A stretch of DNA of 63,032 nucleotides, taken from the IMG/VR virus record IMGVR_UViG_3300035668_000048, positions 1 through 63,032 of that record. One strand, given 5' to 3'. This stretch comes from a virus. Positions within the stretch are counted from its first letter, which is position 1, and the number at the start of each line of letters is the position of its first letter. The translations under genes and the position numbers were made by a program. The notes beneath the pieces were generated by a model. The model was not told where the DNA came from. It ran no database searches and worked only from the letters and a program-made list of their open reading frames with translations. This document shows positions 1 to 63,032 of the stretch, piece after piece.

Positions 1-186
<186 letters not shown>

Positions 187-194
187 GAGACGAC

Positions 195-278
195 GGACGA
201 CGGAGAACGGACAGCAGACGACAGAGACGGACGAACTGCTATCCCGTCCTCCGTCGTCCGTAGTCCGTCGTCCGTTTT
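195..278 (+). terminator. Long inverted repeat after tuf, possible terminator
   Basis: The 18-base arm at 195-212 is complementary to 256-273 with two central mismatches, and GTTTT follows at 274-278. The arms are built from a repeated GACGGAC/GTCCGTC motif. The 43-base loop is large for a rho-independent terminator, so it could equally be a degenerate intergenic repeat. Its place just after the tuf stop fits transcription termination. Confidence 0.4.
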
Positions 279-632
279 ATGCTCGCAATGCTGCAACGAG
301 ACGCCGCCGCACGCGCGGCAATTAAAGATAGACAATTGTCGGCGCACTCCTTAATGAGCCGCCCCGGGGACCGACGACTACAGACGCTAGGGGATTCTGG
401 TGGGAACAATCTGGGGGATGGCATGTCCGCGGACGCCACTCTGGTCGACGCGCGAACCGGAACGGTGATCATTGCCCATCCCGAACTGAAGGGTATCCTG
501 CTCGCCGGACAGGGCGTTTTGGGAACCGCGGTTCAGGCCGCCGTCGACAGCTCCCATGCCCAAGGCGTCCCTGAAAGGATTGTCGAAAGCTACGCCGAGA
601 ATTATCGCAATTGGTTGCTGGCCAAGGCCTGA
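279..632 (+). CDS. Small hypothetical protein between tuf and tRNA-Trp
   Basis: A 117-codon frame. The C-terminal two thirds, from about residue 49 (MSADATLVDARTG) to AENYRNWLLAKA, looks like a real alpha/beta protein and resembles the ends of rhizobial lipoproteins of unknown role. The first 48 residues are rich in Arg, Ala and Asp and lack any signal peptide. Translation may start at the internal ATG at 423, which follows a G-rich stretch. It could be a truncated remnant of a longer gene. It lies on the host side of the tRNA, so it is chromosomal. Confidence 0.4.
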   Translation: MLAMLQRDAAARAAIKDRQLSAHSLMSRPGDRRLQTLGDSGGNNLGDGMSADATLVDARTGTVIIAHPELKGILLAGQGVLGTAVQAAVDSSHAQGVPERIVESYAENYRNWLLAKA

Positions 633-743
633 CCGGTCGAGGTGCACACTTGGCCGGCCTGCACTAGCCACCGCTTCGCCCTTGCTTTTCAGGCCCGCCC
701 TATGCTTGAAACGGCCCGGATCGGCGGCGACGCAGGTTCCTGA

Positions 744-819
744 AGGAGTGTAGCTCAATTGGTAGAGCACCGGTCTCCAAAACCGGGGGTTGCAGGTTCG
801 AGCCCTGCCACTCCTGCCA
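744..819 (+). tRNA. trnW: tRNA-Trp (anticodon CCA)
   Basis: The acceptor arms AGGAGTG (744-750) and CACTCCT (809-815) pair, the anticodon loop CTCCAAA (775-781) carries CCA at 777-779, the T loop is GTTCGAG, and the 3' CCA is encoded at 817-819. The gene is complete. A tyrosine integrase starts 81 bases downstream, so its 3' half is the probable attachment site, reconstituted by the prophage left end. Confidence 0.97.
782..819 (+). other. Candidate attL core in the tRNA-Trp 3' half
   Basis: Phages with tyrosine integrases usually recombine in the anticodon or T arm of a tRNA and restore its 3' end. The integrase gene follows directly and the host order tuf, tRNA-Trp, secE is interrupted here. 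The exact crossover cannot be set because no second copy of this segment was found in the window. The partner attR must lie beyond 63032 or be absent. Confidence 0.45.
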
Positions 820-880
820 TATCGTTTTTTGATGCTCCCAACATGTTGTTTCCTCTATAGAATCATTCAGAAAGCGAATG

Positions 881-900
881 GGTGAGACAGCGGTGAGACA
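881..900 (+). repeat. Tandem GGTGAGACA next to int
   Basis: GGTGAGACA occurs at 881-889 and again at 892-900, one helical turn apart, between the tRNA and the integrase stop codon. Such short direct repeats beside an attachment site are candidates for integrase arm-binding sites. Nothing else supports this. Confidence 0.4.
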
Positions 901-1995
901 TTAGCCGTTCGCCTTCTGCCCCAGATTGATCTTGTCCATTCCTTCAGCCGCCATACGTTTTCGATCTGCCGAACGCGTGTAGACTTCGGCTTGGCTGACC
1001 GTTGACCAGTCGAAAATAGCCATGAGTTGCATCGTCGTCGCGCCGTTCTCTGCGGCGATGGTCGCGCCAGCTTTCTTCAGCCCGTGCGCGGTGCAGTGGT
1101 GTAGCCCAGCTTCGTCGCACTTCTCCCGGAACCAATTGCCGAACCCGGCGGGCGTGTACGGTTGGCCCTGATGCGTCACCAAGAACGTCATGGATCCGCA
1201 CGGGCTCGCCTCAACGATCTCGGCAAGTACCGGGAGCCAAGGCTTCTGGGATAGATCCCGGCGCTTGTAGAGCGTTTTCTTTGGCACATAGCGCAGGATC
1301 CCATCCCGGACGTGCTGCTTGCCGAATTTCACCATGTCCTGCCGTCTGGATCCGGTGAACAGCAGGAGCGCCATCGCAAGTCGGGCCTTGGATCCAACCG
1401 GATGGCGGGCTTCGAAGATCTGGACTTCCTCGACGGTCCACGTATGGAACCCGCCGCCCTTGACGCTGCGGCCGGCCTTCACATCCCTGGCCGGATTACC
1501 CGGCAAATGGTCGTGATCGACGCCCCAGCCGCAAAGCGCGGAAAGATGCTTTTTCCGGTTTGCCGCTGCTCCCGGTTGGCCACTTCGGATCTCTATCAAA
1601 CGCCTGATTTTCTGGGCGCTTAAGTACCGGAGAGGGCAATTACCCATCGGATCCGGATCCTCGTCGCTCATAGGATCCCGAAAGCACTGTTCTAGGCATG
1701 AACGGCGGGCGCGCTGCGATTCCTTTGCAAGCCCGGCGAAGTCCTTGCTGGCAAAATAGCGCGCACCCAGCCAGCCCAGCGTCCCCTTGGCGTGTGGCGC
1801 GAGCCCTGGGCCAGCGGCCGTGAAGCCCGGCAGTATCCGCCCCAGCGCGGCGCTGTAGGCCGCCGCGAATTCTGGCGTGCCTTCCCGGATCCGGATCCGG
1901 ATCCGCTTTCCGTTCTTCCTGACGTAGATCCTCTCATTGCCGTGCCGATCATGGTCGCGACTTAAATGCGGAAGATCTGTTTTCATGACCGTCAT
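901..1995 (-). CDS. int: Tyrosine-type site-specific integrase
   Basis: A 364-residue recombinase that would insert and excise the phage at tRNA-Trp. The C-terminal catalytic domain shows Arg217 in FTGSRRQD, a lysine in the YVPKKT hairpin, His304 in AHGLKKAG, Trp330 in FDWST, and the nucleophile Tyr339 in EVYTRSA. The box II position after His304, normally Arg in HxxR, is Lys307 here. The ATG at 1995 was chosen because it overlaps the upstream stop as ATGA and has GGAGG 10 bases before it; a GTG- or ATG-started extension to 2013 is possible. It is the last gene of the leftward operon. The gene holds ten GGATCC sites between 1192 and 1904. Confidence 0.95.
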   Translation of the reverse strand: MTVMKTDLPHLSRDHDRHGNERIYVRKNGKRIRIRIREGTPEFAAAYSAALGRILPGFTAAGPGLAPHAKGTLGWLGARYFASKDFAGLAKESQRARRSCLEQCFRDPMSDEDPDPMGNCPLRYLSAQKIRRLIEIRSGQPGAAANRKKHLSALCGWGVDHDHLPGNPARDVKAGRSVKGGGFHTWTVEEVQIFEARHPVGSKARLAMALLLFTGSRRQDMVKFGKQHVRDGILRYVPKKTLYKRRDLSQKPWLPVLAEIVEASPCGSMTFLVTHQGQPYTPAGFGNWFREKCDEAGLHHCTAHGLKKAGATIAAENGATTMQLMAIFDWSTVSQAEVYTRSADRKRMAAEGMDKINLGQKANG

Positions 1996-2189
1996 GCCCG
2001 CTGATCCTCCCATTTGGAGGCGGGGTCATTTTGAGCATCGGCGGGGATCATGGAAGCGGAATCTATCGGCTTATCCCCTACGATCAGACAGCCATCCGGC
2101 CGAACGCCGATCACAAAACGGCCCGCCTTCTCAACGCCCTTGATGGCGCGAGCAAGCGAGTGTTCGGTGAATGGCAACGCTTTCGTCAT
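1992..2189 (-). CDS. Small integrase-associated protein
   Basis: A 65-residue protein translated just before int and overlapping it by 4 bases. The pattern LPFTEHSLARAIKGVEKAG followed by VRPDGCLIVGD is typical of short proteins encoded beside integrases in rhizobial genomes. An excisionase-like role is possible from position alone, but no winged-helix signature is visible. Function unknown. Confidence 0.75.
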   Translation of the reverse strand: MTKALPFTEHSLARAIKGVEKAGRFVIGVRPDGCLIVGDKPIDSASMIPADAQNDPASKWEDQRA

Positions 2190-2198
2190 CGCTTTAAT

Positions 2199-2411
2199 CT
2201 ACTCCGATACGTGCATTCGCCAAGGCCCGGAAGCCAAGAGTTCGCCGCGCCAAGTCCGGCCGCAGTCCAGGCAAACGGCCGTCGTGAACGTGCCGGCTGG
2301 CCCAGTGCAAGTGGACGAGAAAACTTCCTCGTGCTTGCATTTGGCCTGCCGTTGGCGCCGGTTCTTTTCCGTCAGTGTTTCCGCCGTAAGCATGGCGACT
2401 GTCATAGTCAC
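2199..2411 (-). CDS. Small putative zinc-binding protein
   Basis: A 70-residue protein starting at a GTG that overlaps the preceding small frame as GTGA; ATG codons at 2405 and 2390 are alternatives. Residues CKH near position 25 and CLDCGRTW near 50 could form a treble-clef or ribbon-like zinc site. Function unknown. It is part of the leftward early operon. Confidence 0.65.
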   Translation of the reverse strand: MTMTVAMLTAETLTEKNRRQRQAKCKHEEVFSSTCTGPAGTFTTAVCLDCGRTWRGELLASGPWRMHVSE

Positions 2412-2515
2412 TGGCTTGATCCTCCCACAGCAGCGCCTGACCCCATGCGCCGCGTCACATCCTTGGTTCCGTCCAAAAACTGCGGCGCCGTCAGAGCGAA
2501 CGAGATGTTGCGCAT
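2408..2515 (-). pseudogene. Truncated phage protein (MRNISFALT family)
   Basis: A 35-codon frame with a strong ribosome site (GGAGGG about 8 bases before the ATG at 2515) and a GTGA overlap with the next gene. Its N-terminus, MRNISFALTAPQF then GTKDVTRRMG, matches a widespread phage protein family that normally continues with a Trp-rich ASCH-like body. Here the frame runs out after TRRMG. In another frame the DNA reads WGQALLWEDQ, suggesting a frameshift or deletion. It is probably a remnant retained for its place in the coupled operon. Confidence 0.55.
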
Positions 2516-2590
2516 CTACCCACCCTCCACAGCAGGGCCATCCATTGCGCGCTCGTTCGCCGCGATCTGCTCCGGCGTATATTCAGTCAC
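2516..2590 (-). CDS. Very small protein of 24 residues
   Basis: A GTG-started frame reading MTEYTPEQIAANERAMDGP and ending one base before the next start region. It overlaps the upstream stop by 8 bases, like its operon neighbours. The acidic helical sequence looks protein-like, but its size makes the call uncertain. Confidence 0.45.
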   Translation of the reverse strand: MTEYTPEQIAANERAMDGPAVEGG

Positions 2591-2771
2591 GGGCGGTCTC
2601 CTGTGGAGAGGGCCGCAGCATGCTCCGAGCAAACTCGTTCAATTGCTTTAGCATCATGGCATCGAAATAGACGACGTGATCACCATTCTCGCGCGGTGCC
2701 CGAAGGCAGAACAGCCCGCCATCGAAGGACGCGTACAGGCCGTCTCCGAGATACTCTTCTTGCTCGCTCAT
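2583..2771 (-). CDS. Conserved small phage protein (YLGDGLYASFDG type)
   Basis: 62 residues beginning MSEQEEYLGDGLYASFDGG, a signature found in many temperate phages, with a later RAPRENGDHVVYFD segment. The fold looks like a small beta-rich domain. Its role is unknown; members sit in early operons. Confidence 0.8.
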   Translation of the reverse strand: MSEQEEYLGDGLYASFDGGLFCLRAPRENGDHVVYFDAMMLKQLNEFARSMLRPSPQETARD

Positions 2772-2958
2772 TGCTGTGCCTTTCCTTCAGGGCGGGGTGC
2801 ATAGTCCAGTGTGGAAGCGCCACCGTAGCGGCAGCCTGGTCTCTTAGATCAGCCAAATACTGGCGTGTCTTTTCGGGAAGGCCGCAACCATTCTTCAAAA
2901 TCGAGTCGTAGTAAGCGGCCATGTCTTTCATGGTTATCGTTATGGCGCGCTTGCTCAT
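2680..2958 (-). CDS. Small hypothetical early protein, possibly frameshifted at its end
   Basis: A 92-residue frame. The ATG at 2958 overlaps the upstream stop as ATGA. The first 55 or so residues (MSKRAITITMKDMAAYYDS onward) look natural. The last 30 are Arg-rich and overlap the next gene by 92 bases, unlike any other junction here. In the neighbouring frame the DNA would end APRPEGKAQQ-stop with an ATGA overlap onto the 2771 start. A recent 1-base shift near 2810-2830 is therefore likely. Confidence 0.55.
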   Translation of the reverse strand: MSKRAITITMKDMAAYYDSILKNGCGLPEKTRQYLADLRDQAAATVALPHWTMHPALKERHSNERARRVSRRRPVRVLRWRAVLPSGTAREW

Positions 2959-3206
2959 TTTGCACCAGGAGAAGCGGGCGAGGCGGTCATCAACGCTTCC
3001 CGCAGCTTGAAAATCTCTTTGTGACACTCGGCTAGCTGAGACCGAACCAACGTCAGTTCCTTCTCGCTAGCCACGACCTGACCGGATAGCACTGCAGTGA
3101 GGCAGGCGCGCATTACCTTGCGCTCATCGTCGGACCATTGCCTGTCAACCGGTTTGCCCCAATAAGCATCAAGCATTCGTTCGACCATCGTCTCACTTAC
3201 CGTCAT
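2955..3206 (-). CDS. Small hypothetical phage protein
   Basis: 83 residues; the ATG at 3206 shares its last base with the upstream TGA (TGATG), supporting this start over longer versions. The N-terminal half, MVERMLDAYWGKPVDRQW, resembles short phage proteins with a conserved Trp. The C-terminal half from about residue 45 is predicted coiled coil (Glu/Leu/Lys heptads). Function unknown. Confidence 0.7.
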   Translation of the reverse strand: MTVSETMVERMLDAYWGKPVDRQWSDDERKVMRACLTAVLSGQVVASEKELTLVRSQLAECHKEIFKLREALMTASPASPGAK

Positions 3207-3412
3207 CAGCGCTTCTCCTGGGCGCGGGCGTGTTTGTCCAGTTGGTGCCATGCGCGATTGGCGGCGTACATCAGGTCATCGTCACCAGCAGTTTTCGCCG
3301 ATACCGACAGGTCATTGACAACTCGAATTGCATTCGCGAGTTTGTCCATCAGGGCTTTGTCGGGCATTTGCTTCGTCTCCCCGCTCATCTGGCGCGCTTT
3401 GGGTTGGGTCAT
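3206..3412 (-). CDS. Small hypothetical helical protein
   Basis: 68 residues, mostly helical, with ANAIRVVNDLSVSAKTAGDDD in the middle. It overlaps the upstream gene by 4 bases and the downstream gene by 1 base, so it is translationally coupled on both sides. No family recognised. Confidence 0.7.
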   Translation of the reverse strand: MTQPKARQMSGETKQMPDKALMDKLANAIRVVNDLSVSAKTAGDDDLMYAANRAWHQLDKHARAQEKR

Positions 3413-3657
3413 GGGCGCTGCGAATCCTTGATAACTTGGTGTGCGGTTTCGAGAACCGTTTCTGTAATAGGGCTCTTTCCAGTCAGCGCGCGAAGCAATG
3501 TTTCCATCACCGGGTTGTCGTTCGGGCTGTAGCGAACGCGATCAAATGCACGCCGGATCAAGCCTCGCTTCGCCGTTAATTCTTTGTATTGCGCCTCCCG
3601 CAAACCAGTCCTGCGGACATTGATCAGCACGCCATAGTCATCCAAGCGCTCAGCCAT
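3409..3657 (-). CDS. Small hypothetical protein
   Basis: 82 residues from the ATG at 3657 (MAERLDDYGVLINVRRTGL), overlapping the end of the large 3650-5053 gene by 8 bases. Helical and basic in the middle (ELTAKRGLIRRAFDRVR). No family recognised. Confidence 0.65.
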   Translation of the reverse strand: MAERLDDYGVLINVRRTGLREAQYKELTAKRGLIRRAFDRVRYSPNDNPVMETLLRALTGKSPITETVLETAHQVIKDSQRP

Positions 3658-5053
3658 GGTTTTCCGTCTCGCTGCTGGAGGGCGGGGCTTGGCGGGAGAC
3701 GTAATCCCTCGCGCGCCTGATCGCCGTTTCATAAGCCATCGGGTTGCTGCATTCGCGCGCGGCGCACGCCTCGATCGCTAATCCGTGCTTGCAGACAAGC
3801 CCGCTAAGATTGACCTCTGGATTTGGATGCAAGAAAATATCAAGATACTTGAGCAGCGCTTCCCGCTCACCAGCACCGGGTTGAACGTGGAGGGAGAGGA
3901 TGCGATCTGCGCGCTTGCGATAAATTTCCTTATCGTGCTCTTGAATGACGATGCCAAGTTTTCCTTCAAACTGGTTGCCGTCAAAGCTGGCGAGCAGCCG
4001 CGCTATCGCTTCCCGATCTCCCATGACGGGAGGGGCTACCCCGACATGCACGTCCGCATTTTCTGTCTGTCCGCAGAACAGGCAGTCTCCCCGATGCATC
4101 CGCCATGGGACGTATTGATGCGGGGTGGTCGGATCGGCTCCAATGACCGGAGGGGCGGCGACATAGCAATCATTTGGACGAGCGCAGCCATCAGAGCAGC
4201 ATTTGGTTTTATCGCCATCGGCGAGCGCCGCAATCCGCTGGCGTCGCAAGGCATCCGGCTCTGCCGCTACGGCGGGGGAGGGGGAGAGGGCAGCCATGTA
4301 TTCAGCGTTGGTCTCAGGCTCGATCACGGGCGGCGTTACGCCAGCTTCTCCGTATGCCGATTGGAAGCCGAGCAGGATGCGTCGCGCGAACTCGCGCCCG
4401 TCGCTCGGCATGTGGCCCGCGTTCGCGTGATTGCAGTACGACATCAACCGGCGCTCCAAACGCGTGAAAGCTTTGATCAGCTCGCTCGCCCCATCGGGCG
4501 CGGGCAGCGGGTTCTCGGCTTGCTTTGGAGCGCAGACGGACAGCCCGCAAAAATTCAAACACGCGCCGGTTGCCTTGTTACGGCAATTGAATGCGGCTTG
4601 CTTTGGGACAGCGGCGGAATCATAATTCTCGCGCGTCAACCCATCTGCCCCATCGGGTGGCGGGGAGAGGAATTGAACTGCGACCTGTGCGATGGACCGG
4701 CCGTCAAAGCCGGGGTTCCTGTCAATGTGATCCTCGATAAGATCAGCAAGCTTGTCCTCGCCCGCCCCATCGGGTGGCGGTATGGGTGCGGCGAGGGCGG
4801 TGCGAACCTTTTCAACAGCATCAAAGGCTTTACGACTTACGATCAGACCGCAATCGTGCAAGGTTGAAATGAATGTCTCGACAGCCTCTCGCATCCCATC
4901 GGGCGCGGGCTTGGGTGGGGCGGCGCGGCGCTGCAGCCGAGTAAAAAGACACTGACCAACTTTATCGCAAGAAAAATGTGTGCGGCATATATCGCAGGGA
5001 CGGAACCGCAGCCCATCCACGTTCTGTCGATCTGGTTGGGGTTGGTCGGTCAT
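3650..5053 (-). CDS. Large mosaic early protein with repeated Pro-Asp-Gly linkers
   Basis: 467 residues from the ATG at 5053, which overlaps the upstream tiny gene as ATGA. A Cys-rich N-terminus (RPCDICRTHFSCDKVGQC, about residues 18-38) is followed by short helical modules separated by near-identical linkers of the type PxPPDGA: PAPDGMREA, PPPDGAGED, PPPDGADGL, PAPDGASEL. Further Cys clusters occur near CRNKATGACLNFC, KCCSDGCARPNDC and DCLFCGQTEN. It looks like several small zinc-binding or helical domains strung together, each perhaps once a separate small gene. No enzyme motif is visible. It is by far the longest early-left gene. Confidence 0.75.
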   Translation of the reverse strand: MTDQPQPDRQNVDGLRFRPCDICRTHFSCDKVGQCLFTRLQRRAAPPKPAPDGMREAVETFISTLHDCGLIVSRKAFDAVEKVRTALAAPIPPPDGAGEDKLADLIEDHIDRNPGFDGRSIAQVAVQFLSPPPDGADGLTRENYDSAAVPKQAAFNCRNKATGACLNFCGLSVCAPKQAENPLPAPDGASELIKAFTRLERRLMSYCNHANAGHMPSDGREFARRILLGFQSAYGEAGVTPPVIEPETNAEYMAALSPSPAVAAEPDALRRQRIAALADGDKTKCCSDGCARPNDCYVAAPPVIGADPTTPHQYVPWRMHRGDCLFCGQTENADVHVGVAPPVMGDREAIARLLASFDGNQFEGKLGIVIQEHDKEIYRKRADRILSLHVQPGAGEREALLKYLDIFLHPNPEVNLSGLVCKHGLAIEACAARECSNPMAYETAIRRARDYVSRQAPPSSSETENHG

Positions 5054-5145
5054 GTCAGCACCTTTATCGCGACAAGCAAAAGCGGAATGGCTATGACCGC
5101 GCAGGACCACGCATCCAGTTTTCTGTTCGACCAAGGCTCGCTCAT
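5050..5145 (-). CDS. Tiny single-pass membrane protein (31 aa)
   Basis: This frame is bounded by ATGA overlaps on both sides (5050-5053 and 5142-5145), strong evidence that it is translated. The product starts MSEPWSNRKLDAWSC and ends in a hydrophobic segment, AVIAIPLLLVAIKVLT. It should lie in the inner membrane. Function unknown. Confidence 0.6.
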   Translation of the reverse strand: MSEPWSNRKLDAWSCAVIAIPLLLVAIKVLT

Positions 5146-5519
5146 GGCTTCTTCTCCCCCGTGGAAAGGGCGCGGATTCCTGTGACGTAGGCTAAGCCCG
5201 TCAAATTGCCGACCCTACGTGGCGACAAATGACGTTCTGAGCCACTCGATGTCTCGCTAATAGACTCTTGGTGCTGTTCAACGAATTTTGCGCATTCCCC
5301 AATCGTCGCATCCCGTGTACGTCGTTCGTTGGCTGCGTCGGGGTCGGATGGCTTGGCGGAGAGACGGAGGGCAAATATCTTAACGGCCTCAATTGCAAAT
5401 TCTGTTGGAGCTCCGGGCCATGCATACATGTTGGCTGGGAAACGTGAGCGCCACGCGGCAAGAATTTCTTCTGGTAAGCGTTCCAGTTCCTCTCTCCCCG
5501 GTGTAACGGCGGCGTTCAT
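5142..5519 (-). CDS. Hypothetical early protein
   Basis: 125 residues from the ATG at 5519 (ATGA overlap with the upstream gene). An N-terminal helix-rich part (GREELERLPEEILAAWRSRF) is followed by FAIEAVKIFALRLSAK and a polar C-terminus. No recognised domain. Confidence 0.7.
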   Translation of the reverse strand: MNAAVTPGREELERLPEEILAAWRSRFPANMYAWPGAPTEFAIEAVKIFALRLSAKPSDPDAANERRTRDATIGECAKFVEQHQESISETSSGSERHLSPRRVGNLTGLAYVTGIRALSTGEKKP

Positions 5520-5929
5520 AGGCGGGGCTCCGGCACATACTCCAGCAACATATCGCCTTCCTTGAACTCGCCAGTGAAGCGCCATGAATTATCGTTGACG
5601 ATGATGCGTTCGATCCCGTTGCATGCCATATTGGAGAGCAGAATGCTCTCTTTCGGGTCAGCACGTTTCTGTACATCGGCAAGCGTTTCGATTCTGCCCC
5701 CAAGATAGTAAGTGCCGCTAGTAGCCGACACCTTGCTGTCAAGGTCGTCAGGGCCGCGCGCACGCGTCGAAAACTGAAAACCGTAGGGCGTCGCCCCGTA
5801 TCGCTCCTTTATTGCGCGCGACATCTCTACCGCCTTCGAGACATCCCAAGCTGAAATTGGCAATTCTCTCGTCTCGGCAACGAACGTGCCCGGACTAAAG
5901 AATGTGACAAAGTGCTTTTCCATCCTCAC
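5516..5929 (-). CDS. Hypothetical early protein (MEKHFVTFFSPGTFVAE)
   Basis: 137 residues beginning MRMEKHFVTFFSPGTFVAE, a start seen in phage proteins of unknown role, with a conserved-looking beta-rich centre (SGTYYLGGRIETLADV) and a C-terminal EGDMLLEYVPEP. ATGA overlap with the gene upstream. Function unknown. Confidence 0.75.
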   Translation of the reverse strand: MRMEKHFVTFFSPGTFVAETRELPISAWDVSKAVEMSRAIKERYGATPYGFQFSTRARGPDDLDSKVSATSGTYYLGGRIETLADVQKRADPKESILLSNMACNGIERIIVNDNSWRFTGEFKEGDMLLEYVPEPRL

Positions 5930-6129
5930 TCCCCCTTTGCACTGGATGCGAGGAGAGCGCGGCCGGCAGCTTTTCGAGATTCGAAAAACCCCAAAACCTC
6001 TAGTGGTGTTACTGGACTTCGCTTTGATGCCGTCACACAGAAATGCTTCCCCTCGAAATACAGATCAGCAAAATCATGACTGTAATGCGGATCAACAGGG
6101 TGTATCGTCAGCTTCACCTTATCGGCCAT
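5926..6129 (-). CDS. Small protein sharing its start with its neighbour
   Basis: 67 residues beginning MADKVKLTIHPVDPHYSHDF. The first eight codons and 15 bases upstream are identical to those of the next gene upstream (start 6364). The body is beta-rich and unrelated to that neighbour. The start overlaps the neighbour's coding end by 11 bases. Function unknown. Confidence 0.7.
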   Translation of the reverse strand: MADKVKLTIHPVDPHYSHDFADLYFEGKHFCVTASKRSPVTPLEVLGFFESRKAAGRALLASSAKGE

Positions 6130-6144
6130 GGGTGGAGTCCTTGA
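6106..6144 (-). repeat. 39-base start-region direct repeat, copy 1
   Basis: Identical to 6341-6379. On the minus strand it contains AAGGACTCCACCC, the ATG at 6129 and codons for MADKVKLT. Here the same bases also encode the last residues (KDSTHGR) of the upstream gene in another frame. Confidence 0.9.
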
Positions 6145-6364
6145 GAGCGGCGCGGCCGGTGTCGGACATGCGGAACGTATCGTTTCCACTGTGATGGTTC
6201 GCAAGGCCACGCGAAACAAAAGCTAAAAGCAGATCGCGGACTGGCTTAACCGGCCTAGGGTGAAGATCACCAAGCAAGGCAATGACTTCGAACGGCGCTT
6301 TCCAGTCCTCAATGCATTGCAAGTAAACCCGATCAAGGTCCGTCAGCTTCACCTTATCGGCCAT
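6119..6364 (-). CDS. Small winged-helix-like hypothetical protein
   Basis: 81 residues beginning MADKVKLTDLDRVYLQCIEDW. The order of helices and the closing FRMSDTGRAALKD resemble short winged-helix DNA-binding domains, such as phage proteins that end in a TxxGRAAL motif. Start and ribosome site are shared exactly with the downstream gene. Probably regulatory, but this is inference. Confidence 0.65.
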   Translation of the reverse strand: MADKVKLTDLDRVYLQCIEDWKAPFEVIALLGDLHPRPVKPVRDLLLAFVSRGLANHHSGNDTFRMSDTGRAALKDSTHGR

Positions 6365-6379
6365 GGGTGGAGTCCTTGA
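6341..6379 (-). repeat. 39-base start-region direct repeat, copy 2
   Basis: Identical to 6106-6144. It supplies the ribosome site and first eight codons of the gene at 6119-6364. Confidence 0.9.
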
Positions 6380-6427
6380 AGATTTGGATAGTACGGCTTT
6401 GATGTTTGGCGGCTTGCAAAAGTAGGA

Positions 6428-6871
6428 CTAAATTGACGACGCAAGATCGGCTTCTAGTCGGCTGATGAATGTTCGCGCATCTTGCCTAACAGCGCCAATG
6501 GCATCCTCCGCCGTCTTTGCGTCTGCGAAGAATTGCGTCGTTGCATTGGTGCCGGTGAGGGCGGATCGAAACTCGGCAGAGAAGTTTCCGCTATGTCGGT
6601 CCCGGCGAACTATAACGCCGCCGCCGTTGAACCTGTCATCCGCGTAAGGCCCTTTGGCGACTTCCCAATGCCACCCGCCGTTTTCCCATACCCTCGGTAT
6701 CCAGCCATCACCCAACTTGTCAGCAAGCGCGCGGGCGTCCTTGTTGGCGGTGTCAAAGGCTACCTTAGTGCATCCGCAGCCGCATCTTGGCGAACAATAA
6801 ATGCCGCCCGGCAAGTTCCGCGGTGTCCATCCGCCGTCAACTTCGGCAGGACGATTTTTAAGCTTCTGCAT
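6428..6871 (-). CDS. Hypothetical protein with a Cys cluster
   Basis: 147 residues. A Cys cluster, YCSPRCGCGCTK at about 25-36, could bind zinc. The middle (GWIPRVWENGGWHWEVAKG) resembles phage early proteins that repeat aromatic residues in a beta sheet; the C-terminus is helical. Function unknown. A 63-base gap separates it from the next gene downstream, one of the few gaps in this operon. Confidence 0.7.
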   Translation of the reverse strand: MQKLKNRPAEVDGGWTPRNLPGGIYCSPRCGCGCTKVAFDTANKDARALADKLGDGWIPRVWENGGWHWEVAKGPYADDRFNGGGVIVRRDRHSGNFSAEFRSALTGTNATTQFFADAKTAEDAIGAVRQDARTFISRLEADLASSI

Positions 6872-6928
6872 CTCTTTTTCCTCTGTACTTATCCGCTTTG
6901 AAGCTGGAAACGCGAAGCTTAAGTTGTA

Positions 6929-7195
6929 CTATCCACGATCAGCCTTTAGATCATCGTCCGTCATCGGGATTGCGTTCGTGAGCGCCGCGCGGATACGGAT
7001 TAAGCGTTCTCGCCGTGTTACGGGACCATCCGCCGCAAGCATCATGTCGCTGAGTTGTGCCGATAGCTTCCGCAGCGTGACGTACAGACCAAGCGGACGC
7101 GGGTCGTGACGGTCCATAATCGTCAGTAATTCGTCGATGCAGATTTCCGCTGCCGTCACCCGGTCGCGTTCGACGCTGCAAAGTTTGTCAATCAA
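6929..7195 (-). CDS. Small helical hypothetical protein
   Basis: 88 residues, almost wholly alpha-helical (DRVTAAEICIDELLTIMDRH, LRKLSAQLSDMML). It overlaps the upstream gene by 8 bases. No family recognised. Confidence 0.65.
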   Translation of the reverse strand: MIDKLCSVERDRVTAAEICIDELLTIMDRHDPRPLGLYVTLRKLSAQLSDMMLAADGPVTRRERLIRIRAALTNAIPMTDDDLKADRG

Positions 7196-7670
7196 GATCA
7201 GCCTCCATGGAGGAGCGGGCGCGGAGCCATCCGGCCGTTAGCGCGATTGGTAGCGTTGGGCCAGTCGCAAGGATTCTTTGCTGATAGCAGGGCGCGTCGC
7301 CTTCAAGATCACCAACGAAACGCTTCAGCCATACGCGCCATGTTTTTGCGTTAAGTGGGTAGCGGGTTGGATCGTCCAACATCAGAAATCGGTCGAGCGT
7401 AAGCCACCATCTTTCGACTTCCAGCGTCATCGCGGCGTCGAGTGAGTACGTCCATCGTGGAACGAACTGCGCCGGATCAAGGAACGACTTCTTGCCATCC
7501 TTGTGGCCTTCGATATCATCGGCCATGACGGACCACTTCCACTCGCGGTCTCTGTCAAAGACGCCTTTGAAATTGATGGCGACGGAAATCGCAAGGTCCG
7601 TCTCCCTACATTGCCCCGTAAGAGTCTCTACTCTATCCGCTAGATCGGTGAGGGTGGGGGGAGAGGTCAT
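7188..7670 (-). CDS. Conserved phage early protein (SLDAAMTL family)
   Basis: 160 residues. The centre (PRWTYSLDAAMTL) and the end (PTLPIALTAGWLRAR) match a small alpha/beta family common in phages, in which a hydrophobic PALALCAAALRA helix closes the protein. Role unknown. It overlaps the downstream gene by 8 bases and the upstream gene by 4. Confidence 0.75.
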   Translation of the reverse strand: MTSPPTLTDLADRVETLTGQCRETDLAISVAINFKGVFDRDREWKWSVMADDIEGHKDGKKSFLDPAQFVPRWTYSLDAAMTLEVERWWLTLDRFLMLDDPTRYPLNAKTWRVWLKRFVGDLEGDAPCYQQRILATGPTLPIALTAGWLRARSSMEADLD

Positions 7671-7843
7671 ATTTCATCCACTTCAACAATTTGATATGGA
7701 AAGGCTCTGCAGACAGTCGTGTTGCGGGCTGCTTCCTCTGCCGCTTCGCGATTGGGCATGACAGCTATTTCGTCTCGGTCGCCGATAACGCAGCCGATCC
7801 GGTTGTTTTGAATATTCCGAAAAAGAATGACACACTCGCTCAT
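7667..7843 (-). CDS. Small hypothetical protein
   Basis: 58 residues from the ATG at 7843 (ATGA overlap). MSECVILFRNIQNNRIGCVIGD then a helix (NREAAEEAARN) and a strand (PYQIVEVDEI) suggest a small beta-alpha-beta protein of a type frequent in phage early operons. Function unknown. Confidence 0.7.
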   Translation of the reverse strand: MSECVILFRNIQNNRIGCVIGDRDEIAVMPNREAAEEAARNTTVCRAFPYQIVEVDEI

Positions 7844-8328
7844 GTTCGCCTCTCCAATGGTCGGGATAGAAACTTCCGTCCCACCGACCAAGTCGACCGC
7901 GACTGCATCTCACGCGCGGGGATCTGACGCTTGGGCTTTGTGCGGTCGCGTGGCTTGATCTTGCGCGGCTTGACGGGCTTTGGATTTTCAGCGCGTTCTG
8001 CATCTCGCGCCGCGCCACCGGATTCGATCCAAAGGCGTTCTGCGATTTCGAACGGGTTCAAGCCGGTGCGCGCCCACCATTCCTCTTCATTGTTTTGATG
8101 CTGCGAGTCGATGCCCATGCGATGATGGTACGGACACAACGGGGTACAAAAACAATCTGAAGGTCGCTCGCCCTTTCCGGTCTCGCGTTTCCCGATCGCT
8201 AGACACGCGAAACGAATGTGCGCCGCTTCAGCCTGGCGCTTGCAGTATGGTATGCAGCATGACTGTTCGCGAACGAACGCCAGATGGACGCGATCAACAA
8301 GGCGTGGCTCGCGCTGGCGCAACGTCAT
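7840..8328 (-). CDS. HNH-type nuclease of the DUF968-like class
   Basis: 162 residues. The order CCIPYC (about 25-30), EAAHIRF (35-41), GERPSDCF, then TPLCPYHHRMG (62-72) and SQHQNNEEEWWARTGLNPFE is the usual signature of small phage HNH nucleases or recombination-junction proteins related to DUF968 (RusA-like neighbours). The AHIR histidine and the Cys/His pairs should hold the zinc and the catalytic site. A Lys/Arg-rich C-terminal tail follows. A DNA-processing role in replication or recombination is likely. Confidence 0.8.
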   Translation of the reverse strand: MTLRQREPRLVDRVHLAFVREQSCCIPYCKRQAEAAHIRFACLAIGKRETGKGERPSDCFCTPLCPYHHRMGIDSQHQNNEEEWWARTGLNPFEIAERLWIESGGAARDAERAENPKPVKPRKIKPRDRTKPKRQIPAREMQSRSTWSVGRKFLSRPLERRT

Positions 8329-8528
8329 GCGGTTGCCTCATGTGAAGATTGCAGCTCTCTCCATTGCCGCAGTGCGCTTATATCTTCAGGCGTGAAAGGC
8401 CCGTCGCAATGTAGAACGCCGTCGTCAATCCATGCCCGCCGAGGCCGGTCCGACATCCAAGCAGCGACGATCAAGCCACCGGCAGCGGCGCCTAGAGCAA
8501 AGATTGCGATGGCGAGCGCAAATTCCAT
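8325..8528 (-). CDS. Small membrane-anchored protein
   Basis: 67 residues with an N-terminal transmembrane helix (ALAIAIFALGAAAGGLIVAA) and a soluble tail ending RQWRELQSSHEATA. ATGA overlap with the nuclease gene downstream. Function unknown. Confidence 0.65.
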   Translation of the reverse strand: MEFALAIAIFALGAAAGGLIVAAWMSDRPRRAWIDDGVLHCDGPFTPEDISALRQWRELQSSHEATA

Positions 8529-8768
8529 TCACCCGCACTCCTTCTCTGCCATCGCCTCGGCGATGCTCTCTGTGAGCCTGTCGTAATCATCGCCGAACGC
8601 CGTCATACGATCATATGCGGTGCAGGGATCGACATGCTCATGGCGAAGCGCCGTATAGAAATTGTTGAGCGCCTTCTGCTTGTGCTGTGCGCGGGACTCG
8701 CAGTACAGCGTCCGTCCTCCAGAAGCTTGGGGCGTCACGCCGCGGAATGGGATGATTTCTGCGGTCAT
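8529..8768 (-). CDS. Small protein with an N-terminal IIPFR motif
   Basis: 79 residues starting MTAEIIPFRGVTPQASGG. The short IIPFR motif near the N-terminus recurs in the late-side protein at 35593. The rest is helical (HKQKALNNFYTALRHEH). The start at 8768 overlaps the upstream stop as ATGA. Function unknown. Confidence 0.7.
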   Translation of the reverse strand: MTAEIIPFRGVTPQASGGRTLYCESRAQHKQKALNNFYTALRHEHVDPCTAYDRMTAFGDDYDRLTESIAEAMAEKECG

Positions 8769-9478
8769 GCGAACATCACCCCGCTCTGACGGTCCGATGA
8801 TCGACGCGGCCCGCCGTTTCGAATGCGTGTGTTGATGATGCTGGCCTTGCGGCGCAGGCGATTCCAGTCGTCGCGCTGCTCTGCGGTCCACTCAATTGAG
8901 CCGCAAAGGTCCGGAATGACGTTCGCAAGTTCAGGGATGCGTTTCGGGTCAAACAGTTGGGCTAACCATTTCTCCACGACCGCCAAGACAAACGGGTCTT
9001 TGCTCTCTGGCTGAATGATGATTGGATTTTTTTTCAAGGGCAGTGTGAACCAACGCAACGGGTCGCCGTTCATTGAGCATCGCAGGCTGCGATCGTCTGG
9101 TGATGGCTCCGCTAGTTTGACAACTAGCGTGCAGAACATCCGCGCCGATCGGTAGCTTTCGTAGGTAATGCGGGAGCGGGGGTCGTCAGACCGGCGTCGC
9201 GATGCACTCTCACCAGCCTTGACCCGCAGTCCCCGGCGCATCATTTCCAGTTCAGACGGAGCCCCGACCGCTTTCCGGCCGGCATCGCGTATCATCGGCG
9301 TTGCGCCGTCGTACCAGATCAATCCTCGCGCCCGCATCACGGCCAATACTTGCTCCCGACCGCGCACCTGGTACGGGTAGCAAATCCGTCCGTATGTCGT
9401 CTGCGCCGCAGCGGTCAGCAGCTCGACCATTTCGGGCGAGAGTTCGGTATCGCGCGCATGGGCAAGGGCTGCGGTCAT
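8765..9478 (-). CDS. Hypothetical early protein (237 aa)
   Basis: A soluble protein whose N-terminal part, to about residue 110, looks like a helical DNA-binding region (Arg-rich SASRRRSDDPRSR). The second half carries WFTLPLKKNPIIIQ and a long terminal helix. No catalytic motif recognised. ATGA overlaps at both ends show coupled translation. Confidence 0.65.
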   Translation of the reverse strand: MTAALAHARDTELSPEMVELLTAAAQTTYGRICYPYQVRGREQVLAVMRARGLIWYDGATPMIRDAGRKAVGAPSELEMMRRGLRVKAGESASRRRSDDPRSRITYESYRSARMFCTLVVKLAEPSPDDRSLRCSMNGDPLRWFTLPLKKNPIIIQPESKDPFVLAVVEKWLAQLFDPKRIPELANVIPDLCGSIEWTAEQRDDWNRLRRKASIINTRIRNGGPRRSSDRQSGVMFA

Positions 9479-9885
9479 GTTGCACCGGCCTTGGCTTCCC
9501 GCGCTTTGCGTTCTAGCTCGCGGTAATGCTCAGCTTCCGCCTCAGCCTCTTCGGCGCGCAAGCGGTTCACATATTCTTCGTCAGTCCATACGGCTCGATC
9601 TATTCCGCCTTCTATGATGCGTGCGCCTCGCGGGTCATCGTTTTTCTGTAAGTCGGGAACGGTCCACCAAAACGGCCCGCGCAATTCCATTGTGGCGACC
9701 GTGATTTGCCAAACCTTCGAGCATTCCACATTGTTGTGCGGATTGCGACCCGGCTTCCAATGAAGGCGCTTTGTCGCCTCAATAAAGGTGTTGACGTCGG
9801 ACTCGGCGACAAGAAACGAGGTCGGCATCCTTTCGATCCAGTGCAGCGTAACCTTGCGAACGGAGGAGAGCGGGAAATCCATCAC
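9475..9885 (-). CDS. Hypothetical protein with a charged C-terminal helix
   Basis: 136 residues. An alpha/beta N-terminal domain (MDFPLSSVRKVTLHWIERM) is followed from about residue 105 by a Glu/Arg-rich helix (EEAEAEAEHYRELERKAREAK) likely to form a coiled coil. The start may be 9885 or 9882. Function unknown. Confidence 0.65.
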   Translation of the reverse strand: MMDFPLSSVRKVTLHWIERMPTSFLVAESDVNTFIEATKRLHWKPGRNPHNNVECSKVWQITVATMELRGPFWWTVPDLQKNDDPRGARIIEGGIDRAVWTDEEYVNRLRAEEAEAEAEHYRELERKAREAKAGAT

Positions 9886-10184
9886 GCCACCCTCTCGCTC
9901 GGGCCGAACGTAAATTCCCGATCAACAACTTCCCCGTTGCATGTGCGAATCTTGATCGACGCGAGTCGGCGCTGCGCCGCGACGTACTCAGCGGCGTCCT
10001 CTATCGTGTCGCGCGTGACGGTTTGCGATCCCGTGGCTTTTGCGCCAAGACGATCAGGGTATTCGAAGGTGAGATGGAAGCGCGCCGGCCCCGCAACGAC
10101 TAGCGGCGGGAGACGGTCCCACGCGGACCCGTCACACTCAGAAGGCTCGCCTTCGACCCAGGGTTTGCTTTGACTAATCGTCAT
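9882..10184 (-). CDS. Hypothetical early protein
   Basis: 100 residues from the ATG at 10184. Beta-strand-rich first half (ARFHLTFEYPDRLG), then a helix (IEDAAEYVAAQRRLASIKIR) and a closing strand. It overlaps the upstream gene by 11 bases. No family recognised. Confidence 0.6.
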   Translation of the reverse strand: MTISQSKPWVEGEPSECDGSAWDRLPPLVVAGPARFHLTFEYPDRLGAKATGSQTVTRDTIEDAAEYVAAQRRLASIKIRTCNGEVVDREFTFGPSERVA

Positions 10185-10563
10185 AGCTGCGCCCCTCATC
10201 GTAGTAATCGCATTCCTCTTTTAGTTCGTCGCTCTGCCGCTTGATGCACGCGCCGCAGACGCGATACACGCGACCTGACATTCCTTCTTCAAAGTCTCGC
10301 GCGTCCCGAAGATCAGTTGCCTCGCTCTTGCACCAATCACACTTTCCCTTGCGCCACTCGGCGGCCTCGGGTGAGTTTTTCCAAGCGCGGTATTCGTCAA
10401 GGCACTCTTGGCAGTAGTCGTTCATTTCGCAGCCGAACGAATCCGTCTCGCCCTGGATGCGCGCAACGGCATCGCGGCTCGGGTGCTTGTCGCACTTCAT
10501 GCCGTCCGGCACTGCGTGGTGCGCGCCCGATAGAGTTGAGATGGGACCAGTTACGTCAGCCAT
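10174..10563 (-). CDS. Zinc-binding early protein with the MADVTGP leader
   Basis: 129 residues. The first 20 (MADVTGPISTLSGAHHAVPD) are identical to those of the protein at 28643-28945. The body is a Cys-rich domain: CDKHPSRDAVARIQGETDSFGCE, then CQEC, CDWCK and CGAC. CDxHP...ARIQGETDSFG...CxEC is a pattern shared by many phage early proteins. It probably binds zinc and acts as a nucleic-acid or protein adaptor. Function unknown. Confidence 0.8.
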   Translation of the reverse strand: MADVTGPISTLSGAHHAVPDGMKCDKHPSRDAVARIQGETDSFGCEMNDYCQECLDEYRAWKNSPEAAEWRKGKCDWCKSEATDLRDARDFEEGMSGRVYRVCGACIKRQSDELKEECDYYDEGRSYDD

Positions 10564-10846
10564 GACCCGCCCTCTCGTGTTCAGGGGCGGCGTGTGCGCC
10601 TTCTGGCCATGTCGGCCGAACGCCGGTCGTTTCCTCGATCAAATCCGAAACGGCGTCGCGCATGAAATCCATGAACGCGATTTTCCGCTCCGGGTTGTTG
10701 ACGATGAATCGCATCGCGATTGAGCCGAGAGGAATTGCATCGGCCATAGAGTCGGTCATCGCGTAGTAGGCATTCCAGCTTGCGCCCTCGTGGCGCATCG
10801 CGAGGCGACCGACTTTGACGGATTGGTCTTTGACGGGGCGCGCCAT
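10556..10846 (-). CDS. Conserved phage protein (MARPVKDQSVKVGR family)
   Basis: 96 residues. The start MARPVKDQSVKVGRLAMRHEG, the middle DSMADAIPLGSIAMRF and the end TWPEGAHAAPEHERAGHG match a family found across temperate phages in which these three segments are conserved. Function unknown. Overlaps the downstream gene by 8 bases. Confidence 0.8.
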   Translation of the reverse strand: MARPVKDQSVKVGRLAMRHEGASWNAYYAMTDSMADAIPLGSIAMRFIVNNPERKIAFMDFMRDAVSDLIEETTGVRPTWPEGAHAAPEHERAGHG

Positions 10847-11022
10847 CAGATGAAGCCCTTTTCATGCGCGAGCCATTCCGGCATTGTGAACGTCCCATTG
10901 TCGTTCTGCTCAACTTGAGACTTCGGCACCCATTCGGTTTTTGCGCCGTCGAAGATGCGGAAAGCTTTGTCGCTTTCGCCCTTCAACTCGGCCGCAATGT
11001 CCACTAGTTCGCACTTGCTCAT
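10846..11022 (-). CDS. Small conserved phage protein (58 aa)
   Basis: MSKCELVDIAAELKGESDKA then WVPKSQVE and FTMPEWLAHEKGFI form a recognisable phage family of about 60 residues with a conserved PKSQVE and MPEWLAxEKG. Both ends show one-base overlaps (TAATG at 11022, TGATG at 10846), so translation is coupled on each side. Function unknown. Confidence 0.8.
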   Translation of the reverse strand: MSKCELVDIAAELKGESDKAFRIFDGAKTEWVPKSQVEQNDNGTFTMPEWLAHEKGFI

Positions 11023-11492
11023 TACGGCACCGCCTTTTCGGTGGCACCGTCAGCGCGCGAACGCTTAAATGCTTCCCATGCGTCTTTCGCGCGTCCGGTG
11101 TTGCCTGCATCCTCGGCCCATTTCGCGCGCCCTTGGTCCGTGAGGCCGTTCCACCACGCCATGCCCGCCTCATCGTCGGCGCGCCTGGCAGCCTCGATCT
11201 TGTGAGTACAGCCAAGCCCGCATCCGCCGCTGCAATTCGGATAGGAAGGGCATTCGGCGCCGTAAAATGCCTTGGTGCTGCTCGGGAGAATCCAATCGAT
11301 GCGCCGGACCATGGAAGCGAAAACATCGTCGTCGGATTGCGATAGGTTAGCCAGATTCTCGCGGGTCTTCCGGAGCGTTTCCTCAAGACCGGTGATGCGC
11401 AGATTGCGCGATGCTAACTCAACCTTTTGGTCGTTGATGGCTCGGCGCAGTGCTTCCACGCTCGTGCTCAGGGCGGGATCGTTTTTCTTCAT
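11022..11492 (-). CDS. Hypothetical protein with coiled coil and Cys-rich patch
   Basis: 156 residues from the ATG at 11492 (ATGA overlap). Residues 10-50 form a coiled coil (ALRRAINDQKVELASRN). A patch at about 80-96, CPSYPNCSGGCGLGC, may bind metal. The C-terminus is helical and charged. No family recognised. Confidence 0.65.
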   Translation of the reverse strand: MKKNDPALSTSVEALRRAINDQKVELASRNLRITGLEETLRKTRENLANLSQSDDDVFASMVRRIDWILPSSTKAFYGAECPSYPNCSGGCGLGCTHKIEAARRADDEAGMAWWNGLTDQGRAKWAEDAGNTGRAKDAWEAFKRSRADGATEKAVP

Positions 11493-11740
11493 GCGTCGGT
11501 ACTCCTCTTCTCGCGAAGGGGGTCGGCTATAGAATCGCGCGGAACGAGGTGTTCGAAGTCGAGAAAGATGAAATCGCCGTTGTCGAAATCCAGGCGCGGG
11601 ACGCCGTCGGCATTCAGCGTGACATCGACGACACGAACGCCGCCGTTGATGTATTCCGGCTTCGCCACAGCAAGGCGAACGGCGCTCACAAGAAACGAGT
11701 TGATATCGGCGCGGGAGATTTCGCGATATCCGCCCATCAC
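11489..11740 (-). CDS. Small hypothetical protein
   Basis: 83 residues beginning MMGGYREISRADINSF (or MGGY at 11737). A helix is followed by strands (GGVRVVDVTLNADGVPRLDF). Overlaps the upstream gene by 4 bases. Function unknown. Confidence 0.65.
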   Translation of the reverse strand: MMGGYREISRADINSFLVSAVRLAVAKPEYINGGVRVVDVTLNADGVPRLDFDNGDFIFLDFEHLVPRDSIADPLREKRSTDA

Positions 11741-11961
11741 AAAAACTCCCCAGCCCGCGCCACCACTTCAAGCGCATAGTCAGAAGCCGTAACTCCATTG
11801 CGATGTGCGATGTATGCGGAGTCAAAATCTTCGGCGCTGTCGAGTTCGCAGCCTGACAATGTCTCGACGCGCTCGCAGAACGTTTCCCAATCGAGATCGG
11901 CGGGCGTTTCACCAAACGGCGCCGGCCTCACCGCCGCAGATATGGGGTTGGGGCAGGTCAT
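11737..11961 (-). CDS. Small acidic hypothetical protein
   Basis: 74 residues, acidic (DLDWETFCERVETLSG, ELDSAEDFDSAY). Acidic small early proteins can be DNA mimics, but nothing specific supports that here. ATGA overlaps on both sides. Confidence 0.6.
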   Translation of the reverse strand: MTCPNPISAAVRPAPFGETPADLDWETFCERVETLSGCELDSAEDFDSAYIAHRNGVTASDYALEVVARAGEFL

Positions 11962-12197
11962 GGGGATTTAGCCTCGATGATGGCTTCAAGGTCGCCGGGT
12001 TTCGGCCACTCAAAAGCAAAAGCGCGTCCGCGCAGAACTTCCCAGGCCGCGAACAAGCTTCCGCCTGTGTACGGCTCACAAACCGCGCGCACATATCGCG
12101 AGTAAATCGTACCCTGCCGTTCAACGCGGATTTCAGCGCCACAGCCCGGCGAATACAAATCGCGGAGCCGATGAATGTACCATTTGGGTTTCGCCAT
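11958..12197 (-). CDS. Small hypothetical protein
   Basis: 79 residues, basic and aromatic at the N-terminus (MAKPKWYIHRLRDLYS), then a beta-rich middle (GAEIRVERQGTIYSRYVRAV). No family recognised. Directly abuts the upstream gene. Confidence 0.6.
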   Translation of the reverse strand: MAKPKWYIHRLRDLYSPGCGAEIRVERQGTIYSRYVRAVCEPYTGGSLFAAWEVLRGRAFAFEWPKPGDLEAIIEAKSP

Positions 12198-12584
12198 CTA
12201 CCCCTCCAACCGTTCTGCGGTGTTACGGGGTGGGAGCTTGGCGAGGGCGGCGCGGGCGACATCGCCGCAATCTTCCGTGAGAGTTTCCGACGCGCGAGCG
12301 AGGTCAACATCACCGATCGCGATTGCCTCGATGGTCGCCGTTCCACCGCCAGTCGCATAGAACTCCAACGCCTTCACAAGATCGGCGTGGGAGTTACAAG
12401 CCGTGACGATGAAGGCGGCGTTGGCTTCTGCATCAAGCTTGATTGTCGTCGCGCATCGGCCAAACGTTTCCGCGATGCAAAAGGGCGTACCGCCGATGTC
12501 GGCATGGATGCCGCAATCGAATTCCCCATCGCTCGGAAACTTCGCGCGCCTGTAGCCCCACGGTGTGTGTGTATGCCCTCCCAT
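12198..12584 (-). CDS. Conserved phage protein (AAFIVTACNSHADLVKALE)
   Basis: 128 residues from the ATG at 12584, which shares one base with the upstream TGA. A central stretch, NAAFIVTACNSHADLVKAL, is a hallmark of small phage early proteins of unknown function, preceded by a beta-rich region. The C-terminus (DVARAALAKL) is helical. Confidence 0.75.
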   Translation of the reverse strand: MGGHTHTPWGYRRAKFPSDGEFDCGIHADIGGTPFCIAETFGRCATTIKLDAEANAAFIVTACNSHADLVKALEFYATGGGTATIEAIAIGDVDLARASETLTEDCGDVARAALAKLPPRNTAERLEG

Positions 12585-12760
12585 CACGCACCTGCCTGAA
12601 CGGGGTGGGGTCCGAACGCTTCGTCGCGAACCACTTCAAGAGCAGCCAAAAATCCTTTCAGGAATTGGTTGTCAGGTGGATCGGCGTCAAAAGATGCGAT
12701 TGCTCGCTCTACATAAGCTAAGGCGGCATCTTCACGGGAGGTCCCCATGTCCGGTGCCAT
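12584..12760 (-). CDS. Small hypothetical protein (58 aa)
   Basis: MAPDMGTSREDAALAYVERA onward, mostly helical, ending GPHPVQAGA. TGATG overlaps at both ends support translation. An internal ATG at 12748 could be the true start. Function unknown. Confidence 0.6.
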   Translation of the reverse strand: MAPDMGTSREDAALAYVERAIASFDADPPDNQFLKGFLAALEVVRDEAFGPHPVQAGA

Positions 12761-13209
12761 CACGCGGCCTCCTCAGCGTCGATTGCTTCGACCGCGACGC
12801 GTTCGATAATTTCGCGCTGTGCAATCGCGTCGTGGTCGCGCGCAATGAATTTCAGGCCGCCGGCCGCCAGCCGATCAAGTTCGGCGTGAACCGCAGCGCG
12901 GGCTGTGCCCAGTGCGCTCTCGGCTTCGCTCGCGGCATTTGACAGTTCGCGAACAGCGTCGGCAGCCTGCCGCTTGATCGCGCAGAGTTCTTCAATCGTA
13001 CCCACTGCGCGGATGTGAAGAATGCTCTCGACCTGTCGGTAAAATTCCGTTCCGTTCTGATTGGTGCGGTGAAGCAACACGTCGGTCGCATCGGCCCATA
13101 GAACTTCGGCGAAATACCAGTGGCAGGGGAACGAGGCGTAAGACCCGCCCATCAGGACGTAGTCGCCGGCCTTCACCTCGATTTTCGGCTTTGCAGGTTT
13201 CCGAGCCAT
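12760..13209 (-). CDS. Hypothetical protein with SH3-like N-terminus
   Basis: 149 residues. The N-terminal 60 residues (KAGDYVLMGGSYASFPCHWY, then VLWADATDVLLHR) look like a small SH3 or KOW-like barrel. The remainder is a long Ala/Glu-rich helix, probably coiled coil. Start at the ATG 13209 (TGATG). Function unknown. Confidence 0.65.
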   Translation of the reverse strand: MARKPAKPKIEVKAGDYVLMGGSYASFPCHWYFAEVLWADATDVLLHRTNQNGTEFYRQVESILHIRAVGTIEELCAIKRQAADAVRELSNAASEAESALGTARAAVHAELDRLAAGGLKFIARDHDAIAQREIIERVAVEAIDAEEAA

Positions 13210-13421
13210 CACGCGGCCCTCGCCTTGGCTCGATCTTCTTCGATCGACTGCTGGATCGACGCGAGACCGTAGATATTTTCGTCACTGCGCAGATCGGAGT
13301 TGTGATTGGCGATCTCGGCTTGGCAATCCGCCAGCGTGTCGTGGTAGCCGCCGTGCTGCCAGAAATAGCCGCTTTCGTTCTGCTCGATCTTGAAGCCTTG
13401 GAACTTTGCTACCTGTGCCAT
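13209..13421 (-). CDS. First gene of the leftward early operon
   Basis: 70 residues: MAQVAKFQGFKIEQNESGYF, then a helical half (TLADCQAEIANHNSD) and a Lys/Arg end. It is the promoter-proximal gene, about 96 bases downstream of the predicted left promoter start. This is the position where many phages keep an antiterminator or regulator, but the sequence has no recognisable motif. Confidence 0.65.
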   Translation of the reverse strand: MAQVAKFQGFKIEQNESGYFWQHGGYHDTLADCQAEIANHNSDLRSDENIYGLASIQQSIEEDRAKARAA

Positions 13422-13523
13422 CTGTCGGTGCCCATCTGTTTGGTCGATGGGGGGACTTCACCCCACCGAACTCCCAAATCGCGCCCGAGGTCTCAGTCGG
13501 GGTATTGGGATGGTGTGGGGAAA
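13422..13523 (-). promoter_or_regulatory. Structured leader of the leftward operon
   Basis: The predicted 5' leader contains CCCATC (13431-13436) pairing with GATGGG (13446-13451) and a second G/C hairpin (TGGGG at 13448 with CCCCA ending at 13465). These are mutually exclusive because they overlap, so a switch or processing signal is conceivable. No U-run follows. Confidence 0.35.
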
Positions 13524-13553
13524 GTTATACCCGAAGGCGGGTACCCGTGTCAA
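13524..13553 (-). promoter_or_regulatory. Left early promoter (PL)
   Basis: On the minus strand a perfect -35 TTGACA (13553-13548) is followed after 18 bases by -10 TATAAC (13529-13524). Transcription would start near 13517 and read the whole leftward operon. The -10 is overlapped by the operator at 13528-13543, as expected for a repressor-controlled early promoter. Confidence 0.75.
13528..13543. promoter_or_regulatory. Operator OL (TACCCG-AAGG-CGGGTA)
   Basis: A perfect 6+4+6 palindrome, the same architecture as TACCCG-GTTA-CGGGTA at 18652-18667 beside the repressor gene. It covers part of the PL -10 and spacer. A CGGGTACCCG palindrome overlaps at 13538-13547 and a half-site CGGGTA lies at 13561-13566. 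Likely bound by the CI-like repressor. Confidence 0.7.
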
Positions 13554-13696
13554 TTGAATTCGGGTAAATAAAGTCGAGCCCCCGTGCTAAACAACGCCTG
13601 GCCGCATGGTGCGGCGGGTAGGGGGGTATACCGCCAGTTTAGTCCTACAACCGCCGATTGCTGGCGCTCGGCCTACGGCCTGCATAGCCTTCGGCC

Positions 13697-13885
13697 ATGT
13701 CCAAGCAAGATGCCATTGAAGACCTGATACAGCGCCTCGCGGCGGCGCGTGGTGCGGCTGATGAGCTCGGGCTTGATCATGCCGTGTATCTGCTCAACGT
13801 CGCCATGCTGGCCGTAGTGGAACGCGAGACGTTCAAGTCGACCTTAGTGGAAAATCAGTCACCCGCGATCGGCACGCCGAATTGA
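13697..13885 (+). CDS. Small helical hypothetical protein
   Basis: 62 residues, helical (DLIQRLAAARGAADELGLDH, AVYLLNVAMLAVVERE), a pattern common in alphaproteobacterial phages. It overlaps the convergent gene at 13855 by 31 bases. It would be transcribed rightward from the PL region. Confidence 0.55.
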   Translation: MSKQDAIEDLIQRLAAARGAADELGLDHAVYLLNVAMLAVVERETFKSTLVENQSPAIGTPN

Positions 13886-14205
13886 TCCGCGGTTCCGGCC
13901 GGGAGCAGCGGACCTCGTCGGCACTTAAAGACGACGCCTTCCGGGTCGTTTTGCTTCAACCATGCTTCGGCTTCCTCTTCCGAGTGGAAGGTTTCCAGTC
14001 GGTCGCCGCCCTCATAGAGCCACATATGTTTGGCATTCGGGTCGCGGGCTTCGCGGACGGCTTGGTTGACCTTGTCGCGGTCGAGCCGGTCCTCTGGCGC
14101 GAGAGATGTAACGGCGGCGTGTAGATCTCCGGGGATCGACAAATCGCTGTCTGGCGGCTTCCGCGCCCATTCCTGCCATTGATCGAAGGCGTCTTTAGTG
14201 GTCAT
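13855..14205 (-). CDS. Hypothetical protein downstream of the DNA ligase
   Basis: 116 residues: an N-terminal helical part (DAFDQWQEWARKPPDSDL), then MWLYEGGDRLETFHSEEEAEAWLKQNDPEG, a small alpha/beta unit common in rhizobial hypothetical proteins. ATGA overlap with the ligase indicates an operon. Function unknown. Confidence 0.7.
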   Translation of the reverse strand: MTTKDAFDQWQEWARKPPDSDLSIPGDLHAAVTSLAPEDRLDRDKVNQAVREARDPNAKHMWLYEGGDRLETFHSEEEAEAWLKQNDPEGVVFKCRRGPLLPAGTADQFGVPIAGD

Positions 14206-15125
14206 CCTAGATCCTCCCGTAGTCCTTTGAAAAACGGGTGCCGCACCTTGCCCTCTGCCGACTTCGCTCTGTACTCGATTTCTGCAAGTAGCGACGGTTC
14301 AACCCAAATGCCGCGATGCGCGATTTTCTTTGCGTAGGGCTGCGTCTTGCGGACGAGAGGTTTCAGCCTGGCTCGCAAATCCTTTTCAGACTGTGGCGTA
14401 AAGCCGTGATCGACCTTGCCGGCATAGATGAGCTGGCCGGACTTTTCGCGGCCGATGAAGATGCCATCCCATTTGTTGCCGTCTAGCGCGTACCCGGCGA
14501 TAGGCAGCGTCTCGCGTTGTGCGCACGTGACCTTAGCCCAATCGTTGGTCCGGTCGGTCGGGTAGCGGCTGTCCCGCACCTTGGACACAACGCCTTCAAG
14601 CCCGGCCTTGCACGCGTGCTTGAACATTTCCCGGCCGTCGATCTCAAAGCTTTCGCTAAACTGAATCGCGGTCTTTGCGATCAGCTTTTGCAGAATCGCC
14701 TTGCGCTCCAGGAGCGGCAATTTTCTCAAATCCTGCCCATTGAGATAAAGCAGGTCAAATGCCACCAAGACGATCTTGGTCGACTTGCCTTTGAGTTCGT
14801 TCTGCAAGACGGAAAAATCCGTTGTGCCATCTTCAGCGGGCACGACCACCTCGCCGTCAATGATCGCCGATCCGGCATTGATCAGGTATGCGTCGGCTGC
14901 AATCTTGCGGAAACGCTTGGTCCAGTCGTTTCCACGCCGCGTGTAGACTTTCGTGTCGTCATTGACGATATGCAACTGGACGCGGTAGCCGTCGAATTTG
15001 ATCTCGTGAATCCAACGCTCGCCACTCGGCACTCTTTCAACCTTCGTCGCAAGCGCGAAGGGGACGAAGCCGGGGTACGGCGCTTTCACGCCGATGGCAG
15101 GCTGTTTTCTACGCTGGAATGCCAC
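14202..15125 (-). CDS. ATP-dependent DNA ligase (LigD ligase-domain type)
   Basis: 307 residues from the GTG at 15125, which has GGAG 7 bases upstream; homologous bacterial proteins start at the same AFQRRKQP. Motif I is KFDGYR (Lys43, adenylated), followed by GEVVV near 91-95, FDLLYLNG (123-130), LEGVVSK (176-182) and WAKVT (196-200). An OB-fold domain ends the protein. It joins DNA breaks with ATP. The polymerase and phosphoesterase domains of full LigD are absent. Bacterial stand-alone ligases of this kind serve stationary-phase end joining; here it may aid genome circularisation or be a cargo gene. It is followed by one co-translated gene. Confidence 0.92.
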   Translation of the reverse strand: MAFQRRKQPAIGVKAPYPGFVPFALATKVERVPSGERWIHEIKFDGYRVQLHIVNDDTKVYTRRGNDWTKRFRKIAADAYLINAGSAIIDGEVVVPAEDGTTDFSVLQNELKGKSTKIVLVAFDLLYLNGQDLRKLPLLERKAILQKLIAKTAIQFSESFEIDGREMFKHACKAGLEGVVSKVRDSRYPTDRTNDWAKVTCAQRETLPIAGYALDGNKWDGIFIGREKSGQLIYAGKVDHGFTPQSEKDLRARLKPLVRKTQPYAKKIAHRGIWVEPSLLAEIEYRAKSAEGKVRHPFFKGLREDLG

Positions 15126-15259
15126 TCTAAACTCCACAACAGAACAGGGAGATTCAAAACGTTCCGCGCCGAATCGTTCCGGCGGCTGGAACCTTGAAGC
15201 AGCTTCCAAGTTCCAGAACTGCCGCCACATACAGAGCGGTCTGGCAACGGGAGAACGTA

Positions 15260-15439
15260 ATGGCTGTAAACAAGCCGGTTGGCGACAATGCGCGCAAAGG
15301 TGCGGTAAAGAAGCGAACGCAACGAAAGACTGCGGTTATGGGTGAGCCGGCCTGGGCCAAGCGCGACAAGACATCCGGCGAGTTCATGGCGGTGAAAAAG
15401 AGCGCGAAGAAGTTCAAGGGCGTGCGCAAAGAGAGGTAG
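15260..15439 (+). CDS. Small basic conserved rhizobial protein
   Basis: 59 residues, very basic: MAVNKPVGDNARKGAVKKR, then KTSGEFMAVKKSAKKFKGVRK. The combination NARKGAVKKR and KRxKTSGEFMAVKK is recurrent in Bradyrhizobium-type genomes. GGGAG precedes the ATG by 8 bases. It may bind nucleic acid. It is convergent with 15447-15890. Confidence 0.75.
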   Translation: MAVNKPVGDNARKGAVKKRTQRKTAVMGEPAWAKRDKTSGEFMAVKKSAKKFKGVRKER

Positions 15440-15446
15440 CTGGGCG

Positions 15447-15890
15447 TTACTCCCCATCAAATCGCCGTCGCGGCGCAAGTTGATGCAGCGTCGCCGCCGG
15501 CCGCTTTCCACCCGCCTTGCACTTCTGGCAGACGAGACGGCCGGCGAGATCATGAACGCAAGTTGTCGGCGGACGCCGCAGCGCGCACAGGTCAACCTCG
15601 CGCTTGGTCTTACAGCGCGAGCACTCAATTTCGAGCCAGGGAAATCCTCCGTTGATCGCCTGCTCAATCGTCGGTGACGGATCAATCGGCCCGCCGTCAC
15701 TCCACATTTTTTCGTTCCAGCTCTGGCAGGCTAGGTTGTCCGCTTCTCGGATCAAGGCTTCGCCGACCCGCCGCTTTTGCTCAGACTGTTCGGACAGGAT
15801 GCCGGCCATTGCGCGCGACTTCACCAGTTCCTTTTGCAGCGCCTTACGTTCGCCGCCTGACAGAGGGGTCGGGTGATATTTCGGGGCCAT
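15447..15890 (-). CDS. Conserved rhizobial protein with paired CxxC motifs
   Basis: 147 residues from the ATG at 15890. The first half is helical; the second carries IECSRCKTKREVDLCAL and CVHDLAGRLVCQKCKAGGKRPA, a four-Cys zinc ribbon typical of short rhizobial proteins. Function unknown, perhaps DNA binding. Confidence 0.75.
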   Translation of the reverse strand: MAPKYHPTPLSGGERKALQKELVKSRAMAGILSEQSEQKRRVGEALIREADNLACQSWNEKMWSDGGPIDPSPTIEQAINGGFPWLEIECSRCKTKREVDLCALRRPPTTCVHDLAGRLVCQKCKAGGKRPAATLHQLAPRRRFDGE

Positions 15891-16041
15891 CGCGCATTGA
15901 AGCGAATCCGCTGCGGCTAGGCAAACCTCATGACGGCAAGGGCGTACAGCGGGCTTGGACGCGTCAAATTGACGTACGTCCAAAGGCGGCGGACGGGACG
16001 ATGCCGGGTAACCACGTCCCCGGCTTTGGTTCCCGGAAAGG

Positions 16042-16071
16042 TTGCAAGAATCGTGGGATTGCGGCTAGGAT
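16042..16071 (+). promoter_or_regulatory. Candidate promoter of the membrane-protein pair
   Basis: TTGCAA (16042-16047) and TAGGAT (16066-16071) are separated by 18 bases and each matches consensus at four of six positions. It lies 30 bases before the GTG of the 16102 gene. The pair is isolated from the early operons, so a private promoter is expected. Confidence 0.4.
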
Positions 16072-16101
16072 GCAAAAAACAAGGTCTAACAGGGGGGTAG
16101 A

Positions 16102-16422
16102 GTGCTGGTTTTGGCCGCCGAAGGCCCGCCTGCGGGCGGCGTGCATGTCGATATCAAGGGAAGAACGGTCAGCGCCTCTGACCATGTCGTCACCACCATC
16201 GGCGGCACTTTGGAACGAATGTGGTCTAGGACGCTTGACTGGGCGGAAAGCAACCCTATTCAATTTGCACTCGTTCTCGTTCTGCTGGCGTTCATTTTCG
16301 TTCAGATAAGAAGGGGGCGAACCGAAAGGGCTGTACTGAAGACACAGTATGACGCGCATCGCGAGCAGATAAGGAATCAGGAGCCACCCTTGCCACTCCC
16401 GCCACCCACCCCAAAGGAGTAG
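16102..16422 (+). CDS. Small single-pass membrane protein
   Basis: 106 residues starting at a GTG with a G-rich ribosome site. A soluble N-terminal half precedes one transmembrane helix at about 54-69 (PIQFALVLVLLAFIFVQI), then a basic and Pro-rich tail (EPPLPLPPPTPKE). It is followed 5 bases later by another membrane protein gene. The pair could act in superinfection exclusion or as a moron; no family recognised. Confidence 0.65.
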   Translation: MLVLAAEGPPAGGVHVDIKGRTVSASDHVVTTIGGTLERMWSRTLDWAESNPIQFALVLVLLAFIFVQIRRGRTERAVLKTQYDAHREQIRNQEPPLPLPPPTPKE

Positions 16423-16427
16423 CGCAA

Positions 16428-16982
16428 ATGACTTTTTTACCCGTCGTCATTTCCAGTGGAGTATTAATTTTATTTTTTGCTGATCGACGCCTTAAGGCCG
16501 CGGCCCAGCCATTGCGACTGCGACTGGCCGAAAAGGGGGAGGACTTTCTCAACAGACCTGACTTGCCGGAAACGGTTCGTCGTCATGTCAAATTTCTGCT
16601 AGACCACGCCTTTGGCATGCGCCTGTCTCTCTTGATGGCGCTATTTATGATCCCTGCGATTGCAGTTCTGTTCGTTGCCAATCAGCGGGTATTGCTGCGT
16701 TCTGTTGAAAAAATGAAGCTACTGAGTCCTGCAGACAGGGCCACGTTCTTTGAAATTTGCCGGTTACATGACCGTATCACACTAACCAATCACTACTTCT
16801 TGCTTCCAATTATCGAGCTTGAGATGGTTTTGTTTATGCCTCTAGCCATTGTGCTTCGGGGCATTATTCGCGGAAATGTTCCGGAGACTGGCGGACGAGA
16901 GTCGGTCATCAGTTATATCGAAGATAAACGCATTCATGGCTTGAGACTTAAACACTCACATGCCGCTGCCAGCACCCGGTAA
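16428..16982 (+). CDS. Multi-pass membrane protein
   Basis: 184 residues with about three transmembrane segments, near 4-18 (LPVVISSGVLILFFA), 66-84 (SLLMALFMIPAIAVLFVA) and 122-143 (FLLPIIELEMVLFMPLAIVL). AAAGGAG stands before the ATG. Codon usage is more AT-rich than in its neighbours, a sign of separate acquisition. Operon with the preceding membrane gene. Function unknown. Confidence 0.7.
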   Translation: MTFLPVVISSGVLILFFADRRLKAAAQPLRLRLAEKGEDFLNRPDLPETVRRHVKFLLDHAFGMRLSLLMALFMIPAIAVLFVANQRVLLRSVEKMKLLSPADRATFFEICRLHDRITLTNHYFLLPIIELEMVLFMPLAIVLRGIIRGNVPETGGRESVISYIEDKRIHGLRLKHSHAAASTR

Positions 16983-17030
16983 AATCTACGCCCTTGCCGC
17001 GCTTCACTGCCAGAGCCGCTAGGTGCCGAT

Positions 17031-17975
17031 CTAAAACCGCACGCCAAACAGGGCGGTGCCGCGGGTGGTCCAAAGCAATTGATCGGCAGACGATTTAGCG
17101 ACGTTTCCGGCAAGGGTGGCTTGACTTCCTGCGTGGTTAGCCACCTCTACGTCGGCACTCAAACGAGCAAAGAATTGGCCCCAATTACTCTCTAAGCCCA
17201 CCCCGAATATAGCGGAAGGCAACCACGATGCCGTCGTTGCTGAAACCAAGGGAAGTCCGGCATTTGCGGTTCCGGTAAATTGGAGCGTAAACGGGTCTCG
17301 GACAGAAACCACCAGTTGACGCTGGTCATAGGTGAAGGACTCTCGAACGTGTGTCGCACCAACGCCGGCCTTGGCAAAAACGAGCGTGTCGCCAAAGACG
17401 AGACCGGCCCTGGTAGCAATGTGAATGCCAAAATCGTTGTGTAATCGATAGGAAAGAGGCACGTTTCCAAAACCCGGGGAGAACACCAATTGGGAGCCCG
17501 TTCCGACGCCAGAAGTGCCTCCGAACCTTGCATCAACTTCGATCCCAACAATGCCCGGGCCGATTGCGATATTCTTGCCAAGCAGCAGATTGCCCATTCC
17601 GCCCGCAGCTGAGTTCATGCTTGTAGGGTAAGGGAAGGTTGCTAAGTTTCCTGGAAAAACTTCGGCCCTACGGCCAGCTCCCACTCCGTACCCCCCTCCG
17701 ATCGCAGCATAGTACCCATCAAACGGGTTACGGGCGGGCAGGGGATCTAGCACAACAGTCTTGACCGGCACCGCGGCTTGGGCGTCCAAGGGCGCTGCGC
17801 GGGCAACGGGCCGTACCGCAGCGGGCTTCGCTGCGCCTCGCGTGACAGCCTCAAAGCAGGCGAGTCGCTCGGGAGCGCTCTTGCGGGCACCGCAGAATTT
17901 CAGGTCGTCGGATACGTCGGCGAAAGCCAAGGTAGAAAAGCAAGATAAGCCAATAATCGCGGTAATAACTCTCAT
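17031..17975 (-). CDS. Outer-membrane beta-barrel protein in the repressor operon
   Basis: 314 residues with a clear signal peptide (RVITAIIGLSCFSTLAFA, cleaved before DVSDD). The mature start DDLKFCGARKSAPERLACFE resembles the CxxxxxERLACFD motif of small envelope proteins. After a Pro/Ala linker, from about residue 85, alternating strands with Gly/Tyr girdles run to the terminal Phe of TALFGVRF, as in OmpA/OmpW-like barrels. The ATG at 17975 has GGAG 7 bases before it and lies 3 bases after the repressor stop, so it is probably expressed from the lysogenic transcript. A surface-modifying conversion gene is likely. Confidence 0.8.
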   Translation of the reverse strand: MRVITAIIGLSCFSTLAFADVSDDLKFCGARKSAPERLACFEAVTRGAAKPAAVRPVARAAPLDAQAAVPVKTVVLDPLPARNPFDGYYAAIGGGYGVGAGRRAEVFPGNLATFPYPTSMNSAAGGMGNLLLGKNIAIGPGIVGIEVDARFGGTSGVGTGSQLVFSPGFGNVPLSYRLHNDFGIHIATRAGLVFGDTLVFAKAGVGATHVRESFTYDQRQLVVSVRDPFTLQFTGTANAGLPLVSATTASWLPSAIFGVGLESNWGQFFARLSADVEVANHAGSQATLAGNVAKSSADQLLWTTRGTALFGVRF

Positions 17976-17978
17976 CAC

Positions 17979-18641
17979 CTATCTCCTCGAATATTTACCC
18001 AAAACTCGATGCGCCCATTGCCATTCTTTGCGGGGCATCGAAAAATCTTTCTTGGCCCCTTCGGGCGGGTTGTGCTGTGAAACCAGCCAGCTATCAGGAG
18101 TCGCGCGTCGCAGCTCTTTGATCGATGCTCGCGCTGCGCCTTCGCGTTCGGCATAAAAAATATGGACTTCGTTAGGCTGAAATGGGAGCAGCGGATTTAC
18201 GATCGCTGTCTCGCCGTGACGGTATTCGGGCCACATAGATGTCCCGGTAATTATGAGGCCGTAAGCCTCGCGAATGTTTGATACGATTGATGGTCGCGGA
18301 ATGATCTCAATAGGGTCTGTTGAAAGAATAATTTCGCCTGCGCCACCCTCGGCTGACGCGTACACCTTGAAATCCTCGGCGCCCAAAACCCGATGAATGA
18401 TCGAGCCTGGGGACGGCAGTGGCGGGGCGATACCAGCTAACTCGGGGTCCAGTTCATCCATCGACAAGTCCAGCAGACGCGCGATGGCCGGCAAGACGGA
18501 CGGCATGCGTTTAAAGTCGCCATTTTCGATCCGGCCAATTGTGGACTGGCCGCCGCCAACGGTTTCGGCGACTTCCTCCTGCGAGAGCCCTTTGAGTTCC
18601 CGCGCATTCCGAATCCGAAGGCCAACCTCTTTTGCGTCCAT
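17979..18641 (-). CDS. CI-like prophage repressor (HTH plus S24 peptidase)
   Basis: 220 residues. Residues 8-62 form an HTH_XRE domain (IRNARELKGLSQEEVAETVG, GQSTIGRIENG). The C-terminal LexA/CI-type domain has Ser135 in GTSMWPE and Lys175 in ASIKEL, the expected autoproteolysis dyad. Ala101-Gly102 in EGGAGEI lies 34 residues before Ser135, close to the spacing of the LexA cleavage site, so RecA-stimulated cleavage is plausible. The start is the only ATG in frame and sits 10 bases from the operator array, with AGGG right against it, so the mRNA may be nearly leaderless. It probably keeps PL and PR silent. Confidence 0.93.
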   Translation of the reverse strand: MDAKEVGLRIRNARELKGLSQEEVAETVGGGQSTIGRIENGDFKRMPSVLPAIARLLDLSMDELDPELAGIAPPLPSPGSIIHRVLGAEDFKVYASAEGGAGEIILSTDPIEIIPRPSIVSNIREAYGLIITGTSMWPEYRHGETAIVNPLLPFQPNEVHIFYAEREGAARASIKELRRATPDSWLVSQHNPPEGAKKDFSMPRKEWQWAHRVLGKYSRR

Positions 18642-18651
18642 CCCTATTCTG

Positions 18652-18716
18652 TACCCGGTTACGGGTACGAAGGGGTAATCCCTTTGCGGGTATTGACGGG
18701 TACCCGAATTTGGGTT
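18652..18716. promoter_or_regulatory. OR-like operator array (three sites)
   Basis: Site A at 18652-18667 is a perfect TACCCG-N4-CGGGTA palindrome. Site B at 18677-18692 is degenerate on one side and ends CGGGTA. Site C at 18701-18716 reads TACCCG-AATT-TGGGTT. Their centres are 25 and 24 bases apart, so they face the same side of the helix, as in lambdoid right operators. An extra CGGGTACCCG lies at 18697-18706. Confidence 0.7.
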
Positions 18717-18721
18717 ATTTG
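18693..18721 (+). promoter_or_regulatory. Right early promoter (PR)
   Basis: A -35 TTGACG (18693-18698) and a weaker -10 TATTTG (18716-18721) are 17 bases apart. Site C fills the spacer. The predicted start near 18728 would place the Cro-like ATG at 18730 at the very 5' end of the transcript. Confidence 0.6.
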
Positions 18722-18729
18722 CTATTTCC

Positions 18730-19008
18730 ATGGACGCTCCCGCCAAACTTAATCCGCACGTCAAAGCAGCTATCGATGCCTGCGGCGGAAAGCAGGCGCT
18801 CCTCGCAGAACGGCTTGGCTGCGCCCAGCAGACGGTCAGTAAGCTCCTCTTGGGTGAAATCGAGATCGATCCGACTTGGGCAGTGCGTCTCTCGCGAGCG
18901 GCACCCGGGGCGGTTTCAGCTTTAGCGGCCTGCCCAACGCTGGCGGGCGCCATTCCAACAGCCGACGAGCAAGCTCCCGAACCAGCACTAGATCGGGTGG
19001 GGCCATGA
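18730..19008 (+). CDS. Cro/YdaS-like antirepressor
   Basis: 92 residues. An N-terminal HTH, HVKAAIDACGGKQALLAERLG then AQQTVSKLLLGE, belongs to the Cro/YdaS group that faces CI genes in lambdoid phages. A Pro/Ala-rich tail follows. It is divergent from the repressor across the operator array and should shut off the repressor after induction. No Shine-Dalgarno sequence is visible; translation may be leaderless. Its stop overlaps the next start (ATGA). Confidence 0.88.
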   Translation: MDAPAKLNPHVKAAIDACGGKQALLAERLGCAQQTVSKLLLGEIEIDPTWAVRLSRAAPGAVSALAACPTLAGAIPTADEQAPEPALDRVGP

Positions 19009-19316
19009 CCGATCATTCCGGCGAATTCCTCAAGTGCGACACGCCAACTTGCGACCATTTCGAGATGGCGCGGATTTGCGCGGCGAATGTCGGCAAGGCT
19101 TGCCCGAAGTGCGGCGCAAACCTCTTGACGCGTGAAGACTTTGTGAACTTCCGAACCATCCAGGCATCGATGGCGGCGCTGAACGAACTGGCGTTGCTCT
19201 CTAATCCTGACGCGCCGACGGTTCTCATGGCGACACACCTTCACGGCGACCGCCTTCGACGGAAGATCGTCGATTCGGCAGACACCAATCCGTTTCCAAA
19301 TCGGGTGCCCGCATGA
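19005..19316 (+). CDS. Zinc-ribbon early protein
   Basis: 103 residues. CDTPTCDHFE and CPKCGANLLTREDF form a zinc ribbon widely found in phages just right of cro (HSGEFLKCDTPxC...KPCPKCGxNLLT). The C-terminus is helical. It may bind nucleic acid or RNA polymerase. Overlaps both neighbours by 4 bases. Confidence 0.8.
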   Translation: MTDHSGEFLKCDTPTCDHFEMARICAANVGKACPKCGANLLTREDFVNFRTIQASMAALNELALLSNPDAPTVLMATHLHGDRLRRKIVDSADTNPFPNRVPA

Positions 19317-19882
19317 ACGGCGCCACCGCACTCCACACCCGCGCGCCGTGCGATGAATGCGGCGAGATGCCAGCGACTCGCGAAGGCGAGGGCGGGATCA
19401 TCATTTGCGATCGCTGCGGAGCCGCCAGTCCGCACGTGAACGATAGCGTCGCACACGCTCCAGACCCGCTCGGGGCGCTGCTCGGGGGGATGCTGGCCTG
19501 CCGTCCAATGTGCCTGCGCTGCAAGACGAAGCCCGCGCTATTACGGCTCGCGTCCGGCGTGTTCTGTTCCGAATGTTCCAGTTTCGCCGCAGTCCCCTTC
19601 GGCGAGAACGTGACGGTCGCGGGATTTCCCTCCAGCCCATCCGCTCCTGCGGCCGTCACGATCAATTCGCGCGATGGCTTCGACTCCGAAATCGAAGCCG
19701 CCATCTCTGCACTTGAAATAGGTTGGGGTCGCCGCGCTGAGGCGGACGCTCCGGTATACCTCGGCGCCGATCGCGCCAGCGGTCCTGACATCAGCGCGAA
19801 GTATGACGCGACGTCGGCAAGCTTCGCGGCGATCGATAGCGCTCCGAACGACATTTCTAAATCATCAACAGCGAGCATCTGA
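19313..19882 (+). CDS. Protein with two tandem Cys4 zinc ribbons
   Basis: 189 residues. The first ribbon is CDECGEMP...CDRCGAAS (about 13-38), the second CLRCKTKPALLRLASGVFC...CSSF (about 67-90). The remainder is Ser/Ala-rich and acidic. Looks like a nucleic-acid-binding adaptor. Function unknown; ATGA overlap upstream. Confidence 0.7.
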   Translation: MNGATALHTRAPCDECGEMPATREGEGGIIICDRCGAASPHVNDSVAHAPDPLGALLGGMLACRPMCLRCKTKPALLRLASGVFCSECSSFAAVPFGENVTVAGFPSSPSAPAAVTINSRDGFDSEIEAAISALEIGWGRRAEADAPVYLGADRASGPDISAKYDATSASFAAIDSAPNDISKSSTASI

Positions 19883-19885
19883 ACC

Positions 19886-20431
19886 ATGGACGCATCATCG
19901 ACCATGACGAACAGTTTTGCCAAATCGCCGCACGCCCAAAACGGGGAAACATTTCCCCAAATTGGGGAAACTAATTCTCGCGTCATCAACAAATTCAAGG
20001 ACATGTTCGGAGATTCTGCGGCGGTTGTCCTTGGTCGATGGCTCGGTATTTCCGACAAGACGGCAAAGCGAAAATTGCGCGGCGAGCGTCCGCTTACGCT
20101 TGAAGAATATGGAAAGCTGGTGCGCGATACTCGGGGCTTCAGTTTTGTCGAGGCCGTTGCTTCGGACTGTGGCTTTGAATGGTGGCGAATATGCGCGGCG
20201 TTGATGGACGCTGCCGATATCCGTAAGATGCAGATGGCGGCGAAGCGACGTATCGCCAAAACCCTCGAAAGCGCGCTCGATGCCGACCGATCTCTTGCCG
20301 CCGCCATCGCCAGAGCAGACGCCTTGGCTGTACACGACGAGGACCACGCTCGCCCGTATGGTGATGCACTTCGGTCAATGGCTCGGGTATCTGATCGCCC
20401 CGTGGCTCCGTCCAAAGGACGGCCCCGATGA
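19886..20431 (+). CDS. HTH DNA-binding protein, possible CII-like regulator
   Basis: 181 residues. Residues 34-70 (VINKFKDMFGDSAAVVLGRW, LGISDKTAKRKLRGER) form a helix-turn-helix. A long helical C-terminal half follows. Its place two genes after cro suggests a CII-type activator or replication-linked regulator, but sequence resemblance is weak. The DNA near its start carries overlapping palindromes (19943-19970). Confidence 0.65.
   Translation: MDASSTMTNSFAKSPHAQNGETFPQIGETNSRVINKFKDMFGDSAAVVLGRWLGISDKTAKRKLRGERPLTLEEYGKLVRDTRGFSFVEAVASDCGFEWWRICAALMDAADIRKMQMAAKRRIAKTLESALDADRSLAAAIARADALAVHDEDHARPYGDALRSMARVSDRPVAPSKGRPR
19943..19970. promoter_or_regulatory. Three alternating GGGGAAA/TTTCCCC half-sites
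   Basis: GGGGAAA (19943-19949), TTTCCCC (19952-19958) and GGGGAAA (19964-19970) make two overlapping palindromes, one 7+2+7 and one 9+1+9 and perfect. They lie within codons 20-28 of the HTH gene. Likely a protein-binding site or an RNA hairpin that affects its own expression. Confidence 0.45.
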
Positions 20432-20712
20432 CGGAAACCAAAAACGCGACTGACATTCTGTGGTGTTGCCACGTTCGCGGTCCGGATGATGTTCACGCCG
20501 CGCCGGATTATGCGACGGCGCTGAAATGGTCCGATCTTGTCAATTCGTGCAATTGGCGCGGCCTGCGTGGGACCACCAAGCCGCCGCTTTCGTGGGACGA
20601 CTGCCTTTTGAAGGCGGCACCCGCGGTGTGGCCATGGACCGCCGAATCTCACGCCGACTCTTTGCCGAAAAGCATAGCTGATTTTGCCATCAAGGCAGAA
20701 CAGCCCGCGTAA
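20428..20712 (+). CDS. Conserved phage protein (WCCHVRGPDDVH family)
   Basis: 94 residues. The segments ILWCCHVRGPDDVHAAPDY, ATALKWSDLVN and AAPAVWPWTAESHADSLPKS characterise a small phage family of unknown role found in early regions. ATGA overlap upstream. Confidence 0.8.
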   Translation: MTETKNATDILWCCHVRGPDDVHAAPDYATALKWSDLVNSCNWRGLRGTTKPPLSWDDCLLKAAPAVWPWTAESHADSLPKSIADFAIKAEQPA

Positions 20713-20749
20713 CCACGTCTCGTTTCGTAAGCGTACCCCTCAGCACTAT

Positions 20750-20771
20750 CCCGCGAGACTGTATTCGCGGG
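20750..20771 (+). ncRNA. Perfect intergenic hairpin
   Basis: CCCGCGA (20750-20756) pairs with TCGCGGG (20765-20771) around an 8-base loop, in the 93-base gap before the 20806 gene. No U-run follows; GGGAGGGGGAA does. It could be an RNA stability or processing element rather than a terminator. Confidence 0.35.
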
Positions 20772-20805
20772 GGAGGGGGAATCACAAAAAGTAGGGAATC
20801 GTGTG

Positions 20806-21189
20806 ATGGGGCCATTCGAAAAAAGTTTCTGGTCACCCGAAGAATGGTCCCGCGCGCAAGTTCACTTCGCAGCCGGGAAGACCATCGCTGAAACAGCGCC
20901 GCTGATCGGAAAGACATACAAGCAACTAGCCGGCAAGGTCCTTTGGGAGAGGATGACGGAAGCACAGAAGGTCGCCAGGCGCGCCAGGATCAACGCACGG
21001 CGTCACGCTTCCGGTGAATACAAATCAACACCACGTCCAGATAAGCCCGTCGTCAGACCAAGGGCGTGCCCAAAACAGATCGCAGATCGCGACAGGCGAC
21101 ACACAATTATGCCGCGTGATCTCACTGCGGCTTTCTTTGGCGATCCATTGCCGGGGTACTCGGCATTAGACCAGGAGCGCGCCGTATGA
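20806..21189 (+). CDS. SANT/HTH-like DNA-binding protein
   Basis: 127 residues. WSPEEWSRAQVHFAAGKTIAE, then PLIGKTYKQLAGKVLWERM, is a three-helix Myb/SANT-like fold common in rhizobial phages. A basic segment (RRARINARRH) follows. The ATG at 20806 was preferred to a GTG 3 bases earlier. Probably regulatory. Confidence 0.65.
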   Translation: MGPFEKSFWSPEEWSRAQVHFAAGKTIAETAPLIGKTYKQLAGKVLWERMTEAQKVARRARINARRHASGEYKSTPRPDKPVVRPRACPKQIADRDRRHTIMPRDLTAAFFGDPLPGYSALDQERAV

Positions 21190-21443
21190 AAATCCCGCGC
21201 CAGAAAATCACAGCCGCACAGCAGCACGAATTGTTGCAGGTCTATTTGCACCTCGGTCTGGAGCCGTCTGCCGAACTCTCGCGCGAATATGGCGTGTCAC
21301 CCAACTACGCAATGAGCCACGCGGGCGCGCTCGGCCTCGCGCCGCGGCGAAAACATAGGGGTGGAGGAAGCATTGCAAAGAGGGTCGACCATAGCGATCC
21401 GCGCTGGGCCCGCGCGCTTGCAATCGGAGTCGTGGTCGTATGA
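21186..21443 (+). CDS. Small HTH-like protein
   Basis: 85 residues with ATGA overlaps on both sides. A helix-turn-helix-like stretch, ELSREYGVSPNYAMSHAGAL, precedes a basic RRKHRGGGSIAKR region. Possibly a DNA-binding regulator. Confidence 0.6.
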   Translation: MKIPRQKITAAQQHELLQVYLHLGLEPSAELSREYGVSPNYAMSHAGALGLAPRRKHRGGGSIAKRVDHSDPRWARALAIGVVVV

Positions 21444-21505
21444 TCGAGGCGGGCAAAGAAGGCGAACTGGCACTCTATCTCGGCATGTTCGGAGCGCCCG
21501 CATGA
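21440..21505 (+). CDS. Tiny coupled frame (21 aa)
   Basis: MIEAGKEGELALYLGMFGAP plus one residue, bounded by ATGA overlaps with the genes on both sides (21440-21443, 21502-21505). It may be a genuine microprotein or only a translational bridge. It resembles the N-terminal helix of short phage HTH proteins. Confidence 0.4.
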   Translation: MIEAGKEGELALYLGMFGAPA

Positions 21506-22279
21506 GCACCCCCAACCATCGCAGCGCGTCATCCGGGCGCGTCGAACATCTTGCAGATGGCGTCTCATGCTATCTCGGCGACTGCCGGGAGATATTGCCG
21601 ACTCTCGGCAAGGTGGATGCCGTGGTTACTGATCCGCCATATGGGCAGGATTACAAGGTCAACACATTCTATGCGGGTGGCACGCGGGAGAACGCGGTCG
21701 TCCAACGCAACGGTAAAACGCTTGTCGTTTCTCCGACGACTTACGAACCGATCATTGGTGACGATAGGCCATTTGATCCCTCGCATCTGCTCGAGCTAGC
21801 GCCAGAGCTTTTGATTTTTGGCGCGCACAAGTTTGCAGATCGGTTGCCGCCTGGCGGCTGGCTTGTTTGGGACAAGGTGCCTACCGGCAAGGTCCGCGAC
21901 CAAGGTGACGGCGAAGCCGGCATGGCTAAACCGCGATCAGCCGATGCGTATCTTTCGGCTTCTTTGGGACGGCCTCTGCGTCGGCGAGGGCGCTCGCCAT
22001 GAGGTGACTGCAGGACAGAAGCGATTCCATCCTTCGCAAAAACCTGAAGCGTTGATGCTTTGGTGTATGGGCTTCATCAAAGGACAATCAGTCCTCGACC
22101 CCTACATGGGTACAGGGTCGACCGGCGTTGCTGCCGTCAGGCGTGGCAAGGGGTTTGTTGGAATTGAGAAGGTTGAAAAATACTTCGACATCTCATGTCG
22201 GCGCATATCGGACACATTGAAGCGCCCCGATATGTTCATTGAGCAGCCCAAGCCCGTAAAGCAGGAAGCGATGCTGTGA
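21502..22279 (+). pseudogene. DNA methyltransferase (beta class), one-base frameshift
   Basis: The first part (from the ATG at 21502) has the catalytic motif VVTDPPYGQDY (DPPY at 44-47) and WLVWDKVPTGK. Reading then breaks at GAAGCCGGCATGG near 21919. The second part, in the +1 frame to 22279, has MRIFRLLWDGLC, HEVTAGQKRFHPSQKPEAL and motif I DPYMGTGSTGVAA. Removing one G at 21919-21920 restores EAAW and a continuous protein of about 258 residues. With intact reading it would methylate adenine-N6 or cytosine-N4. The shift is either a real mutation or a sequence error. Confidence 0.8.
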
Positions 22280-22290
22280 GAGCTGAAACC

Positions 22291-22578
22291 TCAATCTGGT
22301 TTTTCGTAAAGGTCGATATCGTCGATCGCGCCTTGTATGAGGTCGCGCAACGCGATCAGCGTATCCTTGGCGCGCAACGCAGATCGACCGGCCATGTACG
22401 GTCCCGCGGGCGGCAAGTCTTCTTGCGCCGCAGCCGTAACGCTGGGGCCTGTCTGGCCTGTACTGATCTCGGCAATGCGCCCGCCGTTGATTCCGAAATA
22501 GGCGGCAATGTCGTGCTGTTTGTCGCCGCGGATCAACATTCCCTTAACGATCGCAATCTCGCCGTCGTTCAACGCCAT
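22291..22578 (-). CDS. Conserved phage HTH-like protein on the opposite strand
   Basis: 95 residues from the ATG at 22578. MALNDGEIAIVKGMLIRGDK, then QHDIAAYFGINGGRIAEI, is a very common phage protein with an HTH-like first half and a helical C-terminus. It is the only minus-strand gene in the rightward early operon, so it must have its own promoter in the 74-base gap before the 22653 gene. May be expressed in the lysogen. Confidence 0.8.
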   Translation of the reverse strand: MALNDGEIAIVKGMLIRGDKQHDIAAYFGINGGRIAEISTGQTGPSVTAAAQEDLPPAGPYMAGRSALRAKDTLIALRDLIQGAIDDIDLYEKPD

Positions 22579-22652
22579 TTCATAGCCTCCCTGCCAAAGT
22601 TGAGTTCCGGGCAGTATGCCACCAACGAGTCCGCCTCGCAAAGGGTGGCGAC

Positions 22653-23675
22653 ATGATCGGCTTGACCCGATATGAGGCGGCCCGCTCTGCGCTCGCGGAC
22701 GCGCGTAGCGTCGACGAGGTTAAGGACATCCACGACAAGGCCGCAGCGATGACGGCCTACGCGCGGATGGCGAAGGACACCCAACTCGAAGCGGACGCTT
22801 CAGAGCTGCGGCTACGCGCCGAGCGCCGGCTGGGAATGATGCTCGCCGAGCAGCGCCGGACGCGCGGGTTGGGCAAGCCTGGGCCGAAGTCGGAATTAAA
22901 TGCCGAAAACGAACTTAATTCTCGGCTCTCGTTAAGTGACATCGGAATCGACAATAAGCTTTCATCTCGCTCTCAAAAGGTAGCCGGCATCGGCGAGCAA
23001 GCCTTTGAGGCTGTGGTCGCTAATGTGCGCCAACGTATCGCCGACCAAAGCGGACGCGTTTCTCTCGATGTGACCGCAGTAGATAAGAAGGCCCGGCGCT
23101 CGGAACGAGAAACCGCACTCGCCGCAGAACAGCGCGCGTTGCCAGATAAAAAGTACGGTGTCATTTACGCGGACCCGGAATGGCAGTTCGAAGTGTACAG
23201 CCGGGACACCGGTATGGACCGCGCGGCCGACAACCACTATCCGACGTCGTCCACGGACTCGATCTGTGCTCGACCGGTGGTCGATATCGCCGCCGATGAT
23301 TGTGCGCTGTTCCTCTGGGCTACAGTCCCGATGCTTCCCGATGCGCTCAAGGTGATGGAGGCTTGGGGCTTCGAGTACAAATCGCATTGCGTATGGGCAA
23401 AGGACCGTATTGGGACCGGCTATTGGTTTCGGAATCAACACGAGCTTTTGCTTGTCGGGACTAGGGGAAAAATTCCAGCTCCTGCGATGGGGACACAAGC
23501 TGAATCATTGGTGGATGCTCCGGTCGGTCGCCATTCGGAAAAGCCGGTCAAGTTCTATGAGTTGATCGAATCCTATTTTCCGAATCTCCCGAAGATCGAA
23601 CTCAATGCACGAGCCGCGCGTCCCGGCTGGGATGCATGGGGATACGAAGCGCCATCGTCGGGGGTTGCGGCATGA
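22653..23675 (+). CDS. MT-A70 family adenine methyltransferase
   Basis: 340 residues. A helical N-terminal region (to about 150) precedes the MT-A70 domain: VIYADPEWQFE with DPEW at 174-177 (phage variant of DPPW), NHYPTSS, CALFLWATVPML, GFEYKSHCVWAKDR, and NQHELLLVGTRG. The product should methylate adenine-N6 in DNA using S-adenosylmethionine. No restriction partner is adjacent. Such orphan enzymes often protect phage DNA or affect gene control. The next methyltransferase overlaps its stop by 4 bases. Confidence 0.92.
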   Translation: MIGLTRYEAARSALADARSVDEVKDIHDKAAAMTAYARMAKDTQLEADASELRLRAERRLGMMLAEQRRTRGLGKPGPKSELNAENELNSRLSLSDIGIDNKLSSRSQKVAGIGEQAFEAVVANVRQRIADQSGRVSLDVTAVDKKARRSERETALAAEQRALPDKKYGVIYADPEWQFEVYSRDTGMDRAADNHYPTSSTDSICARPVVDIAADDCALFLWATVPMLPDALKVMEAWGFEYKSHCVWAKDRIGTGYWFRNQHELLLVGTRGKIPAPAMGTQAESLVDAPVGRHSEKPVKFYELIESYFPNLPKIELNARAARPGWDAWGYEAPSSGVAA

Positions 23676-24820
23676 CGATGGGATCGCATCAAACGTCGAT
23701 CGGCATGAGAACCGATATTCTCATAGGCGACAACCGCGCCATTCTACCGACCCTGTCGGCGGCGTCCGTGCACCTGTGTGCGACATCGCCATCATATTAC
23801 AATCACCGTGACTACGGCATGGCGGCGCAGATTGGGCGCGAGCCGTCACCAGATGATTACGTTGCTGAAATGGTTGCGGTGTTCCGCGACGTTCGTCGTG
23901 TACTGCGGGATGACGGTAATCTGTTTCTGAATTTGGGCGATGGCTACGCGACTGCCGGCACTCGACAAGGCAACGCGACGGGAGGACTCGGCGATCGCGA
24001 CGATGCGCACCGATCAGGCTATCGCGCGCTTCCCGAAGGTTACAAGCCTAAAGACCTGATGGGCATCCCATGGCGTGTTGCCTTCGCACTTCAGGCTGAT
24101 GGTTGGTGGCTTCGCGATGCAATCGTTTGGGCAAAGCCCAATGGAATGCCAGGCTCGCAAGAGGACCGCTGTACGTCGTCTTATGAAATGATTTTCCACA
24201 TGTCGAAGTCCGCAAACTATTGGAGCGACTTCGATGCGATCAAGACGCCACCTCGCGAGTCATCGCTAATCAGAACCGCGCAAGACACTCAGGCGCAGGC
24301 GGGCAGCCATCGCGCTAATGGCGGCAGAAAAACCAACGGCCCCATGAAGGCGGTTGGCGTCAATGCGCGCAAGTCAGACAAGCGGCGCGGTCACTCGCGC
24401 CAACACGCGGGCTTCAATGATCGTTGGGATGCGATGGAACGCGCAGAGCAAATGTCGCGTCCTGCGATGATGCGGAACGTCTGGTTCGTCTCCCCGTCAG
24501 GGTATGACGAAGCGCACTTCGCCGTGATGCCGGATGAAATAGCACGACGCTGCATTCTTGCCGGCTGTCCCGAGGGGGGGCATGTCTTAGATCCCTTCGG
24601 CGGCGCCGGCACAACCGGGCTTGTCGCACGGCAATTGAAGCGCAACGCCACCCTGATCGAACTCAATCCCGAATACGCCACTCTCGCCCGCGCACGTATC
24701 GAAGCAGCCTTCATGGGCAAGGAAGAGGGCGCGCGCCACATGGTCAAGCAACTTGGCAAAGACAAGGTGCCGTTCGCTTCGGACTCTCTATTCGGAAAAT
24801 TACAGGAAGCCGCAGAATGA
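23672..24820 (+). CDS. DNA methyltransferase (beta class, N6-A or N4-C)
   Basis: 382 residues from the ATG at 23672 (ATGA overlap). Catalytic motif CATSPSYYNHRDYG at 37-49 replaces the usual TSPPY by TSPSY. Other motifs are FLNLGDGYATAG, WLRDAIVWAKPNGMP and motif I DPFGGAGTTG (307-316). Residues 200-260 form a basic variable insertion that probably recognises the target. It is the third methyltransferase in a row and no nuclease is nearby. Confidence 0.9.
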   Translation: MTMGSHQTSIGMRTDILIGDNRAILPTLSAASVHLCATSPSYYNHRDYGMAAQIGREPSPDDYVAEMVAVFRDVRRVLRDDGNLFLNLGDGYATAGTRQGNATGGLGDRDDAHRSGYRALPEGYKPKDLMGIPWRVAFALQADGWWLRDAIVWAKPNGMPGSQEDRCTSSYEMIFHMSKSANYWSDFDAIKTPPRESSLIRTAQDTQAQAGSHRANGGRKTNGPMKAVGVNARKSDKRRGHSRQHAGFNDRWDAMERAEQMSRPAMMRNVWFVSPSGYDEAHFAVMPDEIARRCILAGCPEGGHVLDPFGGAGTTGLVARQLKRNATLIELNPEYATLARARIEAAFMGKEEGARHMVKQLGKDKVPFASDSLFGKLQEAAE

Positions 24821-24851
24821 CAATTTCAAAAGCAAATTCCGGGAGTCGACC

Positions 24852-25682
24852 ATGACGCAGCTACGCGACCTAGCGGAAGGCAAGCGCGATCTTTTGATGT
24901 TCGACCCCCGCAAGATCAAGGTCGATCCCGGCTACAATATCCGCGACCTTTCCACACCGGAGGCGCAAGAGAAATTGCGCGACTTGGCACGATCAATCGG
25001 CTCAATCGGTGTACAGCAGCCGCTCACGGTTCGACTGAAAGGTGACGATGCATACGTGGTCGCCGGCCATCGTCGTCTGGCTGCGGCGTTGATTGCGATC
25101 GAGGGCGGCGCGGAGATCAAGACTGTCCCGTGTATTGCCGAGGCGAAGGGCACAAGCGAGGACGACCGAACCGCAGACCTGATCGTTTCGAATTCGCAGG
25201 ACCCGCTCAAAGCACTGGAAGTAGCGGCCGGTATCAAGCGCCTGATCGGCTTTGGATGGGACAGCGCCAAGATCGCGGAGCGTTGCGGCTGGGGATCGGT
25301 GCAGACCGTCGACAATTATCTGGCGCTACTGTCGGCGCCAGAAGACGTCAAGAGCATGGTCCGGAGCGGCGAAGTCTCGGCGTCGACCGCGCGAGAAGTG
25401 GTCCGAAAGCACGGTGACAAGGCAGGCGAAACACTTGCCAACGCGAAACGCCAAGCCAATAGCGAAGGCAAAACCCGCGTCACCACGGCTCACGTAAAAG
25501 CATCGACGGGAGAATTCCAAGCTACCGCTGGCAACATCAAAGTTATGATCGGCGCACTGGAGTTGATCGCGAAAGATGGCGATGGCGATGCTGCGGAAAT
25601 CGCGCGAGATGCGCTTGAGAAAATCGGCGTTCTGAAAAAGACAAACGGCGCGTCGGCCGGTCATGGGGCAGTGGCGGGATAG
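24852..25682 (+). CDS. ParB/Srx-fold nuclease-like protein
   Basis: 276 residues from the ATG at 24852, with GGGAG 8 bases upstream. The ParB N-terminal fold is seen in IGVQQPLTVRL and the box GHRRLAAALIAI, followed by an HTH (IAERCGWGSVQTVDNYLALL) and a C-terminal helical region. No ParA partner is encoded nearby, so chromosome partition is unlikely; phage ParB-like proteins next to methyltransferases may act as nucleases or as transcription or DNA-modification partners. Confidence 0.85.
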   Translation: MTQLRDLAEGKRDLLMFDPRKIKVDPGYNIRDLSTPEAQEKLRDLARSIGSIGVQQPLTVRLKGDDAYVVAGHRRLAAALIAIEGGAEIKTVPCIAEAKGTSEDDRTADLIVSNSQDPLKALEVAAGIKRLIGFGWDSAKIAERCGWGSVQTVDNYLALLSAPEDVKSMVRSGEVSASTAREVVRKHGDKAGETLANAKRQANSEGKTRVTTAHVKASTGEFQATAGNIKVMIGALELIAKDGDGDAAEIARDALEKIGVLKKTNGASAGHGAVAG

Positions 25683-25988
25683 ATGCGAACACCTTTACCA
25701 AATCGTCGGCCGCATGAAACGGTGCGATTCACGCATTGGGATATGCTGTATGTCGCTGGCTTCGGTCGATCACGCGCTAACGCGCCCATAAGTGAGGTTT
25801 TCCTTAACTGTGCGAAGAGTGGAACCCAAGCAGAGACCTTGGCCCGAGATTCCGCGGTGCTGCTGAGCCTCGCCCTTCAGCACGGCACGCCGCTTTCAAC
25901 AATCGCGCATGCGCTGACGCGGAATGCTGACGGCTCGCCGTCCGGTCCGATCGGCACGCTCGTCGACCTTATCGGAGCGTCGGCATGA
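25683..25988 (+). CDS. TSCPD-domain protein (ribonucleotide-reductase-like C-terminus)
   Basis: 101 residues. NRRPHETVRFTHWDMLYVAG, EVFLNCAKSGTQAETLARDS, ALQHGTPLSTIAHAL and ADGSPSGPIGTLVDL match the small phage TSCPD proteins, which resemble the end of B12-dependent ribonucleotide reductases. Role in phage unknown, perhaps linked to nucleotide supply. Starts right after the ParB-like stop. Confidence 0.8.
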   Translation: MRTPLPNRRPHETVRFTHWDMLYVAGFGRSRANAPISEVFLNCAKSGTQAETLARDSAVLLSLALQHGTPLSTIAHALTRNADGSPSGPIGTLVDLIGASA

Positions 25989-26278
25989 AGGCCCAGGCAA
26001 TCGCAAAGGCTGCCGCGGCGGCAGTAGCGGGAGCGCGCCATAAAGCCTACGGCGACCCTGCGGCTAGCCTACAGCGCGTCGCTGCGATCTGGAATGGCAT
26101 CCTGACTGCGGCCGGGAAACCGCCCTACCACGCATTAGACGCGCACGACGTAGCCAATCTGATGGAAGGGCTGAAGATCGCCCGCAGGTACACGGGGCCG
26201 TATTGCGTCGATCATTATCTCGACGGATGCGGATGGGCTGCGGTTGCCGGCGAAGTCGGCGCAAAGGTGGAGCGCTGA
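25985..26278 (+). CDS. DUF6378-like phage protein
   Basis: 97 residues. AYGDPAASLQRVAAIWNGIL, then DVANLMEGLKIARRYTG and DGCGWAAVAGEVG, match the helical family annotated DUF6378 in phages (YGDPxxNFxxIAxxW...DVAxMMxxLKxAR...DxxGYAAL). Function unknown; often near nucleotide metabolism genes. ATGA overlap upstream. Confidence 0.8.
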   Translation: MKAQAIAKAAAAAVAGARHKAYGDPAASLQRVAAIWNGILTAAGKPPYHALDAHDVANLMEGLKIARRYTGPYCVDHYLDGCGWAAVAGEVGAKVER

Positions 26279-26281
26279 GCT

Positions 26282-26464
26282 GTGAAAATCTGGACAGCAA
26301 AAGGTTATCGGAACCTGAGAATTCCAATCACGGACGATTACGATGCGCCCTCACGGGTTGAAAGCGTCCGCCTCGGTCCCGAATCCTTCACCTCCGCAGT
26401 TCCCGACACTGAAGTAATAGAGGTGGCGCGGGCTGCGGATGACCTGGGGCGGGAGGGGTCATGA
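26282..26464 (+). CDS. Small hypothetical protein
   Basis: 60 residues from a GTG with GGAG 9 bases upstream. Beta-rich start MKIWTAKGYRNLRIPITDD and an acidic C-terminus. ATGA overlap with the next gene. Function unknown. Confidence 0.6.
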   Translation: MKIWTAKGYRNLRIPITDDYDAPSRVESVRLGPESFTSAVPDTEVIEVARAADDLGREGS

Positions 26465-26718
26465 TCAAGCGAGCCCTGACATGGTGGCGTCGCCAGCATC
26501 CGGAAATTCCGGACGAGGTCGATCTGTGCTCAGGCTGCGGTAACCCGCATGACAGGGCCGGACAACGCTATTGCGCAGCCTGTCATCGCGCGCATCAGAA
26601 GAAATATCGCGACAAGCGCGTCTTGGTTCCCGTCAATGACCTGACGGAAGAGCAGCGACAAAAACTCCGCTCGCCGCGCGTTGTTTCACGTGGCGCAAAA
26701 GTTTCAGGTGAAACATGA
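26461..26718 (+). CDS. Small zinc-ribbon protein
   Basis: 85 residues. CSGCGNPHDRAGQRYCAACH (about 23-42) is a compact Cys4/His site followed by a basic helix (RAHQKKYRDKR). Probably nucleic-acid binding. Coupled by ATGA on both sides. Confidence 0.7.
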   Translation: MIKRALTWWRRQHPEIPDEVDLCSGCGNPHDRAGQRYCAACHRAHQKKYRDKRVLVPVNDLTEEQRQKLRSPRVVSRGAKVSGET

Positions 26719-26912
26719 GCCTTAAACCCGCCACCGAATCCAACATGCGCGACATCAAGGCTGCTCTGGCTGCGAAATTCGCGGACGCGGCCGGGCGAGA
26801 TGCCGAGCTTAGCTGCGTATGTGAAATGCTTGAAGTTGATGAGGATGCAGCACGCAACCTGATCGCGCAGGGACGGCGGCTGTTGCGGTTGAAGCGGGAG
26901 GTGGTGGCGTGA
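26715..26912 (+). CDS. Small helical protein
   Basis: 65 residues, helical. CVCEMLEVDEDAARNLIAQG resembles the recognition half of an HTH. ATGA overlap with the gene before. Function unknown. Confidence 0.6.
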   Translation: MSLKPATESNMRDIKAALAAKFADAAGRDAELSCVCEMLEVDEDAARNLIAQGRRLLRLKREVVA

Positions 26913-27064
26913 CACGGCCTTTGGATTTTGAATCCACGTCTAGCAGCGTGGTTAAGAGCACGAAAATCGAGACCTTCATGGGCGCTCGGTTTCGTGAAAA
27001 CGAACCCTTGTGCTCGGGGCCTGCTAGCGCCGGGCGCTCATGGAGACTGAAACCAAATGGCTAA
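26909..27064 (+). CDS. Doubtful small frame
   Basis: A GTG-started frame of 51 codons (MTRPLDFESTSSSVV onward) overlapping its neighbours by 4 and 8 bases. The composition is less protein-like than the surrounding genes and there is no clear ribosome site. The stretch may instead be a plain 144-base gap. Confidence 0.3.
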   Translation: MTRPLDFESTSSSVVKSTKIETFMGARFRENEPLCSGPASAGRSWRLKPNG

Positions 27065-27752
27065 GGCACCTGCAAAGAAAGAGAACGTCGCGATTGAGCT
27101 TCCCAAGCTCGATCTGCAAACGATGGAAGTGACGCTGATCGGCGATAGCCCGCTGATCGTCCACGCGTGGTCGATGAAGGCGAAAAAGGAAATGCTCGGC
27201 AAGCAGATGAAAGAGGCAACCGGCGCCAAAGAGGCGAAAGAGCCGGAAGCTGATTTTCAAGCGTCAATGTACAGGCTGGCGGACGGCGGGCACGGCTTCC
27301 CGAGTGTGGCGTTCAAGAATGCTGCTGTCACGGCCGGAACGTCCGTTGCGGGGCTGACAAAGATTGCCGCGCGCCAAGCATTCCACATCGTCGGGGAGGA
27401 TGTTGATATCCGCGGCGCGTTTGTCGGCGCTATGTCACGAACGAATCTTGTTCGGATCGAGGGTGACAACCCACAAATCCGCGAGGACATGGTTCGCGTC
27501 GGCATGGGGACGGCGGACCTCCGCTACCGCGCCGAATACCCGTCGTGGCACACCAAGATCGTTGTGCGGTTCAACGCCAACGTACTCTCTCCCGCGCAAA
27601 TTCTGAATCTGCTTAACACCGCCGGCTTCGCCGTTGGTGTCGGTGAGTGGCGCCCGGAGCGCGACGGTCAATATGGGCTTTTCCACGTCGCTACCGAAGT
27701 GGAGATGAAAGCCCTCAACAAACCCAAATCGAAACTCAGGAGAGTCGCATAA
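27057..27752 (+). CDS. Conserved phage early protein (IVHAWSMKAKKEML family)
   Basis: 231 residues. LIGDSPLIVHAWSMKAKKEM, FPSVAFKNAAVTAGTSVAGL, QAFHIVGE, GMGTADLRYRAEYPSW and TAGFAVGVGEWRPERDGQYG are conserved blocks of a phage family whose function is not known. It typically sits in early operons together with the next gene, as here, and one base is shared (TAATG). A nucleic-acid role in recombination or replication is possible. Confidence 0.8.
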   Translation: MAKAPAKKENVAIELPKLDLQTMEVTLIGDSPLIVHAWSMKAKKEMLGKQMKEATGAKEAKEPEADFQASMYRLADGGHGFPSVAFKNAAVTAGTSVAGLTKIAARQAFHIVGEDVDIRGAFVGAMSRTNLVRIEGDNPQIREDMVRVGMGTADLRYRAEYPSWHTKIVVRFNANVLSPAQILNLLNTAGFAVGVGEWRPERDGQYGLFHVATEVEMKALNKPKSKLRRVA

Positions 27753-28264
27753 TGAAAATCGCTGGTTACGAATTTGCGGAGAACAGCCGGTTTCAGCCGG
27801 GCGCTGTTCTCCAGGCAAAAGATGTAGGGAGCCGACTTGAAGAACTTCGAAAGAAGTTTAAGGGCGAGCTAACTCCGAAGGATGTTGTGGACGACGCGCG
27901 AAGCAAGAGGTCGCCTCTTCATTCATTTTTCGAATGGAACGATAGCGGGGCGGCGGAAGCCTTTCGCCTTACTCAGGCGCGCGGACTTATCCGGTCGGTA
28001 GTGGCGATCTACACTCACACTGATAAGCCGGCAACGCGCTTGCGTGCCTTTGTGCATATTCCGGAACCAGGGGCACCGCACTATCGTGAGCTATCCGACG
28101 CGATGAGTAAGACGGCTACGCGCACTTTAATACTTCAGCGCGCGTGGCGAGAACTTACCGCGTGGCGGCAACGATACCAAGACCTCAAAGACTTTTCCGA
28201 TTTGTTCAAGAAGATTGAGGAGATCGAGAGAAACCCACCCAAGGCGTTAAAGGCCGTCAGTTAG
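27752..28264 (+). CDS. Conserved phage early protein (SPLHSFFEWNDSGAAEAFR family)
   Basis: 170 residues. The blocks LTPKDVVDDARSKRSPLHSF, FEWNDSGAAEAFR, QARGLIRSVV and ILQRAWRELTAWRQRY match a phage family common beside the preceding gene. Basic and helical, so probably acts on DNA or RNA. Function unknown. Confidence 0.8.
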   Translation: MKIAGYEFAENSRFQPGAVLQAKDVGSRLEELRKKFKGELTPKDVVDDARSKRSPLHSFFEWNDSGAAEAFRLTQARGLIRSVVAIYTHTDKPATRLRAFVHIPEPGAPHYRELSDAMSKTATRTLILQRAWRELTAWRQRYQDLKDFSDLFKKIEEIERNPPKALKAVS

Positions 28265-28642
28265 TTCGTACAAGGCAGGCAAGGCCGGGCTTGGTTGGGA
28301 AATGCCGTAGCCTCAACAGAGTGAGGCGCGGTCGGCATGGCGAGTTGTGTTGTGGTGTGTATTGGCAAGTTTAGGCTGGGCAGGCATGGCAAGTCGCGTT
28401 GCTGCTGGTAACGGCAAGGAATGGTTGCGCGAGTTACGGATGCTTTTTGGGCGAGGCAGGCAAGGTGAGGTGCGGTCGGGCGAGGTGAGGCATGTTGAGT
28501 TCGGGTTTGGAATGGCTGGCAAGGCAAGCTGCGTTCAGGCGGGATCTGGCAAGTCGTGTTTCGGCAGGCGAGGCGACGTGAGGCTGGTTCTGGTTTGTAT
28601 TGGCGTGGCGCGGATGGCAGGCGAGTTCACAAAGGCAGATGA
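28265..28642 (+). repeat. G-skewed GGCAAG-type repeat tract, no gene
   Basis: A 378-base stretch without a credible gene. It is filled with imperfect GGCAAG, GGCGAG, GGCATG and AGGC units and has a large strand bias: by hand count 28321-28380 has 28 G and 7 C, and 28441-28500 has 29 G and 8 C. Open frames exist here on both strands but are low-complexity. It may be an origin-like, recombination or packaging element, or encode an RNA. Confidence 0.65.
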
Positions 28643-28945
28643 ATGGCTGACGTAACCGGACCCATCTCAACACTATCGGGCGCGCACCATGCGGTGCCGG
28701 ACGAAAAGCACAGCCGCATGACCACCTCTCCCCGCCATAGCTGGGGCGCGCGAGTACCGTTTCCGCTTGCGCATAAGACGGAACGCGTCTGCAAAAAATG
28801 CGGACTCGTGAAGGTGACGAAACACGAGTCGGAAGGTCCGCGCGATTTTCACTGGCCTGAATTCTGGCGCGGACTCGACAAGATAGAATCAAGAAACACG
28901 CCTGCATGTATTTCTGTCTCCCTTGAAGTGGGGAGGGCGGCTTGA
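28643..28945 (+). CDS. Zinc-binding protein with the shared MADVTGP leader
   Basis: 100 residues. The first 20 are identical to those of the protein at 10174-10563, while the body is different: an unrelated middle, a CKKCGLVKVTKHE pair, and PRDFHWPEFWRGLDK. The two leaders differ at five of 61 bases, all synonymous. Function unknown. The stop overlaps the methyltransferase start by 4 bases. Confidence 0.75.
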   Translation: MADVTGPISTLSGAHHAVPDEKHSRMTTSPRHSWGARVPFPLAHKTERVCKKCGLVKVTKHESEGPRDFHWPEFWRGLDKIESRNTPACISVSLEVGRAA

Positions 28946-30417
28946 GGTATCTCAGCGTTTGCTCGGGAATCGAAGCGGCGACGGTTGCATGGCATCCGAT
29001 CGGCTGGTCGCCGGTTGCGTTCGCCGAGATCGAGAAATTCCCCAGCGCCGTTTTGGCTCATCACTACGGCAGCAACATGCCAGGCCAGCCGCTATCAACC
29101 AACGGTGTTCCGAATTTCGGCGACATCACGAAATTCAAGGATTGGCCGGATGCAACACTCGATGTTCTCGTTGGAGGCACCCCCTGCCAGTCGTTCTCGG
29201 TCGCAGGATTACGTCAAGGCCTGGCTGACCCTCGCGGAAACCTCTGCCTCACCTACCTTGCGATCGCTGACCGCTATCGCCCCGAGTGGATTCTCTGGGA
29301 GAATGTCCCCGGCGTCCTGTCGAGTGACGGAGGACGGGATTTTGGAGCCTTCCTCGGGGGACTGGGGCAACTCGGGTATGGGTGGAGTTACCGGGTTCTC
29401 GATGCGCAATATGTGCGAGTGGACGGGTTTGGACGGGCTGTCCCTCAAAGACGAAGGCGTGTGTTCGTTGTCGGAAATCTTAGAGACTGGCGACGTGCCG
29501 CGGCAGTATTATTTGAGCGCGAAAGCCTGCAAGGGAATACTCCGCCGCGCCGCGAAGCGGGGCAAGGATTTGCCGGCGCAACTGGCAACGGCGCTACAGG
29601 CTATCGCGAAACAGGACAGGGATGGTGGACTGAAGGAATCGCCGGCTTAAGGGCTGATCCTGGCGGGATGCCTGAAAACGTGGTCGCGCACTCACTCCGC
29701 GCCGAAGGCTTCGACACATCGGAAGATGGAACGGGGCGTGGTACGCCGCTCATTCCTATTGATATGCGACAAGCCTCACGCGGTGACCGCATGACAAATA
29801 ATCGCGCCGACGGTTCGAGCGGCGGCGCTCCCGGCACCGGCATTGGGAAGGACGGCGACCCTTCGCCGACAATCGCGAGTTCGCATATTCCAGCCATCGC
29901 GTTCGCACAAAATCAGCGCGACGAATTAAGAGAGATGGACGTAGCCGGGGCTCTCGCCGCAGAGCCGGGAATGAAGCAGCAGACCTATCTCGCCTTCCAG
30001 AGTAAGGCATCGGCAACGCAAAGCATGGCGCCTGGCGTCGTCACCCCGTCAATTGACGTTGGAAAATGTGATGGTCTAGCCGTAGCATTCGATATGCGCG
30101 GCCGTGAAGGCGGTTCGCAATTCGAGGGGCCGCACGACACTGCCAACATCCGCGCCGCGTCAGGCGGCTCTAGCCGGAGCTACGTAGCCCAGACATGGGC
30201 TGTGCGCCGGTTGATTCCTGATGAGTGCGAAAAATTGCAGGGCTTCAAGCCTGGCTACACCAACATCCCATGGCGCGGAAAGAACGGCGCGCCTGACGGC
30301 CCGCGCTACAAGGCGCTCGGGAATAGTATGGCCGTAAATGTGATGCGATGGCTCGGCACACGGATTCAGATGGTGTCAGAAATTGCGGACGCTCAAGCAT
30401 ATGAGGCCGCAGAATGA
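28942..30417 (+). CDS. dcm: DNA cytosine-5 methyltransferase
   Basis: 491 residues starting at a TTG (TTGA overlap) with GGGAGGG 6 bases upstream; homologues begin at the same RYLSVCSGIEAA. The catalytic PCQ is at 81-83 (GGTPCQSFS), ENV at 120-122, QRRRRVF at 169-175, and GNSMAVNVM near the C-terminus (motif X). The long variable region between about 190 and 440 should hold target recognition and is Gly-rich. It methylates cytosine-C5 in DNA. No restriction enzyme is nearby, so it is an orphan, probably anti-restriction. It is the fourth methyltransferase gene in 9 kb. Confidence 0.93.
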   Translation: MRYLSVCSGIEAATVAWHPIGWSPVAFAEIEKFPSAVLAHHYGSNMPGQPLSTNGVPNFGDITKFKDWPDATLDVLVGGTPCQSFSVAGLRQGLADPRGNLCLTYLAIADRYRPEWILWENVPGVLSSDGGRDFGAFLGGLGQLGYGWSYRVLDAQYVRVDGFGRAVPQRRRRVFVVGNLRDWRRAAAVLFERESLQGNTPPRREAGQGFAGATGNGATGYRETGQGWWTEGIAGLRADPGGMPENVVAHSLRAEGFDTSEDGTGRGTPLIPIDMRQASRGDRMTNNRADGSSGGAPGTGIGKDGDPSPTIASSHIPAIAFAQNQRDELREMDVAGALAAEPGMKQQTYLAFQSKASATQSMAPGVVTPSIDVGKCDGLAVAFDMRGREGGSQFEGPHDTANIRAASGGSSRSYVAQTWAVRRLIPDECEKLQGFKPGYTNIPWRGKNGAPDGPRYKALGNSMAVNVMRWLGTRIQMVSEIADAQAYEAAE

Positions 30418-30629
30418 CCGCAGCAAAACGACTGGCGCTAAAAATCGACATGGCAAAAAGATTGGCGGACGACCTTGACGCCAGAAACCTTGGAACGATC
30501 GTTATCTGCGCGCGCGACAATAAGATTATCGGAGGCAACGCTTTAATAATAGAAGCGCTCCGATATTTCATCGCCGCAAAATCCGCAGCAACCCAAGCCA
30601 TAGCGACTGAGAGGGTGGAATGTCCGTAG
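30414..30629 (+). CDS. Small hypothetical protein
   Basis: 71 residues, helix-strand-helix (KIDMAKRLADDLDARNLGTI, VICARDNKIIGG). ATGA overlap with the methyltransferase. Function unknown. Confidence 0.65.
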   Translation: MTAAKRLALKIDMAKRLADDLDARNLGTIVICARDNKIIGGNALIIEALRYFIAAKSAATQAIATERVECP

Positions 30630-30844
30630 AAATGACGAAACTCGGCGTATTCGACTGCCAAGTCTGTGCGCCAGAAGATTTCACAGACGCGCAAGCCGTA
30701 GCTTTCGCGGAAGAAAAATTTCCGTGTGGCACACAAGCCGGCTGGACGATCAGACGCGCGGGAGACAAATCGCTAAACGGTTGCGCAGAACGCGTCCCGT
30801 GCGCGTCTAGGCCGCGCCACGTCCATATTATGCTGGACGCCTAG
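30620..30844 (+). CDS. Small Cys-containing hypothetical protein
   Basis: 74 residues. FDCQVCAPEDFTDAQAVAFA resembles small phage proteins with an N-terminal strand and CxxCxPxxxT motif. It overlaps the previous gene by 10 bases. Function unknown. Confidence 0.6.
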   Translation: MSVEMTKLGVFDCQVCAPEDFTDAQAVAFAEEKFPCGTQAGWTIRRAGDKSLNGCAERVPCASRPRHVHIMLDA

Positions 30845-30846
30845 CG

Positions 30847-30903
30847 ATGAAACCCATCTCAATCCAACCCCTCCGTGACGCGCTAAAGGCTGGGAAGATC
30901 TGA
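30847..30903 (+). CDS. Possible leader peptide (18 aa)
   Basis: MKPISIQPLRDALKAGKI ends directly before the ATG of the replication gene at 30904. No convincing ribosome site is visible; it may be a chance frame. Confidence 0.3.
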   Translation: MKPISIQPLRDALKAGKI

Positions 30904-31806
30904 ATGAGCCGTTGGCTCCGAATAAACGAGGACTGCATAGACCATCCGAAGCTCTTGAAGCTCCCGGAGGCGTTGCGCTGGCAATGGTTGGCGCTGCTAT
31001 GCGTCGCATCCAAGAATGACGGAGTGTTGCCGGCGATCGATGACGTCGCGCTCTGTCTCCGTGTGACCGAGGCCAAGGCCGCCGAGTACATCACCAAACT
31101 CGTAAAAGCGAAGTTGATCGACCACGATGGTGATGTTTTCGTTCCCCACAACTGGACAAAGCGTCAGTTCAAGTCCGACTCATCAACAGACCGGGTGAAA
31201 CGTCATCGTGAGAAGCAACGAAACGCTCCGTGTAACGTTTCAGGAAACGTTTCATCTAGTGTTTCAGAAACAGTTACTGAAACGGCCCCACAGCAGAGCA
31301 GATCAGATTCAGAGCAGAGCACAGCAGACGCCCGCGCGCTTGATGAAATTGGTTTGAAGAACGAAAAAGCATTAAGTGCCCTGTTTACAGCGCTTTGTAT
31401 CAATCTCAACCGCTCGCCACCGGACCTGAGACCTATCAAAATCTGGCTTCTCGACGGTATAGCGATGGGCACTATTTCAACCATCGTGACACCAATTCTG
31501 AAGCGCAAAGCCGATATGGCGTCGTTGGGATACTGCGATGCCGCCGTGCGTGAAGCACATTCTAAGCTTGCTCCGGTCAGCTTTCAAATCGTGCCGCCTG
31601 GAGAATTCATCGTCGAGGGCACGCTGGAATGGGCTTGCTGGGATCGACATCTTCGCGAGACCACGGGGCGCGGCTCGCCGGTCACGGACAGCCGGCATGA
31701 GGAAGGTATCCGCCGCGGCTGGTGGCGCCCGACTCGCGTCCCGCCAGGCTACGACGAAGCAACCGGAGAACGTATTCCCGTCCGATCAGAGGAGGATGCA
31801 GCATGA
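30904..31806 (+). CDS. Replication-initiator-like protein
   Basis: 300 residues. The N-terminal winged-helix domain (MSRWLRINEDCIDHPKLLKL, FVPHNWTKRQFKSDSS) followed by DRVKRHREKQR is the usual opening of phage replisome organisers (lambda O or DnaD-like). A Ser/Thr/Gln-rich linker and a C-terminal helical domain follow. It should bind the phage origin and recruit the host helicase loader or helicase; none is encoded nearby. Many DnaD-like proteins carry the origin in their own gene; the Ser-rich linker at 31230-31320 contains repeated GTTTCA-type words. Confidence 0.8.
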   Translation: MSRWLRINEDCIDHPKLLKLPEALRWQWLALLCVASKNDGVLPAIDDVALCLRVTEAKAAEYITKLVKAKLIDHDGDVFVPHNWTKRQFKSDSSTDRVKRHREKQRNAPCNVSGNVSSSVSETVTETAPQQSRSDSEQSTADARALDEIGLKNEKALSALFTALCINLNRSPPDLRPIKIWLLDGIAMGTISTIVTPILKRKADMASLGYCDAAVREAHSKLAPVSFQIVPPGEFIVEGTLEWACWDRHLRETTGRGSPVTDSRHEEGIRRGWWRPTRVPPGYDEATGERIPVRSEEDAA

Positions 31807-32063
31807 CGAAAGTACCCGGATACGATATCGGCATGGAAGAAGCGGCGGAAATCGCTGCGCCGCTCGTTCCAATAAACGCCGTCACCAAACAAGAGCAGGC
31901 GCTGCAATTGTATATTCGCGGTGTCGAACGGCAGGCTGAGCGGCGCGCAATCGAAGTTTGTGCAAGGCTGGCCGAGGGTCACCAGCAACCAAATCTTGCG
32001 GAAGCGATGCGTCGTCTTCCGATACCGGTCAACTATCTTCCAACATCAGATGAGGCTGCGTGA
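31803..32063 (+). CDS. Small hypothetical protein
   Basis: 86 residues from the ATG at 31803 (ATGA overlap). Helical, with EQALQLYIRGVERQAERRAI and a Pro-rich end. It may be a helicase-loader partner by position only. Function unknown. Confidence 0.6.
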   Translation: MTKVPGYDIGMEEAAEIAAPLVPINAVTKQEQALQLYIRGVERQAERRAIEVCARLAEGHQQPNLAEAMRRLPIPVNYLPTSDEAA

Positions 32064-32263
32064 TGCCAGACGCTCCGGCTGATTATGGAATTCGCGGCTG
32101 GCGCTCAACAGGCCGAAAGCGTGTTGTTTGCGGTTGGTTTCGGACCCGCGTCGAGGAATTTTGGGAACACGAATCCGGACGTGCTGAGTGGCGGCGATAT
32201 TCAGGTGTGTTCTACATCGAATCGTCGGATAGCGCTCGTCCTATTCGGCCTAGCTCGCAATAG
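32063..32263 (+). CDS. Small basic aromatic protein
   Basis: 66 residues; the ATG at 32063 shares one base with the upstream TGA. RGWRSTGRKRVVCGWFRTRV, then EEFWEHESGRAEWRRYSG: basic and Trp-rich. Function unknown. Confidence 0.55.
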   Translation: MPDAPADYGIRGWRSTGRKRVVCGWFRTRVEEFWEHESGRAEWRRYSGVFYIESSDSARPIRPSSQ

Positions 32264-32276
32264 AGGGAGAGAGAAA

Positions 32277-33167
32277 ATGGAATCGTGGAAACCTGATCTT
32301 TGCATCTACCACGGCAGTTGCGACGACGGATTCGGAGCGGCGTGGGTTGTTCACAAGGCGTTCGGCGACGACGTTGAGTTCTTTGCCGGCGTGTACGGCA
32401 AAGAGCCGCCGAACGTCGCTGGCAAGAATGTGCTGATGGTCGATTTCAGTTACAAGCGCCCCGTCATTGACGATATGATTCGGTCGGGCGACGTCAATCA
32501 AGCGATGACGCTTCTGATTTTGGATCACCACAAGACGGCCGCATCCGATCTCACTGGGATTGAAAAACCGGAAGGTGGTTACGACCCGTATGTGTGGCGC
32601 AGCAAGTGGGAAGGTGCGATGCAATGGCCTGTCCGCGCCGTGTTCGATATGGAGCGGTCAGGCGCGCAAATCGCGTGGGATTATTTCTTCGATAGAAAAC
32701 CACGGCCCTTAATGATCGACCTTATCGGCGATCGTGATCTTTGGCGTTTCCAATACGGCGACACCACCAAGCAGTTTTCGGCTGCACTCCGAACGTACCC
32801 TATGACGTTTGAAGTGTGGGACCAGATTGCGAGCAACCCGGACGGCTTGATAGAGGAAGGCAAAGGCATCCTGCGAGCGCACAACGCCAACATAGAGAAA
32901 TTCGTGGCGGACAGATATCTCGACGTGATCGACAACATGACGGTTCCGGTTGTCAACGTCCCATATCACTATGCAAGCGATACAGCGCATGCCCTGCTAC
33001 AAAAATGTCCGGAAGCTCCATTCGCGGCTTGCTGGTTTCGGCGCGGCGATGGGATGATCCAGTACTCACTGCGTTCGGAGGATTCGCGCGTTGACGTTTC
33101 CGAGGTCGCCAAGAAGTTCGGCGGCGGCGGACATCGTAACGCGGCGGGATATCAGGTCGCGCCGTAA
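32277..33167 (+). CDS. DHH-family phosphoesterase
   Basis: 296 residues from the ATG at 32277, after GAGGGAGAG. Metal ligands are seen in IYHGSCDDGFGAAW (residues 10-23), VDFSYKRP (55-62) and LDHHK (82-86). The C-terminal DHHA1 part ends GGGGHRNAAGYQV. The family includes RecJ, NrnA oligoribonuclease and cyclic-dinucleotide phosphodiesterases. Substrate cannot be told from sequence. In a phage it may degrade small nucleic acids or host signalling nucleotides. Confidence 0.9.
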   Translation: MESWKPDLCIYHGSCDDGFGAAWVVHKAFGDDVEFFAGVYGKEPPNVAGKNVLMVDFSYKRPVIDDMIRSGDVNQAMTLLILDHHKTAASDLTGIEKPEGGYDPYVWRSKWEGAMQWPVRAVFDMERSGAQIAWDYFFDRKPRPLMIDLIGDRDLWRFQYGDTTKQFSAALRTYPMTFEVWDQIASNPDGLIEEGKGILRAHNANIEKFVADRYLDVIDNMTVPVVNVPYHYASDTAHALLQKCPEAPFAACWFRRGDGMIQYSLRSEDSRVDVSEVAKKFGGGGHRNAAGYQVAP

Positions 33168-33219
33168 AATCGGATACCCACACACCCGCCCGTATTACAT
33201 CACAGGGGAGAGATGGAAA

Positions 33220-33504
33220 ATGAAGATCGAAGATATCAGGAAATACGAGTGGATGCTTCGCGAGCACCACACGTTAAAGCGCTTCATTCAAATCGAGTGT
33301 AAGGCAAGCTACATCGGAATCTATATTCCGACCGAATGGGAGATTGAAAAGGGGAGTCGCGACATGCTTCTCCCTCAAAGCATCCACCTTGATGACAAAA
33401 CCGCAATCGATGCGATCATGTCGCTGGCGCTGCCAGCCGCACGCAAGCGTGTTGCTGATATCGAAGCGGAGCTAACTAAAGCTGGGGTTGAATATGAGCG
33501 ATGA
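33220..33504 (+). CDS. Small hypothetical protein
   Basis: 94 residues from the ATG at 33220, with GGGGAG 8 bases upstream. Helical with a beta hairpin (CKASYIGIYIPTEWE). Function unknown. Confidence 0.65.
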   Translation: MKIEDIRKYEWMLREHHTLKRFIQIECKASYIGIYIPTEWEIEKGSRDMLLPQSIHLDDKTAIDAIMSLALPAARKRVADIEAELTKAGVEYER

Positions 33505-33688
33505 ATTCAAGGTTGGTGATTTGGTGACGCGCGATGGGACCGATATCCAGCGCGTTATTGAGGTCGGAGAATGCAACGATATCACGGTGGAGTGCATCAA
33601 GGCTCCGGATAGCGGATGGTGCAAGGTTGGTGAAGTGGAGTTGAACCTTGCGGGACGATATCAGCGAGTCGCGGGAGAGAAGAAATGA
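33494..33688 (+). CDS. Small SH3-like protein
   Basis: 64 residues from the ATG at 33494. FKVGDLVTRDGTDIQRVIEV then GWCKVGEVELNLAGRYQRV looks like a small beta barrel of the YopX/SH3 kind common in phages. Function unknown. Overlaps both neighbours. Confidence 0.7.
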   Translation: MSDEFKVGDLVTRDGTDIQRVIEVGECNDITVECIKAPDSGWCKVGEVELNLAGRYQRVAGEKK

Positions 33689-33930
33689 CGAGAGACGAAG
33701 CGATTTCAAGAGTCAGCCAAGCGTGTTTTGTTATGAACACCCGCCCGCCGGAAGGTTTTGCGGAATCATTTGTGACGGCGCTCGCCGAGCTGCATGGCAT
33801 CGCATTCGTGAAGCCAAAAACGTATTCCGAAAAGATTGAAGATGCACTGGCGAAGTTTACAGATCACTCGTCACCCGAGCATGTCTCTGCAGCATTCGAA
33901 GCTGTTGGCCTTCGAATCATTGAAAAGTAA
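33685..33930 (+). CDS. Small helical protein
   Basis: 81 residues, helical. TRDEAISRVSQACFVMNTRP at the N-terminus and EDALAKFTDHSSPEHVSAAF in the second half. ATGA overlap with the gene before. Function unknown. Confidence 0.6.
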   Translation: MTRDEAISRVSQACFVMNTRPPEGFAESFVTALAELHGIAFVKPKTYSEKIEDALAKFTDHSSPEHVSAAFEAVGLRIIEK

Positions 33931-33998
33931 AAATCCACGGCCCGCGTATCCGGCCAAAGTAAAATCGCATCACAGGGACAATGTAAGGGATACCGGAA

Positions 33999-34163
33999 GT
34001 GGATCAGGAAACAGAAATTCGTTGGTATGATGAGGTGGGCGTTGAAAGTGAAGCGTTGCGGAAATTCCGCAGGACTCTACCGCCGACCTATCGTGAGAAA
34101 CATAAGGCGGGGTATCCTGGCGAGCATTGGTTTCGAATGGAAACCCCGGGGTATACCGAATGA
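33999..34163 (+). CDS. Small hypothetical protein upstream of the LuxR-type regulator
   Basis: 54 residues from a GTG preceded by AAGGGA. MDQETEIRWYDEVGVESEAL, then RRTLPPTYREKHKAGYPGEH. It overlaps the regulator start as ATGA, so the two are co-translated. Acidic-basic and Tyr/Trp rich. Function unknown. Confidence 0.6.
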   Translation: MDQETEIRWYDEVGVESEALRKFRRTLPPTYREKHKAGYPGEHWFRMETPGYTE

Positions 34164-34384
34164 CTGCGGTCGCAGAAAAACCAGGTCTGACGCTGAAGCA
34201 GAAGATCGTCTGCGACCTCGTGGTGACCGGGCTATCCAGCAAAGAGATATCGAGGCGATTGGGCATAAGCAAGCGCACAGTCGATTCGCACCGTGTCGAG
34301 GTCTATCGCAAGAAAGGCGTGAAGAACGCCGTCGAACTCGTTCGACTCCTAATGACCGAAGAAGGGATCAAGGCTCATGGCTGA
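34160..34384 (+). CDS. Stand-alone LuxR/GerE-type HTH regulator
   Basis: 74 residues, only the HTH: LTLKQKIVCDLVVTGLSSKE, ISRRLGISKRTVDSHRVEVY, KKGVKNAVELVRLLM. The recognition helix TVDSHR matches the LuxR/FixJ class. It lacks any receiver or ligand domain, so activity should follow its amount. It stands just before the NusG-like gene and the late genes, and is a good candidate for a late-gene activator. Confidence 0.85.
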   Translation: MTAVAEKPGLTLKQKIVCDLVVTGLSSKEISRRLGISKRTVDSHRVEVYRKKGVKNAVELVRLLMTEEGIKAHG

Positions 34385-34811
34385 TCAGTATTGGGCGGCG
34401 TGTCGGGCGACTCCAGGTCGCGAGCATCTGGTTCGGTCTGAGATTGAGAAGCTAAACCATGGCGCGATACTGCCGACCTACGCGAGGACATGGATATCCG
34501 ACGGCAAGGTAAGTTGCCGCGAAACCGTGCTGATGCCTGGCTATGTGTTCTTCAGAACAGAGCCAAAAGGGTGGGGTGCCGTCAGCAACATTGCTGGCGT
34601 TGAAGGTGTGCTGTCTTACGTAACAAAGGCAGACGATGTCATGGCGAAACGCGTCTCAGACGTGGAAATGGCACGTTTGATCGTTGGCGATTTCACCGGC
34701 GACCATGATTGCATCCAGACTGATCCGACTAGTGAGAGGCGCGAAAGAGTGAGGAGACGCCGCCCGCGACCGGGCAAGCGGATCAAGAAGCGCCACCGCG
34801 CGTCACCGTAG
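34377..34811 (+). CDS. NusG/RfaH N-terminal-domain protein
   Basis: 144 residues. The NGN fold is visible: QYWAACRATPGREHLVRSEI, GAILPTYARTWISDGKV, MPGYVFFRTEPKGWGAV and IAGVEGVLSYVTKADD. In place of the KOW domain there is a basic tail (RRERVRRRRPRPGKRIKKRHR). NusG-type proteins bind the RNA polymerase clamp and suppress pausing. Losing KOW should cut the link to ribosome and Rho, so antitermination of the late operon is likely. It overlaps the LuxR-type gene by 8 bases. Confidence 0.85.
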   Translation: MADQYWAACRATPGREHLVRSEIEKLNHGAILPTYARTWISDGKVSCRETVLMPGYVFFRTEPKGWGAVSNIAGVEGVLSYVTKADDVMAKRVSDVEMARLIVGDFTGDHDCIQTDPTSERRERVRRRRPRPGKRIKKRHRASP

Positions 34812-34812
34812 A

Positions 34813-34842
34813 AATACGGTACCGTATTCATACGAATATGAA
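34813..34842. promoter_or_regulatory. Twin palindromes between early and late genes
   Basis: AATACGGTACCGTATT (34813-34828) is a perfect 16-base palindrome. It runs into TTCATA-CGAA-TATGAA (34827-34842). They lie directly after the NusG-like stop, in the 157-base gap before the HNH gene. Likely a binding site for a dimeric regulator of late genes, such as the LuxR-type protein, or a recognition element for modified RNA polymerase. Confidence 0.55.
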
Positions 34843-34968
34843 AGCACGGTCAACAATGTATCTTGCGGGCGCTTATGGCGCGATGTGGTACGGAATGTTA
34901 ACCGCCTTCCCGCGTTTGGTGGCAGATGGCTCAGAAAAAATGGTCTGAGCACGACGGGGAAATGCGCG

Positions 34969-35433
34969 TTGAGCACTAAATACCAGCGTTGGTATTCGGC
35001 GCTCATTGAGCGCGCAAGGTTCCGAAAAATTCCATCATGCTACACGGAAATTCACCACATCGTTCCACGGTCAATTGGCGGGGACGATTCACCGGATAAC
35101 CTTGCTCAGCTCACATACCGCGAACACTTCATTGCGCATTGGATTCTGACGAAGATCACCACAGGCGGTGCGCTGCGCAAGATGCAACGCGCCCTGTTCG
35201 CGATGACGCTAAAATGCAGCGGGGAACGAGTGACTACGGGTTGGCAGTTTGAGGCTGCCAAGCGTGCGGTTAGAGACCTTGAACTAGACCCGGAAGCAGA
35301 GCGGCTTTGGTATGAAAAATGGAGCGTTTCCCGCTCGCACATCGGTGGATTTGCTAAGCGCCAAAGCCGGAAGAACAAGCGACCAAGCAGGCGCACCAGA
35401 AACATAAACCAAGCAGAGCGTCAATTTCGTTAA
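34969..35433 (+). CDS. HNH homing endonuclease beside the tRNA
   Basis: About 154 residues from a TTG at 34969, with GGGGAAA 7 bases upstream; a GTG at 34885 would add 28 residues. YTEIHHIVPRSIGGDDSPDN and LTYREHFIAHWILTKI are the HNH core of free-standing phage homing nucleases. A basic C-terminal tail (RQSRKNKRPSRRTRN) should bind DNA. The stop codon ends one base before the tRNA starts, so the enzyme may have arrived with, or target, the tRNA region. Confidence 0.85.
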   Translation: MSTKYQRWYSALIERARFRKIPSCYTEIHHIVPRSIGGDDSPDNLAQLTYREHFIAHWILTKITTGGALRKMQRALFAMTLKCSGERVTTGWQFEAAKRAVRDLELDPEAERLWYEKWSVSRSHIGGFAKRQSRKNKRPSRRTRNINQAERQFR

Positions 35434-35510
35434 CGTAGGGTAGAGCAGTCCGGTAGCTCGCCACGCTCATAACGTGGAGGTCACGGGTTCAAATCCCGTC
35501 CCTGCAACCA
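35434..35510 (+). tRNA. Prophage initiator-like tRNA-fMet (CAT)
   Basis: 77 bases with encoded CCA at 35508-35510. The acceptor arms CGTAGGG and CCCTGCA leave a C1-A72 mismatch, the mark of bacterial initiator tRNA; A11-U24 in the D stem (AGAGC with GCTC) is also of initiator type. The anticodon loop CTCATAA carries CAT. In the anticodon stem (CCACG/CGTGG) the three innermost pairs are A29-U41, C30-G40, G31-C39 instead of three G-C pairs. T loop GTTCAAATC is intact. It is the first element of the late region. Confidence 0.93.
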
Positions 35511-35592
35511 ATCGCGCGAAGTAGCTTTGCAGGAGTGGCCCGTTTCAAGCTTCGCTCGTATTTTGAAAACAGGTCAGAACCACGGTGGTTGC

Positions 35593-35754
35593 ATGTCCGC
35601 GCAAATCATCCCCTTCCGCAAGCCCAGCACACCACAGGTCAACCCGATCATGGAAGCGACCGCCGCGTATTTCATCGGTCTCGCCATCGTCGGGCTGCTG
35701 GTGATTGCGGTATGGGATCAAGCCATGGGCGGCGATACGAGGCGGCGTCGGTGA
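35593..35754 (+). CDS. Small membrane protein with an N-terminal IIPFR motif
   Basis: 53 residues from the ATG at 35593: MSAQIIPFRKPSTPQV, then a transmembrane helix (ATAAYFIGLAIVGLLVIAVW) and a basic tail. The IIPFR motif also starts the early-left protein at 8768. GTGA overlap with the next gene. Confidence 0.65.
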   Translation: MSAQIIPFRKPSTPQVNPIMEATAAYFIGLAIVGLLVIAVWDQAMGGDTRRRR

Positions 35755-35990
35755 CCGCAACCGTTCTCGCATTCCCCACACCATCACCACGAGACGGTGG
35801 GAGGGCGCGGATATTGCGGCGTCGTGATGGGTTGTTCGGCATATCGCCAGTTGAGCAGTGTCGACGAGACCTGCAGGCGTGGCGCAAGTTAGTGGAACCA
35901 ATCACAGGTGATGACCTGACGATGCGATGTGCGGACCCGGAAGATACGGCGCCAGCGGAATATGTGGCTCCAGCATACGGTGGGGCATGA
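35751..35990 (+). CDS. Small hypothetical protein
   Basis: 79 residues from a GTG (GTGA overlap). MTATVLAFPTPSPRDGG resembles the IIPFR-type starts of its neighbour. A basic region (RARILRRRDGL) and an acidic end follow. Function unknown. Confidence 0.6.
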   Translation: MTATVLAFPTPSPRDGGRARILRRRDGLFGISPVEQCRRDLQAWRKLVEPITGDDLTMRCADPEDTAPAEYVAPAYGGA

Positions 35991-36391
35991 ACGTGGCGAA
36001 GGACACCTTTGACGTTCTGCGCAGGCTGGTCGATGAGGTCGAATATAAGCCGGGTTGGGCATTCGATATAGTCAACGAGGATGGCGCACTCCGTCTCAGG
36101 ATCACGGACATGAAGTGCGTGGATGCCTACAATCCTGGCCGTCCGATGCCACTCTCGCATATGCATCCGGTCCCCACCGCGACCTACAACGAGAAGACTT
36201 GGAAGCGGTGGATATTCGAGCAATGTCGTCGCGTCGAGAACCACGAAATCGGAGAATGGCTGCGATGGGGTGACGAGCGTCCGTTCGCACCGCTGCATGG
36301 CCCAGGCGAAGACCCTTACACCGTGCACGAGTATCGTCCTGAGGTGGACGCCCTCACCACGCAAAACGGTAGCTTGCGCGCACGTTCGTAA
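35987..36391 (+). CDS. Conserved phage protein near the terminase
   Basis: 134 residues from the ATG at 35987 (ATGA). EYKPGWAFDIVNEDGALRLR, then RPMPLSHMHPVPTATYNEKTWKRW and RVENHEIGEWLRWG match a family often encoded just before terminases. Function unknown. Confidence 0.7.
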   Translation: MNVAKDTFDVLRRLVDEVEYKPGWAFDIVNEDGALRLRITDMKCVDAYNPGRPMPLSHMHPVPTATYNEKTWKRWIFEQCRRVENHEIGEWLRWGDERPFAPLHGPGEDPYTVHEYRPEVDALTTQNGSLRARS

Positions 36392-36457
36392 TTCCAACAT
36401 CCGCCCGCCGTGATTTCATTGCGCGGTTCTCGACGGGGATGCAAAAGGGCGGACCCG

Positions 36458-36790
36458 ATGAGTCTCAAGACAAGGTCGCCCCGACTCGCAGTTCACGACA
36501 CACGAACATCGCGGCCCAGGCCAAAGCAAGCCGACGCCGAACTACTAACGCCAGGGCATAGGGCTTGGCGTACTGCGGTGTGCAAGCGGGCGGGTTGGCG
36601 GTGTGAGTGGACGGATGGTGGTAGGGAGCCTCGGTGTCACGCATCGTTTGCGCGCGGCGACAGGATGATAGCGGATCACATCGTCGAGCGGGCTGACGGT
36701 GGCGCGCTCCTCGATATCGAAAACGGAATGTGTTTGTGCACATCGCACAATACCCTGAAGGGGAACCGATCGCGGGCCGCTCGTGCTTAG
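36458..36790 (+). CDS. HNH endonuclease adjacent to terminase
   Basis: 110 residues from the ATG at 36458. CKRAGWRCEWTDGGREPRC (about 46-64), MIADHIVERADGGALLDIEN and MCLCTSHNTLKG are the zinc site and HNH motif. Phages with HK97-type packaging often encode such an enzyme next to the small terminase, where it can join in cos cleavage. Basic N-terminus (RSPRLAVHDTRTSRPRPK). Confidence 0.88.
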   Translation: MSLKTRSPRLAVHDTRTSRPRPKQADAELLTPGHRAWRTAVCKRAGWRCEWTDGGREPRCHASFARGDRMIADHIVERADGGALLDIENGMCLCTSHNTLKGNRSRAARA

Positions 36791-36880
36791 AGGGGGTAGG
36801 GGGGGCCGAATCTCTACAGCCTTTAGGGAGCAGGAACCGCATGGGTAGTCACGCAGAGAATTTTTCCTCCTAGGGGGATT
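36791..36880 (+). other. Candidate packaging site between HNH and terminase
   Basis: A gap with AGGGGGTAGGGGGGGCC and AATCTCTACAGCC near 36790-36822. G-rich stretches followed by AATCTCTAC are recurrent between HNH and small-terminase genes in HK97-like phages, where cos or pac lies. No overhang can be deduced. It also holds the small-terminase ribosome site (AGGGGG at 36873). Confidence 0.45.
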
Positions 36881-37489
36881 TTGGTTAGGTGCGAACTAGT
36901 GCGAACAAGAGAAGGAAATTCTACGGACTGGGTTCGTATAGGTGAGGTCTACTGCAAAGAACTCGTTTCAATTCGGGCCTTAGCGAAGAATTTCGGCGTT
37001 TCCGATACGGCTGTTCGAAAAGAGGCAAAGAAGCGCGGCTGGACCCGTCCCGATGCGAACCAGTCGCCCCGCGAACCTGAGTGCAAACCAAGTCGCGAAC
37101 CGGAACAAAACGGGTCGCCCGAGGCCACCGCTAAGGCAATAGCCTCTACGCCGGTCAAGGTGCTGACGGCCCGCGGTCGCAACATCATCCTGGACCTGAT
37201 GGACGAACTGGAGTTCTTGAACCGGAACCATCAGACCATCGCCGATATGGTTCTGGACTACGTGAATGGTGAAAAGGATTCGTCCGCTCGGGCAAAGCTG
37301 CTCAAGGTCTTGGATCATGAGACGCGGTCAAAGACTGCGAACTATCTTGCGACCGCGCTCGCGAAACTGAACGACGCGGCGCCGGGCAAGAAGGATGAGC
37401 AGAACGACGCCGCATCCGGCGTGGCTGCTGGCGGCGACAACGAATGGGGGGACGATCTCGCGGTGCCGGCGGGCCGGCAGTTTAACTGA
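36881..37489 (+). CDS. terS: Terminase small subunit
   Basis: 202 residues. The start is a TTG at 36881 (AGGGGG 4 bases upstream) or a GTG at 36899. An N-terminal HTH (LVSIRALAKNFGVSDTAVRKEAKKRGW, split as about residues 29-55) recognises the packaging site. An oligomerisation helix region (ILDLMDELEFLNRNHQTIAD) and an acidic C-terminus follow, the latter to contact the large subunit. Its stop is shared with the next start (TGATG). Confidence 0.85.
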   Translation: MVRCELVRTREGNSTDWVRIGEVYCKELVSIRALAKNFGVSDTAVRKEAKKRGWTRPDANQSPREPECKPSREPEQNGSPEATAKAIASTPVKVLTARGRNIILDLMDELEFLNRNHQTIADMVLDYVNGEKDSSARAKLLKVLDHETRSKTANYLATALAKLNDAAPGKKDEQNDAASGVAAGGDNEWGDDLAVPAGRQFN

Positions 37490-39204
37490 TGGGCATGGTC
37501 GTTAGGGACTGGTCAACAAAATGCGTTGATTGGGAAGATCGGATCGTTAACGGCGTCTCGCTCATTCCGGATAACATCCGGGCGGCGCTATTCGAGGACG
37601 AGGCCGAACGGGCGCTCCGCATCTTCAAGCGGCTCAAGTGTCCGGACATTGAAGGGTTCCCCACTTACGGGGAGATTTGCGACGACTGGGTCTTTGACCT
37701 GGTTCGGGTGATATTCGGTTCTTACGACGCATCGATCAAGCGTCGGATGATCCGAGAGTTTTTCCTACTCATCCCGAAGAAGAACGGCAAGAGCACGCTA
37801 GCCGCTGCGATTATGGTTGTCGCGGCCATCATGAACCACCGGCCGGCCGCCGAGCTATTGTTGATCGCGCCAACCATCAAGATTGCCGAACGGGCCTTCG
37901 GTCATGCGCACAAGATCATCCAGCTTGATCCTGCTCTAACGAAACTCTTTCACGCGCAGCCGCACAACCGGACAATCACTCACCGCAAAACGTTGGCGGT
38001 GATCCTTATAAAATCCGCCGATAAGGATGTCATCACCGGGTCGCTTGCGACCTTCATCCTAATCGATGAAACCCACGTGTTCGCCGCGAAGGTTCGCGCC
38101 GCACAGGTCTTTCTTGAAATCCGCGGCTCGCTTGCGTCTAGACCTGACGGCTTCTTAATCCAGATCACGACGCAATCGAAGGAGACTCCGTCCGGAGTGT
38201 TTAAGGAAGAGCTTGGAATTGCGCGCGATGTCCGCGACGGCAAGCTTATCCTCCCGCTGTTGATGTTTGGCTACGAGCTGCCGGTTCGGCTCGCAAAAGA
38301 TAACGGTTGGGAAAATCAAGAGCTTTGGCCGCTCGTAAATCCGAACTACGACCGTTCGGTCGATCCATCATTCCTTACCGACGAACTCATTAAGGCGAAA
38401 GCAAAGGGGCCAGTAGCGCTAGCGCTGTATGCATCTCAGCATTTCAATGTTGAAATCGGCATTGGCCTTCGAACGGATGGTTGGGCGGGCGCAGCATTAT
38501 GGCCGCGTGGTGCGGAAAGAGGACTAACATTTAACGAGGTTCTAAGGCGCTCAGAGGTGCTGACGAACGGCATCGACGGTGGCGGCCTCGATGATCTGCT
38601 TGGCGTTTTTGTCGTAGGTCGTGAAAAGGGAACGGGTGTCTGGCTTAGTTGGGCGCACGCATTTATTTCGCCCGAAGGCTGGGAAAGACGACAAGCTAAC
38701 CAGGCGGTCTATCAGGATTTCATCAACGACGGGGATCTGACGCTCGTTGAGCGCTTACCGGACGACGTGACTGCGGTCGTCGACATCGTGAAGCAATGCC
38801 TCGACTCCGGTAAACTTGCGAAAGTCGGCTGCGACCCCGCAGGCCTTGGCTCGATCGTTGACGAACTAGCCAAGATCGGCGTGACGCAGGAAAACGAATT
38901 GCTGGTCGGCGTGCGCCAAGGTGTCGCGCTGATGGGCGCGATCAAAACGGTAGAGCGAAAACTCGCGGACAACAGTTTCAAGCACGGCGGCCGTCGCATG
39001 ATGGCGTGGTGCGCCGGCAACGCGATCGTGCAAGCGACAGGAACGGGAATGCGGATTGCGCGCGATGCATCCGGCTACGGAAAGGTCGATCCGCTGATGG
39101 CATGTTTTGATGCGGTTGCTGAAATGTCGCTCAATCCGGCCGCGAAGGGTAATTCTTTCTGGGATGCGCCCGACGCTGTCGAGAGACTGCGGCACGTTGG
39201 ATGA
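37489..39204 (+). CDS. terL: Terminase large subunit
   Basis: 571 residues. The ATPase has Walker A PKKNGKST (96-103) and Walker B ILIDETH (190-196). The nuclease domain starts near [17 protein letters not shown], with a second acidic cluster at [12 protein letters not shown]. This motor pumps DNA into the prohead and cuts it. The family is HK97-like (Terminase_1/3 type), consistent with the HNH partner upstream. Confidence 0.95.
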
Positions 39205-39374
39205 GGCTGGAGCGTGTCCGCCGCGCGATGCCGGTTTTGTTTCGCGACGGTGTCGGTCTACTTGGTGTGGGTCTGATCGCGTATGGCGCGTGGCTTATCT
39301 ATGAACCGTCCGGATTTATCGTTGCCGGCGCCATGCTTGTCGGCGCTGCGTGGCTCATGGCAAGGCGATCCTGA
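39201..39374 (+). CDS. Small two-helix membrane protein between terL and portal
   Basis: 57 residues bounded by ATGA and TGATG overlaps. Two hydrophobic helices, [19 protein letters not shown] and [18 protein letters not shown] protein of this size and make-up, with the [14 protein letters not shown] motif, is often found between terminase and portal in rhizobial siphoviruses. Function unknown. Confidence 0.7.
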
Positions 39375-40642
39375 TGCGAGGAATTTTTGGATCGCTTGCG
39401 GACGGGCTGGAGCGTAAGTCTGGCGCGGACGCCACAACGTATGGACCGCCCGATATCTGGCTTGATCTGTTCGGATCGCGAACGACCAAGTCTGGAATCC
39501 CGATCACATACAAGCGCGCTCTTGAGGTAACGACAGCGCTACGGTGCGGGCAGATTACGGCGGAGGGCATCTGTTCCATTCCTTGGAAGCTATATCAGAG
39601 AACGACCGTTAAGGGTCGCGTGGAGCGCGTGGAGCGCCGCGATCATGACCTGTGGGACCTGATGTCGACGGGTCCTAACGAATGGCAGACTAGTTTCGAG
39701 TTTCGCGAGACGATAGGGTTGCACTTAGCGTTCTGTCGGAACGCTTACGTCTTCCTCAATCGAGTCCGCGGACGAATTGTCGAGATGATTCCATTTGAGC
39801 CCGGCAACGTCACTGTCAGCCGGGATCGTAACTGGAAATTGACTTATAAAGTGTGCGGGCCTGACGGTTCATCCGAAACGTTTCCATCCTCGGTGATCTG
39901 GCATATCCGGGGCATGTCTTGGAATTCCTGGATGGGGCTGGAGGTCATCGATCTCGCTCGTGAAGCACTCGGGCTCGCATTAGCCACAGAGGAAAGTCAC
40001 GCGAGACTTCACGATAAAGCGGTGCGTCCAAGTGGTGTGCTGGCCGTCGAAGGAAACCTTGACGACACACAATATCTTCGCTGGCGTAAATGGGTGGATG
40101 CTTACTACAGCGGCCGCGAAAATGCCGGCAAAGCGCTGATCCTTGATCGCTCCGCAAAGTGGCAGTCGCAACAGATGACCGGTGTGGATGCTCAACACAT
40201 CCAGACCCGAGGTTTCCAGATCGAAGAGATCTGCCGCGGCTTCGGCATTCTGCCGATCATGGTCGGGTATACGGGCGATAAGGGCGCAACTTACGCATCT
40301 GCCGAGCAGATGTTTATTGCTCACAACACCTGGCACACGCGTCCGTGGCATCGGCGCCTGGAGAGCAGTGCCGACAAGTGGCTGCTGACGAAAGAAGAGC
40401 GTGGTGATGGATTGTATACAGGGTTCGTTGATAGCGAACTCGTTCGCGGTGACATGAAGACGAGGTTCGAATCCTACAAATCTGGTGTTGATGCCGGGTG
40501 GATGCTTCCGGAAGAGCCTCGGGCTTTTGAAGACATGCCGTATGTCGAAGGCCTTGATCGTCCGCGTATGCCGGCGAACTACGTTGTCGTCGGTAAGGAC
40601 GGATTGCCCTCAGCGCCGCCTCCCGCAAATACTGGAGCGTGA
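39374..40642 (+). CDS. HK97-family portal protein
   Basis: 422 residues from the ATG at 39374. The pattern ALEVTTALRCGQITAEGICS, IPWKLYQR, WQTSFEFRETIGLHLAFCRN, and later CRGFGILPIMVGYTGDKGAT is the Phage_portal (HK97 gp3) family. It forms the dodecameric gate at one capsid vertex and docks the terminase. Pro/Ala-rich C-terminus. Confidence 0.94.
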   Translation: MRGIFGSLADGLERKSGADATTYGPPDIWLDLFGSRTTKSGIPITYKRALEVTTALRCGQITAEGICSIPWKLYQRTTVKGRVERVERRDHDLWDLMSTGPNEWQTSFEFRETIGLHLAFCRNAYVFLNRVRGRIVEMIPFEPGNVTVSRDRNWKLTYKVCGPDGSSETFPSSVIWHIRGMSWNSWMGLEVIDLAREALGLALATEESHARLHDKAVRPSGVLAVEGNLDDTQYLRWRKWVDAYYSGRENAGKALILDRSAKWQSQQMTGVDAQHIQTRGFQIEEICRGFGILPIMVGYTGDKGATYASAEQMFIAHNTWHTRPWHRRLESSADKWLLTKEERGDGLYTGFVDSELVRGDMKTRFESYKSGVDAGWMLPEEPRAFEDMPYVEGLDRPRMPANYVVVGKDGLPSAPPPANTGA

Positions 40643-40643
40643 A

Positions 40644-40913
40644 ATGGAAATCGGACGCATTGAAGGCGCCACACGCACGATCGGCAAGAGCCAAGGCTAT
40701 CTCGGCCTGCCTCGACGGGACGAAGTGATCAATTGCGCCGTCAATGGTCCGTCTACGCCCGTAATGGTGACGGCGTGGTTCCCATCACCGGAAGAGTTGG
40801 TGGCGCTTGCCGCTGGAGCGGCAATTCATGTCCGCATCCTCGGGACGGCACACCCGCCCATCATGGTTGGCGTCGGACTTGTTCCAAGCGATGCAATCGA
40901 AAAGGTGGCATAA
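40644..40913 (+). CDS. Small conserved phage protein in the head region
   Basis: 89 residues. IEGATRTIGKSQGYLGLPRR, VNGPSTPVMVTAWFPSPEEL and AIHVRILGTAHPPIMVGVG mark a phage family in which the end motif HPPVMVGV is conserved. It lies just before the protease. May be a host-interaction or assembly protein. Function unknown. Confidence 0.75.
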   Translation: MEIGRIEGATRTIGKSQGYLGLPRRDEVINCAVNGPSTPVMVTAWFPSPEELVALAAGAAIHVRILGTAHPPIMVGVGLVPSDAIEKVA

Positions 40914-40916
40914 GCT

Positions 40917-41627
40917 ATGCCCGAGATCAGGCTTCCTTTCGAGATCAAGTTCTCTGCCGGCGCGCCCGAAGGGACGTTCGCTGGATATGGTGCCGTGTTC
41001 GGCAACATCGATTCATACGGCGACGTGATCGAGAAGGGCGCCTTCAAGGACACGCTGCGCGATTGGGAAGGCAAGGGCAAGTGGCCGCCCATGCTGCTGC
41101 AGCATGGCGGCGGTATGTTCGGCGGCGGCGCTGACGACATGTTGCCTGTCGGCAAGTGGATCAAGATGGAGGAGAACAGCAAGGGTCTCAAGGTCGAGGG
41201 CCAACTGTTCGCCATGCAAACCGAGCGCGGCCAGTACATCTATGAAGGCCTGAAGGCCGGATCGCTGGATGGGCTGTCTATCGGCTTCGAGGTCAAGGAA
41301 TCTGTTTCCGGCACGAAGCCGGGCGAGCCGCGGCGCACGCTGACGGCAATCGATCTTTGGGAATTAAGCATCGTTACATTCCCGGCAAACGACAAGGCTC
41401 GTGTCGGCAACGTAAAAGCGGCCGAGATTGATGAATTGATGAACCTTTCTGACTGTGTTGATCTCCTGCGTAAGGCAGGAGGTTCGGCATGGTCGAAGAA
41501 AACGGCTAATGATTTCGTTGGCCGTCTGGCGAAGATCGCACGGCGTGAGGCTGGCGACGATCAAAACGTGAGTGGGCTGCTGGAGTCGCTACGCGCGGCA
41601 CGGCGCCTGATCGTCCCAACCTCATAG
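40917..41627 (+). CDS. Prohead maturation protease
   Basis: 236 residues of the HK97 gp4 (U35) family: FAGYGAVFGNIDSYGDVIEK, catalytic His in MLLQHGG, catalytic Ser in LDGLSIGFEVKE and a third motif IDLWELSIVTFPANDKA. It cuts the scaffold part of the capsid protein and other inner head proteins. The C-terminal 80 residues (helical) may be its own scaffold-like extension. Confidence 0.93.
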   Translation: MPEIRLPFEIKFSAGAPEGTFAGYGAVFGNIDSYGDVIEKGAFKDTLRDWEGKGKWPPMLLQHGGGMFGGGADDMLPVGKWIKMEENSKGLKVEGQLFAMQTERGQYIYEGLKAGSLDGLSIGFEVKESVSGTKPGEPRRTLTAIDLWELSIVTFPANDKARVGNVKAAEIDELMNLSDCVDLLRKAGGSAWSKKTANDFVGRLAKIARREAGDDQNVSGLLESLRAARRLIVPTS

Positions 41628-41640
41628 CGGAGCTATCCCA

Positions 41641-43026
41641 ATGCCCGAACTAAAAGACGTGCTGGACGATGTCCAGCGTGAAGTGAAGTCGTTTGGCGAG
41701 AACGTCAAAGGACTGAAGGATTCCATGGAGAAGGACCTGAAGTCGGTCCGCGAACTCGCCGAGAAGGCGGGCAAGGATGCTGCGGAGAATACGCAGATCA
41801 AGTCCGACCTGAAGGTGTTGTCCGAAGGTGTGCTTGCCAAGCACGACGCGATCGAGAAGCAAGTCAAGGACATCCAGGAGAAGGCGCTCAAGGCGGCGCA
41901 GGATCGCATCGACGAACTGGAGAAAAAGTTCAATCGGCCCGGCGCTCCTAGCGGCAACGATGGCGCCGCAGTCCTGATGAACGAAGCGTTGTCGTTCAAA
42001 CGGGTGTCAATGTCGCGCCGCGGCGAGTTGAAGGCGACGACCATGCTCACACCCGAGAGCGTCAATCTCGACGAGTACAAGGCGTACAAGCAGGCGTTCC
42101 CGATGTCATTGCGCCGGGACATGCGCGAGATGGGGGATACCGAGTACAAGGCAATGAGCGTCGGCTCCGATCCGGACGGTGGTCTTCTCGTGCCGACTGC
42201 GATATCCAATCGCATCATCACCAAGGTCTACGAAACCTCGCCGATCGACGAACTCGCCACGCATGAGACGGTGTCTAGCGATGCGCTGGAAATCCCGGTC
42301 GATACCGACGAGGCCGGCGCCGGCTGGGTCGGTGAGACGGAGGCCCGTCCGGAAACCTCTACGCCGCAGGTTGGCGTGCAGCGCATTCCGGTCTTCGAAA
42401 TCTATGCGAAGCCGAAGGCGACGCAGCAGCTCATCGAAGATGCCGGCATCGACATCGAAGCGTGGCTTGGCCGCAAGGTCGCGGAGAAGTTCGCGCGGAT
42501 GCGGGCGCTTGCCTTCATTTCCGGCTCCGGCATCAAGCAACCGCGCGGCATCCTCACCTATGCGCCGGGGTCGGCTGGGGTTCGCGGCACGATTGCGCAG
42601 GTTGCGTCGGGCGATGCCAACCTGCTGACGCCGGACGGTCTGATCCGGCTGTCGTTCGCCATCAAGGACAAGTACCTGGCGAACGCCAACTGGCTGATGA
42701 AGCGCGGCTCGGTGGCGTCCGTGATGCTGTTCAAGGATACCCAGAATCAATACATCTGGCGCCCCGGCCTCACTGCCGGTCAGCCGCAGATGTTGCTCGG
42801 GTATTCCATCCGTCGCGCGGACGATCTGCCCGCCGTTGCCGCTGGCGCGCTGCCGGTTGCCTTCGGCGACTTCGGGGCAGGTTACACGGTCGTGGATCGC
42901 CTCGGCATCCGCGTGCTGCGCGATCCCTATTCGTCGAAGCCGTTCGTGGAGTTCTACACGCGCGCTCGGGTCGGTGGCGATGTCGTCGACTTCGAAGCCT
43001 TCGCCCTGCAGGTGGTTTCGGCCTGA
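41641..43026 (+). CDS. Major capsid protein (HK97 fold)
   Basis: 461 residues. Residues 1-110 are a charged coiled coil (the delta or scaffold domain) that the protease should remove. The HK97 fold begins near YKAMSVGSDPDGGLLVPTAI and includes TPQVGVQRIPVFEIYAKPKA, WLGRKVAEKFARMRALAFIS and the C-terminal VVDRLGIRVLRDPYSSKPFV. It makes the icosahedral shell. Confidence 0.96.
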   Translation: MPELKDVLDDVQREVKSFGENVKGLKDSMEKDLKSVRELAEKAGKDAAENTQIKSDLKVLSEGVLAKHDAIEKQVKDIQEKALKAAQDRIDELEKKFNRPGAPSGNDGAAVLMNEALSFKRVSMSRRGELKATTMLTPESVNLDEYKAYKQAFPMSLRRDMREMGDTEYKAMSVGSDPDGGLLVPTAISNRIITKVYETSPIDELATHETVSSDALEIPVDTDEAGAGWVGETEARPETSTPQVGVQRIPVFEIYAKPKATQQLIEDAGIDIEAWLGRKVAEKFARMRALAFISGSGIKQPRGILTYAPGSAGVRGTIAQVASGDANLLTPDGLIRLSFAIKDKYLANANWLMKRGSVASVMLFKDTQNQYIWRPGLTAGQPQMLLGYSIRRADDLPAVAAGALPVAFGDFGAGYTVVDRLGIRVLRDPYSSKPFVEFYTRARVGGDVVDFEAFALQVVSA

Positions 43027-43108
43027 TCCGCAATGGGACGCGCGCCGGTATCAACTGCCGCGCTTCAATTCCTTTCCCCTTAAACCCAAATAGAACAGGA
43101 GCAGTCCC

Positions 43109-43540
43109 ATGCGGGACATCATCAACAACTTGGAATTCAAGCCGGCGATTGTGCCGGTTGCGGCGGCGCAGACTGACAATACTGCGATGGTCTCGACGAT
43201 TTTGGACCGCCGTGGCTATGAAAGTGTCGGCCTCGCTATTGTCACGGGAACACTGGCGGATGCTGATGCCACCTTCGCCGTTACGATCGACCACGGCGAT
43301 GCCGCGAACCTATCCGACGCGGTCGCGGTTCCGGCCGATCAACTCAACGGCACTTTGGCACTCGCCGGGTTTACGTTCGCGCACGACAGTGCCGCCCGCA
43401 AACTCGGCTATGCCGGAGGGAAGCGTTACGTGCGGGCAACGGTCACGCCAACGGGCAACACCGGAGCGGCGCCCGTCGTTGCGTTATGGGTGTTGGGCGG
43501 CGCCAACCTGCGTCCCACGCCAGCAACGCCGGCCGCATAA
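43109..43540 (+). CDS. Probable capsid-associated protein
   Basis: 143 residues directly after the capsid gene. FKPAIVPVAAAQTDNTAMVS, DRRGYESVGLAIVTGTLADA and GKRYVRATVTPTGNT describe a beta-rich protein of a family often found at this place in siphoviruses. Possibly a head decoration protein. No direct motif proves this. Confidence 0.65.
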   Translation: MRDIINNLEFKPAIVPVAAAQTDNTAMVSTILDRRGYESVGLAIVTGTLADADATFAVTIDHGDAANLSDAVAVPADQLNGTLALAGFTFAHDSAARKLGYAGGKRYVRATVTPTGNTGAAPVVALWVLGGANLRPTPATPAA

Positions 43541-43619
43541 TCGCCCATGGCGGGAGAGCTGTGATCTGCAGTTCTCCTTCCCATTCTAATCCCAACACCC
43601 AAAGAATCGGAGTGCCGCA

Positions 43620-44291
43620 ATGGCCAAGACTGGAATCGTTAAGCGCAGCTTCCCTTATGCGGAAGACGGCGTAAATGTTCGCACCCTCAAAGAGGGCGAA
43701 GTCCTCTCATTCCCTGATCGCATCTTCGATGGGCTCGCTTCCAAGAAAGATGCTCACGGCGAGGCTCAGGACCCCTACATTGTCGAGAGCGACGAGAAAC
43801 CGCAGAACTCGGTGGCCCAGACGCGAGAGCGCGATGGCGCAACGGACGACATGGATCGACGCCTCTCCGCCGCGTCGGATCAGGAACTCAAAGACATCAT
43901 CGCGCGATCCGGCCGAGCATATTCGGGCAACCTCGTTCATGCCGTCATGGTTTCGATGGCGAGGACGCAGTTGCAACGCGAGGCGGGCGGTCATGCGCCG
44001 GTTCGCGGTGTCGATCCCAACTCGGGTGTGACCGAACAGCCGCTGGCGCGGCCAGGCGAAGCTCCGGCCAATGCCACGGTTGCGGCCGTGAAGCATGCGC
44101 CGGAAAACCGGGCAAAGTCCGGCGCTCCGGAGACCGCGCGAACGAACCAGTTCGGCGAACCTCAATACGATGCGATGAAGCCCGAGGATCTGGAGCGTTT
44201 GGCCGAAGAGCGCGGCGTCTCGCTCAAGGCGGGGGCAACCAAGCCCGACATCATCAAGGCGCTCAAGCGCGCCGACGCGGAAAAGAAGTAG
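43620..44291 (+). CDS. Head-region protein with a SAP-like C-terminal domain
   Basis: 223 residues. The N-terminus (VKRSFPYAEDGVNVRTLKEG, EVLSFPDRIFDGL) resembles small head proteins. The last 35 residues (MKPEDLERLAEERGVSLKAG, TKPDIIKALKRA) form a helix-extended loop-helix of SAP or LEM type, also present at the end of the 48077 protein. These can bind DNA or partner proteins. The middle is disordered. Confidence 0.65.
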   Translation: MAKTGIVKRSFPYAEDGVNVRTLKEGEVLSFPDRIFDGLASKKDAHGEAQDPYIVESDEKPQNSVAQTRERDGATDDMDRRLSAASDQELKDIIARSGRAYSGNLVHAVMVSMARTQLQREAGGHAPVRGVDPNSGVTEQPLARPGEAPANATVAAVKHAPENRAKSGAPETARTNQFGEPQYDAMKPEDLERLAEERGVSLKAGATKPDIIKALKRADAEKK

Positions 44292-44316
44292 TCGAAGCGT
44301 TTGGGGCGATCAAAGC

Positions 44317-44949
44317 ATGCTGACCGTCGTAACGCCAGCCACTCAAACTAGGCTTACGACGGTTTCGGCTGTCCGTGATGCGCTTGATCTGGATGAGGAA
44401 GACTTCTCCGACGAGAAAATTGAATCATTTATTGATCAGGCATCACAGGCAATCGTCGACTATTGCGGGCGTCCGTTCGGGCGCGAGACCTATCTGGAAA
44501 CATTTAGGAAGGTCGATTGTAGGTCTGATGGCTTGCTTTTGTCGCGTGCTCCAGTTGTTTCGATTACATCGATCGACAGCGATGGAACTAGCGTCGTTCT
44601 ACCCGAATACGAAATTGAAAACGGCGCTCTGTACAGGTTGTCCAACAACAGCCGGTACGCATGGCGCGCGGCAGTTCTCGCGGTAACCTATGTGGCAGGA
44701 TACATCCTGCCTAGCGATGAAGTTGGCGCGCCCGCAGCAACACTTCCGCTCACAGTTCAGCGGGCCGCGATAGACGAAATCGCGGCCTACGTTTCGTACG
44801 AAGATCGGGATGCGCTGATCAAGTCGGAAACGGTCGAAGGTGTCGGTTCGACCTCGTATTACGTGCCGGGAGAGTCCAGCATCTTAGAATCTCCAGGCTC
44901 CCAGGCAGTGCTATCAAAATATCGTTCTGCAGCTTGGAGCGTTGGATGA
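44317..44949 (+). CDS. Head-tail connector (gp6-like adaptor)
   Basis: 210 residues. VSAVRDALDLDEEDFSDEKI, ESFIDQASQAIVDYCGRPFG and VQRAAIDEIAAYVSYEDRD match the HK97 gp6 family of adaptor proteins that form the first ring below the portal. Confidence 0.88.
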   Translation: MLTVVTPATQTRLTTVSAVRDALDLDEEDFSDEKIESFIDQASQAIVDYCGRPFGRETYLETFRKVDCRSDGLLLSRAPVVSITSIDSDGTSVVLPEYEIENGALYRLSNNSRYAWRAAVLAVTYVAGYILPSDEVGAPAATLPLTVQRAAIDEIAAYVSYEDRDALIKSETVEGVGSTSYYVPGESSILESPGSQAVLSKYRSAAWSVG

Positions 44950-45341
44950 CGCCGCGCCAGGCAAAGGCGATGTATCGAAGGCAGATCGACGCCAACGGCC
45001 AATGGATCGCCATACGCCGCTACTCCGGCTCCGGTCCGTCTCGTCCATGGGTTGATACTTTAACTAGAGCTTATGTGAGGTATTACGGATCGAAAGAGTT
45101 GATCGGATTAATTGTACAGGGCGATGTCGCTGCAATAGCACTGGTTGATTCCCTTTCAGGAATATTGCCGGTCACCACGGCAGACAAATTGGTGACTGGC
45201 TTTGTGGGATTCGATGTCGCGGGAACGACGCCAACACTTATAGGCGGACACGTCTCAGGGAAAGAAACCGCGATCAAGAACCCGATGAAGCGAGTGGTTG
45301 GCGGGACGCTGGTTGCTCTTGAAATACATGCGGTGGGGTGA
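44946..45341 (+). CDS. Probable head-closure protein
   Basis: 131 residues from the ATG at 44946 (ATGA). An N-terminal helix with TPRQAKAMYRRQIDANGQWI, then a beta-rich body. By order (after the adaptor) it should be the stopper, but the sequence family is not obvious. Confidence 0.65.
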   Translation: MTPRQAKAMYRRQIDANGQWIAIRRYSGSGPSRPWVDTLTRAYVRYYGSKELIGLIVQGDVAAIALVDSLSGILPVTTADKLVTGFVGFDVAGTTPTLIGGHVSGKETAIKNPMKRVVGGTLVALEIHAVG

Positions 45342-45347
45342 TTTTCT

Positions 45348-45710
45348 ATGTCGTCCAGCACGCCGACTACGAAATATATTCCCGATCCAGAGCAGCCGGA
45401 CGACGTCGGCACGACACACAGCTGGAATCACAAGTTGTATCGCGATCAGGTTGGATCGGGCGCGCCTTGGGATACGACATTTGCTTTTCGCTATGCCGTG
45501 GCACACGCCAAAGATCGCGCACGAAATGAACTGATAAAGACTGTGCGAAGGGAAGCGCGCCGACTTCAGGAAGAGAGTAGAAGCAACCTTACCACATTTC
45601 TTAAAGACGATAGTCTGTCGTCGTTTAATGATCAGGCCAAGGACAGCGTTCTTACGCAGCGAAAGATTGATGGCGTTGATGGTCTGCCGGATGACGCGAT
45701 CAAGCTGTGA
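45348..45710 (+). CDS. Hypothetical protein in the connector cluster
   Basis: 120 residues. An N-terminal region with HSWNHKLYRDQVGSG and a helical, charged middle (ARNELIKTVRREARRLQEES). It lies between two neck genes. Function unknown. Confidence 0.6.
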   Translation: MSSSTPTTKYIPDPEQPDDVGTTHSWNHKLYRDQVGSGAPWDTTFAFRYAVAHAKDRARNELIKTVRREARRLQEESRSNLTTFLKDDSLSSFNDQAKDSVLTQRKIDGVDGLPDDAIKL

Positions 45711-46183
45711 AGATTGTCTACACGTTCATCGACATGCAAGCCGTCGTGTCTTTTGCGCTTGAGACCCTGAAATCGAAGTCCCCTGTCGGCTCTAAGGACG
45801 ACGAGCATCCGGGCCTCTACCGCGATAGCCATCTGGTGTTTCTTGACGGTCATGTTGTCAAAGACGTGCTCGGTTGGAGGCTGGGCCAGCAGATCAACAT
45901 TTCGAATCCCGTTCCTTATGCCCGTAAGATCGAGGGTGGTCCGGGTAAACCTTCGTTTTCTGATCCTGGTCATGTCTATGAGTTGTCAGAGCCGATTGTC
46001 AGCGGTCGTTTCGGCAACACTGTGAGCGTCAAGTTTGTGTTCATGCCGGTGCGCTTCGGTTCGGTGCAGGACTACGCGCACTCACTCACGGGGCAGGCCG
46101 CAGGCTCTCGCCGAGGCGGCAGCAAAAAAGCGCTTCGTGATTGGCTTGTGAGACAGCCCGCTCTGCAGATAACCGCAAGGTAG
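45707..46183 (+). CDS. HK97 gp10-like neck protein
   Basis: 158 residues from a GTG (GTGA overlap). ALETLKSKSPVGSKDDEHPG, LYRDSHLVFLDGHVV, NPVPYARKIEGG and the Arg/Lys C-terminus match the gp10 type, in which a central P-x-G-LYRDSH and NxxPYAxxxExG motif are conserved. It joins the tail to the head. Confidence 0.78.
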   Translation: MKIVYTFIDMQAVVSFALETLKSKSPVGSKDDEHPGLYRDSHLVFLDGHVVKDVLGWRLGQQINISNPVPYARKIEGGPGKPSFSDPGHVYELSEPIVSGRFGNTVSVKFVFMPVRFGSVQDYAHSLTGQAAGSRRGGSKKALRDWLVRQPALQITAR

Positions 46184-46187
46184 ATCA

Positions 46188-46673
46188 ATGTCGGCTGACT
46201 ACGCGGGCGCCTGCGCGGCTATTCGTCAGAGGTTTGCGGACTATTGGAAAGTAGACGGGGAGCCGATTACTCCGGTCAGGTACGTCAACGATCAAACGTC
46301 GGAGACGCCGAGTGATCCGGTAACAAATAGACCAGTCCCGTGGGTAATGTTCGAGATCGTGCACGGCGAATCCTACATCGCCGGCAGCGGGACGCCAGGT
46401 CAACAGACGATCGTCTATCACGGCTTCATCAAGGGTTACGTCTTCACGCCGATCAACAGCGACACAGACGACGGCCTATCAAAGGCCGTTGCCGTTGGAG
46501 AAATCTTCCGCAACAAGCTTTTCTACAGCGACGTGAATCCGGGTTGCTACGTCCGCTCCGGTTACACCAGAGAAGGTCAGCCGCGAATCAGTGCTGGTGA
46601 CGTGACATCGGACGACGGTCAGTGGTTCACAACCACATCAACAACGCAGTTCGAATACTGGCATCGCGGCTAA
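46188..46673 (+). CDS. Tail terminator-like protein
   Basis: 161 residues. ACAAIRQRFADYWKVDGEPI, VPWVMFEIVHGESYIAGSGT and YHGFIKGYVFTP describe a small alpha/beta protein of the gpU or DUF4128 type, which caps the tail tube. Position before the tail tube gene agrees. Confidence 0.75.
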   Translation: MSADYAGACAAIRQRFADYWKVDGEPITPVRYVNDQTSETPSDPVTNRPVPWVMFEIVHGESYIAGSGTPGQQTIVYHGFIKGYVFTPINSDTDDGLSKAVAVGEIFRNKLFYSDVNPGCYVRSGYTREGQPRISAGDVTSDDGQWFTTTSTTQFEYWHRG

Positions 46674-46785
46674 AGGCTGCTTCCTGATCATTCACAATTC
46701 ATCGGCGTGACGCCCCGCGCCGCGACTACCCGCGCGCCGTTGGGCATGGCGCTTTCCACCTTGCGCACGATAAGGATTCAACGCG

Positions 46786-48045
46786 ATGGTCTATCAGAGC
46801 AACAGCAACGGTTATTGCGCGTTCAAGGTACAGAGCGCGCTCGGCACACAGGCATCCGGCAGTGGCGCAGAAATCTTCCGTACTACTGGAGGCGGCGGTG
46901 GTGGAAAGTTCAGCAAGGCTGCGACCGAGAGTAACGAAGTGCGCCGCGACGGAATGCGTTCTCGCGGTCGACACGGCACATACAAATCGCAGGGTTCGCA
47001 AGGCGGGCAGTTGGCGCTTGGCGCTTATGACACCGTATTTCAGGCGCTTATGCGAGGCACTTACGGCACCGCCGATCTTGCAATAACGCAAGCAACTACG
47101 TTCGGCGGCTCGGCGGCGGCCACCTCGGTTACCACCGGCGCTAATTCGATCATCGCGGCCGCAGGATCGTGGATTCTGCAGGGCCTTCGGGTAGGCGATG
47201 TTGTTCGTCCGACCGGACTGCCCGACGCCGCAAACAATGGCCGCGATATTCGTATTACCGGCCTGACTGCGTTGGTCATCACGACCGCAGAAACCCTTGT
47301 GGTGAACGCTGCTCCGGATACATCATTCACCATCACGCGTCCGGGTCGCGTCCTGATCAATCCCGCCGCAGGCTCGATCATCAAGCGGTATTACACGTGG
47401 GAAGAATACGAAGCGGACATCGATGCTTCGTCCGTCTTCACAGATTGTGTGTTCGGTAACGGCAAGGTGTCGATGGCGACTGATGGCATCATTATGTTCG
47501 ATGCCGGCTGGTGGGGTACGGGTCAATTCACGACCTTGAGCGGCGCCAGTGCCCCGCTGTTCACGTCGCCGACTGAAAACACCGCGACTGCTATGTCTGT
47601 CGTGGATGCAACGATCAGGCTGGGCACAACCGATCTCGTTGAATTGTCATCATTCGATGTGACGATCGACACGTCCGCGAACGCCCCGTCCGTCTTTGGC
47701 TCTGGCGCTATTAAATATTCGCCCGATGTTTTTACCGGTCAGATGGGCATCAATCTCAACTTGACGATGCTCCGGAAGGATCTGTCATATGTCGCGAATC
47801 ACATCAATGAAGACGTGCTGTCGCTGCATATCCTCGCGGTCGAAAATGAGGCGGAGCCGAAAGACTTTATCTCCTTCTACGTTCCAAACTTTACGCTTGG
47901 CGACGTGGCGCGTTCCGGACTCAAGAAAGAGGGCGGTGGGATGACGCAGACCATCCAAATCCCGGTCGCGCTTGTCGGCAAAGACGAAACGGGTGGCGCG
48001 TTCGACGCGACGATGCTGAAAATCCAGGTCAGCAACGCAAGCTAA
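46786..48045 (+). CDS. Major tail tube protein
   Basis: 419 residues, long for a tube protein (about 150-300 usual). The pattern of a tail tube is seen in SFDVTIDTSANAPSVFGSGA, MGINLNLTMLRKDLSYV and FYVPNFTLGDVARSGLKKEG with MTQTIQIPVALVGKD. Residues about 95-190 look like an inserted Thr/Ala/Gly-rich beta domain, possibly exposed on the tail. It polymerises along the tape measure. Confidence 0.85.
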   Translation: MVYQSNSNGYCAFKVQSALGTQASGSGAEIFRTTGGGGGGKFSKAATESNEVRRDGMRSRGRHGTYKSQGSQGGQLALGAYDTVFQALMRGTYGTADLAITQATTFGGSAAATSVTTGANSIIAAAGSWILQGLRVGDVVRPTGLPDAANNGRDIRITGLTALVITTAETLVVNAAPDTSFTITRPGRVLINPAAGSIIKRYYTWEEYEADIDASSVFTDCVFGNGKVSMATDGIIMFDAGWWGTGQFTTLSGASAPLFTSPTENTATAMSVVDATIRLGTTDLVELSSFDVTIDTSANAPSVFGSGAIKYSPDVFTGQMGINLNLTMLRKDLSYVANHINEDVLSLHILAVENEAEPKDFISFYVPNFTLGDVARSGLKKEGGGMTQTIQIPVALVGKDETGGAFDATMLKIQVSNAS

Positions 48046-48076
48046 TTCAAATTCAACCACAAAGGAGATATCGACA

Positions 48077-48382
48077 ATGACAAATCACGAACAGGCGGTG
48101 CGAGACGCGGCGATCGAACTCAAAACTGCGATCACGGAAGCGGTCGGTGCCGGTTATCGCATCGCATGGCCGAGCAATCCGGCCGGCCTTGATGCAATAG
48201 CCGTGAGCGAAACGCGTCGCGTCGGCGAACCGGCCCGAGTTGCACCCGGTGAGGAATACGATGGGATGCACAAGACCGCCCTTGTCGAGCTGGCGAACGC
48301 TCGGGGCATCAGCATTCCGTCCAACGCGACCAAGGCTGAAGTGATTGCCGCTCTGAAGGCTCCCCCGGAATCCGCGATCTAA
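48077..48382 (+). CDS. Small tail-region protein with a SAP-like domain
   Basis: 101 residues. A helical N-terminus (EQAVRDAAIELKTAITEAVG) and a C-terminal SAP/LEM-like segment (MHKTALVELANARGISIPSN, ATKAEVIAALK) like that of the 43620 protein. Function unknown. Confidence 0.65.
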   Translation: MTNHEQAVRDAAIELKTAITEAVGAGYRIAWPSNPAGLDAIAVSETRRVGEPARVAPGEEYDGMHKTALVELANARGISIPSNATKAEVIAALKAPPESAI

Positions 48383-48486
48383 ATCGTTTCTGAATCCGGC
48401 GCCGGATACGCCGGACGAAGTAGCGCGCTGCACGGCGGGCGGCGTATCGGCGCCGCCCGCCAACCCTTCCGATAAAGGAAAAATCA

Positions 48487-48951
48487 ATGGACTCCGATAC
48501 CGATACCGTCCAGATGGTGAAAGATTTCGATCTCAGCGAACTTGACGCAGGAGATGAGTCGACGCTCGCAATCAAAAACGCGGCGGGCAAACCAACGACA
48601 TGGATTTGGACATTCTATGGCCCCGGCCATCCGAAAACTGTAGCCCTATCCAATCGAATTTCCAAAAAATGGCTGCAGGAAGCGCGTGAAAAAGAGCAGG
48701 CGCAGGTAAACGGCAAAAAATGGAAGGCTGAAGAACGCTCTCTGGACGATGTGCGGAATGAGAATGTCGGCTCCATCCTGGAGCGTACCAAGGGCTTTAC
48801 GCCGGTAAAACTCAACGGCGAATTGATTGAGTACAGCCCAGAGGCCGCGCGACGGCTTCTCCTCGATCCGCGCAAGGGCGCGCTGTTCACGCAGATCAGT
48901 GAATTTCTCAAGGAGGAGTCAAATTTTATGCGGCCCTCCGCGACGAGCTGA
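48487..48951 (+). CDS. Tail assembly chaperone (gpG-like)
   Basis: 154 residues. It has the position and length of gpG, directly before the tape measure. WIWTFYGPGHPKTVALSNRI and VNGKKWKAEERSLDDVRNEN are typical of this family in alphaproteobacterial siphoviruses. Near its end at 48921-48927 lies the slippery heptamer AAATTTT that leads to the longer GT form. Confidence 0.85.
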   Translation: MDSDTDTVQMVKDFDLSELDAGDESTLAIKNAAGKPTTWIWTFYGPGHPKTVALSNRISKKWLQEAREKEQAQVNGKKWKAEERSLDDVRNENVGSILERTKGFTPVKLNGELIEYSPEAARRLLLDPRKGALFTQISEFLKEESNFMRPSATS

Positions 48952-49304
48952 GGGAATTCGCCGAAAAACACTTCTCGCTAAGCGCAACCAATAAAGATGG
49001 CGTGAGCTATCGCGATACCCTTGAAGGGATGATCAAGCGTACCCGCGATCCGGCGCGCCGTGCAGAGCGCGAAGCCGAACTCGAATGTCCGCCGTTCCCC
49101 ATGGCGGCGCGCCACCTCTTCAACATCTTCAACAAGATCAGACGCCGGAAGGGGTCTAACGGATTTAGTCTAAGCCCGATCGAAGGGCCAGACATAGAAT
49201 CTTTTCAACGTCGCCACTTCGTCTCGCTGGCGCCGTGGGAGCAAGAGATCATCGAAATGTTGGATGATCTTTTTCTGGCCGAGCAGGGGAAGGCGAAGGA
49301 GTGA
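48487..49304 (+). CDS. Tail assembly chaperone GT (-1 frameshift product)
   Basis: Joined frame 48487-48927 and 48927-49304, about 272 residues. Slipping on A AAT TTT gives ...EESNF-YAALRDELREFAEK..., and YAALRDEL is the usual T-part start in this family. The T part lacks its own good start (only a GTG at 49002 inside). GT binds the tape measure and tube subunits. The frame of the T part is open from before the slip site to 49304. Confidence 0.85.
48910..48927 (+). promoter_or_regulatory. Programmed -1 frameshift site with Shine-Dalgarno stimulator
   Basis: The heptamer A AAT TTT (48921-48927) is in the correct phase of the G frame. AAGGAGGAG at 48910-48918, just upstream, can pair with 16S rRNA as in dnaX and would stimulate slippage. 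Any downstream pseudoknot was not checked. Confidence 0.8.
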
Positions 49305-49317
49305 AGAGGTCTAAAGG

Positions 49318-49596
49318 TTACCATGGCTCAATGATGCTTAGGTGTTTCGGAGGCGAAATAATCCGGAACGCCCAACCCTTCGTTCCATCGGATGATAGAC
49401 ACTCGACCTTGTAGAGCTTACCTCGACCATCCTCTCCGACAGAGCTGTAGGTTAATGGTATCGGACAGTTCTTGCCGTTCATCTCAAAACGTTGCCGTAC
49501 CTCCCGCTGAAATTGGGCATCCTTCGTAAGGTCAGCAGTTTCAGCTACGGCCGGCGCGGTTGTCGCAAGCATCGCTAGTGCGGCTAGAATCTTCAA
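49318..49596 (-). CDS. Secreted moron protein inside the tail operon
   Basis: 92 residues from a TTG at 49596, with GGGGGAG 8 bases upstream. A signal peptide (KILAALAMLATTAPAVAETA) precedes a mature domain with a Cys pair (NCPIPLTYSS, VECLSSDG), probably disulfide-linked, so it acts in the periplasm or outside. It lies on the minus strand between the GT and tape-measure genes, the classical place for a moron. Function unknown; lysogenic conversion is likely. Confidence 0.75.
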   Translation of the reverse strand: MKILAALAMLATTAPAVAETADLTKDAQFQREVRQRFEMNGKNCPIPLTYSSVGEDGRGKLYKVECLSSDGTKGWAFRIISPPKHLSIIEPW

Positions 49597-49651
49597 TTTA
49601 GGTCTCCCCCATCCTTGGCCGGTTCCAGGCCTCCTCGGGACACTATAATCT

Positions 49652-52600
49652 ATGGCACAGCAAGTTTTTACCGAATTGATCATAGATTCCGATACGTCGG
49701 GTGCCGACCGCTTTTCTGCAGGAATGGATAAGGCGAGCGCGTCCGCGCAGCAGGGCATCGACTCTGCTGCCGGGATGACGCTGGCGATTGCTGGCGTCGG
49801 CGCAGCGTTCGTTGGCGCGTTAGTCGGTTTGCGCTCTTTCTTTGACTATGTTGGTCAACAGAACAAGCTGTTGGTCGATATCGAAGAAAATGCCCGTAGC
49901 GCCGGGATGACGATGCGCGATTTTCAAGAGACATTGTTCGCTGCTCGCTCAAAGGGATTGACCGAAAAAGATTTCGTTTCCGGCTTAGACAAGATCACCA
50001 CCGACCTCACCGCCGCTAGCAGCGGCGTAACCGAATTCGGGAGGCTGTTCGAAGCGAACGGTCTCAAAATCAAAAATGCAAATGGCGAATTGAAAACGGC
50101 GAAGCAGGCCCTTGGCGACATTATGGGGCTTGTGCAGGATGCCTCGCCAGAGGTTGCTCGTGGAGTGACCAAGATCGTTGGAATTTCGAAGGACTGGATA
50201 CCATTTCTCCGCCAGGCAACAGAAGAACTCGACAGGCAAAAGAAGGCGGCATCGGACCTGGGCCTTGTCATTAACGACGACGTAATAGCAAAGGCAAAAG
50301 AATTCGATTCGCAGTGGAAAACTGCAATAGCGACTTGGGATTTGCAGTTCAAGGCGTCGCTCGCTGGCATCATGCCGCTGCTCGTAAAGATGGCAACGCT
50401 TGCGAGCACGATCATTGATGGTGTTGGTAGCGTTAATTCATCTGTTTCTAGGTGGCTGACTCCGGACGAAGACAAGTCGAAGGCTCAACTTAACGATCAA
50501 ATTAATCAAGTAGCGAAGTTGCGCGATATGATGGAGTCGCTCGCAACGACTGGCGGCGAGTTCAAAAAATTTCAGGTTGCTAACCTCGCCGAACTCGTTG
50601 GTCTCAGCGGTGATGCTACCATCAAAGATGTAGACGCGCTGCTGACAAAGCTTACCGCGTTGTACGACAAGACGCCGACTAAATTAACGGTCAACGCGCC
50701 AGGTTCAACGGTACTGCCGGCGAATGATAATAAGGACTCGGTTGATCGGGCCATCAACTCTCTATTCAAACATACAGAAGCGCAAAAGGCTGATGCAGCC
50801 TCGGTTGGGCTGGGCGCGCGCGCTCACGCAGAGCTACGCGCTGAAGCCGCGATGACGGCCGCAGTCCAGGCGAACGGAGGTAAGATCACTCAAGAGCAAG
50901 CGAACGCATTCATATGGCTGAAGTTAGCAGCAGGTGGGGCCGCGGAGGCGCTGGCACAGGCGAAGATCAATTCGCAGATAGATTTCTCCAACAAGACAAA
51001 ATTCTTGTCGTCAGAGGATGTTGCGATCGCGCAGCAGTTGAGCGCGAAATACGGCAACGACGTGCCGCGCGCGCTTGCCTCAACCGAGGCTGCGCAGATC
51101 CGCGTTATCAGCGCACAGAAACTCGTCGGCGATGGCTTCCGCGATATCGGCGAGTCGGTTGTCTCTGCCGCGCTGAAGGGCGGCAACGCGATGGCCGCGT
51201 TGATGTCCGGCCTCGACGGCCTAGCGGCGAAAATGGCGAAGGGCGGTTTCAACAACGCGGTCGATGGGCTGCTTACTGGGAATCTGGCGCAGGCCGGTCT
51301 CGGCGCCGCGCAGATGGCCGGCTCGGCGATCATCAGCGCGTTCACCGGAGATCAGAAAAAGCAGGAGGAGCTTCGCAAGGCCCGCGCCGAATGGGAGAAG
51401 GCCGGCCCGGCGTTCTCGACGTTCCTCAAGCAGATGAGTGGTGGCGTTCAAGGCAACCTGTCTCAACAAATCCAAGAGGCGTCCGCGCGTGAGGCGGATT
51501 TTGAAGACAAGGCTTGGAAAGCGCGCGACACCGCTGCGATCAATGCGGCTCGCGCGGGCCTGCAGAAGTTCTCCGACACTCAGAAGCTGCTCTTCCAGGC
51601 AACGTTCCAGGCGACGATCGACGCGCTGAATGATGGACTGGGTCTCGACAGCCCCTTCATGAAGGCCGTGAACAACGTCAAGACGGCGCTCAATGCGCAG
51701 CTTGCATTTATCGACGATACCGACGTTGCGATCGGGGAGAACATCCCGGGCACGATGGCGAAGACGCGGGCGGCGTCGCAGTCCTATCTGCTCTCGCTAC
51801 TGCAGCAACCGCAGGCGTTGTCTGCGGTGCAGACCGGCATGATGCAAATCCGCGGAGCCGCGAACGCTCTGCAGGGGGCGCTCGTCCAACTCGGGTTGTC
51901 GTCCGGAGATGCGGCGGCAAAGATCAACGAGGGCGTCACCAAGGCTATCGCGGGCCTCAAGACACAGTTTGAAGCTGGACTGACAGAGCGGCTCAACTCA
52001 GCGACCGGGCAAGGATTCTTGAACGACGCCACAAAGCTGATTGCGCAGCATCAGCAAGATTTGCTCGATGCGGCGTCGATGGGCAGTGACCCCGCGCTGG
52101 TCGCATCCCTGTTCCGCGCAGAGGCGCAGAAGATCATCGATGACGCCGAACTTACCGGAGATGCGTTCAAAGGTTTCATCGCCAAGTTTTCGCCGCTCAA
52201 GGATATTGTGCACGAATTTACGCAGTCCGCGGTGGATGATTCAAAGGCATTGCGCGATGCGCAAAATACCGCGGCAAAGAGCATTGTCGAGTTCGTCAAC
52301 GGCCTCTACGCCGGCCCGAATTCCACAGACTCCCCCACTCAGCGCCGCGCCGCTGCAGGCACGGTCTACAACGCGCAACTTGCGCTGGCACAGGCCAACG
52401 ACCCCGGAGCCCAGGCCCGCATCACGCAAGACGCACAGAACCTGCTCGATGCCGAGCGGGCAATCAGCGCGTCTTCGGAGGCGTTTCAGCTATTGAAGGA
52501 CAACGTCGCGGCGCAGCTTCTCAGCTTGCCGGCAGTTCAGAACACCACGGATCCCGCGACCCAAGTCATGCGGGACGTGTTGACCGCGGTAAATATCAGC

Positions 52601-53740
52601 AACCAGACGCTCAGGCTGATTAACATTGCAGCGGGTGGAACGATCGATGCCGTCAACGCCACCAAGGATGCCGTTGGTAGCACTACTGTCGCCGTCGCCA
52701 GCAGCAATTCGGTCGGAACGCTGACCAATGTGATTCTCCCCGCCGTGAATGCCGGCAGCGCGTCCGCGATCGCTGCGAACCTTCAGGCCTACTTCGCCTA
52801 TCTGGGAGGCACGCAGGGAGCTACTACAGACGCAGTGAATTCCGGAAACTTTATTGCAGACGCCAAAATCGTTCCGGCCGTGAACGCGGGCAACGCTTCT
52901 GCGATCGGCGCCGTCTTGCAAGGCTACTTCAATCAGATCGATCCGACCGGCAAGCTGGCGTCGGTGGTGTTCAATACCCTAAACGCCGCAAACCTTGCCG
53001 ATACCATAACGAAGCAGAACGACTATCAGACCAACCTTTTTGGCGGCCAAAACAGCGCCACGAAGGCCGCGGTCGATAGCGCAAAGTCCGCGATGGACAC
53101 CAACAACGCGCTGGTGACTGCCGGAAATAATCTGGTCATCTCTTCGAACAACTTCCTGACAGGGATCAACACCTTCACGGATCGCATCATCCAGGCGATC
53201 AATTCGCAGGGATTTATGCAGGCCGGCAACTTCCAGCAGATGATTCTGAACAGCGCGGTCCTGTTGAACTGGATGCCCAAGCTCGTTACACCCCAATATG
53301 AAAACGCCGGAGGCGGCGGGGGTGGCAGTAGCGGTTCGATCCCTTATACCGCTCACGCGTCGGGCGGCGTCATCCCGCCCTATGGCCTCGGCCTCGTCTC
53401 CGAGCACCTCAACCCGACGTTCCTTCGTGCTGGCGCTGAGCCGATCACGGTTTCGCCGTTTGCTCCGCAGATGCCATTCAACGACAACCGGCCCATCAAT
53501 GTCGCTGCGCCTGTGTTCCGGGGCGGCGGCGGGAACAGCAACGCCGAGCTGATCGCCGAAGTGAAGGCGCTACGTAAAGAACTTGAGCAATTGAGAAACG
53601 AAAACAACGGCGGCAACGCTCAATTAAGCAGAGCGGTTCTGTCTGGCGCAGTGCACGTCGGCGAAAAGGTCGACCGCGTTGCAGAAGTGGAAGAAAATCT
53701 CTTGCGCGAAGAGAAGTTCAAGAAGGCATCGGGCCAATGA
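49652..53740 (+). CDS. Tape measure protein
   Basis: 1362 residues, by far the longest gene. It starts MAQQVFTELIIDSDTSGADR and has a hydrophobic segment near 43-65 (TLAIAGVGAAFVGALVGLRS). Long Ala/Gln-rich helices fill the middle, and a Gly-rich piece (GGGGGSSGSIPYTAHASGGV) with a terminal coiled coil closes it. At about 0.15 nm per residue it implies a tail of some 200 nm. It sets tail length and probably enters the envelope on infection. Confidence 0.93.
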   Translation: MAQQVFTELIIDSDTSGADRFSAGMDKASASAQQGIDSAAGMTLAIAGVGAAFVGALVGLRSFFDYVGQQNKLLVDIEENARSAGMTMRDFQETLFAARSKGLTEKDFVSGLDKITTDLTAASSGVTEFGRLFEANGLKIKNANGELKTAKQALGDIMGLVQDASPEVARGVTKIVGISKDWIPFLRQATEELDRQKKAASDLGLVINDDVIAKAKEFDSQWKTAIATWDLQFKASLAGIMPLLVKMATLASTIIDGVGSVNSSVSRWLTPDEDKSKAQLNDQINQVAKLRDMMESLATTGGEFKKFQVANLAELVGLSGDATIKDVDALLTKLTALYDKTPTKLTVNAPGSTVLPANDNKDSVDRAINSLFKHTEAQKADAASVGLGARAHAELRAEAAMTAAVQANGGKITQEQANAFIWLKLAAGGAAEALAQAKINSQIDFSNKTKFLSSEDVAIAQQLSAKYGNDVPRALASTEAAQIRVISAQKLVGDGFRDIGESVVSAALKGGNAMAALMSGLDGLAAKMAKGGFNNAVDGLLTGNLAQAGLGAAQMAGSAIISAFTGDQKKQEELRKARAEWEKAGPAFSTFLKQMSGGVQGNLSQQIQEASAREADFEDKAWKARDTAAINAARAGLQKFSDTQKLLFQATFQATIDALNDGLGLDSPFMKAVNNVKTALNAQLAFIDDTDVAIGENIPGTMAKTRAASQSYLLSLLQQPQALSAVQTGMMQIRGAANALQGALVQLGLSSGDAAAKINEGVTKAIAGLKTQFEAGLTERLNSATGQGFLNDATKLIAQHQQDLLDAASMGSDPALVASLFRAEAQKIIDDAELTGDAFKGFIAKFSPLKDIVHEFTQSAVDDSKALRDAQNTAAKSIVEFVNGLYAGPNSTDSPTQRRAAAGTVYNAQLALAQANDPGAQARITQDAQNLLDAERAISASSEAFQLLKDNVAAQLLSLPAVQNTTDPATQVMRDVLTAVNISNQTLRLINIAAGGTIDAVNATKDAVGSTTVAVASSNSVGTLTNVILPAVNAGSASAIAANLQAYFAYLGGTQGATTDAVNSGNFIADAKIVPAVNAGNASAIGAVLQGYFNQIDPTGKLASVVFNTLNAANLADTITKQNDYQTNLFGGQNSATKAAVDSAKSAMDTNNALVTAGNNLVISSNNFLTGINTFTDRIIQAINSQGFMQAGNFQQMILNSAVLLNWMPKLVTPQYENAGGGGGGSSGSIPYTAHASGGVIPPYGLGLVSEHLNPTFLRAGAEPITVSPFAPQMPFNDNRPINVAAPVFRGGGGNSNAELIAEVKALRKELEQLRNENNGGNAQLSRAVLSGAVHVGEKVDRVAEVEENLLREEKFKKASGQ

Positions 53741-53892
53741 AGAAGACGCATGTTCGCAAGCGGACCAAGCGAAAGCCACCTAAGAAAGACTGGCCGCACG
53801 TCAAAAACTTTGTGCTCGTGCTTAAGGACGTGGTTCGTCTGGCGGAGACAGAGGGCTCTGGTAGAGTCCCGGCTGATAAGTCTGCTCCATGA
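53737..53892 (+). CDS. Small basic protein after the tape measure
   Basis: 51 residues, ATGA overlap with the tape measure. MKKTHVRKRTKRKPPKKDWP, then HVKNFVLVLKDVVRLAETEG. Very basic start. The last 71 bases overlap the convergent gene at 53822. Function unknown. Confidence 0.5.
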   Translation: MKKTHVRKRTKRKPPKKDWPHVKNFVLVLKDVVRLAETEGSGRVPADKSAP

Positions 53893-54061
53893 TGTTGAGC
53901 GCGTCGGCGATGTTCTGACTGTACATCTCTTTCGGGATGATCTCCCGGACCTCCGCAATCGCTTCCTGAATATCGGCGTACGCGATCACGCCCTTTTTGA
54001 GCAGGACGTGAAAAACGATCCAGCTTGAAATGTGGATGCGCGTTGCCGTGTCGGCGTCCAT
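53822..54061 (-). CDS. Second reversed gene in the late operon
   Basis: 79 residues from the ATG at 54061, with GGGGAGC 9 bases upstream. MDADTATRIHISSWIVFHVL, then KKGVIAYADIQEAIAEVREI and YSQNIADALNIMEQT: a soluble helical protein. It opposes all its neighbours, so it would need its own promoter. Possibly a moron. It overlaps the 53737 gene by 71 bases, so one of the two may be false. Confidence 0.6.
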   Translation of the reverse strand: MDADTATRIHISSWIVFHVLLKKGVIAYADIQEAIAEVREIIPKEMYSQNIADALNIMEQTYQPGLYQSPLSPPDEPRP

Positions 54062-54117
54062 CCTGAATTTGCTCCCCAAGCTTACCCGGTTTCACCATCA
54101 CACAGAACGAGGCCAGC

Positions 54118-54861
54118 ATGGCAGAGGTTTTTCTTGAAAGCACGACACCCGGCGCATGGCTTGTGCCGGCCGACTGGAATGCGAATGACAATTCGGTCGA
54201 GGGCATCGGCGGTGGTGCTGGCGGCGGTCCCACAATAGACGCCAGCACGTCGGGGCTGGGCGGTGGCGGTGGCGGCGACAGCAAAAAGGTCAATTTGAAC
54301 CTCACCCCCGGTTCTTGGGTGCCGTATTCGGTTGGGGCCGGCGGCGAGCCGAACATGCCGGGCGGCGACACTTGGTTCCAATCTCCAGCCGTCCTTTTGG
54401 CCAAGGGTGGAAATATCAGTCTTAATCCACCTAATGCGGTAGCGTTCGGAGGGCAGGCGTCGGAAGGCGTTGGCGACGTAAAATATAGCGGCGGGAATGC
54501 TCGTTCGGGTGCGTCGGGAGGGTCGGCTGGCGGTGCTGCCGGTCCCAATGGCAACGGCGGTCTTGGTCTCGTTAATGGCGGGGCCGGCGATGCCGGTTTC
54601 GGCGGTGCTGGCGGGAGCGCTGCAAGCGGCGGCATTCCCGCGGACGGAGCGGAGTGGGGTAGCTACGGCAGCGGCGGCGGCGGGCAGCGCGTCAGCAATC
54701 TTGCCAACGGAAAGAATGGCGGGAAATACGGCGGCGGCGGCAGTGGCGGGGCCGCATCGGATAATACGATCTTTCTCGGCGGCTTCGGCGCCCAAGGTTT
54801 GATACGGATCACCTATAAGCCGGTCGATACCGTCGTCGATTCCATCATCAAGGCGACTTGA
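54118..54861 (+). CDS. Glycine-rich tail-tip adhesin candidate
   Basis: 247 residues. Ordered N-terminus (MAEVFLESTTPGAWLVPADW) and C-terminus (FGAQGLIRITYKP). Between them there are many polyglycine stretches (GGGAGGGP, GLGGGGGGD, SGGAAGPNGNGG). Such glycine-rich domains form polyglycine-II sheets in phage receptor-binding adhesins. The position before the baseplate genes agrees. Host range may depend on it. Confidence 0.75.
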   Translation: MAEVFLESTTPGAWLVPADWNANDNSVEGIGGGAGGGPTIDASTSGLGGGGGGDSKKVNLNLTPGSWVPYSVGAGGEPNMPGGDTWFQSPAVLLAKGGNISLNPPNAVAFGGQASEGVGDVKYSGGNARSGASGGSAGGAAGPNGNGGLGLVNGGAGDAGFGGAGGSAASGGIPADGAEWGSYGSGGGGQRVSNLANGKNGGKYGGGGSGGAASDNTIFLGGFGAQGLIRITYKPVDTVVDSIIKAT

Positions 54862-56462
54862 TGAGCAAGGGCGTCTTTCTTCTGGAGGTCGATGCCTGGA
54901 CCGGGACCGCTGTCGAACGATTTCGTCTTGCAACCAAATCGTTCTCTTCATCGCCAGCTGACACGCCAGCCAATACGTTCTATGACGGCCGGATCGTTGA
55001 CGTAGGCTCGCTGCAACAATCGCTAGCACAAGACGGCGGGGTCTTCACCAAGGCGACAGTGAGCGCGACGGCGGCCGATCTTGCCAATACAGACGGCGTG
55101 CTGGACCGATGGTTGGGCTACGGCTTCGACGGCCGCCGCTACACGCTGGTCTGGCTTACCGGAGCTGCTCAGAACCTCGTTTCGCGCGGGATCGTGCAGG
55201 GTTTCGAGAGTTCTGACGCGAGCAAGATATTCCGCCTGAAGATGCGCGATCGTCTGGCGGAATTGAACAAGCCGCTGCTCACGCGGCGTTATCTCGGGAC
55301 CACGACAACCGCGGGTCCGACTGCCGAAGGCTCGCCGGATATGAAGGGGACGATCGTTCCCACCTATTTCGGCGCGCCAGCGGTCATGTCGGGACAGGTC
55401 GGCACTTATCTCAGTTCAAGCGTACCAGGTCTGCTCGTCAACGAATTCAATCTGCTCTACCAGTTCTGCGGCAACGCAGTTTCGGCGATCGTGGTTTACG
55501 ATGGCGGCGTGCCCTTGACGTCGATGGGCGACTACGGCGATCTGTCGTCGCTGATCGGAGCAACTCTGGTTGCGGGTCAATATGCAACTTGTCTTGCTTT
55601 GGGCATCGCCCGCTTAGGCGGGCATCCTATCAAAGTCGTAAGTGCGGACGTGACGGAAGGCGCGACATCGTCGCTACGATCGGCCGCGCGCGTTGCACAG
55701 CGCATGTTGGCGCTGATGACGGGGATACCAAGTGCCGACATCGATACGTCGACATTCGACGCGTTGCATGCGTTCAACCCGGCGGAAGTCGGCATCTACA
55801 TCAACGACGAGCGGACCGCGCTGGATGCGCTGAGCGGGGTACTGAAGTCCCCCGGGGCCGCCATCCTGCCGAACGACGTCGGAATGTTTCAGGCGGTGTG
55901 GATCGACGATCCCGCGCTCGGCACGTCGGTCAAGACGTACACATTGCGGGACTGTCTCAATACCGGCGCGTCGTTTCAGTTGTTCCAGGGGCCGACAAGC
56001 GAAGGCGACGGCGTGCCGGCCTACAGCGTTGCGCTGACGTGGGGCAAGGTCTGGCGGCCGATGACCGTGGGAGATCTTGCCGGAGATCCCTCGATCCCGA
56101 CCGATCTGGTAGGAGGGGCAGCGCGCCGGGATTTCCTGAGCCTTGCATCGCATCCATCGCAGGTCGAAGACACGGCAGTAAAGACCGCACATCTTTTCGC
56201 TTCGCAACTGACCGGCGATACGCTGTTCGTCAATAAAGCCGATGCCGATGCAGAAGCCTTGCGGCGGCTGAACCTCAACAAGGTTCGGCGCGACCGGATC
56301 GGATGGCCGGTGCCGCTCGACGATGCCGCGGGAATACAGATCGGCAACGTCGTCACGATCGACATTCCGAGGTTCGGTTACGACGGCGGCCGGAAAATGC
56401 GCGTCACGGGTCGAGCGCCAGACTTTACCAGGCGCATCATGTTGCTCAGTCTTTGGGGGTAG
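54861..56462 (+). CDS. Baseplate/tail hub protein
   Basis: 533 residues from the ATG at 54861 (TGATG overlap). GVFLLEVDAWTGTAVERFRL, ANTFYDGRIVDVGSLQQSLA and KIFRLKMRDRLAELNKPLL resemble the hub or distal-tail proteins of alphaproteobacterial siphoviruses. The C-terminal end GNVVTIDIPRFGYDGGRKMR is beta-rich. It lies between tip and fibre genes. Confidence 0.7.
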   Translation: MSKGVFLLEVDAWTGTAVERFRLATKSFSSSPADTPANTFYDGRIVDVGSLQQSLAQDGGVFTKATVSATAADLANTDGVLDRWLGYGFDGRRYTLVWLTGAAQNLVSRGIVQGFESSDASKIFRLKMRDRLAELNKPLLTRRYLGTTTTAGPTAEGSPDMKGTIVPTYFGAPAVMSGQVGTYLSSSVPGLLVNEFNLLYQFCGNAVSAIVVYDGGVPLTSMGDYGDLSSLIGATLVAGQYATCLALGIARLGGHPIKVVSADVTEGATSSLRSAARVAQRMLALMTGIPSADIDTSTFDALHAFNPAEVGIYINDERTALDALSGVLKSPGAAILPNDVGMFQAVWIDDPALGTSVKTYTLRDCLNTGASFQLFQGPTSEGDGVPAYSVALTWGKVWRPMTVGDLAGDPSIPTDLVGGAARRDFLSLASHPSQVEDTAVKTAHLFASQLTGDTLFVNKADADAEALRRLNLNKVRRDRIGWPVPLDDAAGIQIGNVVTIDIPRFGYDGGRKMRVTGRAPDFTRRIMLLSLWG

Positions 56463-56466
56463 GGGT

Positions 56467-57354
56467 ATGAGCGAGAATCTTGTTCTGCTCTATCAGGACT
56501 ATGCCAAAAGCGCGGTGCTCGGGGGAGGCAGCTTCCTCGCCGCGCTTCCACTCGTCAACGTCAAGGATGAGGACATCGGGAAGGTCGCGCGGACCACCGA
56601 TGCGCTCAATCTGTCGACGTGGCTAACCGCCGATCTTGGTGCAGCAAGAGTGGTTGGCGGGGTCGCGATCGGGCCGATCAATGTGTCGCCGGGCGCTAGC
56701 TTTCGAATTAGCGCGTTCAGCGACGCCGCTTTCACGGTAAGTGTCGGCGGCAGCGGCATCCAGACGGTCGCCGGCACGCTAATGGATTGGTCGGACACGG
56801 CGTTGTGGCTTTCGTGGGAAGACCCCGGTTTCTGGTTCGGAATCCCGAACATCTTCGATGGACCGAAGGTGCCGACTTATCTGTTCTTCGTGTTTCCGAG
56901 CGATGTGACCGCCAGATATTGGGCGGTCGAAGTGTTCGATTCCGCCAACAGAGACGGGCATCTTGATTTTGGCCGCCTGATGATAGCGCGCGCGGCGCGA
57001 TTGAAGCTGAGCGGCAACCCGATCAACTATGCGCCTGGGGATAATTCGGCGGGTGTCATAAAACTGTTCGACGTGACCGAGTCCCTCGGCGGCAAGCGCA
57101 CACGGTGGAATAGAGGCAAGCGGCGCACGCTGCGCGTTGTCTACCCGACAATAGACGAAAGCTCCGCATGGAACGACGTGTTCAATCTGAGCATGCTTGA
57201 CGAGGGGGAACAGGTGTTTGTGGTCCCCGATCCGACCGACACGGTGAATGCGCAGAAGCGTTCGTTTCTCGCGGAAATAAAGACCCCGCCGCCCATCGCG
57301 CTTGCGAATGTCAGTATCGCCGCAACTGCGCTTGACCTTGAAGAGGTGATCTGA
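56467..57354 (+). CDS. Tail protein (baseplate component)
   Basis: 295 residues. ENLVLLYQDYAKSAVLGGGS, then alternating strands, and a C-terminal RTLRVVYPTIDESSAWNDVF. It looks like a two-domain beta protein of tail tips in this phage group. TGATG overlap with the fibre gene. Exact role unknown. Confidence 0.7.
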   Translation: MSENLVLLYQDYAKSAVLGGGSFLAALPLVNVKDEDIGKVARTTDALNLSTWLTADLGAARVVGGVAIGPINVSPGASFRISAFSDAAFTVSVGGSGIQTVAGTLMDWSDTALWLSWEDPGFWFGIPNIFDGPKVPTYLFFVFPSDVTARYWAVEVFDSANRDGHLDFGRLMIARAARLKLSGNPINYAPGDNSAGVIKLFDVTESLGGKRTRWNRGKRRTLRVVYPTIDESSAWNDVFNLSMLDEGEQVFVVPDPTDTVNAQKRSFLAEIKTPPPIALANVSIAATALDLEEVI

Positions 57355-59648
57355 TGGCCGGCGTTTATCCGTATGACGCGACCGAGCTTGCCGCCATCTC
57401 GCGGATTGCGGTCAGCTATAATAGCGCCGTCTACAATGCCGGCACGAATCCGTATGGATTCGGCCAAGGCGGCCATGTTGGTAATTTTCTTCCCTCGCTG
57501 CAGGACACCGCTATCGCGGTGCAAGCCGCCGCCGCCGCCGCGGTTTCCTCCGGAACATCGGCCGCCGCGGCCGCTGGAAGCGCAACGACGGCTGCGGCAT
57601 CCGCTGCGAAGTTGCAAGGGACTTCCACAAGCACTGTTGAAGTGGGTATTGGATCTAAGTCGTTCACGACGCAGAGCGATAAGTCGTTCGCGGCGGGGAC
57701 GTTCTTGAACATTTACGCTCCTGAAAATCCTCTCGTCAACTTGATGGGTGGGCAAGTCACGTCCTACTCCGGGACGGCCTTGGTCGTGAACGTGACGACG
57801 ATCGGCTCCGGGAACGGAAATTCATGGAGCAATTGGGTGATCGCCGTTTCCGGCGCCCCGGGACCCGCCGGACTTACGGGATCGCAGGGAATACAGGGCG
57901 CTACGCCAGCACTGCGGTTAACCTTCTCCACAGCGACCTCGGCGTCCGATCCCGGCAATGGAATATTCAAGTTCGACAATGCGACGATCGCGAGCATCAC
58001 AAGGCTCTATATCGACAACGTCGATGCCAACGGAGCCACGATATCCTCGATCCTAGATACCTGGGACGATAGCACCAACACGACGTTGCGCGGCACGCTC
58101 TATTTCCGCCAACTGAGCGATGCCGCCAAATGGCTTCAGCTCGACATCACGGGCGCTGTCACCGACTCGACGAACTACCGAACCATTGTCGTCGCGAACG
58201 GTGTCGGAGGCACGCTGCCGGACAACAACGCGCCGGTCGGAATTGTCTTTTCTCGAGCGGGCAATAAGGGCGCGGATGGCGCCGGCGCCGGCGATATGCT
58301 ATCCGACGTTGCGATTGCGGTCGATGGTGAAATATTTGTCGCGAACGGAACGACGGGCAAGCACTTCACCTCGAGCGGCGTTACGTTCGGTGTTTCGGGC
58401 GCCAACAAGATCGGCAAGCTCGATGCCAACGTCACCTATTCGGGCACGCGCACTTTCGGCGCAACCGTTGACTTCCAGCAGCAATTCAAGCTCTCCGGCG
58501 TCATCAGCCCGACGCAGATCGCGGCGAACACCGACGACTATGCGCCGACCGGCCTTGCAACGGCAAACGCGCTGCGTCTTACGACGGACGCCAGCCGCAA
58601 CCTGACCGGCATTACCGGCGGCGCGTCGGGCCGCATCCTGCTGCTGATCAACGTCGGTTCGAACAATCTCGTGCTGAAAGACGAGACGACTTCGACTGCT
58701 GCAAATCGCTTCTCGTTCGGTGCCGATGTTACGCTCGGCGCAAAGCAATCCGTCCTGATCTGGTACGATGCGACCATCTCGCGCTGGCGGCTGTGCCATC
58801 CGTTCATTGCCGGGGTCAGCGGGCATACGGTTGCCTATCTCGATGGCGCAAATATCTGGTCCGGTGCGCAGAGCGTTGCTGCGAAGCTGGAAGCACAGCA
58901 GGACGTTTATCACTCGGGCGACATCTCGCCGGCGCAGATCACAAGCAACCAGAACGACTACAATCCGACCAACCTTGCGACCGCATCGGTGCTGCGCCTC
59001 AACTCGGACGCATCGCGCAATATAACCGGCCTGCAGGGCGGCGCGGATGGCCGTATCATCACGTGGTTCAATGTCGGTTCGAACAATATCGTCCTGCAGA
59101 ACGAAAATGCGTCTTCGTCAGCGGCGAACCGGTTTGCATTTGGCGGCGACGTGACGCTGGGGGCAAATCACTCCCATTCCATGATGTACGATGCGACCTC
59201 GTCGCGCTGGCGATCTCTCTCGTTGCTGAAGCTTCTTACGGCCGCATTGCAGGCGACGCCGGCCAATCCCACCAACACCACCAGCACGGCCGGCGTGATG
59301 ATGGGGATCGGGGGGGTGTGCACTCTGACCCCGGTGTACAGCAGCAGAGTTCGCGTCACGATTTACGGCAACTACTTCAACCTTTCGAACACCAACAGCA
59401 TCCAGCTGCAGATTCGATACGGCACGGGGGCAGCCCCTGCCAATGGCGCGGCGCTTACCGGAACGCAGGCGGGAAATTCTCTCCTAGGAAACGTCCCGAC
59501 CGCTGGCGTCGGCATCCCCTTCTCTTCCGGAGGCATAGTGACCGGACTGACGCCGGGTACGGCCTACTGGTTCGATCTGAACGTGATGGTGTTCACGGCG
59601 GGAACAGTCGGCGTGCAGAGTTTGAGCGTTATTCTGGAAGAGTTCTGA
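57354..59648 (+). CDS. Tail fibre with a collagen-like spot and tandem repeats
   Basis: 764 residues. An Ala-rich helix at 60-85 precedes a short collagen-like run (GAPGPAGLTGSQGIQG, about 170). Two repeats of about 100 residues lie near 375-480 and 520-625; they share ISPxQIxxNxxDY, NLxxGASGRI/GADGRI, NVGSNNIVLxxE, AANRFxFGxDVTLGA and YDATxSRWR. The C-terminus is a jelly-roll-like domain. Likely a trimeric receptor-binding fibre. Confidence 0.82.
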   Translation: MAGVYPYDATELAAISRIAVSYNSAVYNAGTNPYGFGQGGHVGNFLPSLQDTAIAVQAAAAAAVSSGTSAAAAAGSATTAAASAAKLQGTSTSTVEVGIGSKSFTTQSDKSFAAGTFLNIYAPENPLVNLMGGQVTSYSGTALVVNVTTIGSGNGNSWSNWVIAVSGAPGPAGLTGSQGIQGATPALRLTFSTATSASDPGNGIFKFDNATIASITRLYIDNVDANGATISSILDTWDDSTNTTLRGTLYFRQLSDAAKWLQLDITGAVTDSTNYRTIVVANGVGGTLPDNNAPVGIVFSRAGNKGADGAGAGDMLSDVAIAVDGEIFVANGTTGKHFTSSGVTFGVSGANKIGKLDANVTYSGTRTFGATVDFQQQFKLSGVISPTQIAANTDDYAPTGLATANALRLTTDASRNLTGITGGASGRILLLINVGSNNLVLKDETTSTAANRFSFGADVTLGAKQSVLIWYDATISRWRLCHPFIAGVSGHTVAYLDGANIWSGAQSVAAKLEAQQDVYHSGDISPAQITSNQNDYNPTNLATASVLRLNSDASRNITGLQGGADGRIITWFNVGSNNIVLQNENASSSAANRFAFGGDVTLGANHSHSMMYDATSSRWRSLSLLKLLTAALQATPANPTNTTSTAGVMMGIGGVCTLTPVYSSRVRVTIYGNYFNLSNTNSIQLQIRYGTGAAPANGAALTGTQAGNSLLGNVPTAGVGIPFSSGGIVTGLTPGTAYWFDLNVMVFTAGTVGVQSLSVILEEF

Positions 59649-59729
59649 TTCAGCGCTGATCGCGTGGCGCCGCGCGTCCCATTCGAAAAATCTTTACAAC
59701 CCCCAATCGTCTTACGGCGAGGAACTGCA

Positions 59730-60914
59730 ATGATAAAACTGACGACCGAAAGTCTTCGGGCGATCTTCCCGCGCGCGCCGCAGGCGGTCATCGACGCCTT
59801 TGTGGCAAAGCAGGACTTGCTCACGAAGGCCGGTATCAACGCGACTCGCGCCAGGCTCGCGTATTTCTTCGCCAACATCGAGCACGAGTGCGGCGGGTTC
59901 ACGATTCCGAACCTGACGGAAAACATCAACTATACCGCGGCACGGATGGCGGCTGTGTGGCCGAACCGTTTTTCCAATGCTGCGGCGGTGCAGGCCAAAT
60001 ACGGAACTGGCGCAGGCTGGCAGAAGAAAGCCTTTGACGACATCTACGGGAACCGGATGGGGAACCGGCGAGGGACGTCGGACGGGTCTACCTACATCGG
60101 CCGCGGCGGTCCGCAGTGGACGGGCAGGGACGGCTACGCGGCATTGGAGCGCCTGACGGGATTGCCGGCCGTCGCCAATCCGGCGGTTGCAGGGCAGCTC
60201 GATAAGCAGCCCGAAGTCTGTACCGCCTTCTGGACGTGGAAAAACCTGAACCGCTACGCCGACGCCGGAGACTTTATCGGCTGCGTCAAGGCATGGAACG
60301 GCGGGACGAACGGGCTTGCCGATCGTCAACACCTTATGGCCGGCAATGACCCGATCATCAAGCGGATGGAAACGGTCACCGCGATCGCGCCGTCGATTCC
60401 CGCGCCAACGGTGCCAACGCTCGCCAAGCCTACGGACAGGCCGGCAGAAAAGCCTGCCGTTAGCACCGGGGCCAAGGCCGCCGGATATGGCGGCGGCGCA
60501 GTTGTCGTGGTCGCTGGCGCGGCGGCGCAGCAGGCCGGCCTCTCTGCCCCGGAAATCTTGGGCATCATCACAGGCGTCTCTCTGGCCTTCGGTGGCGCCA
60601 TTCTCATCGGATACCGTCTCATCAAAGGAACATGGCCGTGGAACTCGACTGGAAAAGCATCGCCGGAACTGTCGCACCTCTCGCTCCAAAGCTTGGCGCC
60701 GTCCTCGGAACAACTCTCGGAGGCCCTTTCGGCGGTTTCATCGGCGGGATCGCCGGCAACGCGCTCGCCGCGGCGTTCGGCACGGAAGCAACCCCGGAAG
60801 CGGTCGGCAAAGCCATCGCGGAAGACCCCAATGCCAAGGCAAAAATCGAACAGCTCGAAGCGGACCGGGGCGAAGAAATCCGCGCCCAGGCGCAAGTCGA
60901 AATCGAGAAGCTGA
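59730..60914 (+). CDS. GH19 chitinase-like endolysin with a C-terminal overprinted tail
   Basis: 394 residues from the ATG at 59730. The lysozyme-like GH19 domain (1-215) has catalytic Glu residues in ANIEHECGGFT (51, 53), NYTAARMAAVWPNRF and YIGRGGPQWTGRDGYAALE. A Pro-rich linker and a transmembrane segment (255-305, VVVVAGAAAQQAGL, ILGIITGVSLAFGGAILIGY) follow. After GTWPW the frame stays open for 283 bases inside the holin gene, adding a strongly basic Arg/Lys/Ser tail (RKQPRKRSAKPSRKTPMPRQ). Many relatives end shortly after the membrane segment. It digests peptidoglycan for lysis. Confidence 0.88.
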   Translation: MIKLTTESLRAIFPRAPQAVIDAFVAKQDLLTKAGINATRARLAYFFANIEHECGGFTIPNLTENINYTAARMAAVWPNRFSNAAAVQAKYGTGAGWQKKAFDDIYGNRMGNRRGTSDGSTYIGRGGPQWTGRDGYAALERLTGLPAVANPAVAGQLDKQPEVCTAFWTWKNLNRYADAGDFIGCVKAWNGGTNGLADRQHLMAGNDPIIKRMETVTAIAPSIPAPTVPTLAKPTDRPAEKPAVSTGAKAAGYGGGAVVVVAGAAAQQAGLSAPEILGIITGVSLAFGGAILIGYRLIKGTWPWNSTGKASPELSHLSLQSLAPSSEQLSEALSAVSSAGSPATRSPRRSARKQPRKRSAKPSRKTPMPRQKSNSSKRTGAKKSAPRRKSKSRS

Positions 60915-61291
60915 GACAGCAGACCGAGCAGCTCCGGATTGCTGCCGAGGGCGCGCAGGACGCGCGCGAGACGCAGCTCGAATATCAGGGGCGCGGATCA
61001 ATACTTGCCTACGGTCCGTCGTTGCTGTCGGCCATGATCGTGGTCGGGTTTTTTGGTGCGATTTGGCTGTTCATGTCAAGGCCTCCGACTATGACGGAGG
61101 CGACGCTTTCCATCGTAAGCTTGTTGATCGGCAAGCTGTCGTCGTCGTTCGATACCGTCGTGCAATATTACTTGGGTTCTTCGGCCGGGTCGCGGGGTAA
61201 AGACGAAGTGATCCGCCTGCAGGCGACTAAGCCAAATCCGTCTCCCGCGGTTGTCGAGATGGTGAAGGCTGCGACCGGCAAGAAGAAATAA
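60632..61291 (+). CDS. Holin (3TM GTA-holin family)
   Basis: 219 residues with AAAGGA before the ATG. GTVAPLAPKLGAVLGTTLGG, PFGGFIGGIAGNALAAAFG is the first hydrophobic part, then a charged coiled coil, then VVGFFGAIWLFMS and SIVSLLIGKLSSSFDTVVQY YLGSSAGSRGKD, the hallmark of holins released with gene transfer agents. It overlaps the endolysin by 283 bases in a different frame. It should time lysis by opening the inner membrane. Confidence 0.85.
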   Translation: MAVELDWKSIAGTVAPLAPKLGAVLGTTLGGPFGGFIGGIAGNALAAAFGTEATPEAVGKAIAEDPNAKAKIEQLEADRGEEIRAQAQVEIEKLRQQTEQLRIAAEGAQDARETQLEYQGRGSILAYGPSLLSAMIVVGFFGAIWLFMSRPPTMTEATLSIVSLLIGKLSSSFDTVVQYYLGSSAGSRGKDEVIRLQATKPNPSPAVVEMVKAATGKKK

Positions 61292-61293
61292 AG

Positions 61294-61647
61294 GTGCCCG
61301 ACATCAAGCCGGACCTCGGCCAATCCCTTCAGCTGCAGGCGCTTGAGCAGTTGGCCGGGCTATCCCGCGAAGTCAGCATCGTCCAAGGCCAGAACAACAT
61401 CATCATTCAGGAGCAAGCCCGAGCCGCAACCGGCCGCGCGGCAATGTATGAGAAACTGAACAAGCTCGACACTCTGGCGCAGACGGTTGAGCGCATTGCG
61501 CCGCTGGTAGACGCTCATGAGAAGCAACATAACCAGGCCCTCGGTGCGATGTGGGCAGGCCGGGCGATATGGGGCATCAGCGCCGGCGCGATCGGGGCCG
61601 CGGTAACGCTGCTCATCAACAAGCTGGGCTTTGGCCCGCCGCATTAA
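61294..61647 (+). CDS. Membrane-anchored lysis-region protein
   Basis: 117 residues from a GTG. A coiled coil (SREVSIVQGQNNIIIQEQAR, LDTLAQTVERIAPLVDAHEK) precedes a C-terminal transmembrane helix (IWGISAGAIGAAVTLLINK). The RAAMYEKLNKLD motif is like DUF1515 proteins of rhizobia. May be a spanin or antiholin; unproven. Confidence 0.7.
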   Translation: MPDIKPDLGQSLQLQALEQLAGLSREVSIVQGQNNIIIQEQARAATGRAAMYEKLNKLDTLAQTVERIAPLVDAHEKQHNQALGAMWAGRAIWGISAGAIGAAVTLLINKLGFGPPH

Positions 61648-61896
61648 CCCCGAAAGCCCTCCCATGCTCAAACCAGCCGCGCTTACAAGCCGATCATAGA
61701 CAGGCAGAGGGTGGGGTAGAGTGCTTGCTGGCCGGGCTTGATACCGACTCGGTGAATGCCTCTTGGCCCCCGCGAGATTTTAGCCTGTTGGGTTGTTGGC
61801 GATGTTTTGCAAAGCGCGTGTCCTTCCACGCCGCAGCAAGCCAAATCACCCTACCCCATCCCCACCAAAATTGGAATCCTAAATCGGAGGCGACTC
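61648..61896 (+). other. Intergenic region with a remnant start
   Basis: No complete gene. At 61663 a frame begins MLKPAALTSRS and stops; this matches the start of the 62205 gene (MLKPTALAV). The 18 bases at 61867-61884 repeat at 62188-62206. It seems to be the product of a partial duplication. Confidence 0.5.
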
Positions 61897-62157
61897 ATGT
61901 CCGCATTTTCAAAGAACTATTACGATCCCAACCACCCCGGATTTCCGTCTCGATTTGGTCCAGTCCAAAAGCTTCGCGCTATTGCGAAGATGAAGCCCGG
62001 CGCTGTTCCGCCGCAAGAATATCTCACGATGAAAATTGGCGGGGACATCTACACCGTCGAAGCTTGCGAAGCTGACTTGAAAGAGTTTTCCAAAGGCCCC
62101 GACGTGATCGGCTTGGAATACAGCCGGCCGATGCATCAACTGGTGAAAACTGGTTGA
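61897..62157 (+). CDS. Small hypothetical protein
   Basis: 86 residues from the ATG at 61897, with GGAGG 6 bases upstream. SAFSKNYYDPNHPGFPSRFG, then a beta-rich body (LTMKIGGDIYTVEACEADLK). No signal peptide. Function unknown. Confidence 0.65.
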   Translation: MSAFSKNYYDPNHPGFPSRFGPVQKLRAIAKMKPGAVPPQEYLTMKIGGDIYTVEACEADLKEFSKGPDVIGLEYSRPMHQLVKTG

Positions 62158-62204
62158 AAATCCGCGGGGCTTAACTTTCTCCTTGAGAAAATTGGGAATC
62201 CTAA

Positions 62205-62411
62205 ATGCTCAAACCAACCGCCCTTGCGGTCGCATTGCTGTGGCCGCTGTCAGGCCATGCGGGGGATCGGCCCGACAAGCCCTCCGCATGGTTCTGCGCT
62301 GCGGCTAGGGCGGCTGTCCTGACGGCTGGCAGTGAGAAGGCGGCGGAAGATGCAGCTCGGGCCCAAGGCGTCTCAGAGGCCACCATAGCGAAGGCGAGGC
62401 GGTGCAAATGA
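62205..62411 (+). CDS. Small exported protein
   Basis: 68 residues with a signal peptide (LKPTALAVALLWPLSGHAG). The mature part WFCAAARAAVLTAGSEKAAE, DAARAQGVSEATIAKARRC resembles short exported proteins near phage lysis genes, with two Cys that may pair. Function unknown. ATGA overlap with the next gene. Confidence 0.65.
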   Translation: MLKPTALAVALLWPLSGHAGDRPDKPSAWFCAAARAAVLTAGSEKAAEDAARAQGVSEATIAKARRCK

Positions 62412-62569
62412 AGTGGTTCTTCAAACGCCTCTGGTGTTCCCTTCGCGGTCATCCCTACAAGGTCATCATCCCGCCACGGGACTACAGCGAGCCCATGATC
62501 ACTTGGGAGGAGCCGTATTGTTCCAACTGCGGTGCGACGTTTTCAGCCCCGAGAGGGATGCGGAGCTAA
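62408..62569 (+). CDS. Small zinc-binding protein
   Basis: 53 residues, ATGA overlap. MKWFFKRLWCSLRGHPYKVI, then CSNCGATFSAP. Probably one zinc site from Cys10, His15 and the CxxC. It is the last rightward gene before the terminator. Function unknown. Confidence 0.65.
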   Translation: MKWFFKRLWCSLRGHPYKVIIPPRDYSEPMITWEEPYCSNCGATFSAPRGMRS

Positions 62570-62621
62570 TCCGGCCCTGTGCCCGTCCGTAACCGCCTGT
62601 CCTCCTTGGGGCGGCAACTTG

Positions 62622-62664
62622 AGCCGCGCTCATTCCTTCGGGAGTGGCGCGGCTATTTTTGTTT
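62622..62664 (+). terminator. Rho-independent terminator of the late operon
   Basis: AGCCGCGC (62622-62629) pairs with GCGCGGCT (62647-62654); inside, CATTCC and GGAGTG pair around a TTCG tetraloop (62637-62640) with one bulged T. ATTTTTGTTT follows. A 14-pair stem with a UUCG loop and U-run is a strong signal. It covers the 3' end of the minus gene at 62630. Confidence 0.9.
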
Positions 62665-62833
62665 GATATCTGGCCCTCTCGCTGGCCTGCCATCTTTCGG
62701 ACCCGAAGGGCATTTCAGTATCGGGCACGGGCTTGTCGGCCGCGTGATCCCAAACGTAGTTGATGGTTTTACCATCGTTGCCGGTGACCTTCATTCCACC
62801 ATACGCTTTGCAAATTCGTCTAAGGCCGCCCAT
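62630..62833 (-). CDS. Small conserved phage protein near the right end
   Basis: 67 residues. MGGLRRICKAYGGMKVTGND, YVWDHAADKPVPDTEMPFGS is a small family (RRIxxAxGGxxI...YVWDYAxDxPV) common near prophage ends in rhizobia. It overlaps the next upstream gene by 14 bases. Function unknown. Confidence 0.75.
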   Translation of the reverse strand: MGGLRRICKAYGGMKVTGNDGKTINYVWDHAADKPVPDTEMPFGSERWQASERARYQTKIAAPLPKE

Positions 62834-63032
62834 CTTCCCCTCCTAAGCAGCGCCATTGATTTGACGGGTCGTCAGTCCACATAAAGAGCCCACCAACATC
62901 AGCAACGTAGTGCCCGCTGGTGCGATTGAACCAAACCCTGCGGACCTTCCGAAGGCCTATACGCTCACCTTCGACATTGAAGATTGCGCCGGCTCGCAAG
63001 TCGCTTGCGATCTCGTTGCTGAGTTTCACCAT
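62820..63032 (-). CDS. Small hypothetical protein at the window edge
   Basis: 70 residues from an ATG whose codon is the last three bases of the window; a longer form upstream cannot be excluded. VKLSNEIASDLRAGAIFNVE, RKVRRVWFNRTSGHYVADVG: a small beta-rich protein. Function unknown. Confidence 0.6.
   Translation of the reverse strand: MVKLSNEIASDLRAGAIFNVEGERIGLRKVRRVWFNRTSGHYVADVGGLFMWTDDPSNQWRCLGGEDGRP

Follow-up and report, generated by a model that had tools for sequence, protein, structure and literature searches.

The anticodon stem of the initiator tRNA contains three G-C pairs that are said to be nearly universal and have been the subject of mutational work for decades. The marks that separate initiator from elongator tRNAs are established knowledge, and C3-G70 is named as a pair helping formylation (PMC7949028). 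In a laboratory variant of the E. coli tRNA-fMet, called M1, pair 30-40 is turned from G30-C40 into C30-G40 (PMC11497404). According to PMC11497404, which cites Mandal 1996 on this point, translation initiation with M1 falls about 20-fold in vivo in E. coli. The same paper describes that 16S rRNA A1339 and G1338, which grip pairs 30-40 and 29-41 respectively, make weakened contacts with M1, that discrimination against CUG is lost in vitro and restored by IF2, and that in E. coli work GUG and UUG complexes are destabilised (PMC11497404). Initiator tRNAs encoded by phages are also known, from phiLM21-like prophages of S. meliloti (PMC12429752) and from Komagataeibacter phage phiKX1, where the host stem is kept.

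The window analysed here is the whole stretch of 63,032 nucleotides from the IMG/VR virus record IMGVR_UViG_3300035668_000048 (positions 1 to 63,032). Like the phiLM21-like prophages, it encodes an initiator-type tRNA, and the tRNA has at 30-40 a swap identical to that of M1. It differs from M1 in being natural and phage-borne, in having A29-U41 where M1 has G29-C41, and in other changes of the stem.

Bases 1-186 have matches in Hyphomicrobiales, the best of them in genomes close to Bradyrhizobium; judging by the gene order and the known tuf-trnW-secE arrangement, we take this segment to be the 3' end of tuf. The tuf end is followed by a tRNA-Trp and then by a tyrosine integrase (Table 1), which identifies the element as a prophage integrated at tRNA-Trp. 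No repeat of the tRNA-Trp of 12 nt or more occurs elsewhere in the window, and attR therefore probably lies beyond it. A role of the phage tRNA in tRNA-dependent lysogeny was considered and is not supported, because integration is at an intact tRNA-Trp, whereas the phage tRNA is an initiator Met. The genes around it follow the order DHH phosphoesterase, NusG-like antiterminator, HNH gene, tRNA, small genes, small and large terminase, and then portal, head protease, major head protein and tail. The earlier note had put the tRNA first in the late region, and this agrees with its co-directional position between the antiterminator/HNH pair and the terminase genes. The HNH stop codon directly abuts the 5' end of the tRNA, and no promoter or terminator signals beyond background were found near it. 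With no space for a promoter between the HNH gene and the tRNA, and nothing above background in the scan for promoters, the tRNA is likely co-transcribed with the upstream genes.

Table 1. Features of the prophage and of its initiator-type tRNA (positions in the window)
Feature	Position	Strand	Remarks
tuf 3' end (host, presumed)	1-186		left prophage border
tRNA-Trp (host)	744-819	+	likely attL; isotype differs from phage tRNA; ARAGORN, Rfam
Tyrosine integrase	901-2013	-	Pfam Phage_integrase 1e-8, PHROG 1
ATP-dependent DNA ligase	14202-15230	-	minus-strand block
Three DNA methyltransferase genes	22653-24820, 28942-30417		MT-A70, N6/N4 and C5 types; ParB-like gene between
DHH-family phosphoesterase	32085-33167	+	upstream of antiterminator
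NusG-like transcription antiterminator	34377-34811	+	Pfam NusG 1.5e-7, PHROG 6386
HNH homing-endonuclease-like gene	34885-35433	+	PHROG 655 homing endonuclease 6.1e-35, Pfam HNH
Initiator-type tRNA-Met(CAU)	35434-35510	+	77 nt; encoded CCA, C1xA72, A11-U24, C30-G40
C30, 5' partner of flipped pair	35464	+	gene index 31; pairs with G40
G40, 3' partner of flipped pair	35474	+	gene index 41
PHROG 1540 gene	35927-36391	+	between tRNA and terminase
Terminase small subunit	36881-37489	+	PHROG 1206, 2.4e-21
Terminase large subunit (TerL)	37489-39204	+	Pfam TerL_ATPase/TerL_nuclease, PHROG 9 1.9e-96

The gene is a genuine tRNA of the initiator class. ARAGORN placed a tRNA-Met(cat) at exactly 35434-35510 on the + strand, and the Rfam tRNA model scored the same interval at 62 bits (E 5e-11) against a cut-off of 29, both with a cloverleaf and a CAU anticodon; a non-functional tRNA, which the earlier note had named as one way of being wrong, is thus not borne out. 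Reading the letters of the gene confirmed the C1-A72 mismatch, A11-U24, CAT anticodon and encoded CCA reported there. In the acceptor stem, C1xA72 (no Watson-Crick pair at 1-72) is followed by G2-C71, a U3.G70 wobble and A4-U69, while the D-stem has a purine 11-pyrimidine 24 pair in A11-U24. The anticodon stem reads C27-G43, C28-G42, A29-U41, C30-G40 and G31-C39, the anticodon loop CUCAUAA and the T-loop UUCAAAU. The tRNA lacks the E. coli-type set of three G-C pairs (29-41, 30-40, 31-39), which is no strict definition of an initiator here, G29-C41 being absent from chromosomal initiators of the host class as well. Identity as an elongator Met or Ile2 was checked and rejected: the nearest chromosomal matches in three host-family genomes, at 85% identity, have an initiator D-arm and loop.

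The anticodon stem had been called atypical, and this holds for one of its pairs. An initiator pattern matched 119 of 150 genomes of the host family, usually with a single match each, and every match listed has the stem TCAGG/CCTGA (A29-U41, G30-C40, G31-C39), except two extra copies in one Bradyrhizobium genome (G001). The same stem occurs almost throughout the alphaproteobacterial-type copies among the matches listed in a phylum sample. By these surveys, A29-U41 is what alphaproteobacterial hosts ordinarily have, and of the three pairs C30-G40 alone departs from host tRNAs. The phage and host initiators have in common C1xA72, A11-U24, CUCAUAA, A29-U41, G31-C39 and encoded CCA; the phage tRNA is unlike the host one in C30-G40 (G30-C40 in the host), U3.G70 and C27-G43, and in 13 of 77 positions in all. 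A host tRNA-fMet of identical sequence was sought and none was found. Among the three host-family genomes that match most closely, the best chromosomal matches reach 85%, the next ones being weak or partial, and the only closer copy (92%) is on a 10-kb Bradyrhizobium contig which encodes a portal protein and is also listed as a viral contig (L087).

The 13 differences consist of five compensatory pairs (4-69, 27-43, 30-40, 50-64 and 51-63), one one-sided change (C3-G70 to U3.G70, at the formylation-related pair mentioned above) and two single-stranded positions, with no broken pair. Five or more compensatory pairs did not occur in any of 200,000 trials with 13 changes placed at random. The tRNA is nearer to other phage tRNAs (six differences from L084, seven from L161) than to the host initiator.

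The earlier note had stated that phage tRNAs are usually elongators, but the rarity that this implies for phage initiators does not stand: a scan blind to the anticodon stem found initiator-type tRNAs in at least 120 viral contigs, some of them host copies at att sites, and they occur also in named phages and in the S. meliloti prophages. Three public phage records, PV416405, MZ188970 and KF669650 (L223, L224 and L271), contain initiator-type tRNAs that are unannotated. After removal of host copies, the stem-blind sample comprised 74 distinct phage-type sequences. In these, pair 29-41 varies freely (AU 37, GC 19, UA 18) and pair 31-39 varies too (GC 57, CG 11, others 6), while pair 30-40 is G-C in all 74. 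A flipped 31-39 pair (CCAGC/GCTGG) was seen in L144, L195, L204, L217 and L278, the last being Rhizobium phage RHph_TM3_3_3. With the initiator pattern, neither A-U nor U-A was found at 30-40 in the whole viral collection. Moreover, C30-G40 was never combined with U29-A41 (0 of 35 sequences, vs 18 of the 74 phage initiators with G30-C40; p 0.0006), an avoidance that persists at the level of the 25 C30-G40 clusters (p 0.0015). Because A1339 and G1338 grip exactly these two pairs, the pattern fits selection on the ribosomal grip of pairs 29 and 30, as would be expected for use in the P site.

The C30-G40 set amounts to 35 distinct sequences in 25 clusters. A tight C30-G40 pattern matched 15 viral contigs, and a single contig among 84,980 species genomes, which is a Bradyrhizobium phage fragment. 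When the pattern was loosened, it matched 41 viral contigs and, in one of 376 alphaproteobacterial and one of 398 phylum genomes, that same fragment; for comparison, an initiator pattern of similar type, limited by the D-arm, finds a copy in 224 of the 398 phylum genomes and in the 119 of 150 family genomes. Within these pattern-limited searches of public sequences, which outside this phylum used the tight pattern only, C30-G40 initiators looked virus-restricted. No other viral contig was found to have the window's own D-arm together with an NCACG/CGTGN stem.

The slot ahead of the terminase recurs in unrelated phages, one of them rhizobial. Rhizobium phage RHph_TM3_3_3 has a NusG-like antiterminator, tRNA-Met(cat), a DUF2280 gene in the small-terminase position and TerL; its initiator is thus in the same slot between antiterminator and terminase as in this prophage, but with pair 31-39 flipped instead of 30-40. 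In Phage CBW1004C-Prop1 the order is Q, GIY-YIG, tRNA, lysis and terminase, and in Clavibacter phage CN1A an initiator that lacks annotation lies ahead of TerL. Of the 20 loci in which TerL could be recognised by means of a small TerL panel, 19 have the tRNA on the TerL strand, mostly 0.1-5 kb upstream; the sample is partly redundant and includes two loci (L037, L071) that were found via TerL. A fixed neighbouring gene family is not supported, as the genes next to the tRNA vary widely between phages. In L086 (2909-4128) and L095, the C30-G40 initiator is 40 nt behind an RNA ligase gene of the T4 Rnl1 type.

It is conceivable, although improbable, that the tRNA is a passenger that matters little for fitness and was brought along by a homing endonuclease or by recombination between phages. 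The HNH gene abutting it, the HNH genes that adjoin several other phage initiator copies, the GIY-YIG gene of Phage CBW1004C-Prop1 and the tRNA-Pro found in this slot in L008, a relative whose terminase is similar, would all agree with this. However, folding and initiator identity have been kept in full despite 13 changes, and A-U is wholly absent at 30-40 across the viral contigs.

We consider it rather probable, judging from the sequence comparisons, that the gene is instead a functional phage initiator tRNA maintained by selection, which would boost or replace the host fMet-tRNA pool in late expression. The tRNA would be transcribed as part of the late operon, behind the NusG-like antiterminator, and the transcript would be trimmed by RNase P and then charged and formylated, so that the fMet-tRNA pool would be enlarged or replaced at the time when late genes have to be initiated at high rates. 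Since most family genomes have a single match to the initiator pattern, the number of phage copies could matter, and one replicating phage copy might cause a strong dose change where the host has a single initiator gene. With C30-G40, A1339 would still meet a G:C pair in its minor-groove contact, though in inverted orientation, and the flip may be either tolerated, IF2 compensating in vitro, or selected. The complete retention of folding and identity, the greater closeness to other phage tRNAs than to the host, the late position with its recurrence in other phages, and the constraint on pair 30-40 count for a selected, functional initiator. Against this reading count the lack of a promoter signal above background, the widely varying adjacent genes, which would suit a mobile passenger, and U3.G70 in place of C3-G70; the roughly 20-fold loss with M1 in E. 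coli, as cited in PMC11497404, also argues against plain supply, unless host factors differ.

The phage copy might also serve counter-defence, replacing a host initiator that VapC-type nucleases, or others acting on tRNA, have cut, with a changed anticodon stem that hinders recognition. The cut made by VapC toxins in initiator tRNA falls between the stem and the loop of the anticodon arm, and one such toxin comes from Bosea, which is related to rhizobia and has only one initiator gene (PMC8522696); the VapC target, however, is generally avoided by phages as cargo (PMC10264068). Phage tRNAs have been proposed to evade anticodon nucleases (PMC10264068), but such evasion changes are reported from the anticodon loop, which is unaltered here, and the differences are scattered over acceptor, anticodon and T stems. 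The Rnl1-kind ligase gene in L086 and L095 would suit such a role, whereas the scan of window proteins turned up no gene for RNA repair. PADLOC reported in the window DNA methyltransferases and one marginal match, none of them tRNA-related. On balance, we regard counter-defence as unlikely.

A further possibility is that an M1-like phage initiator relaxes discrimination and so lets translation of some phage or host genes begin at unusual codons. Such retuning is suggested by the identity of the swap with M1, which loses CUG discrimination in vitro and has a weakened A1339/G1338 grip (PMC11497404), and by the recurrence of C30-G40 in 25 clusters. In the window, however, Shine-Dalgarno matches ahead of CTG (0.088) do not exceed background (0.092), as compared with 0.279 for ATG, 0.140 for GTG and 0.125 for TTG. 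Pooled C30-G40 loci gave no clear CTG signal either (0.084 vs 0.051), CTG being no better than CTA (0.080). CTG starts are therefore not supported; as IF2 restores discrimination in vitro and GUG and UUG complexes become weaker, not stronger (PMC11497404), we think retuned start selection quite unlikely. The earlier suggestion of a shift towards GTG and TTG starts would run the wrong way, if the E. coli results carry over, and the Shine-Dalgarno matches favour ATG.

While phage and prophage initiator tRNAs were already known, from the S. meliloti prophages (PMC12429752) and from named phages, we met no description of a natural, virus-restricted C30-G40 class in the literature searched, which lies mostly outside subscription journals and contained no report of any natural C30-G40 initiator. 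The swap by which the E. coli initiator is crippled in laboratory work, by the account cited in PMC11497404, occurs naturally and repeatedly in phages and, within the searches described above, in phages only. Only tentatively, one may suppose that phages repeatedly evolve it as a working variant, as a nuclease-resistant or distinct pool for late initiation complexes that is barred in host chromosomes. The C30-G40 class makes testable why phages carry initiators at all, be it dose, escape from tRNA-cutting defence, or start-site choice.
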